Part shown: positions 1 through 64,000 of the stretch, piece after piece
How positions within the stretch are numbered: position 1 is the first letter of the stretch
Layout of the letters: each line of letters begins with the position of its first letter
Source of the DNA: Opitutales bacterium
GTDB taxonomy: Bacteria > Verrucomicrobiota > Verrucomicrobiia > Opitutales > UBA953
Direction: 5' to 3'
DNA length: 64,000 nucleotides
Assembly (NCBI GenBank): GCA_024697185.1
Contig: JAILGB010000013.1
Location: forward strand, 1 to 64,000
Position numbers and translations under genes: made by a program
Notes under the pieces: model-generated
The model's database searches: none
The model's input: the letters and a program-made list of their open reading frames with translations, nothing else
What the model was told of the DNA's origin: nothing

Positions 1-797
1 GGCACATCTTGATGACGCAAATAATAAAAATATTGCCCGTTTATGCATGCTCGAAGTTTGAAAATCCCTGAATCTTTCATTTTTAATGAGATTTTCGCTC
101 CGGTTTCTGTTATTTTGTTCCAAGTAAAATTGCCATCACTATTCAATTGTCCAAGCTCCCACTCAATTAATTTATTATCTGGCAGTTTTTCTCGCCAAAA
201 AATTGGACTTAATGCAATTTCTATAATCTCACCCTTTTTCACGAGAATTCGATCGTTCATTTTACCCAATGCATCTTTTACTGAAATGTCAATTTCGATA
301 GGAAAAAGAATTAAACTTAAACCATCTAAATCTTCATCTAAAATTTCAGGGTCATAGAAAGTTTGTGAGTATTTTATTTTTAAACTGTTTTCTACACCTG
401 GAAGCAATAGTTCATGATAACGACGCGCACCTGTCGAAATATCTTGTCCTTTTTTACATTCCGAAATCCATTGTTTTTCGTCTAAAAAAGCATCGCAACC
501 ATCGTCGGAAACCAAAGCGACAAGAGCAACAGAAGCGGGCTGTTCATCATTCCCGTCCAAATTAATCGATAAATTATAATCGATTATTTCAATTGGTTTA
601 TTTTCTTTTTCAGGATTAACAATCGTGCTATTCGAACAAACTAAATTCCCCGCACTTGCAGCAGATATTTCGGATTCAAAATCTTGATAAAATGAAACAA
701 TTTTGTAAATCGCATCGCCCGAAACAACACAAGCCGCGTTCGCAAATTGGCAAAATAATAATGCAGACCAAAAAATTAAATTCAAAAAAACCTTCAT
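1..797 (-). CDS. Unknown secreted protein, 3' end cut by window edge
   Basis: An open frame runs from the ATG at 797 off the left edge (265 codons visible). Residues 1-21 form a signal peptide: MKVFLNLIFW start, hydrophobic core, then FANA. The mature part has a Cys soon after the signal, acidic stretches and a segment rich in aromatic residues (IEWELGQLNSDG) that looks beta-strand rich. I recognise no family. The ATG overlaps the preceding stop as ATGA (797-794), so it is probably translationally coupled to the gene before it. Composition is AT-rich and the window-wide GGGAACG motif is absent, unlike most of the window, suggesting acquisition. It is probably periplasmic or exported; function unknown. 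Confidence 0.72.
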   Translation of the reverse strand, partial: MKVFLNLIFWSALLFCQFANAACVVSGDAIYKIVSFYQDFESEISAASAGNLVCSNSTIVNPEKENKPIEIIDYNLSINLDGNDEQPASVALVALVSDDGCDAFLDEKQWISECKKGQDISTGARRYHELLLPGVENSLKIKYSQTFYDPEILDEDLDGLSLILFPIEIDISVKDALGKMNDRILVKKGEIIEIALSPIFWREKLPDNKLIEWELGQLNSDGNFTWNKITETGAKISLKMKDSGIFKLRACINGQYFYYLRHQDV

Positions 798-1099
798 TTT
801 GTTCGCCTCCATTTTCGTAATTCTTTTTCTTCTTTATTGGCAAAATCGACAAATCGCGTTCCTACATCTTTCATGCCTGGAATTTTAGGAATTTTCTTCG
901 CAGCGATCTTTGCTTTTCGATATTGTTTTGATTTTAAATACATCCACGAAAGCCAATAATAAGTTCGTGCACGACCAATATCATTATCAATATATTTTGG
1001 AATAAATTTTTCTAATTCTTTGCAGACATACGGAAACGCAACCATACCATAACTTCGCGCGCGAACAAGATGGGATTCGTAAGCATTTGCAAATTTCAT
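794..1099 (-). CDS. Small basic protein of unknown function
   Basis: This 101-residue protein starts MKFANAYESH. The ATG at 1099 overlaps the upstream stop as ATGA (1099-1096), and its own stop overlaps the next gene in the same way, making it the middle of a tightly coupled three-gene set. A slightly longer form from an upstream TTG is possible but less likely given the coupling. It is Lys/Arg/Tyr-rich and predicted helical, with a repeat-like 'RARTYYWLSWMYLKSKQYRKAKIAAKKI' character reminiscent of a single TPR-type helical hairpin (inference). There is no signal peptide or membrane segment. AT-rich, no iterated motif. Function unknown. Confidence 0.6.
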   Translation of the reverse strand: MKFANAYESHLVRARSYGMVAFPYVCKELEKFIPKYIDNDIGRARTYYWLSWMYLKSKQYRKAKIAAKKIPKIPGMKDVGTRFVDFANKEEKELRKWRRTK

Positions 1100-1614
1100 C
1101 GACAAATTTTTATTGTTTTTATCAATGGATTATTAAAATACGGCGCCAACCATGCGTTCTCTAAACACAATAAGAGTGCCAAATATTCGCGCTTTTTATT
1201 TTCATTTTTCAATAAACTTTCATTTTTTAAAAACAACGAATAATAAAGCGACGGAATCAATTCGCAAACGCTTAAAAATGCGATTTCTTGTTCTTTTTCA
1301 TCCGAGCTTTTTTGTTTTTCTTCAATAAAATTTGTAATTTCTAAAATCGAATATGCCAAAACTCCTCTCACTGACAAATCTTTTTTCAAATAGGAACTTA
1401 TTTGATAATAACCGCGAGGATTGTAAACAAATTTTTCACCAACAAGACTTTTTTGATTATTTAAAATTTCTTTTGTTTTTAGACGCACAACTGTCGAAGA
1501 AAAAGTTGGCGATTTCATAAAGCTATCGCATAAAATTTCGAATTCGCCAGCAAACATTTGCACAAAACAAATGCAAAAAATAAAAATCGAGGCAAAAAAT
1601 TGTCGAAAAGTCAT
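1096..1614 (-). CDS. Unknown secreted protein, first gene of coupled cassette
   Basis: I place the start at ATG 1614 (MTFRQFFASI), because this gives a clean signal peptide (hydrophobic FFASIFIFCICFVQMF, then AGEF). An in-frame extension upstream would bury it. The mature protein of about 150 residues is mostly helical, with a KEEKQKSSDEKEQE stretch and several Cys. I recognise no family. It is the first of three genes joined by ATGA overlaps and lies 131 bp downstream of the uvrC stop, so it could be read through from uvrC or have its own promoter in 1,615-1,745. AT-rich and free of the GGGAACG motif. Confidence 0.6.
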   Translation of the reverse strand: MTFRQFFASIFIFCICFVQMFAGEFEILCDSFMKSPTFSSTVVRLKTKEILNNQKSLVGEKFVYNPRGYYQISSYLKKDLSVRGVLAYSILEITNFIEEKQKSSDEKEQEIAFLSVCELIPSLYYSLFLKNESLLKNENKKREYLALLLCLENAWLAPYFNNPLIKTIKICR

Positions 1615-1745
1615 TGCGCAATTCAATATAAATAAATTTTGTATTCCTGTAAATAAAAGAACGCATAAATTTTGATTTATAATGAGGGAAAGTCTTCTTT
1701 TAAACTTTTCGACAAAAGAGCCGGTCGCTCCCCAATTATACACAA

Positions 1746-3296
1746 CTAAATTTGTTTTAAAAATGCGAACAAATCTTCGGCAAAACGCGCGCCGATCCCG
1801 TCAACGCCCGCGAGTTCTTCGAGCGTCGCGTTTTTCATCGCGGGAACGCTTTTGAATTTTTTGAGCAACGCCTCTTTGCGCCGCTCGCCGAGTCCCGGCA
1901 TTTCATCAAGCACCGATTCGCGAATTTTGCGGGAACGCAAATCTGCGTTGTAAGTGTTGGCAAAACGGTGGGATTCGTCGCGCAAACGCTGCAACAATCG
2001 CAATGCGGGCGCGTTCTCGGGCAGTTTGAGCGGATCGCGACCGTCATTAAAAATAATCGTTTCCTCCCGTTTCGCCATGCCGATCATCATCGGAGGCTCG
2101 ACTCCCATTGCGGCAAAAGCTTCGAGTGCCAAAGAAATTTGCCCTGTCCCACCGTCAATGACAATCAAATCCGGGAACGGTCTGTTTTCGCGATGCAGAC
2201 GCGAATAACGCCTGAAAACGGTTTCCCACATCGAGCGGAAATCGTTGTTGCCGGTCTCCGCCGCGCGCGTCGGCACGGGAACGAAGTCCCCCGCTTTCCA
2301 AGCCGCAAGCGCCCGGGCGGTCGCAGCTTTATTTTTTTCCAACGCCCAATTGATGCGAAAACGCCGATATTCTTTTTTGTCGGGAACGCCGTCTTTGAAG
2401 CGCACACACGAAGAAACGACAAAAGTTCCGGAGATATGGGAAATGTCAAAACATTCCATTGTGCGCGGCGGGAACGGCATTTTTAAAATTTCCCCCAACT
2501 GCGCCATCGCTTCTTTCGGCGATGTCGGATCCGCCAGCGGATTGCCGTTCATAAATTTTCGCGAACGCTCCAATGTCCGCTCGAGCGCCTCTATCTGATC
2601 GCGCAAATGCGCCGCGCGCTCATAGGCTTCCGCCGCTGCGGCCTCCTGCATTTGTGTGCGCAAACGGGAAATCTCCTCGCGGTCCCGCCCTTCCAAAAAA
2701 TCGCAGGCAGCCTCTACGCGGGAACGATAATCCGCCTCGCTCACGACATTGGCATGGGCGTAGATTTCCGCGCGCGCATCGTCGTAGAGTCTCCAAAGTC
2801 CGTTCCCGAGGGGAAGCGGATGTGTGTCGCCGAGCAAGATCCCGAACTGTTTTCGCAGGCGCTGCAATGTGCGGCGCACTTCCGTCGCATGCGGGAACGG
2901 CCCGAAATAGCGAGCCTTGTCCGTAGTCCGCACCCGGACAATTTTAAAAACCGGCAACACGGCTTCCAAATCCACGCGAATTTGGATAAACTGCTTGTCG
3001 TCCGTAAACGACGTGTTGTATTTGGGCTTCAAGTCTTTGATCAGGCGCCCTTCCAGCAACAAAGCCTCCGTTTCCGAGCGCACGAGATGAAAATCGAAAT
3101 CGGCGATCAAATCAACCAGCGCCCGAATTTTAGGCCCCAAAAACGCACGCCGTCCGGCTTGAAAATAAGTCGATACCCGACGCTTCAGATCTTTTGCCTT
3201 GCCGACATAAAGAATTGTCCCCAGACGGTCTTTCATCAGATAGACGCCGGGCTTGTGCGGCAACGCGCGCACTTTTTCCTTCAAACTCTCGGGCAT
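1746..3296 (-). CDS. uvrC: UvrABC system protein C
   Basis: UvrC makes the dual incisions flanking bulky DNA lesions after UvrAB loading. Residues 14-45 are a GIY-YIG nuclease core (GVYLM, YVGKAK, then catalytic-type Arg in DLKRR). A UVR helical hairpin that contacts UvrB lies near 210-240. The C-terminal RNase H-like nuclease starts at about 282 (ECFDISHISG) and includes VIDGGTGQ. Two helix-hairpin-helix motifs close the protein (MPGLGERR, VDGIGARFA). At 516 residues it is shorter than the usual ~600, mainly between the GIY-YIG and UVR parts. Several iterated motifs encode RSR/RER-type residues. It stands alone, without uvrA or uvrB nearby. Confidence 0.96.
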   Translation of the reverse strand: MPESLKEKVRALPHKPGVYLMKDRLGTILYVGKAKDLKRRVSTYFQAGRRAFLGPKIRALVDLIADFDFHLVRSETEALLLEGRLIKDLKPKYNTSFTDDKQFIQIRVDLEAVLPVFKIVRVRTTDKARYFGPFPHATEVRRTLQRLRKQFGILLGDTHPLPLGNGLWRLYDDARAEIYAHANVVSEADYRSRVEAACDFLEGRDREEISRLRTQMQEAAAAEAYERAAHLRDQIEALERTLERSRKFMNGNPLADPTSPKEAMAQLGEILKMPFPPRTMECFDISHISGTFVVSSCVRFKDGVPDKKEYRRFRINWALEKNKAATARALAAWKAGDFVPVPTRAAETGNNDFRSMWETVFRRYSRLHRENRPFPDLIVIDGGTGQISLALEAFAAMGVEPPMMIGMAKREETIIFNDGRDPLKLPENAPALRLLQRLRDESHRFANTYNADLRSRKIRESVLDEMPGLGERRKEALLKKFKSVPAMKNATLEELAGVDGIGARFAEDLFAFLKQI

Positions 3297-3378
3297 AGAT
3301 TCAGTTTAACGGATTCCTGACAAAAAGTAAAAGCGCGGGAACGCCGATTTTGCGGGAACGGCACTTTTTCGCGGGAAC

Positions 3379-3416
3379 GAAAAAAGCGCCCGGATTTTAT
3401 TTTTCCGGACGCTTTC
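3379..3416 (-). terminator. Intrinsic terminator after tdh
   Basis: A hairpin with arms AAAGCGcCCGG and CCGGaCGCTTT (one mismatch) and an AT-rich loop, followed on the minus strand by a T-run, lies 22 bp past the tdh stop. Three direct copies of GGGAACG precede it at 3,337-3,380. Confidence 0.8.
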
Positions 3417-3437
3417 AAAAATTTGATTTTTTGACGC

Positions 3438-4469
3438 TTAAATATTCGTCCAATCAAGGATTACTTTTCCCGCGGTCCCGTCAATCATCGCTTGGAATCC
3501 TTTGTCAAATTCCTTATACGACATCCGGTGCGTGATAATGGGGGAAACGTCCATTCCCGCCTGAATCAAAGCCATCATCTTATACCAGGTTTCAAACATT
3601 TCCCGGCCGTAAATGCCTTTGAGGAAGAGTCCCTTGAAGATGATTTTGCTCATATCGAGCGGTTTGGGCGATGCCGGAATACCGAGCAGTGAAATACGGC
3701 CGCCGCACGCCATCGTGTCGAGCATCCCGTTAAACGCCACGCTGTTGCCGGACATTTCGAGACCGATATCCCATCCTTCGGTCATTCCGAGTTCCTTCAT
3801 CACTTCCGGCAAGGATTTTTCCATCGTGTTGACCGCCATCGTCGGATGCATTTTCTCTGCGAGTTTAAGGCGGACAGGATTGACGTCCGTAATCACGACA
3901 TAACGGGCACCTGCCGCCTTTGCCAACGGGATCGCCATAATGCCGATCGGTCCCGCGCCCGTGATCAAAACGTCTTCACCGACGACATTGAAGGACAGCG
4001 CCGTATGGGCGGCGTTCCCGAGCGGATCCAAAATCGCCGCGATTTCATCGGGAATATTGTCCGGCAACGGCACGATATTTTTGGCGGGAAGCGAAAGGAG
4101 CTCCGCGAACGCGCCGGGACGGTTGACGCCCACGCCTTGCGTATTGGGGCAGAGATGTTTTTTGCCCGCGCGGCAATTGCGGCAATGCCCGCAAACAATA
4201 TGACCCTCGCCGGAAACGCGCTGGCCGATTTTCAAATGCTTGACATTGGCGCCGAGTTTTTCGATCACGCCGGCGTATTCGTGGCCGACGACCATCGGCA
4301 CAGGAATCGTCTTTTGCGACCATTCATCCCATTTGTAAATGTGAACGTCCGTGCCGCAAATCGCAGTCTTTTTAATGCGAATGAGGACATCGTCCGGGCC
4401 GACTTCCGGCTCGGGAACGTCCATCAGCCACAAACCTTCTTTGGCTTCTTTTTTAACGAGAGCTTTCAT
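3438..4469 (-). CDS. tdh: L-threonine 3-dehydrogenase
   Basis: Tdh oxidises L-threonine to 2-amino-3-ketobutyrate with NAD+, the first step of threonine breakdown to glycine and acetyl-CoA. It is a 343-residue zinc medium-chain dehydrogenase, the usual length. CGTDVHIY holds the catalytic-zinc Cys (about 38) and GHEYAG the His. [16 protein letters not shown] is the structural-zinc lobe, and GAGPIGIMA is the Rossmann nucleotide loop. Partner kbl (ketobutyrate CoA ligase) is not adjacent, and no other threonine gene is in the window. The leader is A-rich, without a Shine-Dalgarno sequence. The gene is flanked by its own terminator and that of fabV, so it is probably monocistronic. Confidence 0.95.
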
Positions 4470-4551
4470 TGTTTTCTATTGTTTGGTTTAAAAATATTTT
4501 TGACCCAATTCCGGCAATTGGCAAGATTTAAAATCCTGTTCCCGGGAAAAG

Positions 4552-4590
4552 CAAATCGCGTTCCCGCGACAATGACGGGAACGCGATTTT
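4552..4590 (-). terminator. Motif-built terminator after fabV
   Basis: Perfect inverted repeat with arms AAATCGCGTTCCCG and CGGGAACGCGATTT and a short loop, 16 bp past the fabV stop. Each arm is one copy of the iterated motif. Confidence 0.85.
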
Positions 4591-4605
4591 CAAAACGGTA
4601 TGCAA

Positions 4606-5799
4606 TTATGCTATCGGAACCTCCGTCTCGACTTCGGCGCTATAATCGACACCCGGTAAGCCGAAACCGAAAAGTTTCAAAAATCCGCTCTGATAGCCTG
4701 CAAAATCGGAAAGTTCCTCAAGGTTTTCCGTATTGATCTTGGGCCAGATTTCAAAAACTTCTTTTTGGACATCTTCGCGCATTTCCCAGTCGTCGATATG
4801 GACAAGCCCGACATCGTCGTATTTGAGCATTCCGCTATTATACATCTGATCTTCAAAAAGGCGTTGGATCTGCTCGATGCAATCTTCGTGAATGCCCTTC
4901 GCCTTCATGATTTTGAAAAGGATGGAGATATAAAGCGGCACGACGGGGATCGCCGAAGACGCTTGAGTGACGACAGCCTTGTTGACGGAGACAAACGCGC
5001 GGCCGCGCAAGGTTTTGAGCTGGGCGTCGATCGCTTTTGCCGCGGCATACAAATCTTTTTTTGCCTGACCGATCGAGCCGTCCTTGTAAATCGGCCAGGT
5101 CAGTTGCGGTCCGACATAGGAATAGGCAACGGACTGGCAACCCTGCGCCAAAAGACCCGCTTCTTCGAGAGCGTCCATCCAAAGCTTCCAATCTTCGCCA
5201 CCCATGACCTTGACCGTCGCCGCGATTTCCGCGTCCGTCGCCGGCTGCATCGTCACTTCATCGACCACTTTTTTGTCCGTGTTCAAATTTTTGGAAGTGT
5301 AAGGCGAGCCCACGGGCTTCAAAACCGATGAATAAGTCTCTCCGCTCACGGGATCGGTTCTTCTGGGAGCGGCGAGCGAATAGACAACCAAGTCGATTTG
5401 AGGCATCTCCTTTTTCAGCCGCTCAATAACGGCGGTCTTCATCGCGCTCGAAAAAGCGTCGCCGTTGGCGGATGCCGCATAAAGTCCCGCCTTGCGGGCT
5501 TCCGCTTCAAACGCGGCGGTGTTGTACCAGCCGGCGGACGCCGTTTTGCCGTTGGCTGCCGGCCTTTCAAAATAAACGCCGAAAGTATTGGCGCCCGCAC
5601 CGAACGCCGCCGAAATGCGCGACGCCAAGCCGTAGCCTGTCGAAGCGCCGATCACCAAAACATTTTTGGGACCGTTTTTAATCGCCGGGCGCGATTTCAC
5701 ATATGCAATCTGTTCGCGGACATGCGCTGCACAACCTTCCGGATGAGCCGTAATGCAAACAAAGCCGCGAACTCTTGGACTAACAACTTGCTTTGCCAT
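4606..5799 (-). CDS. fabV: Trans-2-enoyl-CoA/ACP reductase, FabV/TER family
   Basis: FabV/TER uses NADH to reduce the 2-enoyl thioester in the last step of fatty-acid elongation (or of butyrate-type fermentation). The 397-residue length fits the family. VLVIGASTGYGLASRI (about 47-62) is the extended dinucleotide-binding loop typical of FabV. The catalytic Tyr-x8-Lys is in PIYKDGSIGQAK (about 235-245), and the C-terminal YDDVGLVHIDDWEMR region is also characteristic. Whether the physiological substrate is ACP- or CoA-bound cannot be told here. A sigma70-like promoter puts the -10 box 9 nt before the ATG, implying a nearly leaderless mRNA. Confidence 0.93.
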   Translation of the reverse strand: MAKQVVSPRVRGFVCITAHPEGCAAHVREQIAYVKSRPAIKNGPKNVLVIGASTGYGLASRISAAFGAGANTFGVYFERPAANGKTASAGWYNTAAFEAEARKAGLYAASANGDAFSSAMKTAVIERLKKEMPQIDLVVYSLAAPRRTDPVSGETYSSVLKPVGSPYTSKNLNTDKKVVDEVTMQPATDAEIAATVKVMGGEDWKLWMDALEEAGLLAQGCQSVAYSYVGPQLTWPIYKDGSIGQAKKDLYAAAKAIDAQLKTLRGRAFVSVNKAVVTQASSAIPVVPLYISILFKIMKAKGIHEDCIEQIQRLFEDQMYNSGMLKYDDVGLVHIDDWEMREDVQKEVFEIWPKINTENLEELSDFAGYQSGFLKLFGFGLPGVDYSAEVETEVPIA

Positions 5800-5808
5800 A
5801 GTGACTTT

Positions 5809-5837
5809 ATTATAAAATCGCCCGTCCCGATTCTCAA
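5809..5837 (-). promoter_or_regulatory. fabV promoter, leaderless-type
   Basis: TTGAGA, 17-bp spacer, TATAAT on the minus strand. The -10 box ends 9 nt before the fabV ATG, so transcription should start within about 2-3 nt of the start codon. Confidence 0.7.
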
Positions 5838-5860
5838 TTCATAATTTTGTCGGCGACAAG

Positions 5861-6508
5861 TTAAAAATAGGGATTGTTCGCGGATTCGTCCCCGATCGTC
5901 GAGTCGGGACCGTGACCGGGCAAAACGCGCGTTCCCGACGGGAGCGGCATCAATTTTTCGCGAATACTCCGGCACAACAGCTTGTAGTCGCCGCCCGGGA
6001 AATCGCTCCTACCGACAGACCCACAAAAAAGAGCGTCCCCCGTAAAAACAAGCGCCGCGTTCCCGCAATAAAACGCCAGCGAGCCGGGGCAATGGCCGGG
6101 AACATAAAGCGCACGCCAATCGCAGTCCAAAAGCCTAAAATTTTCTCCGTCCGCCAAAATCCGGTCAACGGCGAACGGCAAAAAATCTTTTTCCGTCAAC
6201 TGCGGGAACGCCATTCTGAAAAAAGGTGACATCCGCTCCGGATGTTCCGTCCACTCGCAAGTCTCCGCGTGCGCATAGACGGGAACGGGATATGGAAGCG
6301 AGCGCTTGATTTTGACGATCCCGCCGATATGATCCCAATGCCCGTGAGTGACCAGGATCGCCCTTAACGTCAGTCCGCGGGAACGCAACGGCTCCTCGAT
6401 CGTCTCCCAAGCGTCCTTGGGCGCATCGACGAGCACGCAGTCCTTGCCGGAGATGCAAAGATAAATATTTGTTTGGATCAGCCCTGTCGGGAACGTTAAA
6501 ATTTCCAT
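5861..6508 (-). CDS. Metallo-beta-lactamase fold hydrolase, glyoxalase II-like
   Basis: This 215-residue binuclear metal hydrolase has THGHWDH near residue 54, a third ligand in VPGHCPGS, the bridging Asp in GDALF and a final His in LPGHGPDS. The short form lacks the long C-terminal glutathione-binding domain of classic GloB. It most resembles YcbL-type hydrolases, which act on small thioesters or remain unassigned. It starts 26 bp after the stop of the upstream secreted-protein gene and probably shares its transcript. Four or more iterated motifs fall in its coding sequence. Exact substrate unknown. Confidence 0.85.
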   Translation of the reverse strand: MEILTFPTGLIQTNIYLCISGKDCVLVDAPKDAWETIEEPLRSRGLTLRAILVTHGHWDHIGGIVKIKRSLPYPVPVYAHAETCEWTEHPERMSPFFRMAFPQLTEKDFLPFAVDRILADGENFRLLDCDWRALYVPGHCPGSLAFYCGNAALVFTGDALFCGSVGRSDFPGGDYKLLCRSIREKLMPLPSGTRVLPGHGPDSTIGDESANNPYF

Positions 6509-6534
6509 AGTCTAAAAATCGGCGTTCCCGCACA

Positions 6535-7716
6535 TCACTGTTTTTTTATCTCCACCTTGTCGTTGCCCGGCTTGATAAACGGCAATCCCGGCTCGTCACT
6601 GTGGGAACGTCTGAAAAGATAGCGGTTGATGCCCTGCATCGAAATGCCGCCCTGTTCGGGGCTGGGCAAAAGCAATTCCGTCGAAAACGCCTTTGTTTGG
6701 CGATATTGCTCGAGCATTTTTTTCGCAAAACTTTCATTGACCCGGATCTCCGTTTGGCGATTGTTTTCCCAAGTGCCGCCGACAGCGCTCTGCTTCCGTT
6801 CAAAACGCTTGTCGTTCCCGCCAAAAATCTTTTGCAAAAACGAAGGGCTTTCGGGAACGCCGTCAAAACGTTTTTGTCCGAGTGAGGAAAATTTGGAATG
6901 CCATTGGTCAAAACTGATGATTTTGTCGTAATTTTCGTTGCTTTCCAATGCGAATTCGCGGTCAAAGGATTCGGCGTTCCCGCCGAGACTTTCGTTCATT
7001 TTCGTATAATTTTTCAATGACGCGGTCCCGTCAACGCTTTCGCTGTGATGAATGCCGCTCCCGGACAGGAAAAACGGCAGGTCGCGCCCGTCTTCCGTTT
7101 TGAGCGGCTCTATCATGTTTGCCGACGGGTCGAGCATGATTTCCCCCGTGTCTTCCGCCGTCGCCCAAAGTTCCCCCTGGGATTTTTTTGCGGCTTCTTC
7201 GGCGAGGCGTTTCCGTTCCTGCGCAGCAAATTCCAACTGCTTTTTGCGAATCTCGCGCGTCGCCACCCAGGGAGATGACAATTTTTTACGGGAACGCGGT
7301 TTTGTGTCCGGTTCCGGCGTTCCCGCGACAGTTTCCGGCTCTCCGCCCAAATCGACAATCGGCAAATCCAACGCGCCCGCATTGACGGCGGGAACGTCCG
7401 CATCGTTGACGCCGAGTTCCTCCAAAGCTGCGCCGCCAGCCATCGGGTCAAGGTTAAAATCTTCTCCCAACAGCGAATCGTCCAATCCAGCCGTTGACGA
7501 CTGCAACTGCCGCAAATCGACATTGGAGGTGCTGAAAACAATGTTCCCGTGAGCGTCGTATTGCACCTCCTTGCGCTTTTCGACACCGCCGCCTTCCACA
7601 ATGATGCGATAGCCGCCGACACTCGCGTTTTTCATAAATTTGCCCGCAAACGCCGTTCCCGCAAAACTCGCAAAAAGAGACGCGGCAACAAACAGAATGA
7701 CAGATTTTGAATACAT
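6535..7716 (-). CDS. Unknown exported Lys/Glu-rich protein
   Basis: I choose ATG 7716 (MYSKSVILFV) because it gives a standard signal peptide ending near AFAG; an ATG six codons upstream also exists. The roughly 390-residue mature protein has an Asp/Leu-rich N-terminal part, a charged helical stretch near 155-185 (REIRKKQLEFAAQERK) and a C-terminal segment with ELLLPSPEQGG and repeated aromatic/basic residues. There are no recognisable catalytic motifs. It has at least eight GGGAACG copies, so it is a long-time resident rather than a new arrival. It is the first gene of a two-gene unit with the MBL hydrolase. Function unknown; periplasmic location inferred. Confidence 0.65.
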   Translation of the reverse strand: MYSKSVILFVAASLFASFAGTAFAGKFMKNASVGGYRIIVEGGGVEKRKEVQYDAHGNIVFSTSNVDLRQLQSSTAGLDDSLLGEDFNLDPMAGGAALEELGVNDADVPAVNAGALDLPIVDLGGEPETVAGTPEPDTKPRSRKKLSSPWVATREIRKKQLEFAAQERKRLAEEAAKKSQGELWATAEDTGEIMLDPSANMIEPLKTEDGRDLPFFLSGSGIHHSESVDGTASLKNYTKMNESLGGNAESFDREFALESNENYDKIISFDQWHSKFSSLGQKRFDGVPESPSFLQKIFGGNDKRFERKQSAVGGTWENNRQTEIRVNESFAKKMLEQYRQTKAFSTELLLPSPEQGGISMQGINRYLFRRSHSDEPGLPFIKPGNDKVEIKKQ

Positions 7717-7813
7717 CAAATCAAGGGGGAACACATTCTATTAAAACGACAAAAAGCCCAAAACGAAAGCAAAAAACGACGAACCCCGCCCTGTTCGACG
7801 CTATAACAATTTC

Positions 7814-7842
7814 TTGAAACCCTCCCGCACATCAAGTAGAAT
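7814..7842 (+). promoter_or_regulatory. Promoter of phenol-lyase-like gene
   Basis: TTGAAA, 17-bp spacer, TAGAAT on the plus strand, predicting a 40-nt leader before ATG 7889. This also argues against the in-frame upstream start at 7,814, which would overlap the -35 box. Confidence 0.65.
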
Positions 7843-7888
7843 GACGAGACACCCCACACTTTTTTCTAATCTAAACAAAACTAAAATT

Positions 7889-9337
7889 ATGGCTGTAAAA
7901 TTTTATAAACCGGAAAATCAAGTTCCTCTCGAAATGCACAAGGTGCGCATGGTGCAAAAAATCGCCCTGCTCCCCATTGAAGAGCGTTTAAAGAAGATTC
8001 AAGAAGCCGGGAACAACACTTTTCTCCTCCAAAACCGGGACATCTACCTGGACATGCTCACGGATTCCGGCGTCAATGCGATGACGGATTTGCAAATGGC
8101 GGCCTCTATGCGGGCTGACGATTCCTACGCGGGTTCTGAAACCTTTAACCGCGTCAAAGCCGCCGTCAAAGAAGTCTTCGGCACCGACAACGTCCTCCCC
8201 GCACACCAGGGCAGAGCCTGCGAAAACATTCTGGCGTCAGCCCTCGTAAAACCGGGGCAAACGACATTGATGAACTTTCACTTCACCACGACAAAAGCCC
8301 ACATCACACGCGTCGGCGGCACCGTCGAGGAACTGATTGCAGAAAAAGGCCTCCTGCCGCAAAGCGACGATCCGTTCAAAGGCGATTTTGACATCCCCAA
8401 ACTTAAAAGGACAATTGAGGAACGCGGGGCGGAAAATATTGCCTTTGTCCGTGTCGAAGCGGGAACAAACCTCATCGGCGGCCAGCCCGTTTCCCTCGAA
8501 AACATGCTCGCCGTCACCGATGTCTGCCACGACAACAACATTGTCAGCATCCTCGACGCCTCGTTGCTCCAAGACAATATCTATTTTATGAAAACGCGGG
8601 AGGCGCGCTGCAAGTTTATGGAGATTAAAGAAATCTACCATCTGCTCGCCGACCATTTCGACATCATTTATTTCTCCGCCCGCAAACTGGGCTTTGCCAA
8701 GGGCGGCATCATCACCAGCAAAAATCCGAAATACACAAAGATGATGATGGAATACGTCCCGCTCTATGAAGGCTTTCTCACCTACGGCGGCATCGACGTC
8801 CGCACGATGGAGGCGATGGCGCAAGGCCTTTACGAAAGCCTCGACATGGAATACATCAACCAGGGGCCCGAATTCATCAACTATCTGGCGAACGAACTTC
8901 ACGAATACGGCGTTCCCGTGATTCTTCCCGCCGGCGGACTCGGCTGCCACCTCGATGCCGGCGCCTTCGTCCCGGATATGCCGCACAACAAATATCCCGC
9001 AGGTGCTGTCGCCGCAGCCCTCTACATCGCGGGCGGAATCCGCGGCATGGAGCGCGGCACCCTCTCCGAACAGCGCAATCCCGACGGGAGCGAACCTTAT
9101 GCGGAACTCGAACTCGTCCGACTCGCCGTCCCGAGACGCGTCTATACGCTTTCGCAACTCAAATACACCGCCGACAGAGTCAAATGGCTTTGGGACAACA
9201 GAAACCTGATCGGCGGACTCAATTGGGTGGAAGAGCCCTCCGTCCTCCGATTCTTTTTCGGAAGACTCAAAGAGGAAGACTATTGGCAGGAAAAACTCGC
9301 TGAAAAATTCCGCAAGGATTTCGGCGACAGCCTCTAA
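7889..9337 (+). CDS. Tyrosine phenol-lyase-like PLP beta-eliminating lyase
   Basis: PLP-dependent beta-eliminating lyases cleave tyrosine to phenol or tryptophan to indole, plus pyruvate and ammonia. The 482 residues from ATG 7889 (MAVKFYKP) align over the full length. PLP Lys is in FSARKLGF and the carboxylate-binding Arg in LVRLAVPRR. At the three positions that separate the two activities in family knowledge, this protein has the TPL state: FTTT (Thr124 of Citrobacter TPL; Asp in TnaA), MERG (Arg381; Ile in TnaA) and LRFF (Phe448; His in TnaA). I therefore favour TPL over tryptophanase, though automatic annotation would probably say tryptophanase. No permease or leader peptide such as tnaC is nearby. 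It is one of three plus-strand genes. Confidence 0.82.
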   Translation: MAVKFYKPENQVPLEMHKVRMVQKIALLPIEERLKKIQEAGNNTFLLQNRDIYLDMLTDSGVNAMTDLQMAASMRADDSYAGSETFNRVKAAVKEVFGTDNVLPAHQGRACENILASALVKPGQTTLMNFHFTTTKAHITRVGGTVEELIAEKGLLPQSDDPFKGDFDIPKLKRTIEERGAENIAFVRVEAGTNLIGGQPVSLENMLAVTDVCHDNNIVSILDASLLQDNIYFMKTREARCKFMEIKEIYHLLADHFDIIYFSARKLGFAKGGIITSKNPKYTKMMMEYVPLYEGFLTYGGIDVRTMEAMAQGLYESLDMEYINQGPEFINYLANELHEYGVPVILPAGGLGCHLDAGAFVPDMPHNKYPAGAVAAALYIAGGIRGMERGTLSEQRNPDGSEPYAELELVRLAVPRRVYTLSQLKYTADRVKWLWDNRNLIGGLNWVEEPSVLRFFFGRLKEEDYWQEKLAEKFRKDFGDSL

Positions 9338-9350
9338 GAAATTCCAATAT

Positions 9351-9394
9351 AAAAAAAAGGCGTTCCCGTAAAAATCCGCGGGAACGCCTTTTTT
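9351..9394. terminator. Bidirectional motif-built terminator
   Basis: Perfect stem AAAAAAAGGCGTTCCCG / CGGGAACGCCTTTTTT with an approximately 10-nt loop between the convergent phenol-lyase-like gene and atpD. A- and T-runs on both sides make it usable in both directions. Confidence 0.9.
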
Positions 9395-9400
9395 GTTTGC

Positions 9401-9427
9401 CCGTTCCCGCCGTTGCCGCGGGAACGG
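9401..9427 (-). terminator. Second motif hairpin after atpD
   Basis: Perfect 10-bp stem CCGTTCCCGC / GCGGGAACGG with a 7-nt loop, 7 bp past the atpD stop. It lacks a T-run of its own and may work with the neighbouring terminator or be a paired motif. Confidence 0.55.
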
Positions 9428-9433
9428 AAATTT

Positions 9434-10876
<1,443 letters not shown>

Positions 10877-11012
10877 TTATTGTTTTCAAACCGTAATTCC
10901 TACGCTCTATTTTAAAAGTTTCAAATTTAACTTATCCAAAGCAAATGCAATAAACCTTCTCATTCGAAAGTGCCGGGGACTGCTGCCGCACAAAATTTAA
11001 GACTTCTTCAAC

Positions 11013-11924
11013 TTATTTGTTTGCACTTGCGGAGGCGGCGAGTTCGTTGATTTCGTTCGTAATCGCGGCCTGGCGCGCCTTGTTGTATTCGAGCGAAAGC
11101 GAATCGACGAGGTTTTTCGCGTTGTCGGTCGCGGCCTTCATGGCGACCATACGCGCGGACTGCTCGGACGCCTTCGCCTCAAGAAGCGCCTGATAGAGGA
11201 GCTGTTTGAAAAACAGCGCCGGAAGCCCTTTAAAAATTTCCTTTGCCGACGGAGAAAACTGCATCTCCCGATCGTCCTCAATCAACGGAGCGTTGTCCGC
11301 ACCCGACATTTTTTCTTTTTGCGCGTTAAATTTTTCCTCAAAATGATCCAACGGCAACAGCGAATAAAGCGCCGGCTTTTGAATCATCGTATTATAAAAC
11401 TGAGAAATCACGATTTCGACCGTGTCAATTTTCCCCTCGAGAAACTCTTTCATCAAAAATTCTCCGACGGGACGCACCTCAGAAAAATCCACACGGTCCG
11501 ACACCGTAAATTCCGCGACCAGATCACGCCGCATCCGCGCCGCATTTTGTGCCGCTTTTTTGCCGACAACATAAAAACGCGCCGGCGTTCCCGCTGGGAT
11601 TTCCTTATTCACAAATCGGAACAAATTGGAATTGAGCCCGCCGCAAAGCCCCTTGTCTGTCGCAACGAGCAAAATTCCGCGGGTCTTGACCTCACGAGCC
11701 ATCAACAAAGGATGTTTTCCCATATCAAGATCCGCCGTTGACTGCCCGCGCAACGCCGTCGCCAAAATCCTTGACAGCAAATTCGCGTAGGGGCGACCCG
11801 CCATCGCCGACTCTTGCGCCCGCTTCATTTTAGAAGACGCGACCAACTGCATCGCGCGTGTAATTTGCCCGGTGTTTGTCACCGAACGAATGCGATTTTT
11901 GATTTCTCGTAAACCTTTGGCCAT
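11013..11924 (-). CDS. atpG: ATP synthase F1 subunit gamma
   Basis: Central-stalk subunit that transmits rotation to the catalytic head. The 303-residue protein begins AKGLREIKNRIRSV and has the conserved TRAMQLVASSKMKRAQ helix, an internal GILLVATDKGLCGGLN segment and the C-terminal coiled coil (SLEYNKARQAAITNEI). It is slightly longer than the usual 285-295. It follows the two foreign-looking genes by 62 bp, so its expression probably depends on a transcript running through them from atpA. Confidence 0.97.
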   Translation of the reverse strand: MAKGLREIKNRIRSVTNTGQITRAMQLVASSKMKRAQESAMAGRPYANLLSRILATALRGQSTADLDMGKHPLLMAREVKTRGILLVATDKGLCGGLNSNLFRFVNKEIPAGTPARFYVVGKKAAQNAARMRRDLVAEFTVSDRVDFSEVRPVGEFLMKEFLEGKIDTVEIVISQFYNTMIQKPALYSLLPLDHFEEKFNAQKEKMSGADNAPLIEDDREMQFSPSAKEIFKGLPALFFKQLLYQALLEAKASEQSARMVAMKAATDNAKNLVDSLSLEYNKARQAAITNEINELAASASANK

Positions 11925-11986
11925 AGTTGTTTTCCTTATATGTTTGTTTCTGCACGGAAGAAAATACCGTTACGAAAACAGTGTTT

Positions 11987-12748
11987 TCATTGGTCTTCTT
12001 CTTTCTCAAGGACGCGCTTAATCCAAGGCGGAGCCATTTCAGAACGCGGCTTTATCCCTTCCGGAATTTCATAAGCAAAAACCGTCACCCCTTCGGACAG
12101 ATTGTTAAACAGATTTTCAAAAAACGTAGGCTCTTCGCCCAAATCTTCAGGCGTTAATTCTGAGCCGTTCGAAGCATTTTCCACAGGGGGGAAACCGTCC
12201 GACGCGAGGACATACAAACATCTCGGGATCGGACGGGGGGACATATCGTCTACACCTTCCCACGATAAGAAGCCGCCATGGGGATATTTTTTCGTCGTTA
12301 AGAAAATCACAGGATTTCTCAAATCGAGACCAAGGCGGGCATATGGTGTTTGGCAAGAGTCCTCGAAAGGAAACGTCCACACGCCAGACTCATCCTGCTT
12401 TGCCAAACAAAAATCCCACACCGGGAAGTTTATGGTTCCGGCAATGGAAAACGTTAGCAAGGCTTCATCTCGTCCGTCTCCGTCAAGATCTTGGAAAATA
12501 CAAAGGATTCTCTCGCTTTTATCAAAGTAAGAGACATGTTCGACAAAACGATTCAAAAGCGAGGTCTCCGTAATAGTTTGCTCACTTTTCTTTACATGCA
12601 CTATCGGGACGACAACATCGTCCCCGCGAGCAAACATCCCCAACAGAGTGTGAGCAGCGACGGATACATTACCCTGCAGTCCGAAGATCCCGCAAAGCAA
12701 ACACAATAAAATTCTTCTGGCAAACTTAATTCGGATCCTATTCATCAT
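11987..12748 (-). CDS. Unknown secreted protein with DxDxDG loop, inserted in atp locus
   Basis: The start is ATG 12748 or 12745 (MMNRIRIKFA), overlapping the upstream stop by several bases, so the two are coupled. A signal peptide (RRILLCLLCGIFGLQG, then SVAA) is clear. The mature protein of about 220 residues contains DLDGDGRDEALLTF, the calcium-binding loop of FG-GAP/VCBS repeats, but only one such repeat is obvious. The rest (FFENLFNNLSEGVTVF) gives no family. It carries almost no iterated motif and sits between atpA and atpG with its lysozyme-like partner. It could be an accessory or immunity-type protein for that enzyme; that is only an inference. Confidence 0.65.
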   Translation of the reverse strand: MMNRIRIKFARRILLCLLCGIFGLQGNVSVAAHTLLGMFARGDDVVVPIVHVKKSEQTITETSLLNRFVEHVSYFDKSERILCIFQDLDGDGRDEALLTFSIAGTINFPVWDFCLAKQDESGVWTFPFEDSCQTPYARLGLDLRNPVIFLTTKKYPHGGFLSWEGVDDMSPRPIPRCLYVLASDGFPPVENASNGSELTPEDLGEEPTFFENLFNNLSEGVTVFAYEIPEGIKPRSEMAPPWIKRVLEKEEDQ

Positions 12749-14216
12749 AAGCTGTTGTCCCCGCCGATAAAATCTTACAAACCTTAGCTCCATATCCAGT
12801 TTGATTGTCCTTAAATACCCACACCCCGTTCTCAATCTTCCACGGGAAACCATAACTTCCATACAAAGGACAACCTCCTGCTCCGTTGTAAAGAACGATT
12901 GTCGTTAGATCGATCACATTTATCACATATCCGTTCAGTTCGTATGTCTCAGGCATTTCAATCCACGCGTTCCCGTAAAACGACTTCGCTGCATTTTTTC
13001 GCAAACTGAACTCTTCGCCTTTTTTACTTCTTAAGACAGGAAGCATTGATGCAATGTTCACCTGCCAATTGTAAACCTCCGCTGTCGTGATCGTCCGCCC
13101 TTGACCTCTCCCGTCAATCTGAGAAATTCCCCACCCGTCAGGAGAACCATAATTAGGCTTCCCTAAATAATTATTATTGCCCTCACGCGAATTAAATTGA
13201 TTGTAGATTGTATTGCTTGCCAGAGTCTCTTTCACCGCAATTGCCCACGCATACGGAAACTCATTGCCTACAGTCTCATCAATGTACGCGCGAACAACAG
13301 AGTCCATAGGATTTCTCCCGCGTACCTTAAATTCTATCTTGGGGAAAACCAAAAACGAAACATCTTCCTGCGAAACCAAGTTCGTCACTGTCAGCGTGAA
13401 TTTTCCGCCAATACACTCTTCTGTCGTAATATCGACTGATGACACCTCTAAATTCTCAAATCTTTTGTCCCGATCATCAGTGGTGTTCCGCTCTCTTCGC
13501 TCGGAACGAATGCTTAATGAAAGAGACCAATTTTTCAAACTCGAACATTTAAGTCTCGCAACCAAATTCGCTGCTTCCGGTTGCCCTGTAATCCACGCAA
13601 TCTCACCGTCAGCAATTATTCTTTCCGAATACGATGTTTCGTTATCAGAATTTCCAACGATTCCCTCCGGATAATTAGTTTGCACAACCTCAATTTCGAC
13701 CTTTTCGAGAACAGGATCTATTCCGACAAGCGGTCCACGAGTTCCCGTCCCTGTCGGAATAAATGCGATAGAAATAGCTCGAGGTTCCGACAGTTCAAAA
13801 AACATCCCAAAATTTTCCGCGCCTTCTGATGGTTCAATAACATTCGCCTCAAATACTCCCAAATTAACAATCCCTGAAGAATCTGCTATTTGGACATTGT
13901 ATTCATTTTCTGCCGGATTTCCTGTCGTATCCTCCGCCCACCGCCCTCGAGCAGACCATTTCAGATAGTAAACACCTGCCTCAAGTGTGCCGCTGAATGT
14001 GTATTTCAGTCCCGTGCTTCCTCTGCGTGCCAACAAATCAACATAACCTTGTCCCCAAACTTCAATTTCCGACCCTGAAACTGAAGTCCACCCGTTATTT
14101 CCTACACCATATGTTATACTAACAGCATTGCCACCAAAGGCATTGTTATGTTGCATTCTCTGCGTCGCCGAAACAGAAACGGGCGGCAATAAATTTGGAT
14201 TTGAAATGGTCGTCAT
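12738..14216 (-). CDS. Protein with C-terminal lysozyme/transglycosylase-like domain, inserted in atp locus
   Basis: 492 residues, no signal peptide visible (starts MTTISNPNLLPP). Residues 1-180 are beta-rich and could be a carbohydrate-binding or jelly-roll fold; 180-320 are further beta domains. From about 325 a helical domain shows WAIAVKETLASNTIYNQF, with a candidate catalytic Glu in KET, then GWGISQIDG and YNWQVNIASM. This is the pattern (E...GxGxxQ...NWxxNV) of lytic-transglycosylase-like cell-wall enzymes, some of them injected effectors. The assignment is from pattern only. It begins 31 bp after the atpA stop and is coupled to the next gene. Only one GGGAACG copy (about 12,970) in 1.5 kb supports recent acquisition. 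Confidence 0.6.
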   Translation of the reverse strand: MTTISNPNLLPPVSVSATQRMQHNNAFGGNAVSITYGVGNNGWTSVSGSEIEVWGQGYVDLLARRGSTGLKYTFSGTLEAGVYYLKWSARGRWAEDTTGNPAENEYNVQIADSSGIVNLGVFEANVIEPSEGAENFGMFFELSEPRAISIAFIPTGTGTRGPLVGIDPVLEKVEIEVVQTNYPEGIVGNSDNETSYSERIIADGEIAWITGQPEAANLVARLKCSSLKNWSLSLSIRSERRERNTTDDRDKRFENLEVSSVDITTEECIGGKFTLTVTNLVSQEDVSFLVFPKIEFKVRGRNPMDSVVRAYIDETVGNEFPYAWAIAVKETLASNTIYNQFNSREGNNNYLGKPNYGSPDGWGISQIDGRGQGRTITTAEVYNWQVNIASMLPVLRSKKGEEFSLRKNAAKSFYGNAWIEMPETYELNGYVINVIDLTTIVLYNGAGGCPLYGSYGFPWKIENGVWVFKDNQTGYGAKVCKILSAGTTAYDE

Positions 14217-14246
14217 CGATCTTTTTTTTCTGTCGATTGTTAAATT

Positions 14247-15773
14247 TTAGTCGATATAGGCGGAACGCCACTGCTCGCAAGCGGTCTTGATTTTTGCTTC
14301 GAGGGTGTCGTCGAGCTTGGCTTTCGTTTTGATTTCAGCCAGAACATCTTGCGCGACGGTTTCAAGGAAGGTCTGCAACGCGAGGGAAGCTGCGAGCGTT
14401 TTTTCCTTCGCGATGTCCGCGAAGAAATTGTGCTGTGCCGCCCAAATCAACGCGATTTGCGACGCCACCGGTTTCGGCTCGCCGGGACCTTGTTTGAAAA
14501 GTTCGACAAAGCGGTCTCCCTTTTCCAAAATCGCCTTCGTCGCCTCGTCGAGATCGCTCCCGAACTGCGCAAACGCCGCCATTTCCCGATATTGCGCCAA
14601 CTCGCCCTTGACTTTTCCCGCCACCTGCTTAAACGCCTTGATTTGCGCCGAAGACCCGACGCGGGAAACCGACAAGCCGACAGAAATCGCCGGGCGCACG
14701 CCCTGATTGAACAAGTCTGTTTGTAAAAAGATCTGACCGTCCGTAATCGAAATCACGTTTGTCGGAATATAGGCAGAAACGTCGCCCGCCTGCGTCTCGA
14801 TGATCGGCAACGCCGTCAACGAGCCCTTGCCCGTCAAACGCGCCGCGCGTTCGAGCAGACGCGAGTGCAAATAAAAAACGTCGCCCGGATAGGCTTCGCG
14901 ACCGGAGGGACGTTTCAAGATCAAAGAAATCTGACGATAGGCTGCCGCATGTTTTGACAAATCGTCATAAACGACGAGTGCGTCCATACCGTTTTCCATA
15001 AACCATTCGCCCATGGCCGCTCCCGCGAACGGAGCATACATTTGATTGGCGGCGTTTTCTGACGCGCCCGCGACAATGACAATCGTATATTTGAGCGCAT
15101 TCGCTTTTTCAAGCGTCGCGATCAGGCGCGCGATGCTCGAATTTTTTTGTCCGATCGCCACATAAATGGAATAAACGGGACGAAAATCCTTGTCCCCGCT
15201 CGCAAAGCCCTCCTCGTTGATTCGAGCCTGGTTGATGATCGTGTCCGTCGCGATTGTCGTCTTGCCCGTCGAACGGTCGCCGATAATCAATTCGCGCTGT
15301 CCGCGACCGATGGGGATCATCGCGTCAATCGGCATAATACCCGTTTGCAAAGCCTGATTGACCGGCTCGCGCGGCATAATGCCCGGGGCGATTTTCTCAA
15401 TCGGCGCCCGCTCCGTCGTCGCGATCGGGCCCTTGCCGTCAAGAGGATTGCCCAAAGTGTCCACAACACGACCCAACAACGCCATGCCGACGGGAACGCT
15501 CAAAAGCCTGCCCGTCGTCTTGCAGGTCATCCCCTCTTTCAAAGAAGAAATATCACCCATGACAACACAGCCGACCGTATCCTGCTCCAAATTGAGCGCC
15601 ACGCCTTCAAGACCGTTCTCAAACGCAAGCATCTCGTTCATCATCACTTTTGACAGACCGTCAATTTTGGCGACTCCGTCCGCCAACTCAATAATCGTGC
15701 CAACATTCGCTTTTTCGGGGCTCACATCAAGACTGGCGATCGCCGACCGTATATCTTCAAGAATCTGATTCAT
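14247..15773 (-). CDS. atpA: ATP synthase F1 subunit alpha
   Basis: Non-catalytic nucleotide-binding subunit of the F1 head, 508 residues, standard length. Walker A is [10 protein letters not shown] near 170 and the conserved [16 protein letters not shown] segment is present. Normally preceded by atpH, atpF, atpE and atpB; here the upstream neighbour is an acetyltransferase, so the membrane and delta genes must lie elsewhere. It has a single iterated motif (about 15,490), consistent with strong constraint on its protein. A 14-bp palindrome lies 20 bp before the ATG. Confidence 0.98.
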
Positions 15774-15792
15774 AATTAAAAGGGGATTTTAC

Positions 15793-15806
15793 TTAGAATA
15801 TTCTAA
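15793..15806. promoter_or_regulatory. 14-bp palindrome upstream of atpA
   Basis: Perfect palindrome TTAGAATATTCTAA, 20 bp upstream of the atpA ATG and overlapping the region where a promoter is expected. It could be an operator for a dimeric regulator; no matching regulator is identified. Confidence 0.4.
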
Positions 15807-15921
15807 TAATTCGCGTCGGAAACCGCAAGAAATAAGCGTTCCCGACAAAAACGGCAAACCCCGGAACAAGCCGAAACCCCAGAGCGAAAAATCAATTTCC
15901 CGCAATGGGAGACAGATCCCG

Positions 15922-16483
15922 TCAGCGAGCCGCCCAAAACTCCCGTTTGCGAATCACTCTGGCGGGATTTCCCGCTACAACCGTCCACGGCTCCACATTT
16001 TTTGTAACAACAGAACATGCGCCCACAACCGCACCGTCCCCAATCATAACCCCAGGAAGAATCGTCGCTCCCGTAGCGATCCAAACGCAAGATCCTATTT
16101 TTACCGGCTTTTTGACAAGATGAAATTCCTCTGAAAAAATGTCATGCGTTCCCGTCAAAATCCTCACATCGTCCCCAATGCAAGTTTTGGAACCGATGCT
16201 TATCTGTTCCAACGCATAAACCCAAGTATTTTCCCCAATCGACGACCGCTCGCCAATTTTAATTCTCCAAGGATAATCAAGCCTACATGTTCGAGAGAGC
16301 CCGCATTTTGCAGAGATCCCCCCCCCCCGCAAGGCGTGCAAAAGCAATTCGCAGCCTATGCATAAACCACAACGTGCAAAAAAATGACAATTTTTGAACC
16401 ACCGCCCAAATTCGCTGTTTCACTTTTTCGCCCCTGGGCATCTCGTTCGTCTGAACAGGATTATATTTTTCAATACGATTCAT
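15922..16483 (-). pseudogene. WcaF-like hexapeptide acetyltransferase, out of frame at poly-G tract
   Basis: The C-terminal 130 residues are a left-handed beta-helix O-acetyltransferase of the WcaF/maltose-acetyltransferase type: YPWRIKIG, IGENTWVY, GTHDIFSEEF (catalytic-type His), VWIATGATILPG, GACSVVTKN, VVAGNPARV. The matching N-terminus starts at ATG 16483 (MNRIEKYNPV) but runs into another frame. The two frames meet at 11 consecutive G residues on the coding strand (16,318-16,328). Removing one G or adding two would restore a single 186-codon frame, close to the WcaF length. As sequenced the gene is off. This is either slipped-strand phase variation of a surface-polysaccharide acetyltransferase or a homopolymer sequencing error. 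Confidence 0.75.
16318..16328 (-). repeat. Poly-G (11) tract inside acetyltransferase gene
   Basis: Eleven C on the plus strand, G on the coding strand, at the frame junction of the acetyltransferase. It is by far the longest G/C homopolymer I see in the window. Length changes of -1 or +2 restore the frame. Confidence 0.85.
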
Positions 16484-16493
16484 AGTAATTATT

Positions 16494-16680
16494 TCATTTT
16501 GCGAGGAGGGTGCTCACGTTGTCATTATAAGCGATTTCAACAGGCAAGTCACGCGAAGACTCACAACTTATCGTCTTTGTGACAAAATAATTTCCCACAG
16601 TCGCCCGAAGATTCGTTCCCGTGAGGTAATTGTAGGCAAACTCGACGTTCTTGTTATTCTTTTTTATCTCTTTAAATTCT
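16494..16680 (-). other. Possible 3' remnant of a protein gene
   Basis: An open frame without a usable start codon encodes about 60 plausible residues (VEFAYNYLTGTNLRATV ... NDNVSTLLAK) and ends in TGA 11 nt before the acetyltransferase ATG. It contains one iterated motif (encoding LTGTN). The membrane-protein gene stops just upstream at 16,682. The arrangement suggests that the 5' part of an older gene was replaced. No family recognised. Confidence 0.35.
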
Positions 16681-16681
16681 A

Positions 16682-17302
16682 TTATTTCTGTAATGTTATC
16701 TGTTTTTTTTCATTTGCGTCGGTTTTAATATCCAAATTAGACAACTTATATATGGAATAAAACATTAGACACATCCCGATGTTAAAAAATAATTCAGAGT
16801 ATCTTGGCAATGCCCAATCTATATAAAAGTCATAATCAAAAAAGCTTATTACAGATATGATCAATACAATAAAATACAATATACTTACAACAACCTTTAT
16901 CGGGTATGTTATATATAGATTTTCACGCAGCCAAAGAAAACAGATTATTATATATAATGAATCAACAATTAAAGCTTCTATAAATTGTACTTGAATATGT
17001 AGCCCCGGAAAAAATGAAAATTTTATCCAATTCCACACACCAACCATAAAAAATAAAAGTCCAAAAATAATCGGAAATTTACTTCGACAAACAATCCAGC
17101 CTAAGATAGAGATTGCAGGAATCGTTATAGACTCTACTGCATAATGAAAATATTTGATGCAATTATTTACATCACTTTTTAATAAACTCCAAAATTCATA
17201 CGGAATCAAGGCGAAAGATAATCCAAAAAAACATGAAAAAGACAAGATTCCTAAAAGTAAAATTATGGATAATTTTTTCACCTGTTTCATATTTTTAATC
17301 AT
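16682..17302 (-). CDS. Unknown six-helix membrane protein, AT-rich
   Basis: 206 residues with about six hydrophobic helices separated by short loops (IILLLGILSFSCFFGLSF; ITIPAISILGWIVC; IIFGLLFFMVGVW; ALIVDSLYIIICFLW; VVVSILYFIVLIISVI; LFFNIGMCLMFYSIY) and a charged C-terminal tail ending in KKQITLQK. There are two candidate ATGs, 17302 and 17290. No recognisable family. Markedly more AT-rich than its neighbours and without a single GGGAACG core, so probably acquired. No neighbour suggests a function. Confidence 0.6.
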   Translation of the reverse strand: MIKNMKQVKKLSIILLLGILSFSCFFGLSFALIPYEFWSLLKSDVNNCIKYFHYAVESITIPAISILGWIVCRSKFPIIFGLLFFMVGVWNWIKFSFFPGLHIQVQFIEALIVDSLYIIICFLWLRENLYITYPIKVVVSILYFIVLIISVISFFDYDFYIDWALPRYSELFFNIGMCLMFYSIYKLSNLDIKTDANEKKQITLQK

Positions 17303-17480
17303 CAGAAAATAGAAATTATCCCCTTGTGCGTATAATCGCCTGGGGCCGCGCCTTTATGCCTCTTTACAATAGTTAACGGACTTTCCATTTTATTGGTTTT
17401 CGATATGGCGGGGTTGCCGGGAACTTCATTCAGTATCCTCAAAAACAGTCCCCAAGTCAAGCACTCCGTTCCCGCGGGGC

Positions 17481-18125
17481 TTAGGAAAACTGCGCGAGTA
17501 CCTGGGCGATGTCCCCGGCTTGCGTGAATGCCGTTACCGCCGCGATATGTTTCACGCCGATTTTTCGCAAGGCGGGAACATGTTGCGCCTTGATCCCGCC
17601 CATGACGGAAAAAGGAATTTTAATTTTCGGGATCAATCTTTCGAGTTCTGTTTGTCCGACTGCCGGATATTGGACTTCTTTTGTTTGCGTTTCAAAAATC
17701 GGCCCGATGTTCAGGTAATCGCAATCTTGCGCTTGTGCGTCGGCGATCTCCGCCTCGTTGTGAGTCGAGACTCCCAAGATCAGTTGTGGCGCAAGAGCTC
17801 GCGCTGCGGCGACGGGCAAATCTTCCTGGCCGAGATGAACGCCGTCGGCGTTTGCCGCCAAAGCGATATCCACATGATCGTCGATAATAATCAGCGCGCC
17901 AAACTCATCCGCTATCGTCCGACAGGCGCGTGCGTATGCCAAAAAATCCCGCGCCGGCATCCGTTTTTCCCGCAACTGCACAATCCCCGCTCCCGCCGCG
18001 AGAATCTGCCGGACGGTTTCTATGACTTCGCGGGAACAGAATTCCGAACTGACAACAGGATAAACGAGTGTTTTTTGAAAGGCGGCGAGGCGTTCCCGCC
18101 GGGATTTTTTAAGGACGTTTGGCAT
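17481..18125 (-). CDS. thiE: Thiamine-phosphate synthase
   Basis: ThiE joins the pyrimidine (HMP-PP) and thiazole phosphates to make thiamine phosphate. The TIM-barrel of 214 residues shows VQLREK (about 50), LIIIDDHVDIA, ADGVHLGQEDLP for pyrophosphate/Mg binding, GVSTHN, NIGPIFET and MGGIKAQH at the phosphate site. It overlaps the upstream transporter gene by 17 bp. Thi4, supplying the thiazole, is 4 kb upstream on the same strand, so the window holds two thiamine genes though not in one tight operon. No TPP riboswitch is evident. I see no terminator in the 178 bp after it. Confidence 0.93.
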   Translation of the reverse strand: MPNVLKKSRRERLAAFQKTLVYPVVSSEFCSREVIETVRQILAAGAGIVQLREKRMPARDFLAYARACRTIADEFGALIIIDDHVDIALAANADGVHLGQEDLPVAAARALAPQLILGVSTHNEAEIADAQAQDCDYLNIGPIFETQTKEVQYPAVGQTELERLIPKIKIPFSVMGGIKAQHVPALRKIGVKHIAAVTAFTQAGDIAQVLAQFS

Positions 18126-19110
18126 AACGATTGGCTAAAAACGAACAGACGAAAATCTGCAACTGGTGATAAAACATAATGGGCAGGACAAGCAGCCCCA
18201 AATTGATATCGCCGGCGAGTGCGGCACTCCCGAAAACGATTTTTGCAATCGGGATCCCGCTCGCCAATGTTTTTTTGGAACCGCAAAAAACCGTCGTGAT
18301 CGCGTCCTCGACCTTAAAGTGCAGCAAGCGGGCGGCCACCGACGAAATCGCCAGTGCCAGAGCCAGAACGACCGCGGCGCCGGCAAAGGTTTCCAACAAG
18401 ACAATCCAGCCGTGTTCCCGCCAAAGTCCCGACTCCACAGCGTCCGAAAACGACGAAAAAACAATCAGCAAAATCACCGCACTGTCAAAAAGATTGATAA
18501 ACGGCTTGATCGCGGGAACGTGTTTTTTGAAAAAAATCCGCGCCGCCTGCCCCAGGGCAAAGGGGAAAAAGAGCAGCAAAAACAAATATAAAACCGTCTC
18601 CCCCAAGGGCAAAGTCTCTCCCGTCGTCGTTGCAAAAATACTCAGCAGGAGCGGCGTTACAAAAATTCCTATCAGATTGGAAAAACTCGCGTTAAAAATC
18701 GCTGCGGGAACGTTCCCGCGGGCAATAGCCACCATCGCAACGCTCGAAGAAATCGTGCTCGGCAAAGCGCCCAAAAAATAAAATCCCAAAATCAATCCCG
18801 CCGGGAAAAGCGTTCCCACCACCGCGCAAAACGGCAGCATCATTAGCGGGAACACGACAAAAGTCATCAGCTGCACCACAAGATGAACCCGCCACGACAA
18901 GAGCCCGTTTTTCAAATTTTCAACCGACAAAGTGATCCCGTGAAAAAAGAAAACCAAGGAAATGCCGATATTCGCCAAATCGTTGGCATGCAAAAAACCG
19001 TCGTGGCAACCCGCCTGCGGGAACGCCGTCGCCAGCAAAACCGCAGCGATCATCCCCAGCAAAAACCACTGTTTTTTTAAAAATGTCCGCAAAATGAGCA
19101 TCTGATTCAT
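18109..19110 (-). CDS. YfeH-like bile acid:sodium symporter family transporter
   Basis: A 333-residue inner-membrane protein with about ten hydrophobic segments, of the SBF-like (BASS superfamily) branch that includes E. coli YfeH. Start ATG 19110 (MNQMLILRTF) is preferred over an upstream in-frame start. Characteristic stretches are LVFFFHGITLS, LGALPSTISSSVAM, FCGSKKTLASGIPI and VLPIMFYHQLQIF. Substrate unknown; family members take organic anions with Na+. Its 3' end overlaps thiE by 17 bp, so the two are co-expressed; transport of a thiamine precursor is a possibility, not shown. Confidence 0.85.
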   Translation of the reverse strand: MNQMLILRTFLKKQWFLLGMIAAVLLATAFPQAGCHDGFLHANDLANIGISLVFFFHGITLSVENLKNGLLSWRVHLVVQLMTFVVFPLMMLPFCAVVGTLFPAGLILGFYFLGALPSTISSSVAMVAIARGNVPAAIFNASFSNLIGIFVTPLLLSIFATTTGETLPLGETVLYLFLLLFFPFALGQAARIFFKKHVPAIKPFINLFDSAVILLIVFSSFSDAVESGLWREHGWIVLLETFAGAAVVLALALAISSVAARLLHFKVEDAITTVFCGSKKTLASGIPIAKIVFGSAALAGDINLGLLVLPIMFYHQLQIFVCSFLANRYAKRP

Positions 19111-19167
19111 TTTAAAATCCACAGCGCGTTCCCGCAAGAATCCGTTCCCGACAGGATTTCAGACGAC

Positions 19168-19206
19168 AAAAAAACGCGCGTTCCCGAAAGCCGTTCCCGC
19201 GCGTTC
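19168..19206 (-). terminator. Terminator after outer-membrane protein gene
   Basis: 7-bp stem ACGCGCG / CGCGCGT around two direct copies of CGTTCCC, followed on the minus strand by a T-run, 20 bp past the stop. Confidence 0.6.
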
Positions 19207-19225
19207 AAAATTTACCGATGCCCTA

Positions 19226-19879
19226 TTAAAACGCGAATCTGACGCCGACGGTGATGACGGCATAATTGACTTTTTCCGTCTCCACTGTCGCTCCCGCGAC
19301 TTTAAAGTCATTTTCCGCCGTCGTTCCCATCCAGCGTCCGCTCGCCGTCAGGCTCCAACGATCCGTCAAACGGGTATCGACGCGCAGATAGGCGCCGTAA
19401 AAAACGCCAATGTCCGAATCCGTCTTATCGACATCCCAAGGGACGCCGCCGACATTGCCCTTTGACTCCAATCGCGCGCTGCGCACATCCACACCGCCCA
19501 TCAAGCCGGCAGTCAAATGAACCGTCTCCGTCAGATTAAACTGCAAACCGACCTGCAAGCCGCCAAAAACATCCGCCTGGGAAAATTTGTCACCGCGATA
19601 AGTCGTTGCCGTCAGTTCGTCTTCCTCCTCCGAACCGCCGCCAATCGACAGAATGCCGGCGAGATCCAACGAAAGCAGATCCGAATCGAGATCCACCGTC
19701 GTTCCCGCCGTGCTCCAAAAACCGCCGATCGAAACTTTCTTGAAACCTTTGATGATGTTTGCATCCGCGGCACCGCCAAAGCCTTCCATCGTCACATAAA
19801 AATCTTTATCGGCGGCAGCCGAGCAAAGCGTTCCCGCAGCGCAGGCAAGCGCTGACAATGTCAAAAGAATTTTTTTCAT
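19226..19879 (-). CDS. Outer-membrane beta-barrel protein
   Basis: Start ATG 19879 (MKKILLTLSA) gives a signal peptide cleaved near CSAAA. The 190-residue mature protein alternates aromatic/hydrophobic and polar residues, with Gly-rich turns (GGSEEEDELT) and ends AVITVGVRFAF. The terminal Phe and alternating pattern are hallmarks of a BAM-inserted beta-barrel, about eight strands. LTDRWSLTASGRW also suits a barrel strand. Function unknown; structural relatives are OmpA/OmpX-size barrels. Flanked by terminators on both sides, so single-gene. Confidence 0.8.
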   Translation of the reverse strand: MKKILLTLSALACAAGTLCSAAADKDFYVTMEGFGGAADANIIKGFKKVSIGGFWSTAGTTVDLDSDLLSLDLAGILSIGGGSEEEDELTATTYRGDKFSQADVFGGLQVGLQFNLTETVHLTAGLMGGVDVRSARLESKGNVGGVPWDVDKTDSDIGVFYGAYLRVDTRLTDRWSLTASGRWMGTTAENDFKVAGATVETEKVNYAVITVGVRFAF

Positions 19880-19993
19880 AGTCACAACAAATCTAATGGG
19901 GTTAACTGCGTCCGGAGCGCCTCTCCGCCCGCAACATTATTTTAGGCACGACAAAAAGAGCTTGTCAAATTGGCGCGAGAACCGAGCCGGCAT

Positions 19994-20037
19994 AAAAAAA
20001 TCGTTCCCGCGAGCCTGAACTTGGCGGGAACGATTTC
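19994..20037 (-). terminator. Motif-built terminator after PEP-CTERM protease-like gene
   Basis: Stem TCGTTCCCGC / GCGGGAACGA with a 13-nt loop, followed on the minus strand by seven T, 23 bp past the stop. Confidence 0.88.
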
Positions 20038-20059
20038 AAACCCGGGAACGGCGTTCCCG

Positions 20060-21028
20060 TCAGCGGCGACGGCGGCGCGTTCCCGCCAATGCCAACGCCA
20101 GCGTTCCCGCCCAAAGCCCAAAAAGCGACGGCTCGGGAATCATCGACCAGCCCATGAGCGACATCAGTCCGATCTCCGCCTCCGTCGGCGAACGGTGCGA
20201 GACTCCGTTGACGAGCGCGTATTGCATCAAGGCATCCGGATCGCTCTCGGCGTCGATATGCGAAAAACTGCTACCTTCAATATAGGACGCAGGATTGTAA
20301 ACCCACAAATCCGTGCCGTCCAAAAGAATTTTTTCACCCAAGGCGACGACGGGAGCGTTATCGCTTGCCTCCGCTTTTTCGACCAAAGTTTGCGCATCGC
20401 CCTCTTTTCTCAACAAACTGTCAAACGCCGTATAAAGGACCGTTTCTCCGTCTGCCATAAAAGTGCAGTCCGATTGCAGATTGGAAGAAAATCCGATGCC
20501 GTGACCCAATTCGTGCGTGAGCACACTTTGAAAATCATAAAGCTCGCTCCATCCCGAAAACGGTGTCACACCATAATAAAACTTATCGACATAATCGTAG
20601 TTGCAAAAAATCTGGACGTCATAGGAGCCGGTCTCAGAGCCTGTATTGCTTACACCGTCGCGCCAGATTTTTTCCGCTAAAGTCGAAACCTGCTGGAAGC
20701 CTGCCTCCAGCCGATACGACATCGGCGATCCCGCATAAGCCAAGGCTCCGCTACCGCTTTCCCAAAAGACTCCGACGGTCAGCGTGCGGCCGGGCGTATT
20801 GAGAATAAGATTGTCCCAAGTGGTCAACGAACGCACGACGGCGTCAATCTGCGTCTGCGTCCATGTGGCGACCGAACCGCCCGCCAAGGTGTTAAAACCG
20901 TTTTCGCCCTCGTCTTGAAAAAAACATTTGAACGTATCGCCAATCACAACGACCTGCTCTGCCAGAAGTCCCGCGGGAACACAAAACGCAAATGCGGACG
21001 CCGCAATCAAAAGTTTTTTAAAATTCAT
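20060..21028 (-). CDS. PEP-CTERM protein with metzincin-like zinc site
   Basis: Exported 322-residue protein. Signal peptide at 1-22 (MNFKKLLIAA ... GLLA). Near 175 is LTHELGHGIGFSS, the HExxHxxGF zinc helix of metzincins, and about 90 residues on is a Met-turn-like LMSLMGW. The usual third ligand after the Gly is not obvious, so activity is uncertain. The C-terminus is a PEP-CTERM sorting signal: IPEPS, a hydrophobic helix, then a five-Arg cluster, which directs an exosortase to process and export the protein. The DNA for this tail is a near copy of that in the GDSL gene at 34,413. Probably a surface or matrix-associated protease-like protein. Confidence 0.8.
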   Translation of the reverse strand: MNFKKLLIAASAFAFCVPAGLLAEQVVVIGDTFKCFFQDEGENGFNTLAGGSVATWTQTQIDAVVRSLTTWDNLILNTPGRTLTVGVFWESGSGALAYAGSPMSYRLEAGFQQVSTLAEKIWRDGVSNTGSETGSYDVQIFCNYDYVDKFYYGVTPFSGWSELYDFQSVLTHELGHGIGFSSNLQSDCTFMADGETVLYTAFDSLLRKEGDAQTLVEKAEASDNAPVVALGEKILLDGTDLWVYNPASYIEGSSFSHIDAESDPDALMQYALVNGVSHRSPTEAEIGLMSLMGWSMIPEPSLFGLWAGTLALALAGTRRRRR

Positions 21029-21105
21029 AAGTATGTTAATTCTACCTATGAACGGTAACGGATGCAATTTTTTATCTTATACCACGAGCGCGTTCCCGTC
21101 CCGCC

Positions 21106-21654
21106 CTACAAAGTTTTAGGCTCCGCGGGAACGGAATCGGACTGCTTGTTTTTGGCGGCGATATAAAGTTGCGAAACAAGCAGGCGGTTGAGGCTGTTTA
21201 TCCATTCCGGCACTTTCCGGTGAATCGTTGTTTTCGTCTGCTCCAAATTGACGGATTCAGGCACGTCCGGGATCAATTTTCCGGATTCCGCTATCCGATA
21301 GCACACACGCATATAGTGCGCGCGAACGGAAAAACCGACTTGAATCCATGTATTGCCGGGATCGCGGTTTTCCACACGCCACTGGGAGAGCCAATATCTG
21401 TGTTTCCCCACGTCGTTCGCCCCGTTTATCGTTTCTTCAACAATGTCCAAAACCTCCGCATTCGTCAATCCTTTGGGGATATCGACGGGAAGAACGCCTT
21501 TGACGCGGTTGTGAATTTCCGGGCCTCTTAAAACGCGCGTGATTCCAGCCGTTTTTTTAAACCTGCACCCGGCGACGGGAACGACGACAAGCGCCGTCAG
21601 CAACAATGAAAAAATAATAAAGCTTAATTTTTTTATCGATTTAAGGGTCGCCAT
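21106..21654 (-). CDS. Unknown lipoprotein
   Basis: Start ATG 21654 (MATLKSIKKL), with ATG 21663 three codons earlier as alternative. A lipobox (VVPVAGC) follows a hydrophobic signal, predicting lipid attachment. The 150-residue mature part contains VLPVDIPKGLTNAEVLDIV, YWLSQWRVENRDPGNTWIQVGF and a conserved-looking helical end. Looks like a small globular periplasmic lipoprotein of unknown family. The longer frame upstream overlaps thi4 and is not real. It is followed by the PEP-CTERM gene after a short gap. Confidence 0.7.
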   Translation of the reverse strand: MATLKSIKKLSFIIFSLLLTALVVVPVAGCRFKKTAGITRVLRGPEIHNRVKGVLPVDIPKGLTNAEVLDIVEETINGANDVGKHRYWLSQWRVENRDPGNTWIQVGFSVRAHYMRVCYRIAESGKLIPDVPESVNLEQTKTTIHRKVPEWINSLNRLLVSQLYIAAKNKQSDSVPAEPKTL

Positions 21655-21713
21655 GCAAAACATTTTAAAACTCCGGCGGCGTTCCCGCAATAAATCGGCA
21701 CACAAAACAAACA

Positions 21714-21750
21714 AATAAAAAACGCGCGGAGCTTTTTTACTCCGCGCGCG
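21714..21750 (-). terminator. Terminator after thi4
   Basis: 9-bp stem CGCGCGGAG / CTCCGCGCG with a T-rich loop; an A-run at 21,714-21,722 gives the T-tail on the minus strand. Not built from the iterated motif. Confidence 0.85.
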
Positions 21751-21778
21751 ATTGCGTTCCCGTCTTGAGAACCGGATT

Positions 21779-22570
21779 TTATTTTTTAAGTTTTTGAATG
21801 ACCAGCTTTGCGACTTTTTCTCCGGAGAGAAGCATACCGCCAAAAATCGGTCCCATGCGATAACCGCCCATAATGTTGTTGGCGCACATGCCGCAGGCAA
21901 AAAGTCCCGGATAGTATTCGCGAGTGTTTTCGATAGTCGAGGGTTCACCTTCCGCGACCCACATCGGTCTTTCGCCGATAATGCCGCCGGTCGGGGTTTC
22001 GAGCTTGATTTGAGCTTTTTTTACCGCCAGCTGGACGATTTCACAGGGGTGCCCGGTGCCGTCGATAACGCAAGAGGCGACGACCGTAAGCGGATCGACG
22101 TGCATACCGAGGCGTTCGACAGGCGTCCAGTTGATCACCAGACCTCCGATGGCGTCGTTTTTGAAAATAACATCCTCGACACTGACGGAGTTAAAGATCT
22201 TGGCGCCGGCTTTGATTGCGTTGTAAATCAGTCCGGAAGCCATTTCAACGGAATCGAGAATGTGGTAGCCGCTCGCCCCTTCGACAGGCTTGTGGGCGAT
22301 GCCGGCTTCGTCGAGCAGATGGAACGCGCTTTCTTGGACAACGACTTCGTTAAAAAGCATTCCGCCGCCCCATGTGCCGCCGCCGGGAGCAAGTTTACGT
22401 TCAAAAATCGCCACTTTGAGTCCGGCTTCCGCCAATTTGCGTGCCGCCACGAGCGCCGAAGGCCCGCCGCCGACAATTGCCACATCCAGCACAAGACTTT
22501 CGAGCAGTTTTTTGCTAAAATTCTGCACGATGGCCGCGCTGATCGCATTCTCTGTAGGTAATGTTTCCAT
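21779..22570 (-). CDS. thi4: Sulfide-dependent ADP-thiazole synthase, Thi4 type
   Basis: Makes the thiazole moiety of thiamine from NAD+ and glycine. Residues 28-60 are the FAD/NAD-type Rossmann loop (VAIVGGGPSALVAARKLA), followed by PGGGTWGGGM. In yeast THI4 a Cys before the DP dipeptide donates sulfur and the enzyme works once; here the position is His (GMHVDPLTV), as in methanogen Thi4 that uses free sulfide catalytically with iron. This fits an anaerobic, sulfide-rich habitat. C-terminal GGYRMGPIFGGMLLSG is conserved. It is last in the run ileS-dksA-lspA-thi4 (38 bp after lspA), followed by a terminator. Confidence 0.93.
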   Translation of the reverse strand: METLPTENAISAAIVQNFSKKLLESLVLDVAIVGGGPSALVAARKLAEAGLKVAIFERKLAPGGGTWGGGMLFNEVVVQESAFHLLDEAGIAHKPVEGASGYHILDSVEMASGLIYNAIKAGAKIFNSVSVEDVIFKNDAIGGLVINWTPVERLGMHVDPLTVVASCVIDGTGHPCEIVQLAVKKAQIKLETPTGGIIGERPMWVAEGEPSTIENTREYYPGLFACGMCANNIMGGYRMGPIFGGMLLSGEKVAKLVIQKLKK

Positions 22571-22608
22571 AAGTTTGTTTTTAGTTTTATGATTAAGAAA
22601 AAAGAATT

Positions 22609-23226
22609 CTATTGTTTTTTACTCAGTTCGTCAATATCCGGATAGTCGCCCTCTTCGCGATTGCCCATAAAGCGATTTCGAAGATCTTTGTAATAAGAAA
22701 TCAGATTGATCAACAAAAAATAGAAGACTCCGAGGCAAATCCCGCAGTCGGCTACATTAAAACTCGGCCAATGCATATCGATGAGCGGGAGTTTGAAATC
22801 CAAAAAATCGATGACAAAACCGTGAAAAATCCTATCGACAAGATTTCCGATAATCCCGCCGCAGAGCAAACCCATCGGCAACTGGACCTCCTTTTTTTTG
22901 ATCTCAAGCGTGCGGCGAAAATAAAAAAACATGCCGAGGCAGCCGATCGCGAAGAGGCTCAACAAGAATCGTTGTCCCGAAAACATCGACCATGCGGCGC
23001 CATAATTGCGAACATGGACAATATTAAAAAAACCGGGAATGACGACTAACGGATCGTGTCCGTAGCCGTCACCGAATGTCGGGAAATCTAATGTCAGCGC
23101 AATCAGACACTTGCTGAACTGATCTAAGACCAAGACCGAAAATAAACTTTTCCAAAAAAGCGAATACGCGCGGGAACGACAAAACGCCGACACCGCAAAC
23201 TCGAGTATCTTTGAAAAAATCAACAT
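22609..23226 (-). CDS. lspA: Lipoprotein signal peptidase (signal peptidase II)
   Basis: Inner-membrane aspartic protease that removes the signal peptide of lipoproteins after lipidation. 205 residues, longer than the usual ~165 because of N- and C-terminal extensions. Four helices. The two catalytic Asp are in GGIIGNLVDRIFHG and FNVADCGI, and VRNYGAAWSMF is the other signature. It starts 3 bp after the DksA-like gene, in the order ileS-dksA-lspA found in several Verrucomicrobia. Clients in the window include the lipoproteins at 21,106 and 47,375. Confidence 0.95.
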   Translation of the reverse strand: MLIFSKILEFAVSAFCRSRAYSLFWKSLFSVLVLDQFSKCLIALTLDFPTFGDGYGHDPLVVIPGFFNIVHVRNYGAAWSMFSGQRFLLSLFAIGCLGMFFYFRRTLEIKKKEVQLPMGLLCGGIIGNLVDRIFHGFVIDFLDFKLPLIDMHWPSFNVADCGICLGVFYFLLINLISYYKDLRNRFMGNREEGDYPDIDELSKKQ

Positions 23227-23229
23227 CGA

Positions 23230-24492
23230 TTAAAGATTGTCGATATCGCTGCTGTCCAATTTGTCAGAAGACGGCGCGTTCGAATCGTCATCGTCGTCTC
23301 TCTGGGTCGGACGATCGCCATCGTCCATAATGTCCGTAATCGTCGTCTCAGAGACCTTGCGACGCGCCATCTGCGCCTCTTCTTTTTCAACCTTGCGCTG
23401 CTCTGCCGCGCCACGGCGGGCGTAGGGAACTTTTTTGAGACGTTCCATCGAAATCGGCTTGCCGGTCACTTCGTCGATCCCGTATTTGCCGTTGCGCATA
23501 CGTTCGATCGCCGCGTAGATTTCGCTCAAGATACGCTTAACGCTCTCGATGCGAACAATAGCGACATCGCGGTCAAAAGCCTCCGTGTGCGTGTCCGCGG
23601 TATGATCGCCAAGTGCAGCAAAATCACCCGTTTCCTCCTTGGACTCACGAACATTGAGCTTGGCATTATAATCATCGAGCATTTTTTGATTTTCGTCGCG
23701 CAACTTCAAAAGTTCCTCGTAAAGATGAATCCATTTTTTAGGAATCATCTTCATCTCATCCTCCGCCGCCGTCGCCGAAAACGGATCGAAACCGCCGAAC
23801 AGATCCTTGACCGAAGCCGGACCGACCGCCTTGTCGCTCTTTTTTGCCTTGGGCAAAGTCAACAAAACAGTAATCTTGTCATGGCGCACCGGCTCGACAG
23901 AAATCTCCTCAGGATTATAACGCTTAAAAACCTGCGGTCCCACCAAATCAAGCAAAATCTGCAACTCGCGCAAAGAATATGCATAACGGGAACACATTTT
24001 TAAAGTCTCATTACTCGACCTGACATCGCGCGGAACGGCAATCTCCTCTTTTTGCGCGGGAACGGGAGACTTCACTGCCGCCTTTTTCGCGGGAACGGAA
24101 GGCTTCGCCGCCACTTTCTTCGCGGGAACGGAAGGCTTTACCGCCGCCTTCTTCGCGGGAACGGAAGGCTTTACCGCCGCCTTTTTCGCGGGAATGGAAG
24201 GCTTCGCCGACGCTTTCTTCGCAGGAACGGAAGGCTTCGCCGACGTTTTCTTCGCGGGAACGGAAGGCTTCGCTGCCGCCTTCTTCGCGGGAACGGAAGG
24301 CTTCGCCGCCACTTTCTTCACGGGAGCGGAAGGCTTCGCCGCCGCTTTCTTCGCGGGAACGGAAGGCTTCGCCGCCGTTTTCTTCGCGGGAACGGAAGGC
24401 TTTACCGCCGCCTTTTTCGCGGGAACGGAAGGCTTTACTGCCGCTTTCTTCACAAAAACGATTTTTTTTGCAGGCTTTTTATTTTTTGCCAT
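23230..24492 (-). CDS. DksA/TraR-like protein with long KPSVPAKKA repeat arm
   Basis: Residues 18-149 are twelve tandem 11-residue repeats (consensus AAKPSVPAKKA), a basic, Pro-rich disordered arm like that of AlgP or histone H1. Residues 280-385 resemble DksA/TraR: a coiled coil (LRDENQKMLDDYNAKL ... IESVKRILSEIYAAIERM), then GKYGIDEVTGKPISMERLKKVPYA. The zinc-finger Cys are all replaced (GID, TGK, ARRGAAEQ), so it is a Cys-less DksA variant. The tail is acidic (DDDDDS, SSDIDNL). Probably binds RNA polymerase's secondary channel; the basic arm may bind nucleic acid (inference). Between ileS and lspA, likely one operon. Confidence 0.8.
   Translation of the reverse strand: MAKNKKPAKKIVFVKKAAVKPSVPAKKAAVKPSVPAKKTAAKPSVPAKKAAAKPSAPVKKVAAKPSVPAKKAAAKPSVPAKKTSAKPSVPAKKASAKPSIPAKKAAVKPSVPAKKAAVKPSVPAKKVAAKPSVPAKKAAVKSPVPAQKEEIAVPRDVRSSNETLKMCSRYAYSLRELQILLDLVGPQVFKRYNPEEISVEPVRHDKITVLLTLPKAKKSDKAVGPASVKDLFGGFDPFSATAAEDEMKMIPKKWIHLYEELLKLRDENQKMLDDYNAKLNVRESKEETGDFAALGDHTADTHTEAFDRDVAIVRIESVKRILSEIYAAIERMRNGKYGIDEVTGKPISMERLKKVPYARRGAAEQRKVEKEEAQMARRKVSETTITDIMDDGDRPTQRDDDDDSNAPSSDKLDSSDIDNL
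24046..24441 (-). repeat. Twelve 33-bp tandem repeats carrying the iterated motif
   Basis: Twelve in-frame 33-bp units encode AAKPSVPAKKA variants in the DksA-like gene. Almost every unit contains GCGGGAACGGAAGGC, i.e. one copy of the window-wide motif (VPA in the protein). A few copies are degraded (GGGAATGG, GGGAGCGG, AGGAACGG). Tandem coding repeats like this can vary in number by slippage. Confidence 0.9.
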
Positions 24493-24513
24493 AGTAAAAA
24501 TGATTATACGATT

Positions 24514-27342
24514 TTACGCGTTAAATTTCAGATCCGGATATTTTTCCTTGAGGGCTTCGAAACAGCGCGGCGAGACGGCGCCAAAATCGCCGGCTTCGAC
24601 AAGTTCGGGAACCCAGCGCCAGGAGCGTGGGCATTTTTTGTAGCCCAAACTTGCGGCTGTAACGGCATCGACGGTCAAAGGCGTTCCCGCGGGAGCGTCT
24701 TTAAGGGTGACACCCGAAACGTTAAACGTCTCCTCAAGGAGCGACTCGTATTTTTTAAGCAGCGCGAAGGTTTCGTCTGCGGGATCAGCGCTGATGGAGA
24801 CAACGGCTTCGAGCGGCTGTCCGATCACTTTTGCGTCGCGGAGCTCCTGGAGTTTGAGATTGATCGCGTCGCGCGCTTTGAGAAGGGCGTCAAACTCGCG
24901 AACCTCCTCTGTGAACGCGAGTTCTGGCGCGAGAACCGGCCACGGCTGGAGCAAAATGGAGTTTTCTGTATATTCGCTCTTTGCCGTAAAATAGCCCCAT
25001 GCTTCATCTGTTGTGAACGGAAGCATCGGCGCGAGCATTTTCAGATAGGCGCTAAAAATGAGGTGGATTGCCGTCTGGGAGGAGCGGCGTTCCCGCGAGC
25101 TCGCGGCGAGAGTATAGAGGCGATCCTTCAACAGGTTGTGATAAGTCGCCGAAAGCGTCTCCACTGTAAACGCGTCGATTGCGGCATAAGCTTTATGAAA
25201 CTCGTAGTTTTCATAATTTTTTGTGACTTCTGCCAAGAGCGCATAAAATTTGCCGACAGCCCATTTGTCAATCGCGGTCAATTCCGCCACGGGAACGGCG
25301 TCCTTGGCGGGATCAAAATCGTAGAGATTGGACAACTGGTAACGGATCGTGTTGCGGATATTGCGGTATTGTGTCGCCGTCGCGTCAAAAATCCCGTCGG
25401 AAATCGGAATGTCGCCCTGGTAATTTTCAGACGCGATCCAAAGACGCACGATGTCCGCACCGTATTTTGAAACATAACCGTCCGCCGTTTGAGGTTTGCC
25501 GTCGGATTTTGAAATTTTTTGACGAGTTCCTTCATTGACGACAAAACCGTGTGTGATCACTTTTTTATAGGGTGCTCCGCCAAAATTGATGACAGATGTC
25601 CACAGGGAAGACTGGAACCAGCCGCGGTGCTGGTCGCTGCCTTCGAGGTAGAGATCCGCCGGGAACGCCAAATCGGGATTGCGCTTCAAGACGGCAGCGT
25701 TTGACGAACCCGAATCGATCCAAACGTCCAAAGTGTCCGTTCCCGCGACGAGTTTGTCCGGGCTCGGCCAATTGGCGGGCAACGCAACGCCCTCGAGGAG
25801 TTCTGCCGGGGATTTTTCAAACCAAATATCCGTTCCCGCGACGGCGATTTTGTCCGCCAAGGCGCGAATGACATCGGCATCGAGGAAGGCTTCGCCTGTC
25901 GCCACATGATAAAATACGGGAATCGGGACGCCCCAGGAGCGTTGGCGGGAAATACACCAGTCGGGACGACCTTCGACGGCGGCGCGGATACGGTTTTCAC
26001 CGTTGGCGGGCAGCCAGGAGACTTCAGAAATTTTTGCGAGGGCCTTTTGACGCAATTCGTCCTTGTCGAGCGCGACAAACCACTGGTCCATCGCACGAAA
26101 GATCACGGGAGTCTTGGAGCGCCAGCAATGGGGATAGCTGTGAACGATTTTGCCGGTTTTCAAAAGGCGGCCGCTTTTTTCGAGCAACGCCAGCACGCCG
26201 CTGTTTGCGGGGCATTTGCCGTTGACATCGAGAACAGAAAGTCCGACAAGCTCCGGCGGGACTTGGCCGTCGTCCGCATAGACACCTTCATCGTTGACGG
26301 GGCAATAAATATCGATCCCGTAGCGCAGACAGGTCTGATAGTCCTCCATACCGTGACCGCCAGCCGTATGGACACAGCCCGTTCCGCTGTCGGCGGTAAT
26401 GTAGTCGGCGCAAACAACAGGAGACAGCCGTTTGCAGAACGGGTGCTCCGTCTTGATGCCTTCCAGCTCTTTGCCCGAATATTTTTTGCCCTTGGCGGCG
26501 CCGGCAAGTTCGCAGTCGGCGATAAATTTGTCCGCGAGCGCGGAGGCCACGATGTAGGTTTTGCCGTTATGGAGAATTTCGCAGTATTCAAAATCCGGGT
26601 GCAGCGCGATCGCCATATTGGCGGGAATCGTCCACGGCGTCGTTGTCCAAATCACAAAATTACGAGCGCTTTCCGCGGGAACGCCCGTCTCCGGGAACGC
26701 GACCCAAATCGATGTCGATGTATGATCCTTGTATTCGATTTCCGCCTCGGCAAGCGCCGTCTTGCACGGGATCGACCAGTAAACGGGACGTTTGCTGCGA
26801 TAAATCAAGCCCTGCCCGACCATATTGGCAAATGTGCGGACAATATCGGCTTCATAGGCGGGATTTTTAGTTTTGTATTCCGCCGCCCAATCCGCCAAAA
26901 TGCCGAGACGGCGAAACTGGCGACGCTGCTTTTCAATAAAGCTCTCCGAAAAATCCGCACAAGCACGACGGACTTCGAGCGCCGAAAGCGCTTTTTCCTT
27001 AGCGTGAAGTTCCTTCATCACCTTGTGCTCGATCGGCAGGCCGTGGCAGTCCCAGCCGGGAACATAAGGCACACGATAGCCGTTCATCGTCTTATAGCGC
27101 ATGATGATGTCCTTCAAAAGTTTGTTGAGCGCCGTGCCGATATGGACATCGCCGTTCGTAAAAGGCGGACCGTCATGCAAAATAAAGGACTTGCCCGTCG
27201 CCTTATTCAAATCCTGAAGGCGGTGATACAGATCTGTTTTTTCCCAAAACGCAATGCGCTCGGGCTCACGCTGGGTCAAACGAGCCTGCATCGGGAAATC
27301 CGTCACGGGGAGATTTAATGTGTCCTTAAATTTGATAGCCAT
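24514..27342 (-). CDS. ileS: Isoleucyl-tRNA synthetase
   Basis: Class I synthetase charging tRNA-Ile, 942 residues, normal bacterial size. PPFTNGDVHIGTALNKLLKD (about 60-80) is the HIGH region (HIGT here). TTTPWTIPANMAIAL marks the CP1 editing domain, which hydrolyses Val-tRNA-Ile. KISKSDGK near 605 is the KMSKS loop. The C-terminal zinc-finger Cys of the E. coli enzyme are absent, as in several other bacterial forms. First gene of the ileS-dksA-lspA-thi4 run. A CATAAT-like -10 lies about 30 bp upstream of the ATG, without a convincing -35. Confidence 0.97.
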   Translation of the reverse strand: MAIKFKDTLNLPVTDFPMQARLTQREPERIAFWEKTDLYHRLQDLNKATGKSFILHDGPPFTNGDVHIGTALNKLLKDIIMRYKTMNGYRVPYVPGWDCHGLPIEHKVMKELHAKEKALSALEVRRACADFSESFIEKQRRQFRRLGILADWAAEYKTKNPAYEADIVRTFANMVGQGLIYRSKRPVYWSIPCKTALAEAEIEYKDHTSTSIWVAFPETGVPAESARNFVIWTTTPWTIPANMAIALHPDFEYCEILHNGKTYIVASALADKFIADCELAGAAKGKKYSGKELEGIKTEHPFCKRLSPVVCADYITADSGTGCVHTAGGHGMEDYQTCLRYGIDIYCPVNDEGVYADDGQVPPELVGLSVLDVNGKCPANSGVLALLEKSGRLLKTGKIVHSYPHCWRSKTPVIFRAMDQWFVALDKDELRQKALAKISEVSWLPANGENRIRAAVEGRPDWCISRQRSWGVPIPVFYHVATGEAFLDADVIRALADKIAVAGTDIWFEKSPAELLEGVALPANWPSPDKLVAGTDTLDVWIDSGSSNAAVLKRNPDLAFPADLYLEGSDQHRGWFQSSLWTSVINFGGAPYKKVITHGFVVNEGTRQKISKSDGKPQTADGYVSKYGADIVRLWIASENYQGDIPISDGIFDATATQYRNIRNTIRYQLSNLYDFDPAKDAVPVAELTAIDKWAVGKFYALLAEVTKNYENYEFHKAYAAIDAFTVETLSATYHNLLKDRLYTLAASSRERRSSQTAIHLIFSAYLKMLAPMLPFTTDEAWGYFTAKSEYTENSILLQPWPVLAPELAFTEEVREFDALLKARDAINLKLQELRDAKVIGQPLEAVVSISADPADETFALLKKYESLLEETFNVSGVTLKDAPAGTPLTVDAVTAASLGYKKCPRSWRWVPELVEAGDFGAVSPRCFEALKEKYPDLKFNA

Positions 27343-27455
27343 ATCTTTTTAAAAATTGATGCAACAATTATGGCACCCTTTTGGCGTTCCCGCGAGTATA
27401 AAAGCGCGTTCCCGCGGCAAATTCCCCCGCACCTGAAAAATTGTTCCCGCCAAAC

Positions 27456-27495
27456 AAAAAACGCGTTCCCGTAAAATCCTGCGGGAACGCGTTTC
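27456..27495 (-). terminator. Motif-built terminator after carboxyltransferase gene
   Basis: Perfect stem AAACGCGTTCCCG / CGGGAACGCGTTT with a 10-nt loop; A-run on the left gives the minus-strand T-tail. Confidence 0.9.
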
Positions 27496-27516
27496 GCTTT
27501 TGTCCGGTGCGGACGT

Positions 27517-29136
27517 TTAGAGCGGCATATTGCCGTGTTTTTTGGGCGGACGGGTGCCGCGCTTGTTCAAGGTATTGCGGAGAGCGAGCGCGAGTGTCGC
27601 ACGCGTTTTTGCCGGCTCGATGACATCATCGACAATACCTTGCGCCGCCGCACGATAAGGCGAGGCGAACTGCGCCGCATAGTCTCGCGCATGGGCGGAT
27701 TTTTGCGCTGCGGATGCCGCGGCGGCGATTTTGGCCGCCTCCTCTTCGGATTTGCCGTCGGCGATTGCTGCCGCCTTGGCTTTTTCTCCGGCGGCGAGAA
27801 TATCTTTCTTGAAAATGATATTTGCCGCGCCGTCAGGTCCCATAACGGCGATTTCCGCCATCGGCCAGGCGTAAACCGCGTCCGCGCCCAAATGTTTGGA
27901 ACACATGGCGATATAGGCGCCGCCGTAGGCTTTTCGCAAAATCAATGTGATTTTTGGAACGGTGCAAGCCGAATAGGCGTGCAGCATTTTGGCGCCGTGA
28001 CGAATAATCCCGCCGCGTTCCTGCGCCTTGCCCGGCATAAATCCGGGAACGTCCACCAATGTGACCAGCGGGATCGAAAATGCGTTGCAAAAACGGATAA
28101 AGCGCGCGCACTTGTCGGCGGCGTCGATATCGAGCACGCCGGCTTTTTGCATCGGCTGGTTAGCGACGATACCGCAGACGATGCCTTGCAGGCGCGCAAA
28201 ACCGATGACGGCATTTTTAGCAAAGTCCGCCATCACTTCAAAAAACGAATCTTCATCGAAAACACGCTCGATGATTTTTTTGATGTTGAGCGGCGAAAAA
28301 GAATCTTCCGGGATCAGTTTTTCAAGTCCGTAATCCTCGATCATCGTGATGTCCGTCTCAATGCGATGCGGGGGATTGGACATATTGTTGGACGGCAGGT
28401 AGGACAAGAGCTTGTGGGCGATGCGCAGGGCGTCGGCGTCATCTTCGGCAACAAAATGAATATTGCCGCTGATCGATGCGTGCGCGGCGGCTCCGCCGAC
28501 TTCGTCCATCGTGCAGTTTTCCCCCGTGACCGCCTTGATGACTTCCGGCCCTGTGATAAACATCTGCGCGTTGGACTTTTTCATGATGATAAAGTCAGTC
28601 AGCGCCGGCGAATAGGCTGCACCGCCTGCGCAGGGACCGGCGATAATGGAAATTTGCGGGATAACGCCGCTCGCCTGGACATTGCGATAAAAAATATCGC
28701 CGAAGCCCTTGAGTGCCATTTCGCCTTCAGGGATACGTGCGCCTCCGGAATCGTTGATGCCGACAATCGGCATGCCGTTGGCGAGAGCGTATTCTTGAAG
28801 ACGGGCGATTTTTTGTGCGTGCGCATGACCGAGCGAACCGCCTTGAACCGTAAAATCCTGGGCGAAAACGGCAACCGGGCGGCCGTCAATATTGCCGATC
28901 CCGGTCACAACGCCGTCGCAGGGCAAATCCTTGCCGTCCATGCCGAAATCGCGGCACTGGTGCTTGACGTGCATGCCCAACTCCATAAAAGTTCCGGGCT
29001 CCACCAACGCATTGATGCGTTCCCGCGCCGACATCAAACCTTTAGCGCGTCGTGCGGCGAGTTTTTCGGCGCCTCCGCCCATTTTTACGGCGGCGCAACG
29101 CGCACGCAAATCTTCAATCGCTTCTTTATTTGCCAT
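27517..29136 (-). CDS. Biotin-dependent acyl-CoA carboxyltransferase / decarboxylase subunit
   Basis: 539 residues of the PccB/MmdA family: two crotonase-like halves bind acyl-CoA and carboxybiotin. Signatures are DGVVTGIGNIDGRPVAVFAQDFTV, GINDSGGARIPEG, AGPCAGGAAYSPALTDF and, in the second half, LVDVPGFMPG and KAYGGAYIAM. It could be the propionyl-CoA carboxylase beta subunit or the alpha subunit of Na+-pumping methylmalonyl-CoA decarboxylase; the biotin carrier and membrane subunits that would decide are not adjacent. An Ala-rich insertion near 435-475 lengthens the protein relative to the usual ~515. Flanked by terminators and apparently monocistronic. Confidence 0.88.
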   Translation of the reverse strand: MANKEAIEDLRARCAAVKMGGGAEKLAARRAKGLMSARERINALVEPGTFMELGMHVKHQCRDFGMDGKDLPCDGVVTGIGNIDGRPVAVFAQDFTVQGGSLGHAHAQKIARLQEYALANGMPIVGINDSGGARIPEGEMALKGFGDIFYRNVQASGVIPQISIIAGPCAGGAAYSPALTDFIIMKKSNAQMFITGPEVIKAVTGENCTMDEVGGAAAHASISGNIHFVAEDDADALRIAHKLLSYLPSNNMSNPPHRIETDITMIEDYGLEKLIPEDSFSPLNIKKIIERVFDEDSFFEVMADFAKNAVIGFARLQGIVCGIVANQPMQKAGVLDIDAADKCARFIRFCNAFSIPLVTLVDVPGFMPGKAQERGGIIRHGAKMLHAYSACTVPKITLILRKAYGGAYIAMCSKHLGADAVYAWPMAEIAVMGPDGAANIIFKKDILAAGEKAKAAAIADGKSEEEAAKIAAAASAAQKSAHARDYAAQFASPYRAAAQGIVDDVIEPAKTRATLALALRNTLNKRGTRPPKKHGNMPL

Positions 29137-29204
29137 AATTTTTAAAATTAATCAGAGTTAATTTTCTAAATAAAATTGTATCGTTCCGTTCAATATTTGT
29201 AAAT

Positions 29205-30059
29205 TCATTTTAAGATTTTCAAATAGGCTTCCGCGAAGCGCCTGCCGATTTCCAATTGGGCGTTCCCGTCATAGTGGACGCCCAAATTGTCGCCGGACTT
29301 GATTTTGGGCAAATCCCGCGTCGGGACGAAGATAAAAATCTTCTTGTTCGCCCCCACTATTTTTTTCAACTCCTCCACGGAAGTCGTTCCCGCGAAACTT
29401 GCGTCCTTGCCCCAAAAACTTGCCGGCTCGCCGACGACCGCCTTCATTTGGGCGCTTTCCACCCGCAATCCGGGAACGTTTATCTTTGACAGGTCTTTTT
29501 TGAGCGTTTCAAAAAATGTCTTGAAACGCGTTCCCGCGGCGGGGATTTCCTCGCCTTTGTTGGATTCGCCCTGCAAATAAAGCAGCGCCGCCACCTCAAC
29601 TTTGTCAAAACCCAGCGCCGGCAACGCCGCCAGCGACTCTCTTGCCGCCACCATCAGATTGACATAAGCCAAGCCGTCCGGCGAAACCCATTCCCCGTTC
29701 CCGCCGCCGTCGCGCGAAGCCTTCAAAATCCCGGTCGAAGACGGCTTGAATCTCGTTGCCGCCCGTGCCTGCAAGGTTTGTGCGAATCCGTATTCCGGGC
29801 CCATGACGATCTGGGATTCTTTTTGCGGTTCGATTTTACCCCAGGATTTTGAGGGCGTTCCCGTGCAGTAAGCGCCAAAATTTTTGTGCCAAAACAGCAA
29901 TTTCGGCTCCGGCTTCATTTTCTCGGGATCGGCAAAATTCCCCTTGATCGCTCCCAGGGAATTGCTCTGCCCCGTCAAAATGAAAAGTGTGAATGTCTTT
30001 GCATTGAGCGTTCCCGCGAATGCCAAAAGCCCCAAAAACAGCAGGTTTAAAATTTTCAT
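29205..30059 (-). CDS. Secreted SASA-type carbohydrate esterase
   Basis: Start ATG 30059 (MKILNLLFLG) gives a signal peptide ending near LNAK. The 284-residue protein has LTGQSNSLG (catalytic Ser block of sialate O-acetylesterase/CE6 enzymes), LLYLQGESN and a C-terminal GVHYDGNAQLEIGRR supplying the His. These SGNH-like enzymes remove acetyl groups from sugars. It follows the ApeI-like gene with a 1-bp gap and so belongs to the same transcript as the aryl-polyene-like genes, although its substrate may be unrelated. Several iterated motifs are present. Confidence 0.85.
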   Translation of the reverse strand: MKILNLLFLGLLAFAGTLNAKTFTLFILTGQSNSLGAIKGNFADPEKMKPEPKLLFWHKNFGAYCTGTPSKSWGKIEPQKESQIVMGPEYGFAQTLQARAATRFKPSSTGILKASRDGGGNGEWVSPDGLAYVNLMVAARESLAALPALGFDKVEVAALLYLQGESNKGEEIPAAGTRFKTFFETLKKDLSKINVPGLRVESAQMKAVVGEPASFWGKDASFAGTTSVEELKKIVGANKKIFIFVPTRDLPKIKSGDNLGVHYDGNAQLEIGRRFAEAYLKILK

Positions 30060-30060
30060 A

Positions 30061-30390
30061 CTACGCCACAAACTGACCTTGCGCACAGAGCGTCTCGTCG
30101 CAAGAAACCGTGAACGCCAATGACGTCGGGGATTTTTTGAGGCTCAAGTGTATCGTTTGCCCTGGGCGGACGAAAGATTTGAATTTTAATTGTGACATTT
30201 TTGAAAATGTCGCGGGAACGCCAAGGTGTTCCCGCGCGATCTGGGCAACAAAATGCAATTGGGTGACTCCGGGCAGAAGTTTAAAGTCCGGGAAATGCCC
30301 TTCGAAGCAAAGATCGTTTTGCGCCAAAACGCAGTCGCAGTCCAGGCTGTCGCCGTCGATTTTCAGATTTTTTACAGTCGGGGAAAGCAT
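30061..30390 (-). CDS. ApeI-like 3-hydroxyacyl-ACP dehydratase
   Basis: 109-residue hot-dog fold protein. FEGHFPDFKLLPGVTQLHFVAQIA is the FabA/FabZ-like active-site segment with the catalytic His. Length and sequence match ApeI, the stand-alone dehydratase of aryl polyene and flexirubin-like pathways. It starts 6 bp after the fused ApeG-ApeH gene and is followed directly by the SASA esterase, forming a three-gene unit. The remaining pathway genes (ketosynthases, ACPs, acyltransferases) are not in the window. Confidence 0.85.
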   Translation of the reverse strand: MLSPTVKNLKIDGDSLDCDCVLAQNDLCFEGHFPDFKLLPGVTQLHFVAQIAREHLGVPATFSKMSQLKFKSFVRPGQTIHLSLKKSPTSLAFTVSCDETLCAQGQFVA

Positions 30391-30396
30391 ATCGTT

Positions 30397-32160
30397 TTAC
30401 TCAAAAAGTTTTTCGATGTCTTTGGCGAGGATTTTGCTTTGTTCGTTGCGCGGGATCGCGGGAACATAACGCCATTTTTTGGGCAGGACTGTCGCGGGAA
30501 CGATTTTCAGCAGTTCCTCTTTAAGTTTCGCCGTCAGCGTTTTTTCATCCATTTGCGTTCCCGCGGGCGTTTTGACGACGACGGCGCCCAGCACGATGCG
30601 GCCGATTTTGTTGGGGATCAATGTCAGGAAAATTTCCTGAACCCACGGTGTCTTTTGCAAATGTTCTTCCAGCTCCGGCAAGGAAACGCGTGTGTCTTCC
30701 ACCTTGATCAGCCGGTTCATCCGTCCGAGCAGTTTAAAGCGGTTTTCATCAATCAGTTCGACGGCGTCGCCCATGACCATACTGTCCATTTTGCAGAGCA
30801 GAGAGGAGCGGACGACCAGTGCTCCGTCATCGTTGCGCGCGATCGAACCCGGCTCCCAAGCGGTCCAAAGCTCGTCCTTGGCCTGTTGGCGCCAGGCAAT
30901 TCCGCCCGTCTCCGTCGTCCCATAGACTTCGATGGCCGCAATACCGGTTTTTTCATAAAGCGCCATCGCCGTCGGTCTGTCCAGCAAACTCGCGCTCGAA
31001 AGCACGACGCAGTTTTCCGCGGGAACGCCCAAATGCAACGACGCGTCATCCCGCGCCCATCGCGACAAAAACGCCGGGCTCGACACAAACCAAAACGCAT
31101 TGTCCTTTTGGGCGTAGGCCGACAACTCCTCAGGGAACTCCACCAATTGCGAAACGATCGTGTTCCCGCGCGACAACGGCAAAATGAACGCGTAAAGCAT
31201 CCCGTAAAGATGATACGCGCGAACGCTCGCCAAAATATGTTTGGTTTTGATTTCCGGCAAAAATGAATGCAGACGCAAAACCTCGTCTTCGATGTTTGCC
31301 CAAGAGCGCTCGATCATTTTTGGCGTTCCCGTGGAGCCGGAGGAGAAAAAGTAGATCGGCAGCGAGCGGTCGATTTCCTGCAAATGTTCCCGCGCCGAAT
31401 AATCTTCCGGCGCGATATCAAAATCCAAAAGCGTTCCCGTCGTCGTTGTCAAAAAAATCACGTTCCCGCTCAGGCTTTTTTCCGTCTCGGACTGAAGATT
31501 GTGCGGCAGGACGATTTCCTTGCCCGCATGCAGGGCAGCAAAAAATCCCAACGCGAAAAGGGCATTGTCCTCACTGTGGACCACGGCGCGCGGTTCCGGG
31601 CGCAAGCGCAGCAGCTCCGCGTAATAGGCGACGCATTGGCGAAACCGTGCGCACGAGATCGTTCGGTCGCCCCAAATGAAGGCGTTCCCGCGCGCCGAAT
31701 AATCAGGCATCGCCAACAGTTGTGACGGCGGCACAAAACCTGCAGCCTTTGCGGCGACACCGCGCTTATAAAAACGACGAAACAACGCTTCTCCCATAAA
31801 CAATCCTCCCATAACTATATAAGAAATCACACAATTCCAAGCCGCCCAAACAATCCACGGCTCAAAAGCGCTCCACAGGCTCACTGCAAAATTGACGACA
31901 AAAAATCCAATCCAGACCCAATTTAATTTCCGACAATACGGGATCGCGTCCTCGTTGAAATCTTTGTCGATCACGCGGGCAAACTGCTCGATCAGTGTCG
32001 GCGGGAACAATTGCGAGATTAAAAATTGAAGCCCGACGACAAAGGTCACAAAAAGCGGATAAATTTTGACAAAATGCGGATTTCTGAAAAAAACGGACGC
32101 CGCCAGGACCAATGCCAGGACCACAAAAAAAACGATTGTCCGTTTACGAAAACGCATCAA
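30397..32160 (-). CDS. Fused ApeG-like membrane domain and ApeH-like AMP ligase
   Basis: 587 residues. Residues 1-130 carry about four to five membrane helices and the features of COG4648/ApeG (IYPLFVTFVVGL, IEQFARVIDKDFNEDAIPYCRKLNWVW, WNCVISYIVMGGLFMGE). Residues 145-587 are an acyl-adenylating enzyme of the ApeH type: FFSSGSTGTPKMIERSW is the ATP loop, EVYGTTETGGIAW the A5 motif, then LIKVEDTRVSLPELE and a C-terminal Lys in NEQSKI. In known aryl polyene clusters these are two adjacent genes; here they form one membrane-anchored polypeptide. Likely activates an aryl or acyl starter for loading onto an ACP. Confidence 0.85.
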   Translation of the reverse strand: MMRFRKRTIVFFVVLALVLAASVFFRNPHFVKIYPLFVTFVVGLQFLISQLFPPTLIEQFARVIDKDFNEDAIPYCRKLNWVWIGFFVVNFAVSLWSAFEPWIVWAAWNCVISYIVMGGLFMGEALFRRFYKRGVAAKAAGFVPPSQLLAMPDYSARGNAFIWGDRTISCARFRQCVAYYAELLRLRPEPRAVVHSEDNALFALGFFAALHAGKEIVLPHNLQSETEKSLSGNVIFLTTTTGTLLDFDIAPEDYSAREHLQEIDRSLPIYFFSSGSTGTPKMIERSWANIEDEVLRLHSFLPEIKTKHILASVRAYHLYGMLYAFILPLSRGNTIVSQLVEFPEELSAYAQKDNAFWFVSSPAFLSRWARDDASLHLGVPAENCVVLSSASLLDRPTAMALYEKTGIAAIEVYGTTETGGIAWRQQAKDELWTAWEPGSIARNDDGALVVRSSLLCKMDSMVMGDAVELIDENRFKLLGRMNRLIKVEDTRVSLPELEEHLQKTPWVQEIFLTLIPNKIGRIVLGAVVVKTPAGTQMDEKTLTAKLKEELLKIVPATVLPKKWRYVPAIPRNEQSKILAKDIEKLFE

Positions 32161-32236
32161 TTGGGCTTATCAAAACTTAGTCGAAAAAGAAATGCCGTTC
32201 CCGCAGAAAGCGAGCGATTCGCGGGAACGCCCGTTT

Positions 32237-32641
32237 TTATTTTTTTACTAATTTTTGGGCGATCGCGAATCTTGCGATCGCTTCCAGGCGTTCGAGTTCG
32301 GCGGGATCGATCTGATGTTGCTTGCGCGCCGCTTCGAGGGCTTCTCGGGCTCTCTCCTCCGCATTTTCGACAGATTTGAGATCGATGGATTTTTCGTTGA
32401 TCGCCGCCTCGACAAGCATGCTCACGGAATCGGCGATCACGCGCACATAACCCTTGTCAACGGCGAGCCGTTCCGTCTGCGAAGCTTTTTTGACGAGCAC
32501 TTCTCCCGGGATCGTTTCCGCCGTCAAAGGGACGTGCATCGGCAAAACCTCAATTTCCCCGGTAGATGTCGGCAAAACGACCGAATCGCAGTCTTGGGAA
32601 CGGAACACAACTCCTGTCGGCGTAACAATCTCAAAATTCAT
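32237..32641 (-). CDS. atpC: ATP synthase F1 subunit epsilon
   Basis: 134 residues starting MNFEIVTPTG at ATG 32641; a much longer in-frame extension overlaps lysS and is not real. The N-terminal beta-sandwich has VVLPTSTGEIEVLPMHVPL, and the C-terminal helical hairpin (ERAREALEAARKQHQ) is the inhibitory part that senses ATP. It starts 20 bp after the lysS stop and so is probably driven by the lysS promoter, well away from atpAGD at 9,434-15,773. This split is unusual for F-type synthases and could uncouple epsilon dosage from the rest. Confidence 0.93.
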   Translation of the reverse strand: MNFEIVTPTGVVFRSQDCDSVVLPTSTGEIEVLPMHVPLTAETIPGEVLVKKASQTERLAVDKGYVRVIADSVSMLVEAAINEKSIDLKSVENAEERAREALEAARKQHQIDPAELERLEAIARFAIAQKLVKK

Positions 32642-32661
32642 AACTTCTTCTCCGCTTTGAT

Positions 32662-34287
32662 TTATTCTTTTGCCGCCTGCGCCGCGACGCCCGAGACCAA
32701 GTCCGGCTTCAATGTCGGGAAAAGGATGCATTCGCGAATATTGGACGCGCCGGTGAGCAGCATGACCAGGCGGTCGATGCCGATGCCCATTCCTCCCGCC
32801 GGCGGCATACCGTGTTCCATCGCCAGGAGAAAGTCCTGATCGATGTTTTGTTTTTCCTCGCCCGCCTGCAACTCGAACATTTGCCGTTGGGTGACGGGAT
32901 CGTTTTGTTCCGAATACGCCGGCGCGATTTCCTGCCCGTTGATGCAAAGTTCGAAAACATCGATCACCGAGGGGTCTTCCGCGTTAATTTTTGCGAGCGG
33001 GCACATTTCTTTGAGAATATGCGTCACAAAAGTCGGCTGAATGAGGTTGGGCTCGATAAGTTTGTCGTAAACTTCCTTGGTGACTTCAAAATCTTCCCAG
33101 TCCTCGAGCGGTTGCGGGACCATCAAATCCTTGTTTTTCAAGTCCGTTCCCGCGGCGGCGGCTTCCGCCTGAGCCTTGGAGCGAATCTCGTCGGCAAGCC
33201 GTTTGCACTCGGCGATCTTTGTCGCCTTGTCGAGTTCGAACCAGTCCTGTCTGCCCGTGCGCTCGCGGATTAGATCCTTGAAATCCACAACCCGCCAGTC
33301 GCCGCCAAGGTCAATCTGTGTGCCGTCATAACGCGTAATTGTCGTCGAGCCGATCACGGTGTGGCAGAGATGCTGGACCAAAGAACGGATCAACTCCATC
33401 ATACCTTTGTAGTCCGAATACGCCTGGTAAATCTCAATCAGGGTGAATTCCGGATTGTGTCGGCGGTCCATACCCTCGTTTCTAAAAACGCGTCCGATCT
33501 CAAAAACACGGTCAATCCCGCCGATCAGACAGCGCTTCAAATAAAGCTCCAACGCGATTCGCAAATAAAATTCACAATCGAGCGCATTGAAATGCGTTGC
33601 GAACGGACGCGCCGCCGCACCGCCGGCAATCGGATTCAAAACCGGCGTTTCCACTTCCTGAAAATCCCGCGACCACAAAAATTTGCGAATCTCCTGAATG
33701 ATCTGCGAACGCTGGCGCAGACGGAGCGCCGAGTCCGGATTGGCGACCAGATCCAAGTAGCGCTGGCGCAAAACCTGCTCTTCGTCGGTGATCCCGTGAA
33801 ATTTTTCCGGCAACGGGCGCAAAGCCTTCGACACCAGTTCATAAGCGCGGGCGCGCACCGTCACCTCGCCCGTCTTGGTCACAAAAAGCTCCCCGCGAAC
33901 ACCGACAAAATCGCCGATATCGAGCATTTTTTTGAAATGCGTATTATAGCGTTCTTCGCCGACGATGTCGCGCGTCACGTAAATTTGCAAAATGCCGTCC
34001 CGGTCGAGAATCTTGATAAAACTCGCTTTGCCCATCACGCGAAACGCGACGATGCGTCCCGCCACGGAGACTTCCTCCGTTGATGACGGCACCTCGTGAA
34101 TGTCCGTTCCCGCCGCCTTTGCCGCATCGATGGCCGGCTGCATCAGCGCCACGCATTGTTTGGATGTGTGAGTCTGCTGCCAGTTGGCACGAAAAGGATC
34201 CGTTCCCGCCGCACGCAAAGTCTCCAATTTTTGTTTACGCACCGCAACAAGATCGTGTGAAATATCGGCAAGTGATTGTGATTGCAT
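32662..34287 (-). CDS. lysS: Lysyl-tRNA synthetase, class II
   Basis: 541-residue class II enzyme: N-terminal OB anticodon-binding domain (about 60-170, VAGRIVAFRVMGKASFIKILD), motif 1 (RSQIIQEIRKFLWSRDFQEVETPVL), motif 2 (FEIGRVFRNEGMDRRHNPEFTLIE) and motif 3 (GMGIGIDRLVMLLTG). An Ala-rich insertion with AAGTDLKNKD near 385-400 arises from an iterated motif and lengthens the protein beyond the typical ~500. A good promoter places the -10 box 8 nt before the ATG, predicting a leaderless message. Probably co-transcribed with atpC. Confidence 0.97.
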   Translation of the reverse strand: MQSQSLADISHDLVAVRKQKLETLRAAGTDPFRANWQQTHTSKQCVALMQPAIDAAKAAGTDIHEVPSSTEEVSVAGRIVAFRVMGKASFIKILDRDGILQIYVTRDIVGEERYNTHFKKMLDIGDFVGVRGELFVTKTGEVTVRARAYELVSKALRPLPEKFHGITDEEQVLRQRYLDLVANPDSALRLRQRSQIIQEIRKFLWSRDFQEVETPVLNPIAGGAAARPFATHFNALDCEFYLRIALELYLKRCLIGGIDRVFEIGRVFRNEGMDRRHNPEFTLIEIYQAYSDYKGMMELIRSLVQHLCHTVIGSTTITRYDGTQIDLGGDWRVVDFKDLIRERTGRQDWFELDKATKIAECKRLADEIRSKAQAEAAAAGTDLKNKDLMVPQPLEDWEDFEVTKEVYDKLIEPNLIQPTFVTHILKEMCPLAKINAEDPSVIDVFELCINGQEIAPAYSEQNDPVTQRQMFELQAGEEKQNIDQDFLLAMEHGMPPAGGMGIGIDRLVMLLTGASNIRECILFPTLKPDLVSGVAAQAAKE

Positions 34288-34295
34288 AATAGACC

Positions 34296-34324
34296 ATTAT
34301 AAATTGGCGATCCCGAATTGACAA
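34296..34324 (-). promoter_or_regulatory. lysS promoter, leaderless-type
   Basis: TTGTCA, 17-bp spacer, TATAAT on the minus strand; -10 box ends 8 nt before the lysS ATG. Confidence 0.72.
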
Positions 34325-34347
34325 ACAGCAAATCCCCGTTCCCGCGA

Positions 34348-34388
34348 CAAAAAATTGCGTTCCCGCAAGGCGATACTCGCGGGAACGG
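34348..34388 (-). terminator. Motif-built terminator after PEP-CTERM GDSL gene
   Basis: Stem CGTTCCCGC / GCGGGAACG with a 12-nt loop and a T-run on the minus strand, 25 bp past the stop. A third, unpaired motif lies just outside at 34,337-34,345. Confidence 0.82.
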
Positions 34389-34412
34389 CAAAAACCGGAA
34401 GCGGCAAAAGCG

Positions 34413-35969
34413 CTATTTTTTACGCCGGCGGCGCGTTCCCGCCAATGCCAGCGCCAGCGTTCCCGCGAGCCAGCCGAACGCCGAAGGCTCCGGAATCGTC
34501 AGCGCCTCCGGTGCGTAAGCAGCCCCCAGTTCAAAAGAAACGGCCGCCAACTCGCAATCGGCAAACTGACTGGAGCCGATGTCGCCGAACAACAAGGTGT
34601 TCTTGTAAGTGGAAACACCGCCAACCGCGCCCAGGCCTTCACCGATCAACTGGTCGCCGAGCCAGATGTAAAAACCGCTCGAAACACCGCGCTCGCTCCC
34701 GTCAATCCAGGCGATTGTAAAATCGTTAAAATCATCGGTGAACGAAACGGACTCATACGGATCACCGACGGCGGTCCCGTAAAGCAATGTCGTATTCCAA
34801 TAAACGCCGTTTTCGCGAAGATAAAAAAGTCCCGCTTCCGCGCCGTTGCCGACAATAATGCCAAACTGATTGTTTTGGTTGTTTCGCTCGGTCATTTTGA
34901 CAGAAAACGACAAGGTCAGTTCCTGCGCAACGCTCAAATCGCTCCAAACCAAACGCGTGTCAAAACCGCCGGCGGCGGCTGTATTGAAAACCAAATTTCC
35001 CGCTGCGTTTGTCGTGATGCCGGAGGCAGCGGTCGTAAAGGTTTTTTCCACGCCCGCAATGCTCGTCTTGATCGTCGGCTTGCTGGCAGAAGCCGAGCCA
35101 AAATTGAGCTGTGAAGACAAATTGGCTGCCGCACGGCGTTCCAAGCCCACCGTCCGCTGTCCGACGCCCAAAGCGCGTGCAATGTTGCCGGCGAGGATCA
35201 GTTCACCCTGCGCCTGCGGGTGAAGCGAATCATAAGTGTGAACGCCGTTTGTCGGGTTGAAACCCGTTGTGATGTCGTGATAGACGACTGTCGAAGTCGC
35301 CGTGTTCCAAGCGCCGCTTTCGACGGTCGATTTCAAAAGCGCGTTGTATTCGCCCGGAGCCGTTCCCGGATTGAGACCGTTGCTCCAACTGCCCTGCCCG
35401 GACGGCAAAAGGGAAAACATATGGACCGTGACGTTCGCATTTTTTGCCTGGAGCACCTCGACGATCGCCTTTTGGTTCGCCAGCAAATTGTTAAAATCCC
35501 GATGATCGTTGTTGCGGGACAAATCGTTGATCCCGATCAAAACCGTTGCCGTATCCGGCAGCGCGGAATAATAGGTGTCGATCCAATCCGACAAACCCTT
35601 GCCGGTCGTTGTCGTGCCACTCGGGAACGTGCTCCCGTTGCGTCCGTCTGTCGTTCCCGTCGTGATCCACGGCGCGTCCCAACCGAAATGCCCCTCGTTC
35701 GTGTTGTCGAAAGTCTCCCCGCGATAATTGGTAACCAGCGCCGAAGAAGTCGCACCGCCAAAATAATTTTTCATCGAACCCACAGGATTGTAGGCGACAT
35801 CGTTGTCCACAAAATTTTTCCAAAGCGAATAGCGATAGGAAACGGCATGTGTGCCGTCTGACTGGGTTATCGAATCACCGATAAAAACAATGTTGCCCAA
35901 ATCCGTTCCCGTCGCGGGAACACAGGGAAGAAGAGCGGCGGCAGCAAAAAGCAATGCAATTTTTTTCAT
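34413..35969 (-). CDS. PEP-CTERM protein with GDSL/SGNH esterase domain
   Basis: 518 residues with a signal peptide (MKKIALLFAAAALLPC). The SGNH domain has IVFIGDSITQSDG (block I Ser), TVLIGINDLSRNND (block III Asn) and YDSLHPQAQGE (catalytic Asp-x-x-His). Residues 300-490 form a beta-rich LamG/concanavalin-like domain, and the C-terminus is a PEP-CTERM signal (IPEPS, hydrophobic helix, Arg/Lys cluster). Exported and probably anchored or released by an exosortase. It probably de-esterifies polysaccharide or mucin sugars (inference). The DNA for the anchor shares a 41-bp near-identical stretch with the other PEP-CTERM gene. Confidence 0.88.
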   Translation of the reverse strand: MKKIALLFAAAALLPCVPATGTDLGNIVFIGDSITQSDGTHAVSYRYSLWKNFVDNDVAYNPVGSMKNYFGGATSSALVTNYRGETFDNTNEGHFGWDAPWITTGTTDGRNGSTFPSGTTTTGKGLSDWIDTYYSALPDTATVLIGINDLSRNNDHRDFNNLLANQKAIVEVLQAKNANVTVHMFSLLPSGQGSWSNGLNPGTAPGEYNALLKSTVESGAWNTATSTVVYHDITTGFNPTNGVHTYDSLHPQAQGELILAGNIARALGVGQRTVGLERRAAANLSSQLNFGSASASKPTIKTSIAGVEKTFTTAASGITTNAAGNLVFNTAAAGGFDTRLVWSDLSVAQELTLSFSVKMTERNNQNNQFGIIVGNGAEAGLFYLRENGVYWNTTLLYGTAVGDPYESVSFTDDFNDFTIAWIDGSERGVSSGFYIWLGDQLIGEGLGAVGGVSTYKNTLLFGDIGSSQFADCELAAVSFELGAAYAPEALTIPEPSAFGWLAGTLALALAGTRRRRKK

Positions 35970-36053
35970 AAAGGAGAAATAATATTTTTTATAAAATCGA
36001 GAATCGGGGTCTTAAAAGAGAATTTAATTTATAAATAGCAAAAACACAACAAA

Positions 36054-36094
36054 ATAAAAAAATCGTTCCCGCGAGACGAAGCTCACGGGAACGG
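36054..36094 (-). terminator. Motif-built terminator after ilvD
   Basis: Stem CGTTCCCG-C-GAG / CTC-A-CGGGAACG with a 6-nt loop; A-rich left flank gives the minus-strand T-tail. 22 bp past the ilvD stop. Confidence 0.87.
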
Positions 36095-36115
36095 GGAAAA
36101 TGGCGGGAACGCCGC

Positions 36116-37942
36116 TTATTCGACGATCCGGACACCGCCCTTGTCCGCGGACGCGACCATTTTGGCATAGGCGCGGAGGGCTTTTGAAATCTCGCGTTTG
36201 CGGTGGTGCGGCGTAAACGCGTCCTTGCCGCGTGCTTCCTCCTGGCTGCGGCGGGAACGCAATTCTTCGTCGCTGACGACGGCGCGAATGCTTCGTGCGG
36301 GAATATCAATCTCAATCACATCGTTGTCGCGCAACAATGCGATATTGCCGCCTGCCGCCGCTTCGGGCGAGCAGTGCCCGATCGAAAGTCCCGATGTGCC
36401 GCCGGAAAAACGGCCGTCGGTGATCAGGGCGCAAAGTTCGCCGAGATGTCGGGATTTGATGTAGGATGTCGGATAGAGCATTTCCTGCATGCCGGGACCG
36501 CCGCGAGGGCCTTCGTAATTGATGACGACGACATCGCCGGGACCGACTTTTCCGCCGAGAATACCTTCGCAAGCCTCCTCCTGGCTTTCAAAAACGCGGG
36601 CGGTCCCTTTAAACTTGAAGACTTTTTCGGAAACGCCCGCCGTCTTGACGATGCAGCCGTCGGCGGCGATATTGCCGAAAAGCACCGCCAATCCGCCGTC
36701 ACGTACATAAGCGTGTTCGCAGTCTCGGATGCAACCTTCAGCGCGATCGGTGTCCAAACGGTCATAGCGGCAAGCCTGGCCCGCCATTTCGACGGTGCGC
36801 GTTCCCGCGGGAGCGGCGTGAGCGCGTTCGATCGCTTCCGCCGTGACCGCCGGCGAGAGAATGTCGTTTTGGGCGATGGCTTCGCCGAGTGTCAGCCCGT
36901 CGGCGCGGCGCGTGGTGCCGTCCACCAGACCTTCTTTGGCGAGACAGCCCATAATCGACAAGATGCCGCCGGCGCGATTGACGTCCTCGATATGATATTT
37001 TTTTGTATTGGGCGCAACCTTGCAAATCACGGGAACGCGACGCGAGAGGAAATCGATGTCCTTCATCGTAAAATCAACACCTGCCTCTTGGGCGATGGCG
37101 AGCAGGTGCAGTACGGTGTTGGTCGAGCCGCCCATGGCGATGTCGAGCGTCATGGCGTTGAGGAACGCGGCGCGCGTGCCGATCTGACGCGGGAGCACCG
37201 AAGCGTCGCCGTGTTCGTAATACGCATAAGCCATCTCGACAATGCGCTTTGCGGCTTTTTCAAAAAGTTTGCGGCGCTCGGCATGTGTCGAGAGCACCGT
37301 GCCGTTGCCGGGCAAGGCAAATCCGAGCACTTCATTGAGACAGTTCATCGAGTTGGCGGTAAACATGCCCGAGCATGAACCGCAGGTCGGACAGGCGAAT
37401 TTTTCAAGTTGCGAAAGCTTTTCATCCGCATACGCTTCATCCGCGCCCTTGACCATCACATCGATCAGATCGTTTTTCTCGCCGTCAAAATCGCCCGCCT
37501 CCATCGGTCCTCCGGATACAAAAATTGCGGGGATGTTGAGCCGCATCGCCGCCATCAACATGCCGGGAGTGATTTTGTCGCAGTTGGAAATGCAGACAAT
37601 CGCATCGACGCGGTGCGCGTTGACCATGTATTCCACCGAATCCGCGATCAAGTCGCGCGACGGGAGCGAATAAAGCATGCCGTTGTGTCCCATCGCGATG
37701 CCGTCGTCGATCGCGATCGTGTTAAACTCCGCCGCGAAACAGCCTTGCGCCTCGATCATCGCCTTCATCTCCTGCCCGATCTTGTGCAGATGCGTGTGTC
37801 CGGGGACAAATTGCGTGAACGAGTTGACGATGCCGATAATCGGCTTGCCGAACTGCTCTTCCTTCATGCCGTTGGCGCGCCACAATGCGCGAGCGCCCGC
37901 CATGCGGCGACCTTCCGTGCTCAAAGAACTCCGTAATTTCAT
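36116..37942 (-). CDS. ilvD: Dihydroxy-acid dehydratase
   Basis: Fe-S enzyme dehydrating 2,3-dihydroxy acids to 2-oxo acids in valine, leucine and isoleucine synthesis. Start ATG 37942 (MKLRSSLS) gives 608 residues; an upstream in-frame start adds a non-conserved segment. Cluster Cys lie in [12 protein letters not shown] and [30 protein letters not shown] and [23 protein letters not shown] are the C-terminal substrate loops. No other ilv gene is in the window. A TATATT box ends 9 nt before the ATG, without a clear -35. Confidence 0.97.
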
Positions 37943-38020
37943 AATGGGATAAATATAACACATTTTTTTGGCAGCCGCGAACGACGTTCCCGCAAAAGCC
38001 GTTCCCACGAGCTTTTTCAA

Positions 38021-38049
38021 TTAACATCGTTCCCGCGAGCCCTTATAAT
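38021..38049 (+). promoter_or_regulatory. Promoter of YejM-like gene, leaderless-type
   Basis: TTAACA, 17-bp spacer, TATAAT on the plus strand; only 7 nt separate the -10 box from ATG 38057. The spacer itself contains one copy of CGTTCCCGC. Confidence 0.75.
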
Positions 38050-38056
38050 ATAAAAT

Positions 38057-39919
38057 ATGGAAGGAACACAAAGCCCCGAAAACCGTTCCCGCGGGAACGC
38101 CGTTAAAACAAGCGCGTATTTTTACGGTTTTTTAACGGTCGTCTGCGCTTTGATTTCTCTCAACTATTTTCCGATGCTCGGCATTGATTTTTCGGACGAA
38201 GGCTGGATTTTCGCCCTTTGTTCGATGTTCGGGCATTTTTGGATGCTCGCGCTTTTTGCCTGGCTGCTTTTGGCGTTCCCGCTGGCGCTGCTCGTTCCCG
38301 CGCGACGAAAAATTTTAGCGGGGCTTTCAATCGTCGTCGGGATTTTTGCAATGACATTGCTCACGGCGGACACGATTGTTTTCGGGATCTACCGTTTTCA
38401 TATTTACAATCCTTTTGTGCTCGATTTGCTGTTGGGCGGCGACGCCGGCGGCATTTTTGTTTTCTCCGCGGGGCAATATGCTCTCGCGTCCGGACTTTTT
38501 GCGCTGATTGTCGCGGGAACGGCGTTTTTGTGGTTTTTGGCATCCAAGGCGGGGAAATATCGCTGCCTGCCGCTTTGCGTCTATGCCGGATTTTCCTTTT
38601 TGTTTTTGTTGTCGGCGAATTTTATGCACGCCTATTATTCCGCCGTCAACAGCCGCTCGGTTTCGCGGATTGCTGAAGTCTATCCGTTTTATTTTCCGCT
38701 GACCGCCAATCGTTTTTTGATCAATCGCGGCTGGGTCGATCCCGAAAAAGTCCGGGAGAAGGTCAAAGTCCAGGCGGGCGGCACCTTTTTCTATCCGCAA
38801 CATCCGCTCGCGGGAACGCCGTCGGGCAAAAACATTCTTTTTATCTTAATCGATTCTTGGAACATCCGTTCCTTCAAGCCGGAAGTGATGCCCACGATTT
38901 GCGATTTTGCCCGAAATGCGCAAGTTTTTGAGGAGCATTACAGTGGCGATCACGGCACGCGCACCGGGGTCATTTCACTTTTTGCCGGCCTGCCCGGACT
39001 TTATTTCAATACGCTCCGCGGCACGGGAACGCCGGCTGCCCTCGTTGATTTTGCGACAAAAAACGATTACCGGCCGCGACTGCTCGCCACGGCGCGTCTC
39101 TCCAATCCGCCGTTTACACAAACCATCTTTTCCTGTGTTCCCGGCGATGCCATCTCCGACAGCTTTCACGATGACAAAAAAACTGTCGATGCCTGGCTTG
39201 ACTGGACGCGGGAACGCGCACAAATCCCGGCGGAAAAACGCCGCCCGTTCTTCGGACTTGTCTTCTTGGACCAGTTGCACAACATGCATCTGCCCGACGA
39301 CGCCCAAAAGATTTTCCCGAGCACCTGGGACGGCCCGCACTACGAGAGCCTTTCGGCGTCAACGGATGCTGAAAACTTTTTTAATCTCTACAAAAACAAC
39401 GCTTTTTGGGTCGATCGGCAAGTCGCGCGCATTCTCAACGATTTGAAGGAGCGCGGCTGGCTTGAAGACACGATCGTCATCCTGACGGGCGACCACGGGC
39501 AGGAATTTAACGAGGAAGGCAACAACATTTACGGGCACGGCTCGATGTTCTCAACATATCAGCTGCATGTGCCGTTCATCCTCTTCGACGCGACGCTCCC
39601 GCCCAAACGCTATAATCATTGGAGCGCCCACTACGACGTTTCCGTCACGCTGCTGCAAAACTATTTTGACTGCAAAAATCCGCCGAGCGACTACTCTATC
39701 GGCAAAAACCTTTTTGATACGAGTTCCCGCCGCTGGCTTCTTGTCGGGCATCCTGAAAATTTTGCCGTGCTGGAAGAAGATCGCACCACTCATGTCAAAT
39801 TTGACCGCTCCTATGTCATCTACGACCGGAACTCCCGCGAACTCAAAGACGCCCGCATCCGCGCCGACATTTTCCAAAAAGCGCTCAAAGAATCTCAACA
39901 TTTTTACGAGAAACCTTAG
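38057..39919 (+). CDS. YejM-like inner-membrane sulfatase-fold protein
   Basis: 620 residues. Residues 15-205 hold five membrane helices of the YejM/PbgA type; from about 255 (NILFILIDSWNIRSF) follows an alkaline-phosphatase/sulfatase-fold periplasmic domain. HYSGDHGTRTGVISLFAGLPGLYF is the YejM-type segment around the nucleophile position, and LTGDHGQEFNEEG plus YGHGSMFSTYQLHVPF give metal-ligand-like residues. E. coli YejM senses periplasmic LPS to control LpxC; related LtaS/EptA enzymes transfer phospho-groups. Which applies here is open. The N-terminus includes NRSRGNA, encoded by the perfect palindrome CGTTCCCGCGGGAACG. Confidence 0.85.
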   Translation: MEGTQSPENRSRGNAVKTSAYFYGFLTVVCALISLNYFPMLGIDFSDEGWIFALCSMFGHFWMLALFAWLLLAFPLALLVPARRKILAGLSIVVGIFAMTLLTADTIVFGIYRFHIYNPFVLDLLLGGDAGGIFVFSAGQYALASGLFALIVAGTAFLWFLASKAGKYRCLPLCVYAGFSFLFLLSANFMHAYYSAVNSRSVSRIAEVYPFYFPLTANRFLINRGWVDPEKVREKVKVQAGGTFFYPQHPLAGTPSGKNILFILIDSWNIRSFKPEVMPTICDFARNAQVFEEHYSGDHGTRTGVISLFAGLPGLYFNTLRGTGTPAALVDFATKNDYRPRLLATARLSNPPFTQTIFSCVPGDAISDSFHDDKKTVDAWLDWTRERAQIPAEKRRPFFGLVFLDQLHNMHLPDDAQKIFPSTWDGPHYESLSASTDAENFFNLYKNNAFWVDRQVARILNDLKERGWLEDTIVILTGDHGQEFNEEGNNIYGHGSMFSTYQLHVPFILFDATLPPKRYNHWSAHYDVSVTLLQNYFDCKNPPSDYSIGKNLFDTSSRRWLLVGHPENFAVLEEDRTTHVKFDRSYVIYDRNSRELKDARIRADIFQKALKESQHFYEKP

Positions 39920-40000
39920 CGTTCCCGCAAAAAATGCCACGAAAGCACGGGTGAAGTTCTTCGCCGATGTTCCTGACGGCGCCGTTTTTTTTAACTGAGA

Positions 40001-40031
40001 AAAGCGGCCGCCCCGCAAGGAACGACCGCTT
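40001..40031. terminator. Bidirectional terminator between convergent genes
   Basis: Imperfect stem AAGCGG-C-CG / CG-A-CCGCTT between the YejM-like gene (plus) and nrdD (minus). Not made from the iterated motif. A T-run at 39,985-39,992 lies on its left. Confidence 0.55.
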
Positions 40032-40063
40032 GAGACACATATGGAAATATTGGCGGGAACGCG

Positions 40064-42274
40064 CTATTTCGTGTGCACGACGCGATCGCGCAACTCCGCG
40101 AGTTTCCCCTTGTTCCAGCGGGAAGTCGTTCCCACGAGATAGCCGGTAATCCGTTGGATCGTATCAATGTTCTTGCTCCCGCAAACACGGCAGACCGTAT
40201 AATTTTGATCCGCGGTTTCGTCGCCGCAGTCCATACAGCGGTTGCGGGTGTGATTGACGGAGCCGTAGCCCATATTATACTTGTGCATCAGATCGACGAC
40301 GGAGGAAATCGACTCCGGATTTTTTGTCGCGTCACCGTCAATCTCCACATAGAAGATGTGACCGCCGCGCGTAAGATCGTGATAGGGCGCCTCGATCATC
40401 GCCTTGTGTGAAGCCGAGCACTTGTAATAGACGGGAACGTGGTTTGAGTTAGTGTAGTATTCGCGATCGGTCACACCCGGGATCTTGCCGTATTTGGCGC
40501 GGTCGATGCGCGTAAAGCGTCCCGCCAGACCTTCAGCCGGAGTCGCGAGCACCGAGTAGTTGTGACGATAAAATTCGGAATAGCCGTTGGCGCGTTCCCG
40601 CATATGGGAAACGATTTTCAAACCGAGCTCCTGTGCGCCGGCGTCTTCACCATGGTGTTTGCCGACGAGCGCCACCAGACATTCTGCCAGGCCGATAAAT
40701 CCGATGCCGAGCGTTCCCTGATTGATGACAGAAGCGATCGTGTCGTCGGGCTTGAGCGCGTCCGCGCCCGTCCAAAGATCCTTCATCACGAGCGGGAACT
40801 GTTTTGCGAGCGCGGTTTTTTGGAACTCGAAACGCTCGTGCAGCTGTTTTGCCGCAACATCAAGAACCGTGCTCAGACGCTCGAAGAAGCGCGTAATGCG
40901 AGCTTCGGGATCGCTAATGTCACGGCACTCGATCGCGAGACGGACCAAATTGATCGTCGTGAAAGAGATGTTCCCGCGACCGACAGAAGTTTTTTCACCG
41001 AAACGATTTTCAAACACGCGCGTGCGGCAGCCCATCGTCGCCGTCTCGTAAATATAGCGGCGCGGATCGGAAATCGACCATTTTTCATGCTGGTTGAATG
41101 TCGCGTCCAAATTGAGATAATTCGGGAAGAAGCGATGCGCCGACACCTTGCAGGAAAGCTGGTAGAGGTCATAGTTGCGGTCTGTCGGGAGATAGCTGAC
41201 GCCCGATTTGGATTTCCAAATCTGAATCGGGAAAATCGCCGTCGAGCCGTTGCCGACACCGCGTTCGGTCGAGAGCAGGATTTCGCGGATGATGCAGCGT
41301 CCCTCCGCGGAAGTGTCCGTTCCGTAATTGATGGAGGAGAAGACGACCTGATTGCCGCCGCGGCTATGGATCGTGTTCATATTGTGAATGAAGGCTTCCA
41401 TCGCCTGATGAACGCGCTCGACAGTGCGGTTGATCGCATGCTGGACCAAACGCTCCTCACCGCTCAACGCGCCCAAGGGCTTGACCAGATAGTCCGGAAT
41501 CTCAATATTGTAAAGATGTGACAACGACTTGCTTTCGAGCGACTCGATCACCTTGATTTCCTCAATAAATGTCTTGCGAACATAGGGCGCCAGATAAAAG
41601 TCAAACGCCGGGATCGCCTGCCCGCCATGCATTTCGTTTTGCGCCGTTTCCATCGAAATACACGCGATGATCGCCGCCGTCTCAATGCGTTTTGCCGGAC
41701 GGGACTCGCCGTGACCGGCAGAAAAACCGCCCTGCAAAATATGATCGAGCGGGTGCTGGACACAGGTCAACGATTTTGTCGGATAATAATCCTTGTCGTG
41801 AATGTGAATATACGCATTTTTCACCGCCTCGCGAACTTCCGGCGAAAGCAGATAGTCGTCAACAAAAGGTTTTGTCGATTCCGACGCGAATTTCATCATC
41901 ATTCCCGCCGGAGTGTCGGCGTTCATATTCGCGTTCTCGCGGGTGACCTCCGTGGACTTTGCCTCAATGATCTCAAGGAACATATCGCGCGTCTTCGCCT
42001 TGCGCGCCACATTGCGCTGATCGCGATAAGCGATGTATTTGCGGGCGACGTCCTTGCGCTCGGATTTCATCAATTCGTTTTCAACCAAGTCCTGAATCGC
42101 CTCGACCGACATCGATTCGTCACCATGATAGGCGATGCGCTGTGCGATCTGCATCGCCAACGGCATATCTTCGCCGAGTTCCGTCTGCATCATCGCCTTT
42201 TGGATCGCAGCGGTAATTTTGTCCAAATGGAAGCCGACTTTCCGGCCGTCACGCTTTACAACTGTAAGTATCAT
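40064..42274 (-). CDS. nrdD: Anaerobic ribonucleoside-triphosphate reductase
   Basis: Class III glycyl-radical reductase making deoxynucleotides without oxygen. 736 residues: ATP-cone regulatory domain (1-95, VVKRDGRKVGFHLDKI), the ten-stranded barrel, a C-terminal zinc site (CMDCGDETADQNYTVCRVCG) and the radical loop RITGYLVG. The activase nrdG is not adjacent. It is divergent from the arsR gene, separated by a 244-bp AT-rich region in which I see no NrdR box. Its presence supports an anaerobic lifestyle. Few iterated motifs, as expected for a constrained protein. Confidence 0.97.
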   Translation of the reverse strand: MILTVVKRDGRKVGFHLDKITAAIQKAMMQTELGEDMPLAMQIAQRIAYHGDESMSVEAIQDLVENELMKSERKDVARKYIAYRDQRNVARKAKTRDMFLEIIEAKSTEVTRENANMNADTPAGMMMKFASESTKPFVDDYLLSPEVREAVKNAYIHIHDKDYYPTKSLTCVQHPLDHILQGGFSAGHGESRPAKRIETAAIIACISMETAQNEMHGGQAIPAFDFYLAPYVRKTFIEEIKVIESLESKSLSHLYNIEIPDYLVKPLGALSGEERLVQHAINRTVERVHQAMEAFIHNMNTIHSRGGNQVVFSSINYGTDTSAEGRCIIREILLSTERGVGNGSTAIFPIQIWKSKSGVSYLPTDRNYDLYQLSCKVSAHRFFPNYLNLDATFNQHEKWSISDPRRYIYETATMGCRTRVFENRFGEKTSVGRGNISFTTINLVRLAIECRDISDPEARITRFFERLSTVLDVAAKQLHERFEFQKTALAKQFPLVMKDLWTGADALKPDDTIASVINQGTLGIGFIGLAECLVALVGKHHGEDAGAQELGLKIVSHMRERANGYSEFYRHNYSVLATPAEGLAGRFTRIDRAKYGKIPGVTDREYYTNSNHVPVYYKCSASHKAMIEAPYHDLTRGGHIFYVEIDGDATKNPESISSVVDLMHKYNMGYGSVNHTRNRCMDCGDETADQNYTVCRVCGSKNIDTIQRITGYLVGTTSRWNKGKLAELRDRVVHTK

Positions 42275-42481
42275 TTTTTATAAGTATTAATTGGGTTTTT
42301 TAAAAATTTTTCGCTCTTTTTTTTCGAGAAACAAATTTCTGAAATCGAACGTAAATTCAAGAATGACAATTTTTTCAACGAGGTCAACAAAAACTTTTTC
42401 ACAACGCCGGGAAGCCCATAAACACAGGATATTCGAGACTAAATAAAGAATTTTCAAATTTCAATTCGCACTGATTTTTTA
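42275..42481. other. AT-rich intergenic region, nrdD-arsR
   Basis: No open frame, RNA gene or strong promoter for nrdD is visible. The only local structure is a short inverted repeat AGAAACAAATTTCT near 42,327-42,340. The right end runs into the arsR promoter. Confidence 0.4.
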
Positions 42482-42510
42482 TTGATATAAATATATTTAT
42501 ATATTATAAT
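42482..42510 (+). promoter_or_regulatory. arsR promoter, leaderless-type
   Basis: TTGATA, 17-bp spacer, TATAAT on the plus strand, with the -10 box ending 8 nt before ATG 42519. The spacer is almost filled by an 18-bp palindrome. Confidence 0.8.
42485..42502. promoter_or_regulatory. 18-bp palindromic operator candidate
   Basis: Perfect palindrome ATATAAATATATTTATAT lying between the -35 and -10 boxes of the arsR promoter. ArsR-family dimers bind AT-rich palindromes of this kind, so autorepression is likely. Confidence 0.65.
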
Positions 42511-42518
42511 ATGTTTAT

Positions 42519-42887
42519 ATGTCACAACGGAGAAATGCTAAGGAACTTCCAAGCGAGGCGGAGGCGACTGCGCTTGCGATCAATGAATTTTTTGAGCAGT
42601 TGCGTTCTATTCGCAATGAAAAGGCTCTGCGTATTTTACTGACGCTCGACAATTTGGGTGAAGCCAATGTCAGTAAAATTGTTCGCCACACCCGGCTGTC
42701 CCAACCTGAGGTTTCCATGGCTCTCGCCAAACTGAAAGTTTCCGGCGCGGTCGAATTTCAGCGCGACGGCAGGCTGATCAATTATTGGATCGGCTCCCAA
42801 TTTGTCAAAGAAGCTGTCTTAAGCCTGCGCCACCGCATTGATGTCCTGCTCGAGCGGGATGAAAATCCGCTGCGAAAGAACACTTGA
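42519..42887 (+). CDS. ArsR-family winged-helix regulator
   Basis: 122 residues with a central winged helix: recognition region NVSKIVRHTRLSQPEVSMALAKLKVSGAVEFQRDGRLINYWI (about 50-95), the classic ArsR helix-wing order. It contains no Cys at all, so the usual metal-binding sites of ArsR/SmtB sensors are absent; it may sense something else or act as a plain dimeric repressor. It lies alone on the plus strand, with a palindrome inside its own promoter and nrdD diverging 244 bp away, making nrdD a possible target. The likely terminator follows at 42,902. Confidence 0.88.
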   Translation: MSQRRNAKELPSEAEATALAINEFFEQLRSIRNEKALRILLTLDNLGEANVSKIVRHTRLSQPEVSMALAKLKVSGAVEFQRDGRLINYWIGSQFVKEAVLSLRHRIDVLLERDENPLRKNT

Positions 42888-42901
42888 AATTATGTTTCGG
42901 G

Positions 42902-42923
42902 AACACGGGAACGTGTTGTTTTG
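42902..42923 (+). terminator. Terminator after arsR
   Basis: 6-bp stem AACACG / CGTGTT with a GGAA tetraloop, followed by GTTTTG. 14 bp past the arsR stop; overlaps one iterated motif. Confidence 0.6.
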
Positions 42924-42953
42924 CTCCGGTGTCGCGTTCCCGATTTTGTCGCA

Positions 42954-43940
42954 CTAATTTTCTTCCCCTTGCAAATGCCGGGCTTCGGATTTCAAGTCGT
43001 TTAAAAATACGGGGTTTGCAAATTCGTCAGCGAAAATTTGGATTGCGTCAATCAGCTCTCCGAACGCTTCATTCTCCGCCCTAAGTTCGCGCAAACGCGA
43101 ATTGACTGCCGCCAAATCTTCGGGGCCGACGAAATCTCCTTTTTGGAATTTCCCGTTTATCTTTAAAAGATCTTGATTCAATTCTTCTATTTTCGGGAGC
43201 AATTCCTCAATTTTATCAACGGTGACCGTTTTGTTGAACGCATTGATTTTTTTTGCAAAATCGACAAAATCGACACTTTTGATTTCCCTGATTGAAGATT
43301 CAAGGATTTGGGAAATGCCGTTAATTTTTTTGCTGATTTTGTCCGCCTCTCCGCCGCCGATATAGTTGGAGAGTTCCAAGAGCGCCGTTTGAAGATTGAA
43401 ACTTTTTATCGTCGGGAGCTCGGGAGGGATGTCCGTTCGCGGATTCAAAACCCACTGCGGGATCGATTTGGGGCGGAACAAGAGTTCGACCGCAAAAGAC
43501 GACGCCGTCAATGAAGGGAGCACAACGCGGGCGCGCAGACCTTCCTGCACCATGGCGGCGATATAAAGCTCCTGCTCTTCCCTCGACATTTTATTTGACG
43601 GGAACGCAAAGCGCTCGCCGGCAAGGCTGGAATCTATCGTCAGCTCGACCCTCGCAAAATCGCGCGTTCCCGCCGGCGTTTTAACGTTTTCCAAACAAAT
43701 CTCACGAATCTGCCCGATCTTGAATCCGTCAAAAAGCACATCTCCGCCAAGAGAAAGCCCTTCGGCGCCGCTCTCCAAATAGATGCAGAAATAATGACTG
43801 CGATAATATGCCGCCTCCCACCAGATCCATGTGGCGAAACCCGACAAAACAATCGTTCCCGCGACAACGAGGATGCCCAAAAGCCGATATTTCATCACCT
43901 CGGTAAAAAAATCAGACGCGGCGGAAATAATCTTGGCCAT
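42954..43940 (-). CDS. MlaD/MCE-domain lipid transport protein
   Basis: 328 residues. One N-terminal membrane helix (LLGILVVAGTIVLSGFATWIWW), then an MCE domain (about 55-155): ESGAEGLSLGGDVLFDGFKIGQI ... ARVVLPSLTASSFAVELLF. Residues 190-315 are long helices and coiled coil that form the channel needle in longer MCE proteins. Such proteins shuttle phospholipids across the periplasm with an MlaE permease and MlaF ATPase. Neither is adjacent here, so the permease genes must lie elsewhere. Confidence 0.87.
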   Translation of the reverse strand: MAKIISAASDFFTEVMKYRLLGILVVAGTIVLSGFATWIWWEAAYYRSHYFCIYLESGAEGLSLGGDVLFDGFKIGQIREICLENVKTPAGTRDFARVELTIDSSLAGERFAFPSNKMSREEQELYIAAMVQEGLRARVVLPSLTASSFAVELLFRPKSIPQWVLNPRTDIPPELPTIKSFNLQTALLELSNYIGGGEADKISKKINGISQILESSIREIKSVDFVDFAKKINAFNKTVTVDKIEELLPKIEELNQDLLKINGKFQKGDFVGPEDLAAVNSRLRELRAENEAFGELIDAIQIFADEFANPVFLNDLKSEARHLQGEEN

Positions 43941-43999
43941 GGTTTTATTCTAAAAAAAACGCTTCCAAATTGCAAAACTGCATTTGAAAGCGCCTGAAA

Positions 44000-44077
44000 T
44001 GGGTGCAGGGGATGGATTTGAACCAACGACCTTCAGGTTATGGGCCTGACGAGCTGACCAGACTGCTCCACCCTGCA
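44000..44077 (-). tRNA. tRNA-Met (CAT), initiator-like
   Basis: A 78-nt cloverleaf: acceptor TGCAGGG/CCCTGCA, D arm GAGCAGTCTGGTCAGCTC, anticodon stem TCAGG/CCTGA around loop CCCATAA (anticodon CAT at 44,042-44,040), T arm with GGTTCAAATCC, and an encoded CCA. The D arm and anticodon arm resemble initiator tRNA, but position 1-72 is paired (T-A) and the stem lacks the full GGG/CCC run typical of bacterial initiators. Elongator Met therefore cannot be excluded. Confidence 0.9.
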
Positions 44078-44118
44078 ATAATGTTGTTCTTAAATTATGC
44101 CTTTAAAACACAAAAAAA

Positions 44119-45654
44119 TCAAGCAAAATATTTGCGGAGCGTCAAACGGTGAATCTTCGCATTGTGGCGGACATCGCACGGGAACGTTTTTTTATAGATA
44201 AAAAATCTTTCAATCGCCGCCGTAAAAGGCGTTCCCGCCGCCAAATCCCGCAATTCTTTTTTAAGCTTCGCCTCATCGACACTTTTCCGGGCAAACGGCT
44301 TGAGTTCCACGACAATGGCGGGAACGCCGTGATGTTCGATCAGAGCGGAGCGGGAAACAGCCGGATGCGTGTTGAAAATCGCCTCGCAGGATTCCGTATA
44401 AAACGTTCCCGCGGGAACGCGGACAAGCTCCGCCTTGCGACCCAAAAACCAAAGCCGGTTTTTTTCATCGATATACCCCAAATCGCCCATCCGGTGCCAG
44501 ACCTTTCCGTCGCGATCTGTGATTTTTGCCAAGCGGGTCGCCGCTTCGTTGTTGTCATAAAGACGCGTTGTTGTCGGGCTGTTGACGCAGATTTCACCGA
44601 CGGGGAAACCTCTGAATTTTTCCGCGGGAACGGGAAAATCATTTAATATTTCATTTGTCGCGGGAACGATTTTGACACCGACTTCGGGCAGGATCGTTCC
44701 CGTGCAAGTGCCGTATCCGCGCGTTGTCATCGCTCCCGTTTCTCCGAGCACCGTATCCGCCGTAATGTCCGCCACCGGCAAAGTCTCCGTCGCACCGTAG
44801 GGCGAATGGATTTCGGCGTTTGGCAAAACTCGTTTCAAAAGCGCCATTGTCGCCGGAGGGACTGCCGTTCCCGCGCAAAGAATCCGTTTTATCGTCGGCA
44901 AAACAATTTGGTGCGCCTCGCAATATTCCGCAATTTTGCGCCACAAAACCGGCGCGCCAAAAGAATTTGAAACCCTGTTTTCCTGAACGGCTTTGACAAT
45001 CTTGGCGGGATCGAGCGTCGCCGGTTTTGCAGGATTCATCTCCGGAGTGACCGTCGTCATCCCGAACGCGGGATCAAAAAGCGAAAAAACCGGCAAAAGC
45101 GGCATATCGATTTCGCCGGGAACGATTTTATAAAAATTTTTAATTATTCGCTGCTGGGCGTCAAAAATTCCATGAGTGTAATGAACGCCTTTGGGTGCTC
45201 CCGTCGAGCCCGATGTAAAAAGAATCGCCGCCAGATCATTTTCACCAAGATCCGCAATCGTCATATCAAGCGAAGAGGATTCGCGTTCCCGCGCCACATT
45301 GCGGGAAAACTTTTTCGTTCCCGCCGTCACCGCGATTTTAACCGTCTTAAAAGCTCTGAAAAAAAGATGTCTGAAAATTTGAGCTGCGGGAACGCCGACA
45401 AGCGCTTCCGGACGCGTATTGGCGACGCAACGGCAAAAATGCCGAATCCCCATGCCGGGATCGATTGCGACAGGAACCGCCCCCAGGCGAAAAAGCGCGA
45501 AGGTGCAGCGAATCAAGTCCGGTCCCGGCCGCAACATCAAAAGCGTGCGCATGCCACGGGCGATCCCGCGGGAACGAAGCAAAGCCGCCGTCGCGGCAGT
45601 CTCGCGATCGATCTCCTCGAAATCTTGAAGAAAACGAGTGATATTACAGTTCAT
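44119..45654 (-). CDS. OleC-like fatty acyl AMP ligase
   Basis: 511 residues from ATG 45654, which overlaps the previous stop as TAATG; the longer upstream frame lies inside that gene. ANL superfamily: LFTSGSTGAPKGVHYTHG (ATP loop), SPYGATETLPVA (A5), RMGDLGYIDEKNRLWFLGRKAELV (hinge) and C-terminal Lys in HNAKIHR. TVTPEMNPAKPATLDP and VSNSFGAPVLW match OleC, which adenylates a beta-hydroxy acid to form a beta-lactone in long-chain olefin synthesis. OleA, OleB and OleD are not nearby, so the product is open. Many iterated motifs encode VPAGT-like segments. Confidence 0.85.
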   Translation of the reverse strand: MNCNITRFLQDFEEIDRETAATAALLRSRGIARGMRTLLMLRPGPDLIRCTFALFRLGAVPVAIDPGMGIRHFCRCVANTRPEALVGVPAAQIFRHLFFRAFKTVKIAVTAGTKKFSRNVARERESSSLDMTIADLGENDLAAILFTSGSTGAPKGVHYTHGIFDAQQRIIKNFYKIVPGEIDMPLLPVFSLFDPAFGMTTVTPEMNPAKPATLDPAKIVKAVQENRVSNSFGAPVLWRKIAEYCEAHQIVLPTIKRILCAGTAVPPATMALLKRVLPNAEIHSPYGATETLPVADITADTVLGETGAMTTRGYGTCTGTILPEVGVKIVPATNEILNDFPVPAEKFRGFPVGEICVNSPTTTRLYDNNEAATRLAKITDRDGKVWHRMGDLGYIDEKNRLWFLGRKAELVRVPAGTFYTESCEAIFNTHPAVSRSALIEHHGVPAIVVELKPFARKSVDEAKLKKELRDLAAGTPFTAAIERFFIYKKTFPCDVRHNAKIHRLTLRKYFA

Positions 45655-47267
45655 TAGGCGTTCATATCTTTCCAACGCTTGGCGAGTTGGGAAAAAATAA
45701 TCAAAGCGATTGTCGAAACAACGCCGATGGCGGCAAACGGCAGCCAGACGGTCAGATTGGGCGAATAAACATCCCAAAGCAGATTTGTCGCCTCTTGCGA
45801 ACTGCAATCGAGCAGTTTTTCAAGCGCCGGCATCGCCTCGTCACGCGCAATCCCAAGCGACATCTCGAGTTCTTCGACATTGTCCCAAAAAGGAATCCAA
45901 GAAATGCCGCGCTGCTCGGCGATATAGCGCAAAGCCAATGTGGCTTTTTCTCCAATAGCGCCATAAATCCAGCCCGCCAATTTTGCACCGACAAAAATGC
46001 CGACGCCGACCGGAATATTGATGTAGGCGAGATAAACGCCTTTTTTGTCCGGGGGAGCGATCTCTGACAGATATTGCGATTTTTTAGGTCCCGTAAACAT
46101 TTCTCCCAACGAGAAAAAGAGAACACCCAAAAGAAAGAACCAGGCATTTTGCGTGTAACCGGCGACAACAACGCCGATCGTCGCCATAATCATCCCGAAA
46201 ACCATCGCGTCGAGCGTCCGCATTTTTCGTGTAATCCAAGAAACTCCGACAACGCCGAGAATGATGAAGGTCGCATTGGCGCTAATCAGCACCGCCTGCG
46301 GCACACGCAGGGCTCCGGAAGGCGACTGTTCCACCAAAAACTGTGAAATCCCCGACGGCAAAAGCGCGTTAACCGTTCCCGCGACATTGTCGCTCGAAAC
46401 CCAGTCTTCGAGGAAATTCGGCTGCAAATCCCAAAGTTGGAACATCATCAGCCAAAAACCGGACATTATCAAAATCCATGTCAGCAAACGTGGTTGAAAA
46501 ATATCTCGCAACGCATTGAAAAGCACACGGCGGATTCCAAGTTCCTTTGACGCGCCCGACGGCGTATCTTTGAAGAACAGCAACGGCAGGAAATTTAACA
46601 GAATCATCAATGCGGAAACGATGAAGACAAGACGCCAGCGCTCGACGGAATTGGCTTCTCCGAACAGCTCCGGCTGAAAATTGCCCGACAAAAAGACAAC
46701 GGGAATGTAATGCCCGATCAACGCGCCAATATTGACAACCCAATAAAAAACACCCCAGCCGAGCGAAGATTTTTCTTTTGGCAACGTATGCGAAAGCGCA
46801 CCTTGAATACCGGGTTTAAAAAGCGAGGAGCCTGTCGCAAAAACCGTAATGCCGATAATAAAACCGATATAATTGCCGTTGACTCCTTCAAAATTTAACA
46901 TTCCCGCAAGAGAATCCAAAAAAGAAAAATCGCGCAAAAACGCCATCAGCAAATAGCCGATCGACATCATTACGACGGAAATCACCATCATTTTTTTATA
47001 ACCGTAGCGATCGGCGAATCCTCCCGTTATAATCGGCAAAAAACATTGGACGACCGCCCACCACGCATAAATCGTCCCCTTGGCGGCAGCCGTCAAATGG
47101 AGGCCGCCGGCATTGTCCGCCTGCATAATATAGATAGGCGCGACGACGCGCACGCTATTATAGGCGAGCCGCTCCATCATCTCAATAAAGTTGAGCTCAA
47201 AAAATGGCGCGAGCCACGATGAACTTTTTTTTGCGGGAACGCCGTTTTCCGTCTGCGAGATTTCCAT
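45654..47267 (-). CDS. POT/PTR2-family peptide transporter-like MFS protein
   Basis: 537 residues from ATG 47267 (MEISQTENGV) with 12 or more membrane helices. Family-like segments are FFELNFIEMMERLAYNSVR, GGFADRYGYKKMM, GWGVFYWVVNIGALIGHYIP and GEMFTGPKKSQYLSEIAPPDKKG. POT carriers import di- and tripeptides with protons. The usual ExxER motif is recognisable as EMMER. The central region is longer than in bacterial DtpA. Its stop codon overlaps the start of the OleC-like ligase, so the two are translationally coupled, an odd pairing. Confidence 0.8.
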   Translation of the reverse strand: MEISQTENGVPAKKSSSWLAPFFELNFIEMMERLAYNSVRVVAPIYIMQADNAGGLHLTAAAKGTIYAWWAVVQCFLPIITGGFADRYGYKKMMVISVVMMSIGYLLMAFLRDFSFLDSLAGMLNFEGVNGNYIGFIIGITVFATGSSLFKPGIQGALSHTLPKEKSSLGWGVFYWVVNIGALIGHYIPVVFLSGNFQPELFGEANSVERWRLVFIVSALMILLNFLPLLFFKDTPSGASKELGIRRVLFNALRDIFQPRLLTWILIMSGFWLMMFQLWDLQPNFLEDWVSSDNVAGTVNALLPSGISQFLVEQSPSGALRVPQAVLISANATFIILGVVGVSWITRKMRTLDAMVFGMIMATIGVVVAGYTQNAWFFLLGVLFFSLGEMFTGPKKSQYLSEIAPPDKKGVYLAYINIPVGVGIFVGAKLAGWIYGAIGEKATLALRYIAEQRGISWIPFWDNVEELEMSLGIARDEAMPALEKLLDCSSQEATNLLWDVYSPNLTVWLPFAAIGVVSTIALIIFSQLAKRWKDMNA

Positions 47268-47316
47268 AATATCGAGTCTAACAAATAATTTTAAAAGGAA
47301 CGAGTTTTTAAACAAC

Positions 47317-47354
47317 AAAAACAGGGCCAACCCAAACGGATTAACCCTGTTTTA
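47317..47354 (-). terminator. Terminator after small lipoprotein gene
   Basis: 9-bp stem AAAACAGGG / CCCTGTTTT with an 18-nt loop, 21 bp past the stop. Not built from the iterated motif. Confidence 0.75.
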
Positions 47355-47374
47355 TTCTTGCGGGAACGATGCGA

Positions 47375-47650
47375 TTAATAATCGCAAATGTTGATCGCGC
47401 CCCAGAACAACGAAATATTGTCGCCGGTAAAATCACGACGGCACCACAAATCTTCCGTGTTCAACGAAATTGTAGCCTCACGATCGATATGGCGATAAGA
47501 ATCCGGATTGGTCTTAACGATACCCATCACATTGTGCGAAGACTCCGCACGAACAGACTTGCCGTGATAATTGGTGTCATAGCCCTGGCAACCGGCCAAA
47601 AATGCCGGAATCGCCAATGCTGAAAGAATGATAGCAATTTTACGAATCAT
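47375..47650 (-). CDS. Small lipoprotein
   Basis: 91 residues with a lipoprotein signal (MIRKIAIILSALAIPAFLAGC, Cys at 21). The mature 70 residues (YDTNYHGKSVRAESSHNVMG ... DLWCRRDFTGDNISLFWGAINICDY) have two further Cys and no known domain. It has a consensus promoter with a leader of about 30 nt and its own terminator, so it is a well-expressed single gene. Reminiscent of small abundant envelope lipoproteins; function unknown. Confidence 0.8.
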   Translation of the reverse strand: MIRKIAIILSALAIPAFLAGCQGYDTNYHGKSVRAESSHNVMGIVKTNPDSYRHIDREATISLNTEDLWCRRDFTGDNISLFWGAINICDY

Positions 47651-47685
47651 AAAAACTAAAATTTAAGGGGGTTGTCAATGTCTCT

Positions 47686-47715
47686 ATTAAACATTCTTTT
47701 GCCCTGTCCTGTCAA
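47686..47715 (-). promoter_or_regulatory. Promoter of small lipoprotein gene
   Basis: TTGACA, 18-bp spacer, TTTAAT on the minus strand, predicting a leader of about 30 nt. Confidence 0.7.
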
Positions 47716-47725
47716 ACCTTTTTTT

Positions 47726-47768
47726 CTAAAAATTTCCCGCGGGAACGCCAAGCGTCAACGCGGGAAAA
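47726..47768 (-). terminator. Terminator after SLC13 symporter gene
   Basis: 9-bp stem TTTCCCGCG / CGCGGGAAA with an internal GGGAACG in the loop and a T-rich tail on the minus strand, 20 bp past the stop. Overlaps the lipoprotein promoter end slightly upstream. Confidence 0.75.
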
Positions 47769-47787
47769 TCTTTTTCCTGTCTTCAAA

Positions 47788-49512
47788 TTAGCAGGCTGGC
47801 TCGACTTGGGTTACAGGCAGTTCGGGAACGACTTCAAGAGCCGGTGCCGATTCCGCGGGAACGGCTTCGGGAGCTGATTCCGACTCTGCGGGAGTGACAA
47901 CGGAATCCGACTCCGGCTCTGCGGGAACAGCTTCGGGAGCCGTTGCCGGTTCTGCGGGAACGACGATTTCCACCGGCGCCACCTGCGCATTATTGTCGGC
48001 GGCGGACTCCGGCGTACCGAAGAAATTGACATGCGCGAGAGTGATCATCATCAGCCACGACAACGCCAAGCCGCCGAGCCCCATAACAATACCGGTTTTC
48101 GCCATGCCGTTTGTGTCCGTATATCCCGTCGCGTGAGCGAGAGCGTTGGGAGGTGTCGAAATCGGCAGGGACATCCCGAGCGAAGACGCAAAAGCCACCG
48201 AGACCAAAAGTGCTGTGACACCTCCGAGAGCAACCAGATTGTCTTGGCAGGCGATACCCACTGCACAGAGAATCGGAACGAGCAAAGTGGCTGTCGATGT
48301 ATGGCTCATAAAGTTTGCCATAAACAGACAGATCACACCGCAACCCATCATCAGGGCCGTCGGTGACCAGGTGTCAAACGGGATCGCATTGATCAAGTGT
48401 TTGGCGAGCCCCGTATCATTGAGGCCCACGCCAAGAGCGAAACCGCCGGCAACGAGCCAAAGCACGTCCCACGACATGCCGTTCAAATCTTTTGCGGTGA
48501 TAACGCCCGTCAAGGCAAAAACCGCCATCGGGATCATCGCAATCGCATTATCGTTGATGCCGTGGACATCCTTGCCCATGACCCACAAAATCACACAAAG
48601 CGCGAATGTGAAATAAACAATCAAAGCTCTCGGGCTCGTATCAAACTTCCCCGCGCCTTCAATGTTCAATTCCATCCTCTTCATCTTGATCGGATAAATT
48701 TTCATCAAAAGCACCCATGCGATCACCATCAAAACAATCACGTAGGGGATACCGAAAGCCATCCATTGCCCGAATGTCACGGGAGCGGCATTCAAATCAC
48801 CTCTGGCGACAGCATCATTCAACGCGCCGAGTGCGATTGCATTGGGCGGAGTGCCGATCGGCGTTCCCATGCCGCCAATATTGGCGCCGAGCGGGATTGC
48901 GAGAGCAAACGCCGCTTTACCGCGGTCGTCTTCGTCAAAAAGTTTGAGAACCGGCGCCAAAATCGCGAGCATCATCGCCGCCGTCGCCGTATTGGACATG
49001 AACATCGAAAAAACGGCGGTGATCAGCATCAAGCCCAAAAGCACAAGTTTCGGATTGGAGCCGAACGGCTTCAAAAGCACGCGCGCCAGATTCAAGTCCA
49101 TCTTATATTTTGTCGCAGCGGCGGCAAGGAAAAATCCGCCCAAAAAGAGCATGATGATCGGATTCGCGAATGTCGCCATCAAGCTTTTGTGGCTGATCAT
49201 TTTCACTCCGTCAACGCGGAACGGCAACAATGCCGAATCCGACATTGTGACAATCATCAAAACGATGATCATCATCGAAGTCGCCCAAATCGGGAACGGC
49301 TGCAAAATCCAAAACAGCGCCGCCAAGACAAAGACGGAAATCACACGGATTTCGACCGGGTTAATCGCACAATCTCCCACCAAACCCATCGATTCGTAAG
49401 GGAGATAAAGGCAAATCACTGCCGCGGCAATCGCGATCACGGCCTTAAAAAATGCCCCTGCACTCAAATTAAAGCCCTTTTTTACGGGCGTGTTTGAATT
49501 TCCTTCTATCAT
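47788..49512 (-). CDS. SLC13/DASS family anion:sodium symporter with repetitive tail
   Basis: 574 residues. Residues 15-505 are a divalent-anion symporter with two inverted halves, each with an SNT-type motif (MSNTATAAMMLAI and MSHTSTATLLVPI), plus GANIGGMGTPIGTPPNAIA and SLPISTPPNALA. Substrates in this family are C4-dicarboxylates, citrate or sulfate; dicarboxylate would suit an anaerobe. The last 60 residues are a Pro/Ala/Glu repeat (VPAEP, PAESES, VPAES) ending in VEPAC, unlike any DASS protein I know. Each VPA is encoded by an iterated motif or its relic, so the tail appears to have grown from the motif. Confidence 0.9.
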   Translation of the reverse strand: MIEGNSNTPVKKGFNLSAGAFFKAVIAIAAAVICLYLPYESMGLVGDCAINPVEIRVISVFVLAALFWILQPFPIWATSMMIIVLMIVTMSDSALLPFRVDGVKMISHKSLMATFANPIIMLFLGGFFLAAAATKYKMDLNLARVLLKPFGSNPKLVLLGLMLITAVFSMFMSNTATAAMMLAILAPVLKLFDEDDRGKAAFALAIPLGANIGGMGTPIGTPPNAIALGALNDAVARGDLNAAPVTFGQWMAFGIPYVIVLMVIAWVLLMKIYPIKMKRMELNIEGAGKFDTSPRALIVYFTFALCVILWVMGKDVHGINDNAIAMIPMAVFALTGVITAKDLNGMSWDVLWLVAGGFALGVGLNDTGLAKHLINAIPFDTWSPTALMMGCGVICLFMANFMSHTSTATLLVPILCAVGIACQDNLVALGGVTALLVSVAFASSLGMSLPISTPPNALAHATGYTDTNGMAKTGIVMGLGGLALSWLMMITLAHVNFFGTPESAADNNAQVAPVEIVVPAEPATAPEAVPAEPESDSVVTPAESESAPEAVPAESAPALEVVPELPVTQVEPAC

Positions 49513-49595
49513 AATATTTTTTTGTTAAAAATTTTACTTATTGTATCAAATAAAAAAACAATGCAAAAGATTATTTTAAATTTTCGGGAACGGTT

Positions 49596-50270
49596 TTAAA
49601 AATCAAACGGGAATTCCCCTTGTCTGAAATCAGCCCCTGCCGCTTTGCCGGCACTGGCACAAACAAGATCAAGGATTGAAGAATCGGCAAAAGACGGGTG
49701 TTCACAAATGTTTATTAAAAGTTCCGCCGCGGCAATCGCGTCATAAAGCGCGCAATGATAGTGAGAGCGTTCCCGCGGACAAAATTTTGCAGCCGAAGCA
49801 TCGACACGATCTTGGATCTCGAAGCGTCGGATCAAATCTCCAAGTTTGTGAGAGCGTTCCCGCGGGAACCAGTTTTTTGCAATACGGCAAGTGTCGATCC
49901 AAGGTCCCCATTCCACGCCGACCGGCATTTCAGGTTGTGAAAAATTTGGAACGCGACCGGGGCTCATCCAGACGGTCGCCAGCATTCCTTTTTCCGCCGA
50001 CGCATTGTGGGAGCCAAAAAGCCCGCTGTTGCGCAAACCTGAAAAAAGTTCCCAGTCCGCTTCGACTGTCGGTCTTCCCGAAACGCTTGCGTTGTCAAGT
50101 CCGTGAATCGCCGTTTCCTCTGCCGGGATAAAATGCCGGACTCCGCAAAGTCGCGTATGCGTGCTGATTATGCTCCCGCCCAAAACGGTTGCAAAGCCAT
50201 ATTCGACGATGCCGGTATTAACAGAACCTTCAAAATCGAGAACATGAATGGCTATATTTTTCCAATGCAT
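49596..50270 (-). CDS. DnaQ-like 3'-5' exonuclease domain protein
   Basis: 224 residues. The DEDD exonuclease pattern is visible: HVLDFEGSVNTGIVEYG (Exo I Asp/Glu), then GSHNASAEKGML (Exo II), and HYHCALYDAIAAAELL (Exo III, His-x4-Asp of DEDDh). Two copies of PRERSH (near 147 and 172) come from an identical 18-bp stretch holding the iterated motif; the second sits directly beside the catalytic His, so the insertion is tolerated at the active-site edge. Start ATG overlaps the previous stop (TAATG), coupling it to the RmlD-like gene. Could be a stand-alone proofreading or repair nuclease. Confidence 0.8.
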   Translation of the reverse strand: MHWKNIAIHVLDFEGSVNTGIVEYGFATVLGGSIISTHTRLCGVRHFIPAEETAIHGLDNASVSGRPTVEADWELFSGLRNSGLFGSHNASAEKGMLATVWMSPGRVPNFSQPEMPVGVEWGPWIDTCRIAKNWFPRERSHKLGDLIRRFEIQDRVDASAAKFCPRERSHYHCALYDAIAAAELLINICEHPSFADSSILDLVCASAGKAAGADFRQGEFPFDF

Positions 50271-51241
50271 TAAAAATCAACGCCCTTTATCAATTTTCTC
50301 CGAACTTTAAGACCGGTCTCCGCTTCATACCATCGTGCACAATTGGCGGGAACGTCCATTTCCGCCAAAAGCTCATCAAAAGCCTGAACCCGAGCCTTCA
50401 GTTTTCCCGGCAAGGGCTCAAGAGAGAGCGACAAATCCCGCGGACGCTTTTCTGCAAGCGCTGCGGGAACGTCCGCGTATGAAATCTTCCTGATCCATTT
50501 TTCGGGATCCAGTCCAAAGCGCCGCGCAATCCGCACCCCGATTTCATAACGCGACAGACGATCGCCGCAAGCCCAGTGATAAACACCGCTCAAATTGGGA
50601 CGCTCGCAAAGTTCGACTAAGACTTCCGCCAAGTTTTTGACGGATACCGGCTGGCGGATCTCGTCGCTAAAAAGTGCCGTCGGCGTTCCCGCAGCCCATT
50701 GGCAAAAGAGTTTTTCATGCAAACTTTTCGTTCCCGACGGCGAATTGCCCGACAAAAGCGTCGCCCGAACAATTGTCGCGTTCCCGTGAGCATATTTTAA
50801 AGTTTCGACTTCACCGGAAAGTTTTGTCTGCGCGTAAAAATTTTTTGGGGCGGGCATTGCTGTATGTCCGTAAGGTGCCGCATCGCCGTCAAAAACCATT
50901 TCTGTCGAAACATGCACCAAGCGTGCGGAGATATGGTTGGCGAGTTGTGCCAAGCGCCGTGGGAAATTTACATTCAGACGCACGGCGACATCTTGATTTT
51001 TTTCCGCAGCGTCAATCGACGTCACCGCGGCGCAATTGACAATCGCGTCCGGGAACTCTTGCAAAATCAAATCGTCCAATGCCGTATCGCAAGATAAATC
51101 GCGCTCGATTTTACGGACAGTGTTTGGGAAAAACATTGGAGACTCATGCAAAATTGCAACGACTTCCCATCCGCGTTTTAAGGCTGCGAAAACCGTTTCG
51201 CGCCCCAAAAATCCTGCCGCCCCTGCGATAAAAACTTTCAT
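50270..51241 (-). CDS. RmlD-like NAD(P)-dependent sugar reductase/epimerase
   Basis: 323-residue extended short-chain dehydrogenase. GAAGFLGRETV near 7-17 is the nucleotide loop; DAIVNCAAVTSIDAAEKN, LVHVSTEMVFDG and YAQTKLSGE (catalytic Tyr-x3-Lys) match dTDP-4-dehydrorhamnose reductases. The C-terminal half (YHWACGDRLSRYEIGVRIARRFGLDP) is the substrate domain. No rmlA, B or C is nearby, so the exact sugar is unsure. Coupled to the exonuclease gene by a 1-bp overlap and 31 bp downstream of glyRS. Confidence 0.82.
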   Translation of the reverse strand: MKVFIAGAAGFLGRETVFAALKRGWEVVAILHESPMFFPNTVRKIERDLSCDTALDDLILQEFPDAIVNCAAVTSIDAAEKNQDVAVRLNVNFPRRLAQLANHISARLVHVSTEMVFDGDAAPYGHTAMPAPKNFYAQTKLSGEVETLKYAHGNATIVRATLLSGNSPSGTKSLHEKLFCQWAAGTPTALFSDEIRQPVSVKNLAEVLVELCERPNLSGVYHWACGDRLSRYEIGVRIARRFGLDPEKWIRKISYADVPAALAEKRPRDLSLSLEPLPGKLKARVQAFDELLAEMDVPANCARWYEAETGLKVRRKLIKGVDF

Positions 51242-51272
51242 CTTGCAAACGATGCAAACGGCGAGCTTCTGA

Positions 51273-52784
51273 TTAGCCGTCTATTTTCTTTGACAAATAG
51301 GCGATTAATTCGTCTTCGCTCAAACGAATCTGCTGCAATGTGTCGCGATCGCGCAAAGTGACTTTGTCGTCTTTTTCAATCGTGTCAAAATCGACGGTTA
51401 TGCCGAACGGCGTTCCGATCTCGTCTTGTCGGCGATAACGGCGACCGATCGCTCCGGCGGCATCGTAGGCGACATTCCAGCGGTTTTGCAATTTTTTGTA
51501 AAGGGCTTCGGCGCGCGCCACGAGTTCCGGCTTGTTTTTGACCAAGGGGAACACCGCCGCCTTGTAAGGAGCCAGACGCGGGTGAAGTTTAAGCACGACA
51601 CGCTTTTCTCCTTCGACTTCTTCTTCGTGATAGCCGGCGGAAAGCACCGCCAAGAAAATGCGGTCAACACCAACGGAAGGCTCAATGACATGAGGCACAT
51701 ATTTTGTCTTTGTGCTGTCGTCGAAATATTCGAGCGACTTGCCGGAAGTATTGGCGTGCTGGGTCAAATCATAGTTACCGCGAGCAGCCACACCTTGAAG
51801 TTCCTGAACGCCAAAAGGATAAGTGAACATAATATCCGTTGTGCCTTTTGAATAGTGCGCCAATTTTTCCTTGGGATGATCGTAAGTCGAAAGGCAGGTT
51901 TTGGGAATGCCGATACTGTCAAACCAATTCATGCAATACTCAATCCAGCCCTTGTGAAGTGAAGCCCAGTCCGCATCGGGGGAAATGAAATATTCAATTT
52001 CCATCTGCTCGAATTCGCGGGAACGGAAAATAAAATTTCGAGGATTGATCTCGTTGCGAAAAGCCTTTCCGACTTGAGCGATCCCGAAAGGAATTTTTAC
52101 ACGACCGGTATCCACGACATTTTTAAAATTGATAAAAATGCCTTGGGCGGTCTCCGGACGCAAATAGGCGACGGCAGTCTCATCTCGCAATGCTCCGACA
52201 TAGGTTTGGAACATCATATTGAATGCGCGCGGAGGTGTCAGCGAACCCGGCTTCCCTGTCGCCGGAGAGGGGATTAGCGCGTATTCATCGGGACGGGCCT
52301 GTGTATAATCTTTGAGCACGACAGCTTTCATTTCGCCCTGTTTCCCCAACTTGCGCTTCAAATCCTTGGCCTGCTCTTCGGCGGCTGTTTGCATATTTTC
52401 ATCTTCAAGAACGGAAACATAGCCGATTGTTTCATCCCCGACAATAACAGGAGCAAAAAAGAGCTGGTCGGCGCGATAACGCATGCGCGACTCCTTGCAA
52501 TCGACCAAAGGATCTGTAAAATTGTCAATATGCCCGGACGCCTTCCATGTCATCGGATGGTGGATTATTGTCGAATCCAAGCCGACAATGTCGTCACGAC
52601 GCTGCACCATGTCCTTCCACCAAGCTTGCTTAATATTGTTTTTTAACTCGACACCGAGCGGTCCGTAGTCAAAAAAACCATTATAGCCACCGTAAATTTC
52701 AGAGGATTGGAAAATAAATCCGCGACGTTTACAAAGATTAATGATATTATCCATCAAAGATGGTGTAGATTTTTTTTCTGCCAT
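51273..52784 (-). CDS. glyS: Glycyl-tRNA synthetase, dimeric type
   Basis: 503-residue single-chain alpha2 GlyRS (the eukaryote/archaea-like form, not the GlyQS tetramer). Class II signatures: [25 protein letters not shown] at the N-terminus, [29 protein letters not shown] (motif 2) and [15 protein letters not shown] (motif 3). The C-terminal anticodon-binding domain ends [14 protein letters not shown] strong promoter with the -10 box 9 nt before the ATG predicts a leaderless mRNA. Probably heads the transcript continuing into the RmlD-like and exonuclease genes. Confidence 0.96.
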
Positions 52785-52793
52785 AATACAAAA

Positions 52794-52822
52794 ATTATAA
52801 ATTGCGTTCCTAAAACTTGCAA
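52794..52822 (-). promoter_or_regulatory. glyS promoter, leaderless-type
   Basis: TTGCAA, 17-bp spacer, TATAAT on the minus strand; -10 box ends 9 nt before the glyS ATG. Confidence 0.75.
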
Positions 52823-52902
52823 GATTGGCATAGCGCCAAAATTAATTTTTTAATCTTCCAACACGATACAAAAAGCAAATTTTGCTACTAAAACCTATAA
52901 AC

Positions 52903-52938
52903 AAAAAGAGCGTTCCACCATCTGCGGAACGCCCTTTT
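52903..52938 (-). terminator. Terminator after FecR-like gene
   Basis: Stem AAAAG-A-GCGTTCC / GGAACGC-C-CTTTT with a 9-nt loop, 23 bp past the stop. The stem is a degraded version of the iterated motif (third C replaced). Confidence 0.85.
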
Positions 52939-52960
52939 GATTCCTCAATAAGAAAATCTC

Positions 52961-53650
52961 TTATTCAGCTTCGCCAGAAGCGGCAGGAATATCTTCGGGG
53001 ATATCGGCGTTATAAGTGCCATCATCCGTTTCCGGTGTCGTGCTGGGAACTGCAGCTTCGGCCGGGCTTTCCGAAGCGGGAGTTTCGCCATTGGCGACTG
53101 CCACTTCGTTTGCCACCGTCGTATTGACTTGAGCGACTTCGTTTTCCGAAGCGTTACGAACCGCAGCAGCGCCGTCACCACCGATTTCAACCGTCTGGCC
53201 TTCGCCGACGCCGCGGACTGTGCCCGTAAAAGACTCAGAACGCCACACACCTGTAGCGGATGTCAATTGTGTCGAAGAGCCACGATTTGTAATGCTGGCG
53301 GAACCATTCGACGTCGAGAAGGATCCGTGAGGCGTGCGAACAACAACAGGAGCCGTTGCAGAAAGAACAACATTGCCGCTGACAACCTCAACAACATTGC
53401 CGTTGACTGTCGCCGTCGCTCCAGCAGAGAGAACGACCACAGAACCGTTGTCGAGCTTGATCGCCGCTTTCTTTTCATCCTCGGTGGAAATTGCCGCACC
53501 AGCGGGAATTTCTTCACCGGCAGCCAACACGATCGGCTGTCCGTCGGGACCGGAAACAACTGCCGAAGAACCTTCGCCGACCGATGTCGCGAAAGCAGGA
53601 ATGGCGACCAATGCCATTGCCAAGATGGAGATAAGTTTCAAGTATTTCAT
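52961..53650 (-). CDS. Secreted FecR-like domain protein
   Basis: 229 residues with a signal peptide (MKYLKLISILAMALVAIPAFA). Residues 25-140 resemble the FecR beta-fold: LAAGEEIPAGAAISTEDEKKAAIKLDNGSVVVLSAGATATV, then VRTPHGSFSTSNGSASI. The C-terminal 60 residues are low-complexity, Ala/Glu/Pro/Thr-rich and probably disordered. It lacks the cytoplasmic anti-sigma part of true FecR, so is more likely a stand-alone exported protein. It has the best consensus promoter in the window and its own terminator, implying high expression. Confidence 0.75.
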   Translation of the reverse strand: MKYLKLISILAMALVAIPAFATSVGEGSSAVVSGPDGQPIVLAAGEEIPAGAAISTEDEKKAAIKLDNGSVVVLSAGATATVNGNVVEVVSGNVVLSATAPVVVRTPHGSFSTSNGSASITNRGSSTQLTSATGVWRSESFTGTVRGVGEGQTVEIGGDGAAAVRNASENEVAQVNTTVANEVAVANGETPASESPAEAAVPSTTPETDDGTYNADIPEDIPAASGEAE

Positions 53651-53698
53651 AGTTTAAGTAGATTTTTTGTTTCTATAGGTAGTCTTTTATCTTCAGGT

Positions 53699-53727
53699 AT
53701 TATATCCGTCAATTTCTTTTCTGTCAA
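53699..53727 (-). promoter_or_regulatory. Consensus sigma70 promoter of FecR-like gene
   Basis: TTGACA, 17-bp spacer, TATAAT, a perfect consensus on the minus strand, with a leader of about 40 nt before the ATG at 53650. Confidence 0.85.
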
Positions 53728-53741
53728 TTATTTTTTAGCGC

Positions 53742-54986
53742 TTACTTGACGGGAACGGATTTTAAAATCGCCATTTGAGGAATGCCGCATTCATCGAGGG
53801 TGTTCGACATGTTCACCACCCCTTGCGTCAATGGGCGGACGTATTTGACAAATGCGTTTACATTCACGGACATTCCGTTTTCGCCGATATAATTATCCGG
53901 GAGTTTGCGGACACCGTTGGCGACATTTTCCAAATCGACGAGCACAAGGTTAATCTTGCGGTCATCGACGCGCGAAAAACTGGCCATTTTGCCTGTTTCG
54001 CCGGCAACGGCCATTTTCACGGCATAACGTCCGGCGTTAAAAGCATCGTCGATATCGCTTTTTGAGGCAAAATGCGATGCTGTCCGCTGAACATGCCCCA
54101 AACGCACCACGCGAGTTTTGACACCTTGGATTGCGGCGCTCACCAAAGATTCCAGATAGTCGCAGACACCGCCGAGCTTGCTATGTCCGAAGGCGTCCAC
54201 TATCGCATTGCTGGCGCCAATCAGATTCCCGGAAGCGTCCACGAGCCCTTCCGCCGCAACGACCAGGCAATGTTTTTGGCTTTTCAAGCATTCTAAAATT
54301 TCCGCAATGAACGCTTCCGGATTAAACGCTCTCTCCGGCAGCAAAATAATGTGGGGAGCGTCCTTGGACATCCCTTTGCGACGCGCCAAAACTGTTCCTG
54401 CGGCAATCCATCCGGCGTTGCGCCCCATCACCTCCACGATCGTCACCAAATCATGATTTCCCAACGATGCGCAATCACAGGCGAGTTCGCGAATAGATGT
54501 TGCCAAATACTTGATTGTGCTCCCGTAGCCGGGGCAATGATCCGTGTTTACCAAATCGTTATCGATTGTCTTCGGGACTCCGATAACACGAATTTCATAA
54601 CCTTTCGATTTGCAATATTCATAAATCTGATGCGATGAATCCTGTGAATCGTTCCCGCCGATATAATGGAAATAGCGAATATTGCGTTTTTGGAATTCCG
54701 CCAAAATCCCCGCCAATTGTTCTTCGGTCTTCAATTTGACCCGGCAAGATCCCAGAGCGGCTCCCGGAGTCGTCTTCAAAAGCTCGATTGTTCCCGATGT
54801 TTCCTGCGCCAAATCGACTAAATTGTCGTTCAAAATTCCCGTCACTCCGTTCAAAGCTCCGTAAACCTCTTCGATTTCATCGTGATTGAGAGCCTCCATA
54901 ATCACACCCGCCAAACTTGCGTTGATTACAGGAGTCGGTCCGCCGCTTTGCGCCACCAATAAATTACCGTTAAGATTCTCGTTCAT
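53742..54986 (-). CDS. pfp: Pyrophosphate-dependent 6-phosphofructokinase
   Basis: 414 residues from ATG 54986 (MNENLNGNLL). Phosphofructokinase fold: NLLVAQSGGPTPVINASL at the N-terminus, YIGGNDSQDSS near 105, GVPKTIDNDL near 135 and EVMGRNAGWIAAGTVL. Two residues set phosphoryl-donor choice in the family: Asp instead of Gly in GG(N)DS and Lys in PKTIDND both indicate PPi rather than ATP. The reversible enzyme saves ATP in glycolysis and can serve gluconeogenesis. With gapA 2 kb away it shows the glycolytic character of the region. TATAAT lies 6 nt before the ATG but with no clear -35. Confidence 0.93.
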   Translation of the reverse strand: MNENLNGNLLVAQSGGPTPVINASLAGVIMEALNHDEIEEVYGALNGVTGILNDNLVDLAQETSGTIELLKTTPGAALGSCRVKLKTEEQLAGILAEFQKRNIRYFHYIGGNDSQDSSHQIYEYCKSKGYEIRVIGVPKTIDNDLVNTDHCPGYGSTIKYLATSIRELACDCASLGNHDLVTIVEVMGRNAGWIAAGTVLARRKGMSKDAPHIILLPERAFNPEAFIAEILECLKSQKHCLVVAAEGLVDASGNLIGASNAIVDAFGHSKLGGVCDYLESLVSAAIQGVKTRVVRLGHVQRTASHFASKSDIDDAFNAGRYAVKMAVAGETGKMASFSRVDDRKINLVLVDLENVANGVRKLPDNYIGENGMSVNVNAFVKYVRPLTQGVVNMSNTLDECGIPQMAILKSVPVK

Positions 54987-55032
54987 GTTCCCATTATATG
55001 AAAACGCTCGCGGGAACGCGACCACAAAAGCG

Positions 55033-55821
55033 TCAAAATCCCCTGCGGGCGTTTGCCGGCATCGTTTCCGAAGGATTGACGACCTCCACCGTCAGGGACG
55101 AACCCCACTTTGCGGAAGCGGCGCTTCCGCAAAGTTCCCGAACAAGCGCAAGATCGTTGCATTCTTTGCTCACATGCACAAAATAAAGTTGTTGCAAAAC
55201 CGTATTGGGCAAGTCGTTTAAAAATTGGACGCATTGTTCGTTGGAGAGATGCCCGTGGGAACTGTTAATCCGCTCCTTCAAATCGTAAGGACGATTAGAA
55301 TTGCGCAACAGATTGAGATCATAGTTGGACTCCAAAAACAAAATATCAACGTCCTGCAAGGCATCGAGACTTTGAATTGTCGTTTTGCCGCAATCGCTCA
55401 TCCACGCCAACTTTTCACCGTCGTGCTCAAAAATATAAGCGACCGCCTCTTGAGAATCGTGCGGGATCGAAAAAGCCCTTACGCGAATGTCCTTAAAATC
55501 AAACGTGCTCGATTTGGCGGGAACGACAATGTTCCACTCAACTTTTTTATCCGCCAATTTTCGGGATGTCCCGCGGGATGCAAACCATTTTATATTACGA
55601 AATTTTGCCAGGCCGGCAACGCCTTTGCTATGGTCGCAATGTTCATGCGTGATAAAAACCGCATCTATCTGTTCCGGGGCGATGCCGAGCGTTCCCAGCA
55701 TTTCACGAATTTTTTTTCCGGCAAAGCCCGCATCGATCAAAAAAGTCGTTCCCGCAACTTGCACCAGGGTGCAATTGCCCTCGCTGCTGCTACCGAGCAC
55801 GCAAAAACGAAATCCGCCCAT
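55033..55821 (-). CDS. YycJ/WalJ-like metallo-beta-lactamase fold protein
   Basis: 262 residues, MBL fold: VLGSSSEGNCTLVQ at the start, ITHEHCDHSKGV (HxHxDH) near 58-65, IPHDSQEAVAYIFEHDGEKLAWMSDCG with the bridging Asp, and SSHGHLSNEQC late in the chain. These match the YycJ/VicX family, proposed nucleases or phosphodiesterases linked to DNA metabolism and cell-wall control in Firmicutes. No WalRK-type kinase is nearby. It starts 3 bp after prmB, so the two are co-transcribed. The C-terminal end MPANARRGF is encoded by a motif-rich stretch. Confidence 0.87.
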   Translation of the reverse strand: MGGFRFCVLGSSSEGNCTLVQVAGTTFLIDAGFAGKKIREMLGTLGIAPEQIDAVFITHEHCDHSKGVAGLAKFRNIKWFASRGTSRKLADKKVEWNIVVPAKSSTFDFKDIRVRAFSIPHDSQEAVAYIFEHDGEKLAWMSDCGKTTIQSLDALQDVDILFLESNYDLNLLRNSNRPYDLKERINSSHGHLSNEQCVQFLNDLPNTVLQQLYFVHVSKECNDLALVRELCGSAASAKWGSSLTVEVVNPSETMPANARRGF

Positions 55822-55824
55822 CGC

Positions 55825-56754
55825 CTATTTCTCCAGATTTTTCAAATCCGTCGCATGAAGCAAACAGACGCAATCGCTTTCATCCGCTGTCGGTAACCAA
55901 TTGAATTCAATTTGCGGGAACGCCGCCTGCAAATCATCGTGCAATCCGCCGACTTCAATCAGCAACAATCCGTTCGGCTTCAATTTTTTCGCAGCCTGAC
56001 GCAAAAGTTTTCGAATGACATCCATCCCGTCCGCACCTGAAAAAAGAGCATTGTCCGGCTCATGTCTAAACTCTTCCGGCAAATCTTTTCTCAAATTCTC
56101 CGGCTCATAGGGCGGATTGGAAACAATAATGTCATACAGTTCCTCCTTTGCCGGAGACGCGCTTAAAACATCGGATTCAAATAAGGAAACCCGATCCGAC
56201 AATCCATAGTCCTCAACATTTTTTTGCGCCACCTGCAAGGCGGGAACGCTAATATCAAAAGCATCGACATGCGCCTGCGGGAACGCGAGTGCCAGCAAAA
56301 TCGCAAGAGAGCCGCCGCCTGTGCAAACATCCGCCACGCGAACAACAGAGTCCGCATCCGCCACCCAGTTCATCAACTCGCCGGAAATAATCTCGGCGAA
56401 ATACGAGCGAGGGACAATCACGCGCTCGTCCACATAAAAACGGCAAGAGCCCAACCAAGCCTCCCGTGTGATATAAGCCGCGGGAACACGCTCAATAATA
56501 CGTCGCCCGAGCGCCACCTTTACCGATTCGATTTCTGAGGCCGTCAATCGGGTGTCAAAAAAAGTCTCCGGTCCCTCTTGCGGCAGATTTAGCACACTCA
56601 AGATCAAATATACCGCCTCATCATAAGCATTGTCGCAACCTTGTCCGAAAAACAAGTGTTCCCTTCGATAAGAAGAGACCGCAAAACGAACCCAGTCGCG
56701 CAAAGTAAGCAAATTTTCCGTTCCCGCAAAGAGTTTTTCCTTTGTCACTGCCAT
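55825..56754 (-). CDS. prmB: Ribosomal protein L3 N5-glutamine methyltransferase
   Basis: 309 residues. N-terminal helical domain with FFGQGCDNAYDEAVYLILSVLNLP, matching PrmB (YGHGTDN in E. coli) rather than PrmC. Then VDERVIVPRSYFAEI, the SAM loop VADVCTGGGSLAILLALAFP, DAFDIS and the catalytic NPPYEPE near 220. The EFRHEPDNALFSGADGMD stretch also fits PrmB. It methylates the conserved Gln of ribosomal protein L3 during assembly. prmC usually sits with prfA, which is absent here, supporting the assignment. Confidence 0.85.
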   Translation of the reverse strand: MAVTKEKLFAGTENLLTLRDWVRFAVSSYRREHLFFGQGCDNAYDEAVYLILSVLNLPQEGPETFFDTRLTASEIESVKVALGRRIIERVPAAYITREAWLGSCRFYVDERVIVPRSYFAEIISGELMNWVADADSVVRVADVCTGGGSLAILLALAFPQAHVDAFDISVPALQVAQKNVEDYGLSDRVSLFESDVLSASPAKEELYDIIVSNPPYEPENLRKDLPEEFRHEPDNALFSGADGMDVIRKLLRQAAKKLKPNGLLLIEVGGLHDDLQAAFPQIEFNWLPTADESDCVCLLHATDLKNLEK

Positions 56755-56810
56755 ATTTTAAGTCTAAACACAAATCCTATTTTCATAAAGCAAAAAGCAT
56801 TCCGCTTTAC

Positions 56811-56845
56811 AAAAAAAGTCGTTCCCGCGAACGGGAACGACCCTT
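56811..56845 (-). terminator. Motif-built terminator after gapA
   Basis: Perfect 10-bp stem GTCGTTCCCG / CGGGAACGAC with a CGAA tetraloop and seven T on the minus strand, 22 bp past the gapA stop. The tightest of the motif hairpins. Confidence 0.92.
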
Positions 56846-56866
56846 TGTTATAGGTTTCGCAATCAA

Positions 56867-57919
<1,053 letters not shown>

Positions 57920-58735
57920 TTAGTAGCGGAACACCAGTCCGCAGCCCACTGTTGTCGTCGATTGTGCACGGCTGTTATAAGTGTGGGTTTCGTTATTGTA
58001 ATCATAAGCCACACCGACAGTCGCATCAACTGAGGGGGTCAAATGGTAAACAGCTCCGGCCGAAAGTTCGAAATAACCGTAATCGTTGGAGACATTAGAG
58101 CCTTTGCCGAAATAATCTCCGGCGTTCGAATAACCGTAGGTCGCTTTAAAGGAAAGGTCGAGTTCGTCAACAAGAACTTTCGAGAAATTCTTTTCCAACG
58201 ACACTTTCACCACCCAGTCTTCCGTGCAGCATGCGTACGAAGTGTAAGCGGAAAGAACGACCGCCGACCACTCCTCACCGTCGATGAGTTCGACATCGCG
58301 ACCGATGCCCAAGAAGAATGTATTCTGATGGTTGATATTCGCGCGGTTCATCTCAATAGCAGAAGCGATGCGCTCGCCGTCGCTGTTAGGATAAGCCGAA
58401 TAAGTATAGCCGAAATCCAAGAAATATTCGTAGGCATACCACACCTTTGAACCGAATGTCAAATTGATCTGGTTGTAAGTCTTCGAATACGGAGACATGT
58501 AGAAAAGTTCGCTGTAAAGATCCGTCGCGAAATCACCGCGGGCAGGCAAATTATAACCGGCGGAGATCGTGGCGTTCAAATTATCCTTTTGGCGCTGCAT
58601 GCCGTTTTCCACATAATGGGAGGCATAGGCAAATTTGGCGCTGAGGAGCAAATCTGTCTTCGGAGTTGAGTTTTCTTGCGCGTACACGGGAATCGCGAGT
58701 GCCGCGGCTGCAATAGTCAAGAGTGCTTTATTCAT
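57920..58735 (-). CDS. Outer-membrane beta-barrel/porin-like protein
   Basis: 271 residues: signal peptide (MNKALLTIAAAALAIPVYA), then alternating barrel strands with Tyr/Phe-rich girdles (YAYEYFLDFGYTYSAYP, YGYFELSAGAVYHL) and a C-terminal strand ending GLVFRY. About 12 strands are plausible. There is a Cys pair in SYACCTEDW. It resembles family-unassigned Verrucomicrobia porin-like proteins. It has a promoter with about 33-nt leader, and gapA follows 42 bp downstream. Confidence 0.78.
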   Translation of the reverse strand: MNKALLTIAAAALAIPVYAQENSTPKTDLLLSAKFAYASHYVENGMQRQKDNLNATISAGYNLPARGDFATDLYSELFYMSPYSKTYNQINLTFGSKVWYAYEYFLDFGYTYSAYPNSDGERIASAIEMNRANINHQNTFFLGIGRDVELIDGEEWSAVVLSAYTSYACCTEDWVVKVSLEKNFSKVLVDELDLSFKATYGYSNAGDYFGKGSNVSNDYGYFELSAGAVYHLTPSVDATVGVAYDYNNETHTYNSRAQSTTTVGCGLVFRY

Positions 58736-58775
58736 AGTTTTATTTGGTAGTTGAAAGTTTTTTGTTCTATCGATG

Positions 58776-58805
58776 ATTATAAAACGCGATTATTCTAATG
58801 AGCAA
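58776..58805 (-). promoter_or_regulatory. Promoter of porin-like gene
   Basis: TTGCTC, 18-bp spacer, TATAAT on the minus strand, about 40 bp upstream of ATG 58735. Confidence 0.6.
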
Positions 58806-58860
58806 GAATATTTTTTTTATTTCAGGCATTCACAAGCTTCCCGTCATCGGTTTTTTTAGA

Positions 58861-58899
58861 AAAAAATGCGTTCCCGCCAATGTCGGGAACGCATTTTTT
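58861..58899. terminator. Motif-built terminator after tig
   Basis: Perfect 16-bp stem AAAAAATGCGTTCCCG / CGGGAACGCATTTTTT with a 7-nt loop, 20 bp past the tig stop; symmetrical A/T runs allow either direction. Confidence 0.92.
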
Positions 58900-58918
58900 A
58901 TTCTTTTTTTCAAAACGC

Positions 58919-60223
58919 TTAAATCTTCTTCGCCGCATCGACAATCAAGGCAAGTGCCTTTGAGCAACGAACCGATTCGCGAATTTCTGCAAGCCGGGAG
59001 CGGTCTTTCGAAAGCTCCTTCACCAGTTTTTCCGGTTTTTGTCCGCTTGCATAAGCTTGGCGAGCGACTTCTTGTGCGAGCTCCTGCTGTGTGACTTCCA
59101 CTTTTTCGGCATCGGCAATTGCTCCGAGAAGAATTTGCGCCTTTACACGGGTTTTTGCCGCTTCTTTCGCTTCACCCTGGACCTCCTCGCGCTTGGCGAG
59201 CAAATCGTCAGCCTTCATGCCCATTTGCATTTGTTGATTGACAAATTCGGCAAAAATATCTTGGGTGGCGCGCTCAAGAGCTGTTTCCGGCAATTCAAAG
59301 TCAACCATTCCGCTGATTTTGAGCACCGCTTCCTGACGCATCGCCGCCTGAGCCTGGCGTTCTTTATTGCTCTTCATACCTTCAGCGACTTGCTTGCGAA
59401 GTTCCGCTTCGTCCGCGACATGCATCATCTTAAAGAAATCCTCGTTCATCTCCGGGAGTTTGCGCTGGCGAACTTCCAAGACCTCCACTTCGTAAACGGC
59501 GTTTTTGCCTTTGAGTTCGTCTTTCGGAAAATCATCTGCGAACTTAAGCTCCACCGTTTTTTTATCGCCTTCTTTCATTCCGACGACAGCCATAGAGATC
59601 TCCTTGATTGTCGCTCCATAGCCTTCTTCACTGCCTGCCTCTTCCCAAGTTGAACTCTGCTTGCCGTAAATCGCCACAGACTCCGGGAATGCGGCGCCGT
59701 CAATTGTTCCGACATAAGAAACTTTTACGAAATCGCCCTTTGCCGCTGGAGTTTCCACTTTGTTGAACTCCGCATGCTGGGAGCGGATGCGGTCCACCGT
59801 AGCCGACACATCCTCATCCGAAACGTCCGTGCTCTCCGCTTTGAGTTCAATCCCCTTGTATTCCGGCAATGCAAATGCGGGAACAACCTCACAAACAAAC
59901 GTCAAATCAGCGTCCGCATCCGTTTTGATTTCCGATTTTTTCAAATCAATCACGCCATAAAGCTTGCAGCTCTCATCCTTTTCGAGCTCCTTTAAGCATT
60001 CGTTATAAGCCTTGGAGACAATCGCAGATTCCGTTTCCTCTGCGATACTTTTTGCAAAATTTTTCGCTACCAATGTTGCGGGAGCTTTGCCGGGGCGGAA
60101 TCCGGGAACCTTGGCTTGCGACACATAGCGTTTTGTGACGCCTTCGCTTGTGGCGAGAATTTCCGACGCCGGGATTGTCACGACGACATTTTTGCGCGTA
60201 TTTGAAACAGTTTCGATTTTCAT
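58919..60223 (-). CDS. tig: Trigger factor
   Basis: Ribosome-bound chaperone and prolyl isomerase, 434 residues. The N-terminal ribosome-binding domain contains TKRYVSQAKVPGFRPGKAPATL (the GFRxGK signature), the FKBP-like domain starts near 160 (GDFVKVSYVGTIDGAAFPES), and the rest is the helical chaperone domain. The neighbouring clpP/clpX genes common in other bacteria are absent. A promoter with the -10 box 10 nt before the ATG predicts a leader of only a few nucleotides. No iterated motif in the conserved N-terminus. Confidence 0.96.
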   Translation of the reverse strand: MKIETVSNTRKNVVVTIPASEILATSEGVTKRYVSQAKVPGFRPGKAPATLVAKNFAKSIAEETESAIVSKAYNECLKELEKDESCKLYGVIDLKKSEIKTDADADLTFVCEVVPAFALPEYKGIELKAESTDVSDEDVSATVDRIRSQHAEFNKVETPAAKGDFVKVSYVGTIDGAAFPESVAIYGKQSSTWEEAGSEEGYGATIKEISMAVVGMKEGDKKTVELKFADDFPKDELKGKNAVYEVEVLEVRQRKLPEMNEDFFKMMHVADEAELRKQVAEGMKSNKERQAQAAMRQEAVLKISGMVDFELPETALERATQDIFAEFVNQQMQMGMKADDLLAKREEVQGEAKEAAKTRVKAQILLGAIADAEKVEVTQQELAQEVARQAYASGQKPEKLVKELSKDRSRLAEIRESVRCSKALALIVDAAKKI

Positions 60224-60233
60224 AATTAAAGCG

Positions 60234-60263
60234 ATTATATCAAAACGGCGCTCGCTCGCGCAA
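60234..60263 (-). promoter_or_regulatory. tig promoter, near-leaderless
   Basis: TTGCGC, 18-bp spacer, TATAAT on the minus strand; -10 box ends 10 nt before the tig ATG. Confidence 0.6.
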
Positions 60264-60267
60264 GATT

Positions 60268-61002
60268 CTATTCACTCGGAGGCGAATCCCTGTCGCCCAG
60301 GCGCCGCAAAAGCAATCTCGCATAACGGTCGCCCTGTTCCGCCGCCTGTCGATAATAATAAGCCGCCTTTTTCAAATCGACATTCACTCCGCGACCGAAA
60401 CGATAGGCCTCCCCCAAATAAAACTGCGCTTTTGACTCGCCCGAATCTGCAGAACACTGAAACCACCAAAGCGCCTCCTCATAATTTTGTTCGACTCCGA
60501 AACCCCACGTATAACAAATTCCCAAATAAAGCATTGCTCTCGTATGCCCTTGGCGGGCGGCTTCAAAAAACCAATCCACAGCCGTCGAATAATTCCAATT
60601 CGCCCAAATCCCTTCATAATAGCAAATCGCCAACGCAAACTGAGAGGCCGCATCTCCCGAAGATGCCGCCCGATAAAGATAACGCAAAAGCTCCGGGCGG
60701 GTCAAATTTTTGTCAAAACGATACACGGTCGCCAGCTTATATTGAGCGGGAACAAAATTTTGCTCCGCCGACTGAATATACCAATCTCTTGCCGTTGCAA
60801 TATCTTTTTTCACCTCAATGCCATAATAATAACGATCCGCCAAATCGTATTGTGCCCGGGCGTCTCCGCTTCTGGCCAAACGGATCAGGTCGGCCATATT
60901 ATAGATATTATTATAATCTTCCGGCAACAAATCGTCGGACAAGGCTGCTGGAGTCGCGAAAATTGCCAAAATCAAAAAATAAAATAATTTAAGCCGGAGC
61001 AT
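60268..61002 (-). CDS. Secreted Sel1-repeat protein
   Basis: 244 residues with a signal peptide (MLRLKLFYFLILAIFATPAALS) and five or so Sel1-like repeats of about 36 residues, e.g. ARAQYDLADRYYYGIEVKKD, SQFALAICYYEGIWANWN, AMLYLGICYTWGFGVEQN, AQFYLGEAYRFGRGVNVD. The repeats form a TPR-like solenoid used as a periplasmic scaffold. Partner unknown. It lies between tig and rplI; no iterated motif in its coding sequence. Confidence 0.9.
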   Translation of the reverse strand: MLRLKLFYFLILAIFATPAALSDDLLPEDYNNIYNMADLIRLARSGDARAQYDLADRYYYGIEVKKDIATARDWYIQSAEQNFVPAQYKLATVYRFDKNLTRPELLRYLYRAASSGDAASQFALAICYYEGIWANWNYSTAVDWFFEAARQGHTRAMLYLGICYTWGFGVEQNYEEALWWFQCSADSGESKAQFYLGEAYRFGRGVNVDLKKAAYYYRQAAEQGDRYARLLLRRLGDRDSPPSE

Positions 61003-61040
61003 TCCCTTTTATTAAAGATTTTAGCATTTGAAAACGCAAA

Positions 61041-61077
61041 TAAAAAAGCCGTCCCCGCAAATTGACGGGAACGGCTC
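61041..61077 (-). terminator. Motif-derived terminator after rplI
   Basis: Stem AGCCGTCCCCG / CGGGAACGGCT with one C-A mismatch in a decayed motif copy; A-run gives the minus-strand T-tail. 20 bp past the rplI stop. Confidence 0.85.
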
Positions 61078-61096
61078 TATTCGGGATAAAATCCGA

Positions 61097-61654
61097 TTAT
61101 TCAGCAGCAGGCGCAGCCTCTTCTGCCGGAGCTTCTTCACGAGAGGCGGCTTTGCGTCCCTTCGTCTTTTTGCCCTTAACAAGCTCTTTTTCAGGAAGCG
61201 CTTCGGGGACGAGCTCGACTGTGATTTCTACCGAAACTTCCGGATGAAGCTTGATTGTCGCCGCAGACTTTCCGAGCGTCTTGATCGAGCCATGCTCGAG
61301 ATGAATCTGCTTTTTCGCGATTTCATGTCCCAATTCCGCAAGTTTCTTGGAAATGTCCGTTGTCGAAATCGAACCGAACATTTTGCCGTCGTCACCGCTC
61401 TTGACGGTGAACGAAATCTCAAGACCGCTGAGTTTTTCTGCAAATGCCCGAGCATCGTCGAGCTCTTTGGCTTCACGAACTGCGCGAGCCTTTTTAAGAG
61501 CTTCAATCTGCTTGCGATTTGCTTGATTTACGGGAACTGCAATTCCTTGAGGAAGGAGAAAGTTACGAGCAAAGCCAGCTTTGACCTTAACTTGATCACC
61601 TTCAGCGCCAAGACCTGCAACCGGTTTTTTGAGGAGAACTTCTGAGAGTGCCAT
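61097..61654 (-). CDS. rplI: 50S ribosomal protein L9
   Basis: 185 residues. N-terminal rRNA-binding domain has the L9 signature (VAGLGAEGDQVKVKAGFARNFLLPQGIAVP), followed by the long connecting helix and C-terminal domain (GKMFGSISTTDISKKL). A 30-residue extension rich in Lys, Ala and Glu (KTKGRKAASREEAPAEE) goes beyond the usual ~150. It is last in ctc-pth-rpsF-ssb-rplI; rpsR, normally between ssb and rplI, is not present in the 42-bp gap. Confidence 0.97.
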   Translation of the reverse strand: MALSEVLLKKPVAGLGAEGDQVKVKAGFARNFLLPQGIAVPVNQANRKQIEALKKARAVREAKELDDARAFAEKLSGLEISFTVKSGDDGKMFGSISTTDISKKLAELGHEIAKKQIHLEHGSIKTLGKSAATIKLHPEVSVEITVELVPEALPEKELVKGKKTKGRKAASREEAPAEEAAPAAE

Positions 61655-61696
61655 AATATTGTTTTGTTAAATGTTATCTTAATTTAATTTGATCGA

Positions 61697-62128
61697 TCAA
61701 AAAGGGACGTTTCCGTCATCGGTCGGGTGGGAATGGGGATTAAAATGTGCCGGAGGCGTATCTTGTGTGCCTGAAGCGGAATCCCCGAAGTTCATCTTGT
61801 CCACGAATGAGAAAGACTCGAGAACAACACCGAGACGGGCGCGTTTTTCACCGCTCGTCTTATCTTCCCACTGATCAAGGTGTAAACGTCCCTCCACCAA
61901 AATCGCGCTGCCTTTTCGAAAATAACGGGCGATCGCCTCCGCAGCCTTGCCGTATGCGTCAATATCAACATAGGTCACCTCGTCTTTGCGCTCACCGTTT
62001 TTCATATAAAAAACACGGTTGGTCGCAATAGAAAAGCGGACCGTCGCCATATCAAGCGCCGGCAACTTACGGTAATCTGGATCCCGAGTAAGATTTCCGA
62101 GCAAAATAACGCGATTAAAGGAAGCCAT
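61697..62128 (-). CDS. ssb: Single-stranded DNA-binding protein
   Basis: 143 residues, OB fold beginning MASFNRVILLGNLTRDPDYR, with VTYVDIDAYGKAAEAIARYFRKGSAILVEGRL. The short linker ends in the acidic partner-binding tip (DDGNVPF; the consensus is DDDIPF), which recruits repair and replication proteins. It lies between rpsF and rplI, as in the common bacterial rpsF-ssb cluster, and follows rpsF by 27 bp. Confidence 0.97.
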   Translation of the reverse strand: MASFNRVILLGNLTRDPDYRKLPALDMATVRFSIATNRVFYMKNGERKDEVTYVDIDAYGKAAEAIARYFRKGSAILVEGRLHLDQWEDKTSGEKRARLGVVLESFSFVDKMNFGDSASGTQDTPPAHFNPHSHPTDDGNVPF

Positions 62129-62155
62129 TTTCGATCTGTCGAGAAACGGATTTGA

Positions 62156-62434
62156 TTAGAGCGCCTGAACCATAATGCGCTTGATCGTGCGATCAAGACG
62201 AAGTTTCTCTCTAAACGAAACCGCGATTGTTTCCGGAGCCGTCACATCAAATTGCACATAATGCGCGCTTGGCATACGGCGATCGGTGATGCGGACGAAA
62301 TCCTTGACACCCAAATCGTGAGTTTCATCGAGGGTTGCGCCCAAGGCGGCAAACAGTTTCGTCGCTTTTTCGATTTGAGTAGCGATCGCTGTATTGCGCA
62401 CGTCAAAAATAACGTTAAAACGATACTTTTTCAT
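62156..62434 (-). CDS. rpsF: 30S ribosomal protein S6
   Basis: 92 residues with the S6 ferredoxin-like fold: YRFNVIFDVRNTAIATQIEKATKLF, then SAHYVQFDVTAPETIAVSFREKLRLD and a basic C-terminus. No polyglutamate tail. S6 normally binds S18; the S18 gene is not in this cluster. Its ATG overlaps the pth stop by four bases (ATGA). Confidence 0.95.
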   Translation of the reverse strand: MKKYRFNVIFDVRNTAIATQIEKATKLFAALGATLDETHDLGVKDFVRITDRRMPSAHYVQFDVTAPETIAVSFREKLRLDRTIKRIMVQAL

Positions 62435-63015
62435 TTTGTTGATTTTCTATTGATTAAATTTTGTGTTGCGCAAAAACCATTTTTGATAATTTGGTCTATG
62501 CATTCGATAATTTCTATAACTTTTGTTTCGAAGATTTTTTGTTCTTCATCTGTCAATTTTCCGAGAACATAATCGGCAAGCGGCATTTCGCGCACCGGTT
62601 TTTGTCCGATCCCGACGCGGACGCGCATAAACGCGTTCCCGCAGTGCAAGATGACATTTTCCACGCCGTTGTGTCCGCCGGAACTGCCGCCGAGCGACAA
62701 TTTAATCTGCGCAAACGGCAAATTTATATCGTCGTGAACGACAATCGCATCAGCGATATTCAAACGATAAAAACGCTGATGGGCTTGAACACATTCGCCA
62801 CTGAGATTCATGAATGTCTGCGGTTTCCCGAGCCAAAGCGTTCCCGTCGGGATCGACACTTTGGCGAACTCACCTTTGAAAGCCGACTGCGAAAAACTTG
62901 CAGCCATTTTTTTCGCGAGGGCATCGACTACTCTAAATCCCACATTGTGGCGGGTATTTTCGTATTCTTTGCCGGGATTGCCCAGACCATAAATTGCAGT
63001 GACGGGCATTTTCAA
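62431..63015 (-). CDS. pth: Peptidyl-tRNA hydrolase
   Basis: 194 residues; recycles peptidyl-tRNA released from stalled ribosomes. Signature IYGLGNPGKEYENTRHNVGFRVVD contains the catalytic His (about 24) and conserved Asn; HDDINLPFAQIKLSLGGSSGGHNGVENVI holds the second active-site Asp and His. Preceded by ctc (54-bp gap) as in many bacteria and coupled to rpsF by an ATGA overlap. Confidence 0.97.
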   Translation of the reverse strand: MKMPVTAIYGLGNPGKEYENTRHNVGFRVVDALAKKMAASFSQSAFKGEFAKVSIPTGTLWLGKPQTFMNLSGECVQAHQRFYRLNIADAIVVHDDINLPFAQIKLSLGGSSGGHNGVENVILHCGNAFMRVRVGIGQKPVREMPLADYVLGKLTDEEQKIFETKVIEIIECIDQIIKNGFCATQNLINRKSTK

Positions 63016-63068
63016 AATTTAAAAGAACAATTGCACTTAAAAAGTGCCTTCAAAACAGCGGAGCCGGA

Positions 63069-63677
63069 CTATTTTTTTGCCGCATCAGCCGCAGGAGCCG
63101 CCGCGTCGTCCGCAACAGCGTCTTCATCCTCAGCCAAGCATGATGCCACGACCGTATTTTGGTTTTTCGGGAACGTTACACCGGGGATTTCCGGGAGATT
63201 TGTAACGTGAATCGTCTGGCCGGCGTGCAAGTTGCTCACATCGACAACAACAGCTTCCGGAAGATCCTTCGGCAAGCAGCGGATCTTGATTTCACGAACA
63301 ACTTCGAGAACGCCGTTTTCCGCCAAAACGCCGACACAGTCGCCCACAGAGCGAACCGGGATCGAAATCGTCATCATTTCATTCGGATCCACTTCGAGAA
63401 TATCGACGTGAACGATTTTTTGGGAAACCGCATTGCGCTGGTAGTCTTTGACAAGCGACAAGATCTTTTTGTTTTCATCGATCGTCACTTCGACGAGAGC
63501 TGCGTTGTCTCCCTTGGCGCGCATCATTGTGCGGAATTCGACCGCATCAATAATAATCGGCTTCGAGTTGTTCTTTGCATAAATCACGCCGGGGATCGCC
63601 CCTTCGGCGCGAATGCGACGGGACGGTCCACGACCGATGCCGTCACGCGATTTTACATTGAGTTTATATAGTTTCAT
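63069..63677 (-). CDS. ctc: 50S ribosomal protein L25/general stress protein Ctc
   Basis: 202 residues: N-terminal L25 5S-rRNA-binding domain (LNVKSRDGIGRGPSRRIRAEGAIPGVIYAKN) and the C-terminal TL5/Ctc beta domain (VPVRSVGDCVGVLAENGVLEVV ... LPEAVVVDVSNLHAGQTIHV), so the long Ctc form. The acidic Ala-rich end (EDAVADDAAAPAADAAKK) is an extra tail. First gene of ctc-pth-rpsF-ssb-rplI, with a sigma70-like promoter and a leader of about 74 nt. Confidence 0.95.
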   Translation of the reverse strand: MKLYKLNVKSRDGIGRGPSRRIRAEGAIPGVIYAKNNSKPIIIDAVEFRTMMRAKGDNAALVEVTIDENKKILSLVKDYQRNAVSQKIVHVDILEVDPNEMMTISIPVRSVGDCVGVLAENGVLEVVREIKIRCLPKDLPEAVVVDVSNLHAGQTIHVTNLPEIPGVTFPKNQNTVVASCLAEDEDAVADDAAAPAADAAKK

Positions 63678-63757
63678 TTTGATAAGGTGCCGTTAAGTCG
63701 CGGGCCCGCGTCATTGCGGCCGCTCCCCGACCGGCACAAGTCGAGATTTGAAGATTA

Positions 63758-63787
63758 ATTATGTCATTTTTTTTAAGTTGTTGTCAA
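63758..63787 (-). promoter_or_regulatory. Promoter of ctc-pth-rpsF-ssb-rplI cluster
   Basis: TTGACA, 18-bp spacer, CATAAT on the minus strand. The leader of about 74 nt includes GC-rich stretches (GCGGGCCCGC at about 63,700) that could form a hairpin. One of the few long leaders in the window. Confidence 0.65.
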
Positions 63788-63940
63788 TTTAAAAGAGAAT
63801 AGGGAAACGGACGGCAAAAGAATCTGAGTTTTTCACCCCATTGTCCGATTGCTTCGCGGGAACGAAAAATAACGATAAAAATGATCAAATCGGCATATCC
63901 TTATAAATCCGGCTCAATCGTTTAAAATTCATTCCCGAGG

Positions 63941-64000
63941 CTAAACGGGATCATCTTCGGGAACACCCGCAAGCCGTTCAAAAAAATCCATAAAAATCCC
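63941..64000 (-). CDS. C-terminal end of an unidentified gene, cut by window edge
   Basis: An open minus-strand frame enters from the right edge and ends at TAG (63,943-63,941), giving about 19 residues (GIFMDFFERLAGVPEDDPV). Too short to name. The distance to the ctc promoter (about 150 bp) suits an upstream neighbour. Between it and the promoter (63,788-63,940) I see one GGGAACG copy and no gene. Confidence 0.3.
   Translation of the reverse strand, partial: GIFMDFFERLAGVPEDDPV

Follow-up and report, generated by a model that had tools for sequence, protein, structure and literature searches.

An iterated DNA word as the likely source of a repeat-unit core in the basic arm of a DksA-like protein from an Opitutales gut bacterium

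In-frame expansion of lysine-rich repeats and hyper-abundant DNA words with dialects are both already known in bacteria. The former has been described for Hc2 (hctB) of Chlamydia trachomatis, whose basic lysine-rich repeats change in number in frame, with documented strain variation (PMC2848022). KPAA peptides of AlgP from Pseudomonas aeruginosa bind DNA in vitro (PMC9239181), and the lysine-rich repeats of actinobacterial TopA stabilise the hold of the enzyme on DNA (PMC7398561). Such words include the DNA uptake sequences (DUS) of the Neisseriaceae, which are about 10 bp long, occur in thousands of copies and vary as dialects between related species (PMC3630211).

The window analysed here, a stretch of 64,000 nucleotides (G000:C17:1-64000), belongs to the draft genome (G000; 1.59 Mb in 32 contigs) of an uncultured gut bacterium related to Candidatus Spyradosoma (Opitutales). 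A scan with the genus alignment placed in this genus the MAG named Candidatus Spyradosoma merdigallinarum and further Opitutales gut MAGs; the genus set comprises eight genomes, G000 and seven sisters, the sisters being metagenome assemblies. On the reverse strand of the window, between neighbours named by sequence resemblance as ileS (24514-27342) and lspA (22609-23226), lies an ORF of 420 aa (23230-24492) with an N-terminal repeat arm. The protein matches TIGR02890 (yteA) with E=1.5e-23 (83.6 bits, below the curated cut-off of 134), the dksA models at about 1e-7 and, in profile comparisons with solved DksA structures, 6ptg (1.5e-24) and 1tjl (1e-3). An AF2 model was built from a 25-sequence alignment (mean pLDDT 75; 59 with a 5-sequence alignment whose first row was a relative), and Foldseek compared it best with DksA2 of P. 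aeruginosa (4ijj_A, E 1.8e-5), followed by 7khi_M (7.9e-4) and 1tjl (1.6e-3). The conserved core (23233-23757, reverse strand) is predicted to form the two long helices, arranged as a coiled coil, and the C-terminal globular domain of the DksA fold, in agreement with the sequence profiles. Within it, a degenerate zinc-finger segment (23383-23472, reverse strand; zf-dskA_traR 15.5 bits, below the cut-off) has no cysteine at all and hence no C4 finger, while nearly all orthologues have one finger cysteine, rarely two. The cysteine-free finger and the best fold match to DksA2 place the protein in the superfamily and outside its zinc-binding branch.

The arm (150 aa) has a net charge of +40, compared with -8 for the remainder of the protein, and consists of K (28%), A (26%) and P (16%), the K/A/P-rich tandem composition of Hc2/AlgP-type proteins; the Pfam HC2 match of the protein (E=0.01) is below the cut-off. 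It is lysine-rich and probably disordered. With this charge and the TIGR02890, 6ptg and 4ijj matches, the description in an earlier note on this DNA of a basic arm on a DksA/TraR-like protein holds. Downstream of a non-repeat start, MAKNKKPAKKIVFVKKAAV (24436-24492, reverse strand), twelve in-frame 33-bp units run from 24435 down to 24040 on the reverse strand (residues 20-151) with the consensus AAGCCTTCCGTTCCCGCGAAGAAAGCGGCGGCG, which reads KPSVPAKKAAA; eleven units are of this type and the last is degenerate (KSPVPAQKEEI). TRF reports the array, the strongest of the window, at 24048-24451 (period 33, 12.2 copies, 87% matches, score 570), and the span of 24046-24441 given previously was correct to within about ten bases of the reading register. 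Nine exact copies of CGTTCCCG lie within the array on the reverse strand (24057-24427; at 24057, 24090, 24123, 24156, 24255, 24288, 24354, 24387 and 24420), appearing as CGGGAACG on the forward strand. Exact CGTTCCCGCG is found in 9 of the 12 units, units 4, 7 and 8 having one or two substitutions in the motif, so that the note was right about twelve 33-bp units and slightly overstated the matter in giving nearly all of them a motif copy. CGTTCCCGC is observed nine times in the array against 0.42 expected, and none of 1500 synonymous recodings reaches nine; since the units derive from each other, the array nevertheless counts as about one founding event. Between most pairs of units, 2-8 of the 33 sites are different, and the differences among eleven units are 14 synonymous and 13 nonsynonymous ones (0.35 per site). 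K1, P5 and K8 are unchanged across all 12 units, which, together with the value of 0.35 per site, indicates that the charge has been kept and the motif left free to decay, as in units 4, 7 and 8. A comparison of the exact array word with IMG/VR yielded 26 stretches, each with a single match and none with an array, which are probably unrelated.

The motif of the array is iterated throughout the genome. In the 424-kb sample of G000 from which the genome statistics were drawn, CGTTCCCG occurs 1429 times (3.4 per kb) against an order-3 expectation of 114, and the window has 194 copies on its two strands, where about 16 are expected by the same model. In the complete 1.59 Mb, a 10-mer form of the word is present 850 times on the forward and 845 times on the reverse strand, compared with 6 and 4 for the reversed control, and is hence hyper-abundant on both strands in the manner of DUS/USS systems. 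Motif density is 5.4 per kb in intergenic regions versus 3.1 within genes, a run of T or A stands beside 36 of 50 intergenic inverted motif pairs, and ComEC is found in 8 of 8 genomes of the genus. As CGTTCCCGCG, the motif is genus-specific, with 1695 copies in G000, 1275-2709 in five sisters, 269 in G001, 118 in G006 and 0-60 outside the genus.

This abundance has left an imprint on the encoded proteins. The 424-kb sample of G000 contains 246 VPA tripeptides, a 6.6-fold excess over the 37 expected, and 222 of them are coded by GTTCCCGCN, for which codon usage predicts 10%; among the main genes of the window other than the DksA-like gene, this holds for all 30. The tripeptide AGT, read in a reverse-strand frame, is found 256 times versus 43 expected, with 216 instances coded by GCGGGAACG. 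The VPA/AGT imprint is likewise seen in G002 and G003 and is weak in G001 and G006, where, in the sampled sequence, 7 of 19 and 5 of 19 VPA, respectively, are coded by GTTCCCGCN, far below the G000 level. PEP-CTERM-like C-termini (PEPSxFGxxAGTLALALAGTRRRRR) were observed on secreted proteins of the window (34413-35969 and 20060-21067). VPA-frame motif sites lie in a disorder-prone context in 7% of cases, compared with 1% of random positions. Proteins that resemble IF-2, LigA, FtsK, an RluB-type pseudouridine synthase, a YihY-type membrane protein and an ABC-F ATPase carry motif clusters in their tails or linkers, and in the window a second motif-bearing 33-bp array (TRF, 4.3 copies; 47823-47964, reverse strand) encodes the C-terminal tail of a DASS/SLC13-like transporter, which is acidic and of VPAE type. 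Given such varied proteins, including one with an acidic tail, the motif is not tied to nucleic-acid-binding arms. In the IF-2-like protein, a 39-bp motif-bearing array lies in the disordered N-terminal region (L107; G000:C15:12083-12284). Two further proteins were recorded on another contig (G000:C18): an RsfS-like protein (L123:16402-16523) whose N-terminal arm is of VPAKK type and has the one-mismatch word GTCCCCG in two units, and a predicted lipoprotein (L120:8384-8930) with a 36-bp x 15.2 array that encodes an acidic EEPAPAEEPAEV repeat and has no exact motif.

Whether the word founded the repeat or the arm can be approached through RpoD and the relatives. RpoD of G000 (L039:1825-3972, that is, G000:C10:13324-15471), in which the sigma domains were found, has an N-terminal 18-bp x 13.2 array encoding VPAKKA. 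The RpoD arm contains 6, 6, 4, 4, 3 and 3 motifs in the six motif-rich genomes and 0 in each of the motif-poor G001 and G006. In the five motif-rich sisters these copies are scattered and non-tandem, so that a state with the motif present and not yet tandem exists. Lysine-rich DksA and RpoD arms without the motif extend across most of the order; the motif-free DksA orthologues at that level have equally basic arms, which makes the arm older than the motif. Furthermore, G000 encodes a 102-aa lysine/alanine/proline histone-like protein (L129:7026-7332; G000:C5) with a cysteine-containing C-terminal end and about ten AAPAKK repeats, none of them with the motif; expansion therefore does not require it. 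The charges of the DksA and RpoD arms are correlated across 17 genomes (Spearman 0.78), a value that ignores kinship, comes from a DksA pattern that missed six genomes and is given no weight. The earlier proposal that the iterated motif founded the repeat gains support, as regards the V-P-A core of its unit, from the 222 of 246 motif-coded VPA, the independent RpoD array and the scattered RpoD motifs of motif-bearing sisters, and the 33-bp repeat, whose presence in relatives without the motif would speak against this origin, was found in no examined relative. A founding of the arm itself by the motif is not supported, given the equally basic motif-free orthologues, the motif-free PAKK array in G000 and the arm of G006, which is the longest of the genus (281 aa) although this genome is poor in CGTTCCCG. 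From these sequence comparisons, the motif is the likely origin of the V-P-A core of the repeat unit, and the evidence suggests that the word provided the material from which the repeat was made and was not why the arm exists.

G006 has an iterated word of its own, CACCACCAACCC, with 1275 copies (642 forward, 633 reverse) and none in its seven congeners; the copies are often clustered at a spacing of 14-18 bp near contig ends. In the N-terminal region of its DksA-like protein, CACCACCAA occurs 5 times versus 0.12 after synonymous recoding. These copies, partly related by duplication, are near-matches to CACCACCAACCC that read TTK in place of the TTNP of the full word; it is suggestive only that the G006 arm may carry the core of its own word. 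A wider generalisation, put forward tentatively and with less than even odds, is that species of the genus may have hyper-iterated words of their own, fully different between species as CGTTCCCG is from CACCACCAACCC, and that the word in use would enter the disordered arms of core transcription proteins, the DksA-like factor and RpoD, so that a switch of word would drag the arm sequence and its repeat structure along. If true, a signal at the level of DNA would here be driving the evolution of a proteome. To our knowledge, no uptake-word system has been known in this phylum.

The origin favoured here, with a probability of about 0.6, is that motif copies accumulated in an ancestral-type basic arm of a DksA/YteA-family regulator and that one 33-bp stretch was then multiplied. 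We infer the following order of events. The putative RNA-polymerase-binding regulator carries a lysine-rich, probably disordered N-terminal arm, as do its Opitutales orthologues and RpoD, and most species of the genus possess the hyper-abundant CGTTCCCG. Copies of the motif may have accumulated in the arm because one of its frames reads Val-Pro-Ala, which a disordered basic arm would tolerate. A single motif-bearing 33-bp stretch may then have given rise to 12 in-frame units by slippage or unequal exchange, with a parallel multiplication of an 18-bp unit in the RpoD arm. The arm most likely raises the affinity for DNA or RNA by nonspecific electrostatic attraction and so serves as a nucleic-acid tether that would hold the factor near the transcribing polymerase. 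Such a role is plausible for the DksA and RpoD arms by their likeness to the TopA lysine repeats and to the KPAA peptides studied in vitro, but the charge would suit polyphosphate or an acidic protein as the partner as well as RNA or DNA.

The rival closest to this account, possible and yet rather unlikely, is ordinary low-complexity slippage, in which PAKK arms grow and shrink by themselves and the motif merely happened to lie within the copied stretch. The motif-free AAPAKK array of G000, a tandem run of KPAA in the arm of RpoD from G010, which lies outside the genus and has few motifs, and the precedents of Hc2 and AlgP are all in line with it. It accounts poorly for the motif being present in at least two separate regulator arms, DksA and RpoD, and in several other arrays; in the 424-kb sample of G000 the motif lies in the units of 12 of 31 TRF arrays versus 2.7 expected by position, an excess that is inflated because several of these arrays are merely two or three clustered motif copies.

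If instead selection acted on the peptide, a KPxVPAKKA module would have been favoured and the motif would be a by-product of codon choice, as the invariance of K1, P5 and K8 in 12 of 12 units and the reduced nonsynonymous change could be taken to indicate. This is highly improbable, since codon usage predicts GTTCCC for V-P in about 10% of cases and 90% is observed for VPA in sampled G000, since the motif count of the arm is matched by none of the 1500 synonymous recodings, and since the rate of GTTCCCGCN should then be equal in the motif-poor G001 and G006, where it is much lower. The array might instead function as DNA, for example as a strong uptake-signal or protein-binding cluster, its coding being secondary, which would agree with the presence of ComEC in all eight genomes and with the motif density and inverted intergenic pairs flanked by T or A runs, which resemble the Neisseria DUS. 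The units, however, keep their frame and their lysines, and in the three units where the motif has decayed the basic residues have stayed, which makes such an element very unlikely. A copy number mis-resolved in assembly is conceivable for a draft in 32 contigs with sister genomes that are metagenome assemblies; as the units are individually distinct, the array keeps the reading frame and its contig runs normally through ileS and lspA, an artefact is very unlikely.

Compared with known systems, the core of the G000 protein shares fold and sequence with DksA2 (4ijj) and Bacillus YteA (TIGR02890), to which it adds the N-terminal 150-aa repeat arm. DksA2 of P. aeruginosa is cysteine-poor in the finger, a further likeness, whereas the finger of the G000 protein is without any cysteine. 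With Hc2 the arm has in common basic K/A/P/T repeats in a protein that binds nucleic acid, a property that for the DksA-like arm is suggested by analogy; Hc2 is histone-like and no polymerase factor, and the part of the source available describes no genome-wide iterated word (PMC2848022). AlgP likewise has a disordered K/P/A tandem repeat of about 150 residues on a helical domain, but there it is the C-terminal tail of an unrelated helical protein with a unit of 4 aa, versus 11 here (PMC9239181). TopA also carries lysine-rich repeats on a chromosome enzyme; it is a topoisomerase with C-terminal repeats, and the accessible text describes no iterated motif (PMC7398561). Like CGTTCCCG, the DUS lie inside genes and in intergenic inverted pairs near terminators, but their dialects differ by one or two bases, whereas CGTTCCCG and CACCACCAACCC are wholly different; in the excerpts of the DUS report, no tandem-repeat arm is reported for Neisseriaceae (PMC3630211). 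A partial literature search found no description of an iterated word and a repeat arm combined in a polymerase factor, or of a complete word change between congeners; it found nothing on lysine-rich DksA arms and a single mention of Spyradosoma, and no published work on CGTTCCCG was among the matches listed. Uptake-type words are generally regarded as something that proteins tolerate; in G000, the word accounts for most copies of one tripeptide in the sampled part of the proteome and appears as the repeat unit in the arms of two proteins central to transcription. Since one congener combines the same arm with a word that is wholly different, the question of whether a DNA signal shapes protein repeats can be put to the test by comparison alone.
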